This document shows positions 1 to 10,141 of a DNA stretch of 10,141 bases, piece by piece. Position 1 is the first letter of the stretch. Each line of letters opens with the position of its first letter. Below the pieces are notes generated by a model. That model saw nothing but the letters and a program-made list of their open reading frames with translations, had not been told where the DNA came from and ran no database searches. The stretch comes from an uncultured Planctomycetaceae bacterium (GTDB lineage: Bacteria > Planctomycetota > Planctomycetia > Pirellulales > UBA1268). A program made the position numbers and the translations under genes. The stretch is taken from the NCBI GenBank assembly GCA_937926325.1, contig CALAZQ010000322.1, forward strand, positions 1 to 10,141, read 5' to 3'.

Positions 1-10
1 CTGCCGTCAC
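1..10 (-). CDS. Possible start of the next transporter gene (LivF expected)
   Basis: A GTG at 8-10 overlaps the TGA of the livG-like gene as GTGA and continues as Met-Thr-Ala to the edge. The two earlier junctions in the cluster overlap the same way, and HAAT clusters usually end with livF, the second ATPase. No clear Shine-Dalgarno precedes it and only three codons are visible, so this is a prediction from context. Confidence 0.3.
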
Positions 11-1239
11 CGATCGAGTGGAATCATCCGATCACAGATGGCGGTCAACGGCCCGGCGGTCGAGGCTGTCAGCAGCAGCGTGACCTGCTGCTGCCGGACG
101 GCGGTCAGCAGGTCGGCCAACGACTGCTGCTCAGCCGCGGTGAGCCCGGCCTCGGGCTCATCGACCAGCAGCAGCCGGGGGCCGATCGCCAGGGCCCGGG
201 CAAGCTCGAGCCGCCGCCGGTCTGCCAACGACAGGTCGACCGCCAGCTGCTGCCGTCGGCTGTCGAGGCCGACGAAGGCAAGCAGCTCGGCGGTTCGGTC
301 GGCTGCCCCACGTGACCACCAGTGCCGCCAGCCTGAAGCGGCGGCAGCCTGTTCAGCGGCAACCAATACGTTTTCCTCGGCTGTCAGCGCGGGAAAGATC
401 CGTGGCTGCCGAAAGGTACGGGCCACGCCGCCACGGGCAGCGACCTCTGGCGAACGCCGGCCCTGCTGCCAGATCGCAACCGCCATGGCGATACCGAGGA
501 GCATGCCGCCACCCAACGCGGTCCAGCCTCGGAGCCTGACCGACCGCTTGCCGGCGGCGAGCCGGTCGAGCGTTGCCGCGTCGAGCGGCAACAGCCGGCG
601 GGGCTCGTTGGCATCGCCTACAAGGTCGCTCAAATCGGGGACGGTCGCCGGACCGATGCGACGGGCGGTCACTGCTGCCTGCAGCTGGTTCCGCAGTTCG
701 CGGGCCTCATCCAGCTCGCGGCGAACCGCCAGCACCGCGCGGCCATCAGCGGTGACGATCCGCCAGTGATCGGCCAGCGGGTCGATGGCCAGCTCGGCCC
801 GAAAATAGCTGCGGAGGCGGCTGGCAAAGGTTGCCGGCGTGAATGGTTCGTCGACTGCCAGCCCTCGTTTCACAACTGCCAGCCAGAGGCTATCGACATC
901 GACTGCCGCGGCCGCGGTCAGCAGGCCGATGAGCAGACCGCTGGTCAGCACGAGCCAGAAGGTGGCCGCCGTGAACGACCGCTTGAGACGGTGCCCGTCG
1001 AGACGCACCGAGCCCGAGCTGGCAGTCCGCAGACCACCGATGCAGTCGAGAATCGCTGCCTTGCCGGTGTGCCCGAGCCCGAGCAGGGCGACGGCCTCGC
1101 CTTCAGCAACATCAAGTTCAAGCTGTCGCACGGGGACGGTCGAGCCGACCCTGACCGTCAGCCGATCGACGTCGAGCAGGGGAATGTCGGCTGAAGCCGC
1201 TGCCCCACCACGACGGAAACCGGACTGCCAGCGGCTCAT
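7..1239 (-). CDS. LivG-like ABC pseudo-ATPase with inserted two-TM domain
   Basis: A 410-residue protein in the position of LivG, the ATPase of a HAAT importer. Residues 20-85 and 263-410 align with a LivG domain: Walker A region GLGHTGKA (54-61), GSVRLDG (76-82), SPEVAARGGVARTF (263-276), PALTAEENV (283-291), Walker B LLLVDEPEAGL (356-366) and ICDRMIPLD (401-409). Between them lie about 177 extra residues with hydrophobic segments at about 91-113 and 239-258. Basic residues (KR at 86-87, RR at 261-262) sit on the expected cytoplasmic side of both. Catalytic positions are changed: A-loop aromatic is Val31, Walker A Thr/Ser is Ala61, Q-loop Gln is Arg277, signature LSGGQ is LSLAD (336-340), and the H-loop EHD is AST (392-394). 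The start ATG overlaps the livM stop (ATGA). I infer little or no ATP hydrolysis and a structural, anchoring or regulatory role. No in-frame stop suggests a functional gene rather than a pseudogene. Confidence 0.85.
   Translation of the reverse strand: MSRWQSGFRRGGAAASADIPLLDVDRLTVRVGSTVPVRQLELDVAEGEAVALLGLGHTGKAAILDCIGGLRTASSGSVRLDGHRLKRSFTAATFWLVLTSGLLIGLLTAAAAVDVDSLWLAVVKRGLAVDEPFTPATFASRLRSYFRAELAIDPLADHWRIVTADGRAVLAVRRELDEARELRNQLQAAVTARRIGPATVPDLSDLVGDANEPRRLLPLDAATLDRLAAGKRSVRLRGWTALGGGMLLGIAMAVAIWQQGRRSPEVAARGGVARTFRQPRIFPALTAEENVLVAAEQAAAASGWRHWWSRGAADRTAELLAFVGLDSRRQQLAVDLSLADRRRLELARALAIGPRLLLVDEPEAGLTAAEQQSLADLLTAVRQQQVTLLLTASTAGPLTAICDRMIPLDR
454..984 (-). other. Inserted TM - extracytoplasmic - TM domain inside the LivG-like protein
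   Basis: These bases encode about residues 86-262. The flanking LivG sequence is complete on both sides, so this is an addition rather than a replacement. Order: basic stop KR, TM1 (AATFWLVLTSGLLIGLL, about 91-113), about 125 residues predicted outside the membrane (114-238), TM2 (WTALGGGMLLGIAMAVAIW, 239-257), then basic QQGRR. The middle contains WRIVTADGRAVLAV (159-172), which resembles a two-strand hairpin, followed by a charged helix with heptad-like spacing (about 173-194), then a Pro/Leu/Asp-rich part. I do not recognise the fold. No flanking direct repeat or composition change marks it as a recent insertion. Confidence 0.75.
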
Positions 1240-2318
1240 CGGTGGGACTCCCGCAGTTCGGTGACCAGGCGGCGGGAGGGGAGCAGTCCCTCGGGCCGGA
1301 ATCGCATCATCGCAATCAGAGCGAGCCCAACCAGCGCCAGCCGCCAGCTGCCCACCGTCAGCGGGCCGGCAGCCGAGGCCGCCGGTTGGAGCTGCTGCAG
1401 CCAGGCATCAGCGGCGGGAATCACCACGATGTCGAGCCCAAACAGGATGCCGACCCCCAGCAGAATGCCCGGCAGGCTGCCCAGACCGCCGAGGATGACG
1501 GCACAGAGCACCGCCACCGACCGGCCAAAGCCATAGCTGTGGGGATCGCCGGTCGTGCCGAGGTTGGCTGCCGAAAGGCAGCCGGCCAGCCCGGTGATCG
1601 CGGCCGCGATGGCGAATGCCGAAAGTCGGACCTGGGTGGTGGAGATTCCGACCGTGGCAGCCGCGACTGGATCCTCTCGAAAGGCGATCCAGCCGCGGCC
1701 GACCGCCGACCGCTCAAGGCCGCGGAGAAAAAGCACCACGGCAACCAGACAGGCAAGGGCCAGGAAATAGAACCAGCGGGGATCAACCACAAACGCCCGG
1801 CCGAGGTCGATACCGGCCAGGGTCAGCCCTGCCCCCGGGGGCGGAACCGAGCTGAGCCCCTGCATGCCTCCCGTAATCTGCTCGAGGTTGCCCAGCAGCG
1901 CCCGAACCACTTCACCAAAGCCGAGCGTGACGACGGCCAGTGAATCACTCCGCAGACGGAGGGTTGCCGCCGCCAGCAGACTCCCGACCGCGGCCGTGAT
2001 CAGGATGCTGATCACCAGAGCCGGCAGAAAGCCGATTTCCAGCGGGTTGGTCGGCACTGTCAGGATGGCCAGGAGCAGGCCACCGATTCCCATGAAGGCG
2101 GCGATACCCAGATGAAGAAGGCCGGCCAGCCCGACAACAACATTGAGGCCGAGGGCGGCGATACAGAGGATCAGTACCGATGTCAGCGGGCCGCCGATGC
2201 CGCCAAAGGCATCGGCCAGTGCCCACGGCGCGAGGGCCAGCAGGCCGAAAGTCGGCACCTCCCAGCGCCGGGCCAGCCAGCGTAAAAGACCGGACAGATG
2301 CAGCTTGCCAGCCGTCAT
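1236..2318 (-). CDS. livM: LivM-type ABC permease (branched-chain amino acid/HAAT family)
   Basis: A 360-residue integral membrane permease, expected to pair with LivH. Landmarks: LGLNVVVGLAGLLHLGIAAFMGIGG (56-80, only partly quoted by family), LRLRSDSLAVVTLGFGEVVR (120-139), ITGGMQGL (148-155), a canonical coupling loop GRGWIAFREDPVAAATVGI (207-225), ILGGLGSLPG (275-284) and MMRFRPEGLLPSRR (337-350). The ATG at 2316-2318 is preceded by a strong AGGGAGG ribosome binding site and overlaps the livH stop by ATGA. The frame runs further upstream inside livH, but that stretch is Arg/Cys-rich, lacks membrane character and is not a real N-terminus. The 3' end overlaps the livG-like start, again by ATGA. 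Unlike LivH, its ATPase-docking loop is normal, so it should engage a conventional nucleotide-binding subunit. Confidence 0.93.
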   Translation of the reverse strand: MTAGKLHLSGLLRWLARRWEVPTFGLLALAPWALADAFGGIGGPLTSVLILCIAALGLNVVVGLAGLLHLGIAAFMGIGGLLLAILTVPTNPLEIGFLPALVISILITAAVGSLLAAATLRLRSDSLAVVTLGFGEVVRALLGNLEQITGGMQGLSSVPPPGAGLTLAGIDLGRAFVVDPRWFYFLALACLVAVVLFLRGLERSAVGRGWIAFREDPVAAATVGISTTQVRLSAFAIAAAITGLAGCLSAANLGTTGDPHSYGFGRSVAVLCAVILGGLGSLPGILLGVGILFGLDIVVIPAADAWLQQLQPAASAAGPLTVGSWRLALVGLALIAMMRFRPEGLLPSRRLVTELRESHR

Positions 2319-3232
2319 GCCGCCCTCCCTGCTGCAACCGGACGGCCGAAGAGCCCCTGAGGCCGGAACGCCAGTACCACAATCAACATGAAAAAGACCG
2401 TGGCGACGGCCCAGCGGGGGCCTACAAGAGCAACCGAGGCAGCCCGCACCAGCCCCACCAGCAGCCCGCCGACAATGGCCCCCGGCACACTGCCGATGCC
2501 CCCCAACACGGCAGCCGAAAGGGCGTAGAGCCCGGTCTGGTAGCCAAGCTGATAGTTGACGGTGGTGGCATGGATGCCGGCAGCGACGCTGGCGAGCCCA
2601 CCGAGAAAACCGCCGAGAAAAAACGTCGCGGTAATAAATCGCTCGGGGCCGCTCGTCCGGCTCGAGGCCCGGGCGACGGCGGCAACCGACCGCAGCGAGC
2701 GGCCAAAACCGGTCCGTCGCAGCAGCACCGACAGACCGACAAAGGCGGGCAGCACGATCGCCAACACGAGCAGGTCGCCAGTCGGCAGCCAAACCCCGGC
2801 CGCCAGTCGATCACCGGTCATCACCGCCTCGGGAAAGGCCTGATCGGTCGGACCGATCCAGAGGAGGCCGACATTCATCAGGATGAACGAGACACCGACG
2901 GCCGAAACCAACAGCGTCAGGGGCGGGGCCTGCCGCAGCGGCCGATAGATGACGCGGTCAATCAACACATTCAGGCCGCCGCAGAACAGCCCACAGCAAA
3001 GGGCGACCAGCATGACCAGCAGCGACCCGGCCACCGGCTCCAGCGGCAGTGGACCGGCCAACGCCAGGAGCGTGACGGCCAGGCAACCGCCCAGCATCAC
3101 CACATCACCATGGGCAAAGTGGATCAGGCCGACCGTACCGTAGACCAGTGTGTAGCCGACAGCGATGAGACCGAGGATGCCACCGCTGGTCAGGCCGATG
3201 AGACACTGGTGGAGGAACGAGGCGAGGGTCAC
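2315..3232 (-). CDS. livH: LivH-type ABC permease (branched-chain amino acid/HAAT family)
   Basis: A 305-residue integral membrane permease, one half of the transmembrane pore. Landmarks of the LivH family are GYTLVYGTVGLIHFAHGD (26-43), YRPLR (96-100), AAVLGGIGSVPGA (240-252) and the C-terminal LAFRPQGLFG (287-296), with about eight hydrophobic segments between. The start is GTG at 3230-3232; no better start is in frame and the N-terminus lines up with family members, but no good Shine-Dalgarno is visible. The cytoplasmic coupling loop after FGRSLRSVA (176-184) is degenerate: the usual acidic/Ala-rich helix ending in a Leu-Met-Gly-Ile type motif is replaced by VARASSRTSGPER, about one residue shorter. 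That loop normally docks on the ATPase subunit. The stop overlaps the livM start by ATGA, so translation is probably coupled. The symbol reflects family, not proven substrate. Confidence 0.92.
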   Translation of the reverse strand: MTLASFLHQCLIGLTSGGILGLIAVGYTLVYGTVGLIHFAHGDVVMLGGCLAVTLLALAGPLPLEPVAGSLLVMLVALCCGLFCGGLNVLIDRVIYRPLRQAPPLTLLVSAVGVSFILMNVGLLWIGPTDQAFPEAVMTGDRLAAGVWLPTGDLLVLAIVLPAFVGLSVLLRRTGFGRSLRSVAAVARASSRTSGPERFITATFFLGGFLGGLASVAAGIHATTVNYQLGYQTGLYALSAAVLGGIGSVPGAIVGGLLVGLVRAASVALVGPRWAVATVFFMLIVVLAFRPQGLFGRPVAAGRAA

Positions 3233-3285
3233 GCGGCAGTCACAACTAGCGAGCGGTGTTTGGCAGGGTTTCGGTGCTGCGAGTC

Positions 3286-4521
3286 TTACCCACCATCAGG
3301 CCCGCCGCCCATGCCAGTTGCGGGAATCGTCTCTTCATAGACGAATCGGCCGTTCCGGACCACGCTCACCGACAGTTCTCGCCGGGTCGTGTCGCCATTG
3401 GCATCGACGCTCCAGCGACCAAGCACGCCGTCGAAGTCGGTCATTGCCAAAGCGGCTGCGGTGATTGCCTTCCGGTCCCGGCTGGCGGCCGCCGCGATGG
3501 CCCGCAGCACGACGCCTGCCGCCTCATACCCACAGAAGGCAGCGGGTTCAGGCAGGCTGCCATACCGCTGCTTGTAGGCGGCGGCGAAGGCGGCCCCGCG
3601 GATCGTGGGACGGTCGGGGGAGGGACCGCCGAAGGTGGCAAAGCACCGCCCTTCGACCGCCGCCGGGCCCGCGGCATCGATGAAGGCCTGATTGAGGCAG
3701 CCATCGGGAACGAGCAGCACCGCCTCGCAGCCGGCAGCCGCCAGATCGCGGGCAAGCTGGCCACCCTTCGACTGTGTGCTGCCACCGAAATAGATCAGGT
3801 CGGGGTCGGCGGCCACGATCGCGGTGACAAACGAACGGAACTCGGTGGCCTGCGGATCGATCGACGCGTGGGAGAGCACAGCCATGCCCCGCTGTCGGCA
3901 GCGATCAGCGAACAGGCTGGCAACCCCACGGCCGTAGACGCCGCCATCATCGACCACGCAGACCCGCCGCAGGCCACGGCCGAAGGCCCAGTCGGCGGCC
4001 AGTGGCCCCTGGACATCATCGGCGGGGATCACGCGGACATAGTTGAGCCGGCCGGAAGGCCGATAGATTGCCGGCTCTCCCTGGAGCCCGAGGCCCGGCT
4101 TGGTCAGGCCCACGGCGGTGTTGGCTGGTGAGACCATCAGCAGGTCGGCGTAGTTGAGGATGGGGAGTGAGACGCGGGCTGCCGCCGAGTTGAGTGTTCC
4201 GATGACCGCCACGACCGCCGGGTCATGAACCGACCGCCGGGCATTGGCTGCCTCACCCTCGCTCGTCCAGCGACCGGCCGCCACCGAGGCATTGTCGAGG
4301 TCGAGGTATTTCACCCGGAAGGACCCGGCCCGGCCGCCAGCCTCATCGATGGCCAGCCGAATGCCACGAACAATCGCCTCGCTGGTCGGCCGTGCCGGCC
4401 CGGTCCGCGGCAGGCTGGAAACAATCACCACCTGATCCGGCGCTGTCGGCCGACAGCCGGCCAGCCCGAAGGTCAGCAAACACACCGTCGGCAGGATTCG
4501 TGATTGCCCCCAAAACGTCAT
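3286..4521 (-). CDS. LivK-type ABC transporter substrate-binding lipoprotein
   Basis: Extracytoplasmic binding protein of the branched-chain amino acid / amide (HAAT) family, type I periplasmic-binding fold, 411 residues. I chose the ATG at 4519-4521 because it gives a lipoprotein signal directly: a short polar N-terminus with Arg8, a hydrophobic core ILPTVCLLTFGL and lipobox LAGC with Cys23. An upstream in-frame ATG at 4609-4611 adds 30 basic residues partly encoded by the repeat. Family landmarks: VVIVSSLPRTGP (31-42), VIGTLNSAAARVSLPIL (106-122), SPAN (131-134), DDGGVYGRG (191-199), YEAAGVVLRAI (332-342) and a C-terminal DFDGVLGRWSVDANGD (362-377). The mature protein should be anchored by its acylated Cys and deliver ligand to the LivH/LivM permeases encoded 53 bases downstream. 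The substrate cannot be read from sequence; amino acids, amides, urea or other small polar solutes all occur in this family. Confidence 0.92.
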   Translation of the reverse strand: MTFWGQSRILPTVCLLTFGLAGCRPTAPDQVVIVSSLPRTGPARPTSEAIVRGIRLAIDEAGGRAGSFRVKYLDLDNASVAAGRWTSEGEAANARRSVHDPAVVAVIGTLNSAAARVSLPILNYADLLMVSPANTAVGLTKPGLGLQGEPAIYRPSGRLNYVRVIPADDVQGPLAADWAFGRGLRRVCVVDDGGVYGRGVASLFADRCRQRGMAVLSHASIDPQATEFRSFVTAIVAADPDLIYFGGSTQSKGGQLARDLAAAGCEAVLLVPDGCLNQAFIDAAGPAAVEGRCFATFGGPSPDRPTIRGAAFAAAYKQRYGSLPEPAAFCGYEAAGVVLRAIAAAASRDRKAITAAALAMTDFDGVLGRWSVDANGDTTRRELSVSVVRNGRFVYEETIPATGMGGGPDGG

Positions 4522-4621
4522 CAACGAGCCCACCCTTCTTCGTGCCCTTCGTGCCTTCGTGGTGAACTGTCCTCGAGCAACCGCCGTCCGCCGGGAATGT
4601 CTGCCATCCACCCCGCCGGTG
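4522..4621. other. Spacer between rlmL and the transporter cluster
   Basis: This 100-base gap is the longest non-coding stretch in the window. It carries three spaced copies of CACGAAG (minus strand) near the transporter end and an AAGGGTGGG purine run that can serve as the ribosome binding site for the substrate-binding protein. I see no convincing -35/-10 pair and no strong hairpin with a T-run, so whether the transporter has its own promoter or reads through from carB-rlmL is open. Confidence 0.6.
4538..4566 (-). repeat. Triple CACGAAG short tandem-like repeat
   Basis: On the minus strand, TTCAC is followed by three copies of CACGAAG at 4555-4561, 4547-4553 and 4538-4544, separated by G or GG. 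From memory, arrays of this kind (ACCACGAAGG-CACGAAGG) recur between genes in several environmental bacterial lineages, and their translation produces spurious Lys/Arg-rich peptides at protein starts. Here an ATG at 4609-4611 would read through the repeat as FTTKARRARRR in front of a proper lipoprotein signal, which argues that the repeat is not coding. Its function is unknown. Confidence 0.7.
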
Positions 4622-6865
4622 TCACGGCCGCTTCACCAGCCGCCAAGACCGGTGGATGCGGGCGTTGCGAAAATCTTCGGGGATCGTCTGCCGGGTGATC
4701 TCCCGGATGGCGTACCGTCGGGCCAGCCGGTCGTCGTCAAGTCTGAACCGGCGGAAGTTGGTTGAAAAGTAGACCACACCTTCAGCCGCAAGATTGTCAG
4801 CCACCAGCTCGAGCAGATCGGCATGGTCCCGCTGCACATCCCAGTCGGTGGCCGCCTTGGCCGACCGCGAATAGGTGGGCGGGTCGACCACCACCAGATC
4901 GAACGGCTCGCCGCCCCGCCTGAGCCGATGCTCAAGGAAAGCCCGGGCATCGTCCCGGACGAGCTCATGCCGCCGGCGATCGACGAAGCCGTTGGCCGCC
5001 AGGTTTCGCCGGGTCCAGTCGAGATAGGTGTTGGAAAGATCGAGGCTGGTGGTCGTTGCCGCCTTTCCCGCCGCCGCCGCCACCGAGAAGCTGCCGGTGT
5101 AGCAGAAGAGATTGAGCAGCCGCCGGCCGGCCGCCTCACCCCGAACCAGGGCCCGGGTGGGCCGATGATCGAGGAACAGCCCGGTGTCGAGATAGTCGGA
5201 CAGATTGACCTCAAACTGCAGGCCGGCCTCCGCGACGGCGAGCGTCGCCTGCCGGTCATCGACCTTTTCGTACTGCCCGCCCGCCCGCTGCCGGCGACGG
5301 GTCTTGAGAAAGACCCGGTCGGCCGCGACGCCCAGTTCGGCGGCGGCCGCCTCGACCATGCGGTCGAGCCAGACGTCATGTTCGATCGCCGTCCGGTCGT
5401 GGGGCCGCTCGTACTCAGCCGCATGGAGATAGTCGCCGTAGCGGTCGATCACGAGCGGAATCTCGGGGATGTCGCGGTCATAGAGCCGATAGGCCTCGAT
5501 CCCCTGCCGGCGGGCCCAGCGGCCCAGATGCTTGGCCCGCTTTGCCAATCGTCGGCGAAAGTCACCGAGCTGGTCGGCCACCGTGCGGCCCGCTGCCGGG
5601 AGATGTGCCGAGTCGGGAACAGCGGCAGCCGTTCCCCCCGGCTCTGCCTCAGCGGGTGACGGCGGTGGCTCTGTCCGCTGTCGCACGACCAGCTCGACCA
5701 GCCGGCAGTCGATCGGCCCGTTGGCCAGCGGCAGCCGGCGATGAGGCTTGAGGCCGATCGCCTTGGCCGTGGCAGCGGGGGCGAGGACTGCCGCCCGCCA
5801 GCCGCCGCACCTGAGCTTGAGCCAGTCCCCCAGCCGGCGAAAGATCGCCGCCGCCCGGGCCACCGGCAGCCGCTCGCCGTACGGTGGATTGGTCACGATC
5901 AGCCCCGGCTCAGCCGTCGGCACCACCTCCTCAAAGTGCCGCTGCTCGACGGTGATGAAGTCAGCCAGCCCCGCTGCTGCTGCCGATTCCCGCGCGGCGG
6001 CGACCGCGGCCGGGTCGAGGTCGCTGGCTTGAAAGCGACCGGCTGGTTCGACGACCCGAGCCTCCAGCTCAGCCACAATCCGCGCTGCCAGCTGGCGGTC
6101 GCAGTCGGCGAAGCGAAAGAAGCCATGGCCCTTCCGTCGGGCTCGCAGCAGTCCCGGCGCGATGCCGGCGGCCTGCGTGGCGGCCTCGATCACCAGCGTG
6201 CCAGAGCCGCAGAAGGGATCGAGCAGCGGCTCCCCCGGCTGCCAGCCAGCCAGGCCGAGGATGCCGGCGGCCAGCACCTCCGACAGGGGCGCCTCGACCT
6301 TGCCCTGCCGCCAGCCCCGCTGATGCAGCGACTGGCCGGCGGCATCGCGGAAGAGCGTCGCCGTGCCGCCAGCCAGATGCAACGCCAGCCGCAGGCTCGC
6401 CCCGTGCAGCTGCACATTCGGCCGCCGACCGGTCGCCGCCCGCAGCCGGTCGACGACAGCATCCTTGACCACCTGTGCGGCGTAGAGTGAGTGACTGACA
6501 AAGCTGTCGTGGACAACCGCGTCGACCCGCAGGGTCTGGGTCGGCTTGAGCTGGGCCGGCCAATCGATACTGGCCACAGCCCCGTAGAGCGACTCGGGCG
6601 AATCGACCGCAAACCTTCCCAGCGGCTCGAGCACCCGGATGGCGGTGCGGCTTTCCAGGACCGCCCGGTAGAGCGTCTCGGTGCTGCCCGAAAACTCGAC
6701 GGTGCGGCGGCCGACCCGCAGCTCAGTGCCTCCGGCTGCCTCAAGCTCAGCCGCCAGCAGCCACTCCAAACCGTCGAGGGTCCGGGCGGTCAGTCGCGGC
6801 GGCTCATCTGCCGCAGCAGGCAGCAACGGCCGCGGCGCAGGGGGCTGTTCAGGAAAGGATGGCAT
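4622..6865 (-). CDS. rlmL: Fused 23S rRNA methyltransferase RlmKL (m2G2445 / m7G2069)
   Basis: A 747-residue bifunctional SAM-dependent methyltransferase. By family knowledge the N-terminal RlmL part makes m2G2445 and the C-terminal RlmK part m7G2069 of 23S rRNA (E. coli numbering) during 50S assembly. In order: a THUMP-like region (about 25-165), the RlmL Rossmann domain with motif I LLDPFCGSGTL (214-224) and catalytic NPPYGER (326-332), a Pro/Ala/Glu-rich linker (about 397-428) that probably separates the two enzymes, then RlmK with LFLDHRPTR (563-571), SAM motif LLNLFCYTG (583-591) and VVVDPPTYSRS (658-668). The protein is slightly longer than the roughly 700 residues of E. coli RlmKL, mainly from the N-terminal tail and linker. 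The ATG at 6863-6865 is preceded by a GAGGGG Shine-Dalgarno-like stretch. With a 54-base gap it probably follows carB in one transcript, though the two have no known functional link. Confidence 0.96.
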   Translation of the reverse strand: MPSFPEQPPAPRPLLPAAADEPPRLTARTLDGLEWLLAAELEAAGGTELRVGRRTVEFSGSTETLYRAVLESRTAIRVLEPLGRFAVDSPESLYGAVASIDWPAQLKPTQTLRVDAVVHDSFVSHSLYAAQVVKDAVVDRLRAATGRRPNVQLHGASLRLALHLAGGTATLFRDAAGQSLHQRGWRQGKVEAPLSEVLAAGILGLAGWQPGEPLLDPFCGSGTLVIEAATQAAGIAPGLLRARRKGHGFFRFADCDRQLAARIVAELEARVVEPAGRFQASDLDPAAVAAARESAAAAGLADFITVEQRHFEEVVPTAEPGLIVTNPPYGERLPVARAAAIFRRLGDWLKLRCGGWRAAVLAPAATAKAIGLKPHRRLPLANGPIDCRLVELVVRQRTEPPPSPAEAEPGGTAAAVPDSAHLPAAGRTVADQLGDFRRRLAKRAKHLGRWARRQGIEAYRLYDRDIPEIPLVIDRYGDYLHAAEYERPHDRTAIEHDVWLDRMVEAAAAELGVAADRVFLKTRRRQRAGGQYEKVDDRQATLAVAEAGLQFEVNLSDYLDTGLFLDHRPTRALVRGEAAGRRLLNLFCYTGSFSVAAAAGKAATTTSLDLSNTYLDWTRRNLAANGFVDRRRHELVRDDARAFLEHRLRRGGEPFDLVVVDPPTYSRSAKAATDWDVQRDHADLLELVADNLAAEGVVYFSTNFRRFRLDDDRLARRYAIREITRQTIPEDFRNARIHRSWRLVKRP

Positions 6866-6919
6866 ACGCCCCTCGCGGCTGTCCGCTCCATCGACTCGCA
6901 GGCGGTCGGACTGATCGCA

Positions 6920-10141
<3,222 letters not shown>

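Follow-up and report, generated by a model that had tools for sequence, protein, structure and literature searches.

The ATPase subunits of importer-type ABC transporters are regarded as soluble motors. Loss of catalytic residues from one nucleotide-binding domain (NBD) is tolerated in ABC proteins with one degenerate ATP site, such as TM287/288 and CFTR; ABC-F proteins carry a soluble arm inserted in the NBD; and the ECF S-component BioY is able to act alone, without an ATPase. The locus described here shares features with each of these. Its closest counterpart is LivG of the HAAT importers (PRK11300, with a PF12399 C-terminal tail), its top family match, with which it shares the two NBD halves and the gene order livK-livH-livM-livG(-livF). 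However, it differs from LivG in a 177-residue insert with two predicted transmembrane (TM) segments, in the absence of the catalytic motifs and of the PF12399 tail (present in its relatives at loci L018 and L072), and in the absence of livF from its clade. The second-best family match is the urea importer ATPase UrtD (TIGR03411), whose cut-off of 304 bits lies above the 104.9 bits scored; we know of no insert in UrtD. In TM287/288 and CFTR one competent site remains, whereas no gene for a partner ATPase was found in the clade of this locus. As in ABC-F proteins, the insertion lies between Walker A and the signature, but it is predicted to cross the membrane rather than form a soluble arm. Finally, as with solitary S-components, part of an ABC-type transporter is retained without its ATPase, but BioY is a single small membrane protein, whereas this cassette includes a binding lipoprotein and a pseudo-NBD.

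A HAAT-like gene row in a planctomycete contig

The window, i.e., the whole stretch of 10,141 nucleotides that was analyzed (contig CALAZQ010000322.1 of an uncultured Planctomycetaceae bacterium), carries on its minus strand the genes carB, rlmKL, livK, livH, livM, and a livG-like gene, whose stop lies at window base 7. The liv names are those of the best family matches, every one of which falls under its NCBIfam cut-off; the binding protein (PF13458) and two occurrences of PF02653, together a HAAT gene row, score above the Pfam cut-offs.

3286..4521, minus strand: livK, substrate-binding lipoprotein with lipobox LAGC (PF13458, 126 bits; matches solved branched-chain amino-acid binding proteins)
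2315..3232, minus strand: livH, permease of 305 aa (PF02653, 95 bits; LivH top NCBIfam match, 146 bits against a cut-off of 379)
1236..2318, minus strand: livM, permease of 360 aa (PF02653, 128 bits; LivM top NCBIfam match, 172 bits against a cut-off of 366)
7..1239, minus strand: livG-like gene, coding for a putative pseudo-ATPase of 410 aa with a two-TM insert (open reading frame; PF00005 in two stretches)

The similarity of LivK to solved structures of proteins that bind branched-chain amino acids makes an amino acid or an amide its likely ligand. The livG-like protein scores 109 bits to PRK11300 (cut-off 362), and the LivG of L018, a relative with intact motifs, scores 307 bits, likewise under the cut-off; descent of the gene from LivG appears clear from its position in the row and from its full-length homology to the L018 protein. 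Judged by gene order and sequence, the cassette as a whole is a descendant of a HAAT importer. A plus-strand open frame of 1034 aa (6491-9595), antisense to carB, is probably not a gene, because such long antisense frames are usual in very high-GC DNA.

The membrane insert and its distribution

The first-pass annotation had described an unbroken frame in which an insert separates an N-terminal NBD half from the stretch SPEVAARGGVARTF. The frame is indeed open (7-1239, minus strand, 410 aa), and the position of the insert (residues 86-262, window 454-984) is confirmed; Pfam ABC_tran hits the protein in two separate stretches, and the best PDB match aligns to residues 22-85 and 273-404. By its length and its predicted two-TM insert the product departs from the soluble LivG of approximately 250 residues.

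985..1185, minus strand: N-terminal NBD half, residues 19-85 (alignment to solved NBDs; strands in the model)
454..984, minus strand: insert of 177 residues, 86-262 (shared position across the 118 aligned rows; a shorter counterpart in L067, L068, and L070-L074)
904..969, minus strand: predicted TM helix 1, residues 91-112 (hydropathy; model helix)
532..900, minus strand: predicted external domain, residues 114-236 (approximately 123), helix-helix-three strands-helix (structure model; lowest dN/dS of the gene in the window clade)
574..624, minus strand: external linker, residues 206-222, with VGDANEP (hypervariable in intact relatives, conserved in the window clade)
466..531, minus strand: predicted TM helix 2, residues 237-258, within a model helix of residues 221-260 (hydropathy; uncharged run; model)

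The third-position GC contents (GC3) of the N-terminal half, the insert, and the C-terminal half (0.72, 0.80, and 0.78) indicate no sharp compositional break at the insert borders. In the window protein the hydropathy peaks in 19-residue windows are 2.05 for TM1 and 1.68 for TM2, and across the family a value of at least 1.6 is reached by TM1 in 118/118 sequences and by TM2 in 45/118 (median 1.47), whereas the highest-scoring window of the NBD halves reaches it in 12/118 (median 1.28). The longest uncharged run in TM2 spans 20-23 residues in all 118 sequences; in the NBD halves the longest such run has a median length of 18 residues and never exceeds 20. An AlphaFold2 model from the 118-row alignment (mean pLDDT 80) shows two long helices, viz., 91-112 and 221-260, with the helix-helix-three strands-helix arrangement of the external part predicted at lower confidence. 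From hydropathy, uncharged runs, and model helices, we take TM1 to be firmly, and the only moderately hydrophobic TM2 likely, a transmembrane segment. The first-pass topology, with both NBD halves cytoplasmic and the loop (here a conserved domain) outside, is supported as a prediction by hydropathy, flanking charges, and the model. Foldseek searches with the model of the livG-like protein recover ABC NBDs (target-normalised TM-score to approximately 0.8 among the matches listed), with a high rmsd because the insert splits the fold. For the external domain, five inserts gave no Pfam match above cut-off, and its stand-alone model, which is poor (pLDDT 58), gave no structural match at Foldseek E ≤ 0.001 (best 0.17).

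A protein search yielded 563 relatives; 117 of the best 120 were aligned with the window protein, giving 118 rows, and all 117 carry the insert at the site for which the first-pass annotation had suggested looking. When a single genome was scanned for each species, 60 family loci were recovered, in addition to four unrelated matches. Planctomycete-titled records account for 58 of the 60, the others being L002, from a bin labelled Pseudomonadales, and L041, titled simply 'bacterium'. The external domain is no single oddity: it occurs in 62/72 genomes of the family-level group of G001 and, with at most 21 candidates per genome scored, in at least 42/196 from the order-level group around G004, where ten are distant versions. 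L002 (WLWP01000019.1) holds a planctomycete cassette very close to that of L004, and its 5.8 Mb genome bin is probably mixed or mislabelled.

Other planctomycete LivGs (L067, L068, L070-L074) have a minimal insert at the same site, in which 30-34 residues separate an LW motif from TM2, against 117-119 in the window family; the two forms have in common the LW, a Phe, a Trp, and an Arg. The TM hairpin thus looks like an old planctomycete variant of LivG, and the external domain like an elaboration of its loop. At L066 (700-2436) the LW motif and TM2 of a LivG lie 269 residues apart, again at the same insertion site; by eye this insert consists of repeated beta-beta-alpha-like units, and it has no Pfam match above cut-off. 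A large number of further planctomycete matches cover only the C-terminal half, in frames of approximately 255-310 residues, and hence probably lack the insert. Matches to the insert were found in 9/294 genomes of a planctomycete sample and in 1/200 genomes of the phylum of G410, both counts being lower bounds (at most 17 and at most 25 candidates scored per genome, respectively); the genome of L018 (G011), for instance, was missed in the 294-genome sample and found (E 1.9e-4) once all candidates were scored. The one match outside planctomycetes, a weak one (E 2.4e-4) in the genome of L062 (Plasticicumulans), has two internal stops and was rejected. Searches of single genomes of other phyla (G409, G411, G412) gave no match to the insert.

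Loss of ATPase motifs, livF, and the LivH coupling helix

The residues that bind and hydrolyze ATP in canonical NBDs have decayed in the window protein at the following places:

1054..1080, minus strand: decayed Walker A, residues 54-62, GLGHTGKAA (intact form GPNGAGKTT; alignment)
400..423, minus strand: Q-loop region, residues 273-280, ARTFRQPR, with Gln277 replaced by Arg (alignment)
211..240, minus strand: decayed ABC signature, residues 334-343, VDLSLADRRR (alignment)
151..174, minus strand: Walker B, LLLVDEPE, largely kept (alignment)
58..84, minus strand: H-loop region, VTLLLTAST, with no His (alignment)

These changes are shared by a set of 37 rows, including the window protein, which was picked by relative rank and later confirmed as one branch (hereafter the window clade). 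The second Thr of Walker A (residue 62) is present in 81/81 other rows and replaced by Ala in 37/37 clade rows; residue 277 of the Q-loop is Arg in 37/37 and Gln in 81/81; the signature Gly and the H-loop His each occur in 0/37 clade rows and 75/81 others. The Walker A Lys is kept in 24 of the 37, with Arg in the remaining 13, and Walker B reads DE in 31/37, DD in four, and EE in two. Among the 81 other rows, 75 keep all four motif residues and six lack the signature Gly and the His while retaining those of Walker A and the Q-loop; as the 'intact' set used below is these 81 rows minus the six with a lost motif, its uniformity is by definition. With Walker A, Q-loop, signature, and H-loop all broken, the window domain is not a normal ATPase domain, and on the alignment the LivG of the window clade has lost its ATPase. 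Binding of nucleotide without hydrolysis is possible, given the mostly kept Walker B (DE in 31/37) and the Walker A Lys in 24/37. The exceptionless replacement of Gln277 by Arg would be unlike the expectation from free decay.

A second lineage (L010 [G016:C177], P0038, P0040, P0041, P0050, P0054, P0059) lacks the signature and H-loop residues and keeps those of Walker A and the Q-loop. In a tree of the inserts, the 37 clade rows group together (100/100), as do the six half-decayed rows (100/93), the latter nested with P0039 and other L018-like rows (99/100). The LivM tree likewise recovers the window clade as one branch (100/100; 10 rows) and places the half-decayed L010 with the intact L018 (83/99, below the mark for firm support). 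Motif loss thus seems to have begun twice, in separate lineages. L010 has a livF, whose signature LSGGE reads LSAAE and whose product ends 19 residues short.

The gene order carB-rlmKL-livK-livH-livM-livG-livF-recQ is widely shared among the loci, with recQ mostly in the opposite orientation and in a few cases in the same one. Outside the window clade, livF adjoins livG in 47/50 loci (cut by the contig end in four), and the remaining three contigs end inside livG; in the 72-genome family-level group, livF (E ≤ 1e-60) is found in 49 of the 62 genomes with the external domain, the 13 without it being three where a contig end cuts its start, one where the contig ends in livG, and nine of the window clade. 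These counts are not independent, as the 60 loci and 72 draft genomes largely overlap (and L036/L052 and L057/L059 share a genome pairwise). In the clade, livF occurs in 0/9 readable loci (L001-L009), a tenth (L042) ending inside livG. The recQ match ends 42-59 bp from the livG stop in eight of the nine and 352 bp from it in L001, where tblastn found no LivF in the gap (8234-8581) at E ≤ 1e-8. Elsewhere in nine clade draft genomes, which are incomplete and like all clade loci derive from metagenome-assembled genomes (MAGs), no livF was found: the best LivF-like match has 32-35% identity, a level of paralogue also present in LivF-bearing genomes (the mixed bin G002, with a 44% LivF match on another contig, was left out). 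Since the window ends at livG, the absence of livF from its own genome is inferred from L001, whose protein is 87% identical, and from the clade. The window does not contain the downstream ATPase with which the first-pass annotation proposed to model the protein, and this gene is absent in 9/9 readable clade loci. The further suggestion of that annotation, taken to mean an active ATPase subunit that passes a signal on to an active transporter, is not supported for the window clade, in which four catalytic motifs and livF are gone. Neither the clade loci nor the draft genomes yielded a partner NBD gene for the pseudo-LivG, i.e., a partner that could supply a competent site. With two or three LivH/LivM-family permeases in each of the nine clade genomes, the liv row seems to be their only Liv cassette. 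In the LivF of L018 (8328-9035), VEQN takes the place of the expected switch His; the ATP site built on the LivG Walker A may therefore be the sole fully canonical one even in intact systems.

The permeases bear a matching but one-sided change:

1629..1688, minus strand: LivM coupling-helix region FREDPVAAATVGIS, kept in outline (alignment)
2636..2695, minus strand: LivH coupling-helix region LRSVAAVARASSRTSGPERF, lost (RAVSQDxTAAALVGIDVDR-like in LivF-bearing relatives; alignment)

The LivH motif QDxxAAxxxG of LivF-bearing loci is lost in 9/9 clade rows with sequence (14 of the 43 non-clade rows were displayed in this comparison), including Gln185 and Asp186, which are at least 95% conserved in 42 LivF-bearing rows. 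The corresponding region of LivM, RE(D/E)xxAAxxxG(I/V), is kept in 10/10 clade rows, with changes at the conserved Glu217 and Met223. Positions at least 95% conserved in LivF-bearing rows are lost in the clade at 80/221 sites of LivH, 52/250 of LivM, and 39/250 of LivK. Because the coupling helix is gone from LivH and kept in LivM, in correlation with the loss of livF, the most economical interpretation would place LivF formerly on LivH and the pseudo-LivG still on LivM. Long frames over both genes had also suggested LivM-LivG fusions; as LivM lies outside the livG frame in 55/56 placeable loci, the exception being L040, where it lies in that frame beside unread bases, these fusions were dropped, and with them the argument from fusion for LivM-LivG pairing. 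In its readable loci, the clade cassette lacks two defining features of HAAT importers, namely livF and a coupling helix in both permeases.

The genes that remain are under purifying selection in the clade. For LivK, LivH, and LivM, dN/dS in clade pairs (six or seven per gene) is 0.04-0.22, in frames that run back to the previous stop and in some cases include sequence upstream of the start; pairs with dS > 1 are unreliable. Within livG, the external domain has a dN/dS of 0.029 in five pooled clade pairs, which share some members, against 0.068 in nine intact pairs; the C-terminal NBD half shows 0.145 against 0.038, an approximately fourfold increase, and the TM segments 0.090 against 0.123. 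Constraint within the gene has thus swapped sides in the clade, with the C-terminal half looser and the external domain, the most strongly constrained part of the cassette, tighter. Mean pairwise identities in the clade are 0.83 for the external domain and 0.57 for the C-terminal half; the corresponding values for the other rows, here with five of the six half-decayed ones among them, are 0.73 and 0.79. The linker 206-222, hypervariable in intact relatives (mean pairwise identity 0.332), is conserved in the clade (0.785; VGDANEP), which suggests a new contact.

An ATP-independent role and its alternatives

On balance we lean toward the view that the liv cassette of the window clade is an amino-acid importer stripped of its engine and selected for an ATP-independent role, which would most likely be ligand sensing. 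Its ancestor would have been a planctomycete branched-chain amino-acid importer, LivKHMGF, with the NBD of LivG interrupted by a TM hairpin, whose outer loop would have grown into a conserved external domain in one family. In the window clade livF would then have been deleted and the ATP-binding and hydrolysis residues of LivG, as well as the helix with which LivH held LivF, lost, while the remainder (LivK, LivH, LivM, and a membrane-threaded pseudo-LivG) would have been selected as an ATP-independent complex. Here the pseudo-NBD would most likely remain bound to LivM, serving as its structural cap, while the external domain and new linker would touch or read LivK or LivHM from outside, so that binding of the ligand would be reported across the membrane in place of driving uptake. 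A complex without an ATPase cannot concentrate a solute, and a high-affinity lipoprotein with a membrane-threaded partner would fit a receptor better than a passive pore, although either may apply. The sensory role raised in the first-pass annotation thus survives in an ATP-independent form as our inference, and the part of it that invoked relay to a working ATP-driven transporter falls away. More tentatively, the ATPase module itself may have turned into an ATP-free membrane-threaded receptor, which would span the membrane within its own NBD, hold LivM on its lower side and LivK or LivHM on its upper side, and report amino-acid binding, with the second lineage undergoing a separate conversion.

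The retention of LivK, LivH, and LivM at low dN/dS would also be expected if LivK fed a passive LivHM channel, with the pseudo-LivG as plug or scaffold, an idea with a parallel in solitary ECF S-components used without an ATPase ('solitary BioY' is a phrase in use in the literature). However, a high-affinity binding protein would gain little by feeding a passive pore, and the precedent concerns another type of transporter; we regard such facilitated entry as unlikely. Less probable still is that another ABC ATPase powers LivHM in trans, in the manner of the multitask ATPases of type I importers. ATPase sharing between importers is described in PMC7658222, and the clade genomes G001 and G003-G010 each hold 23-45 LivF matches and many ABC ATPases, but none of these LivF matches exceeds 35% identity in the nine genomes, the other seat would presumably be taken by the pseudo-LivG, and the loss of the LivH coupling helix disfavors a borrowed ATPase.

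If instead the whole cassette were on its way out under residual constraint only, the loss of the catalytic motifs and livF and the fourfold higher dN/dS of the C-terminal half of livG would find a ready explanation. Against this improbable course stand the livG frame, which runs uninterrupted to its stop codon in L001-L009 (the start is missing in L007, and L008 has unread bases), the values of 0.04-0.22 for LivK, LivH, and LivM and of 0.03, below intact relatives, for the external domain, and the newly conserved external linker. That the clade loci all come from MAGs, with L002 in a chimeric or mislabelled bin, could raise the suspicion of an assembly or binning artefact; as the livG-recQ junction recurs in nine MAGs, each under a WGS prefix of its own, a separate record (P0001) is 99% identical to the window protein over its full length, and the gene order is shared among loci, we reject this reading, to which we accord only a minimal chance.

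We agree with the first-pass annotation that no LivG with a membrane insert seems to have been described: among the matches listed from the open-access literature there was no description of such an insert or of an ATPase-free Liv complex, which is weak evidence of novelty. In these planctomycetes, LivG is a motor subunit that appears to have been threaded through the membrane and from which the motor was then removed, in two lineages to different degrees, with the rest kept. Among the matches listed, many of the family's genes that bear a name at source are called branched-chain amino-acid transport ATPases, and uptake is therefore predicted for organisms that perhaps lack it. The family offers a comparative series, from the minimal insert through the external domain with working motifs and the half-decayed versions to the ATPase-free cassette, which would allow both the abilities of a binding protein and permease without ATP and the pairing of ATPases with permeases to be tested.
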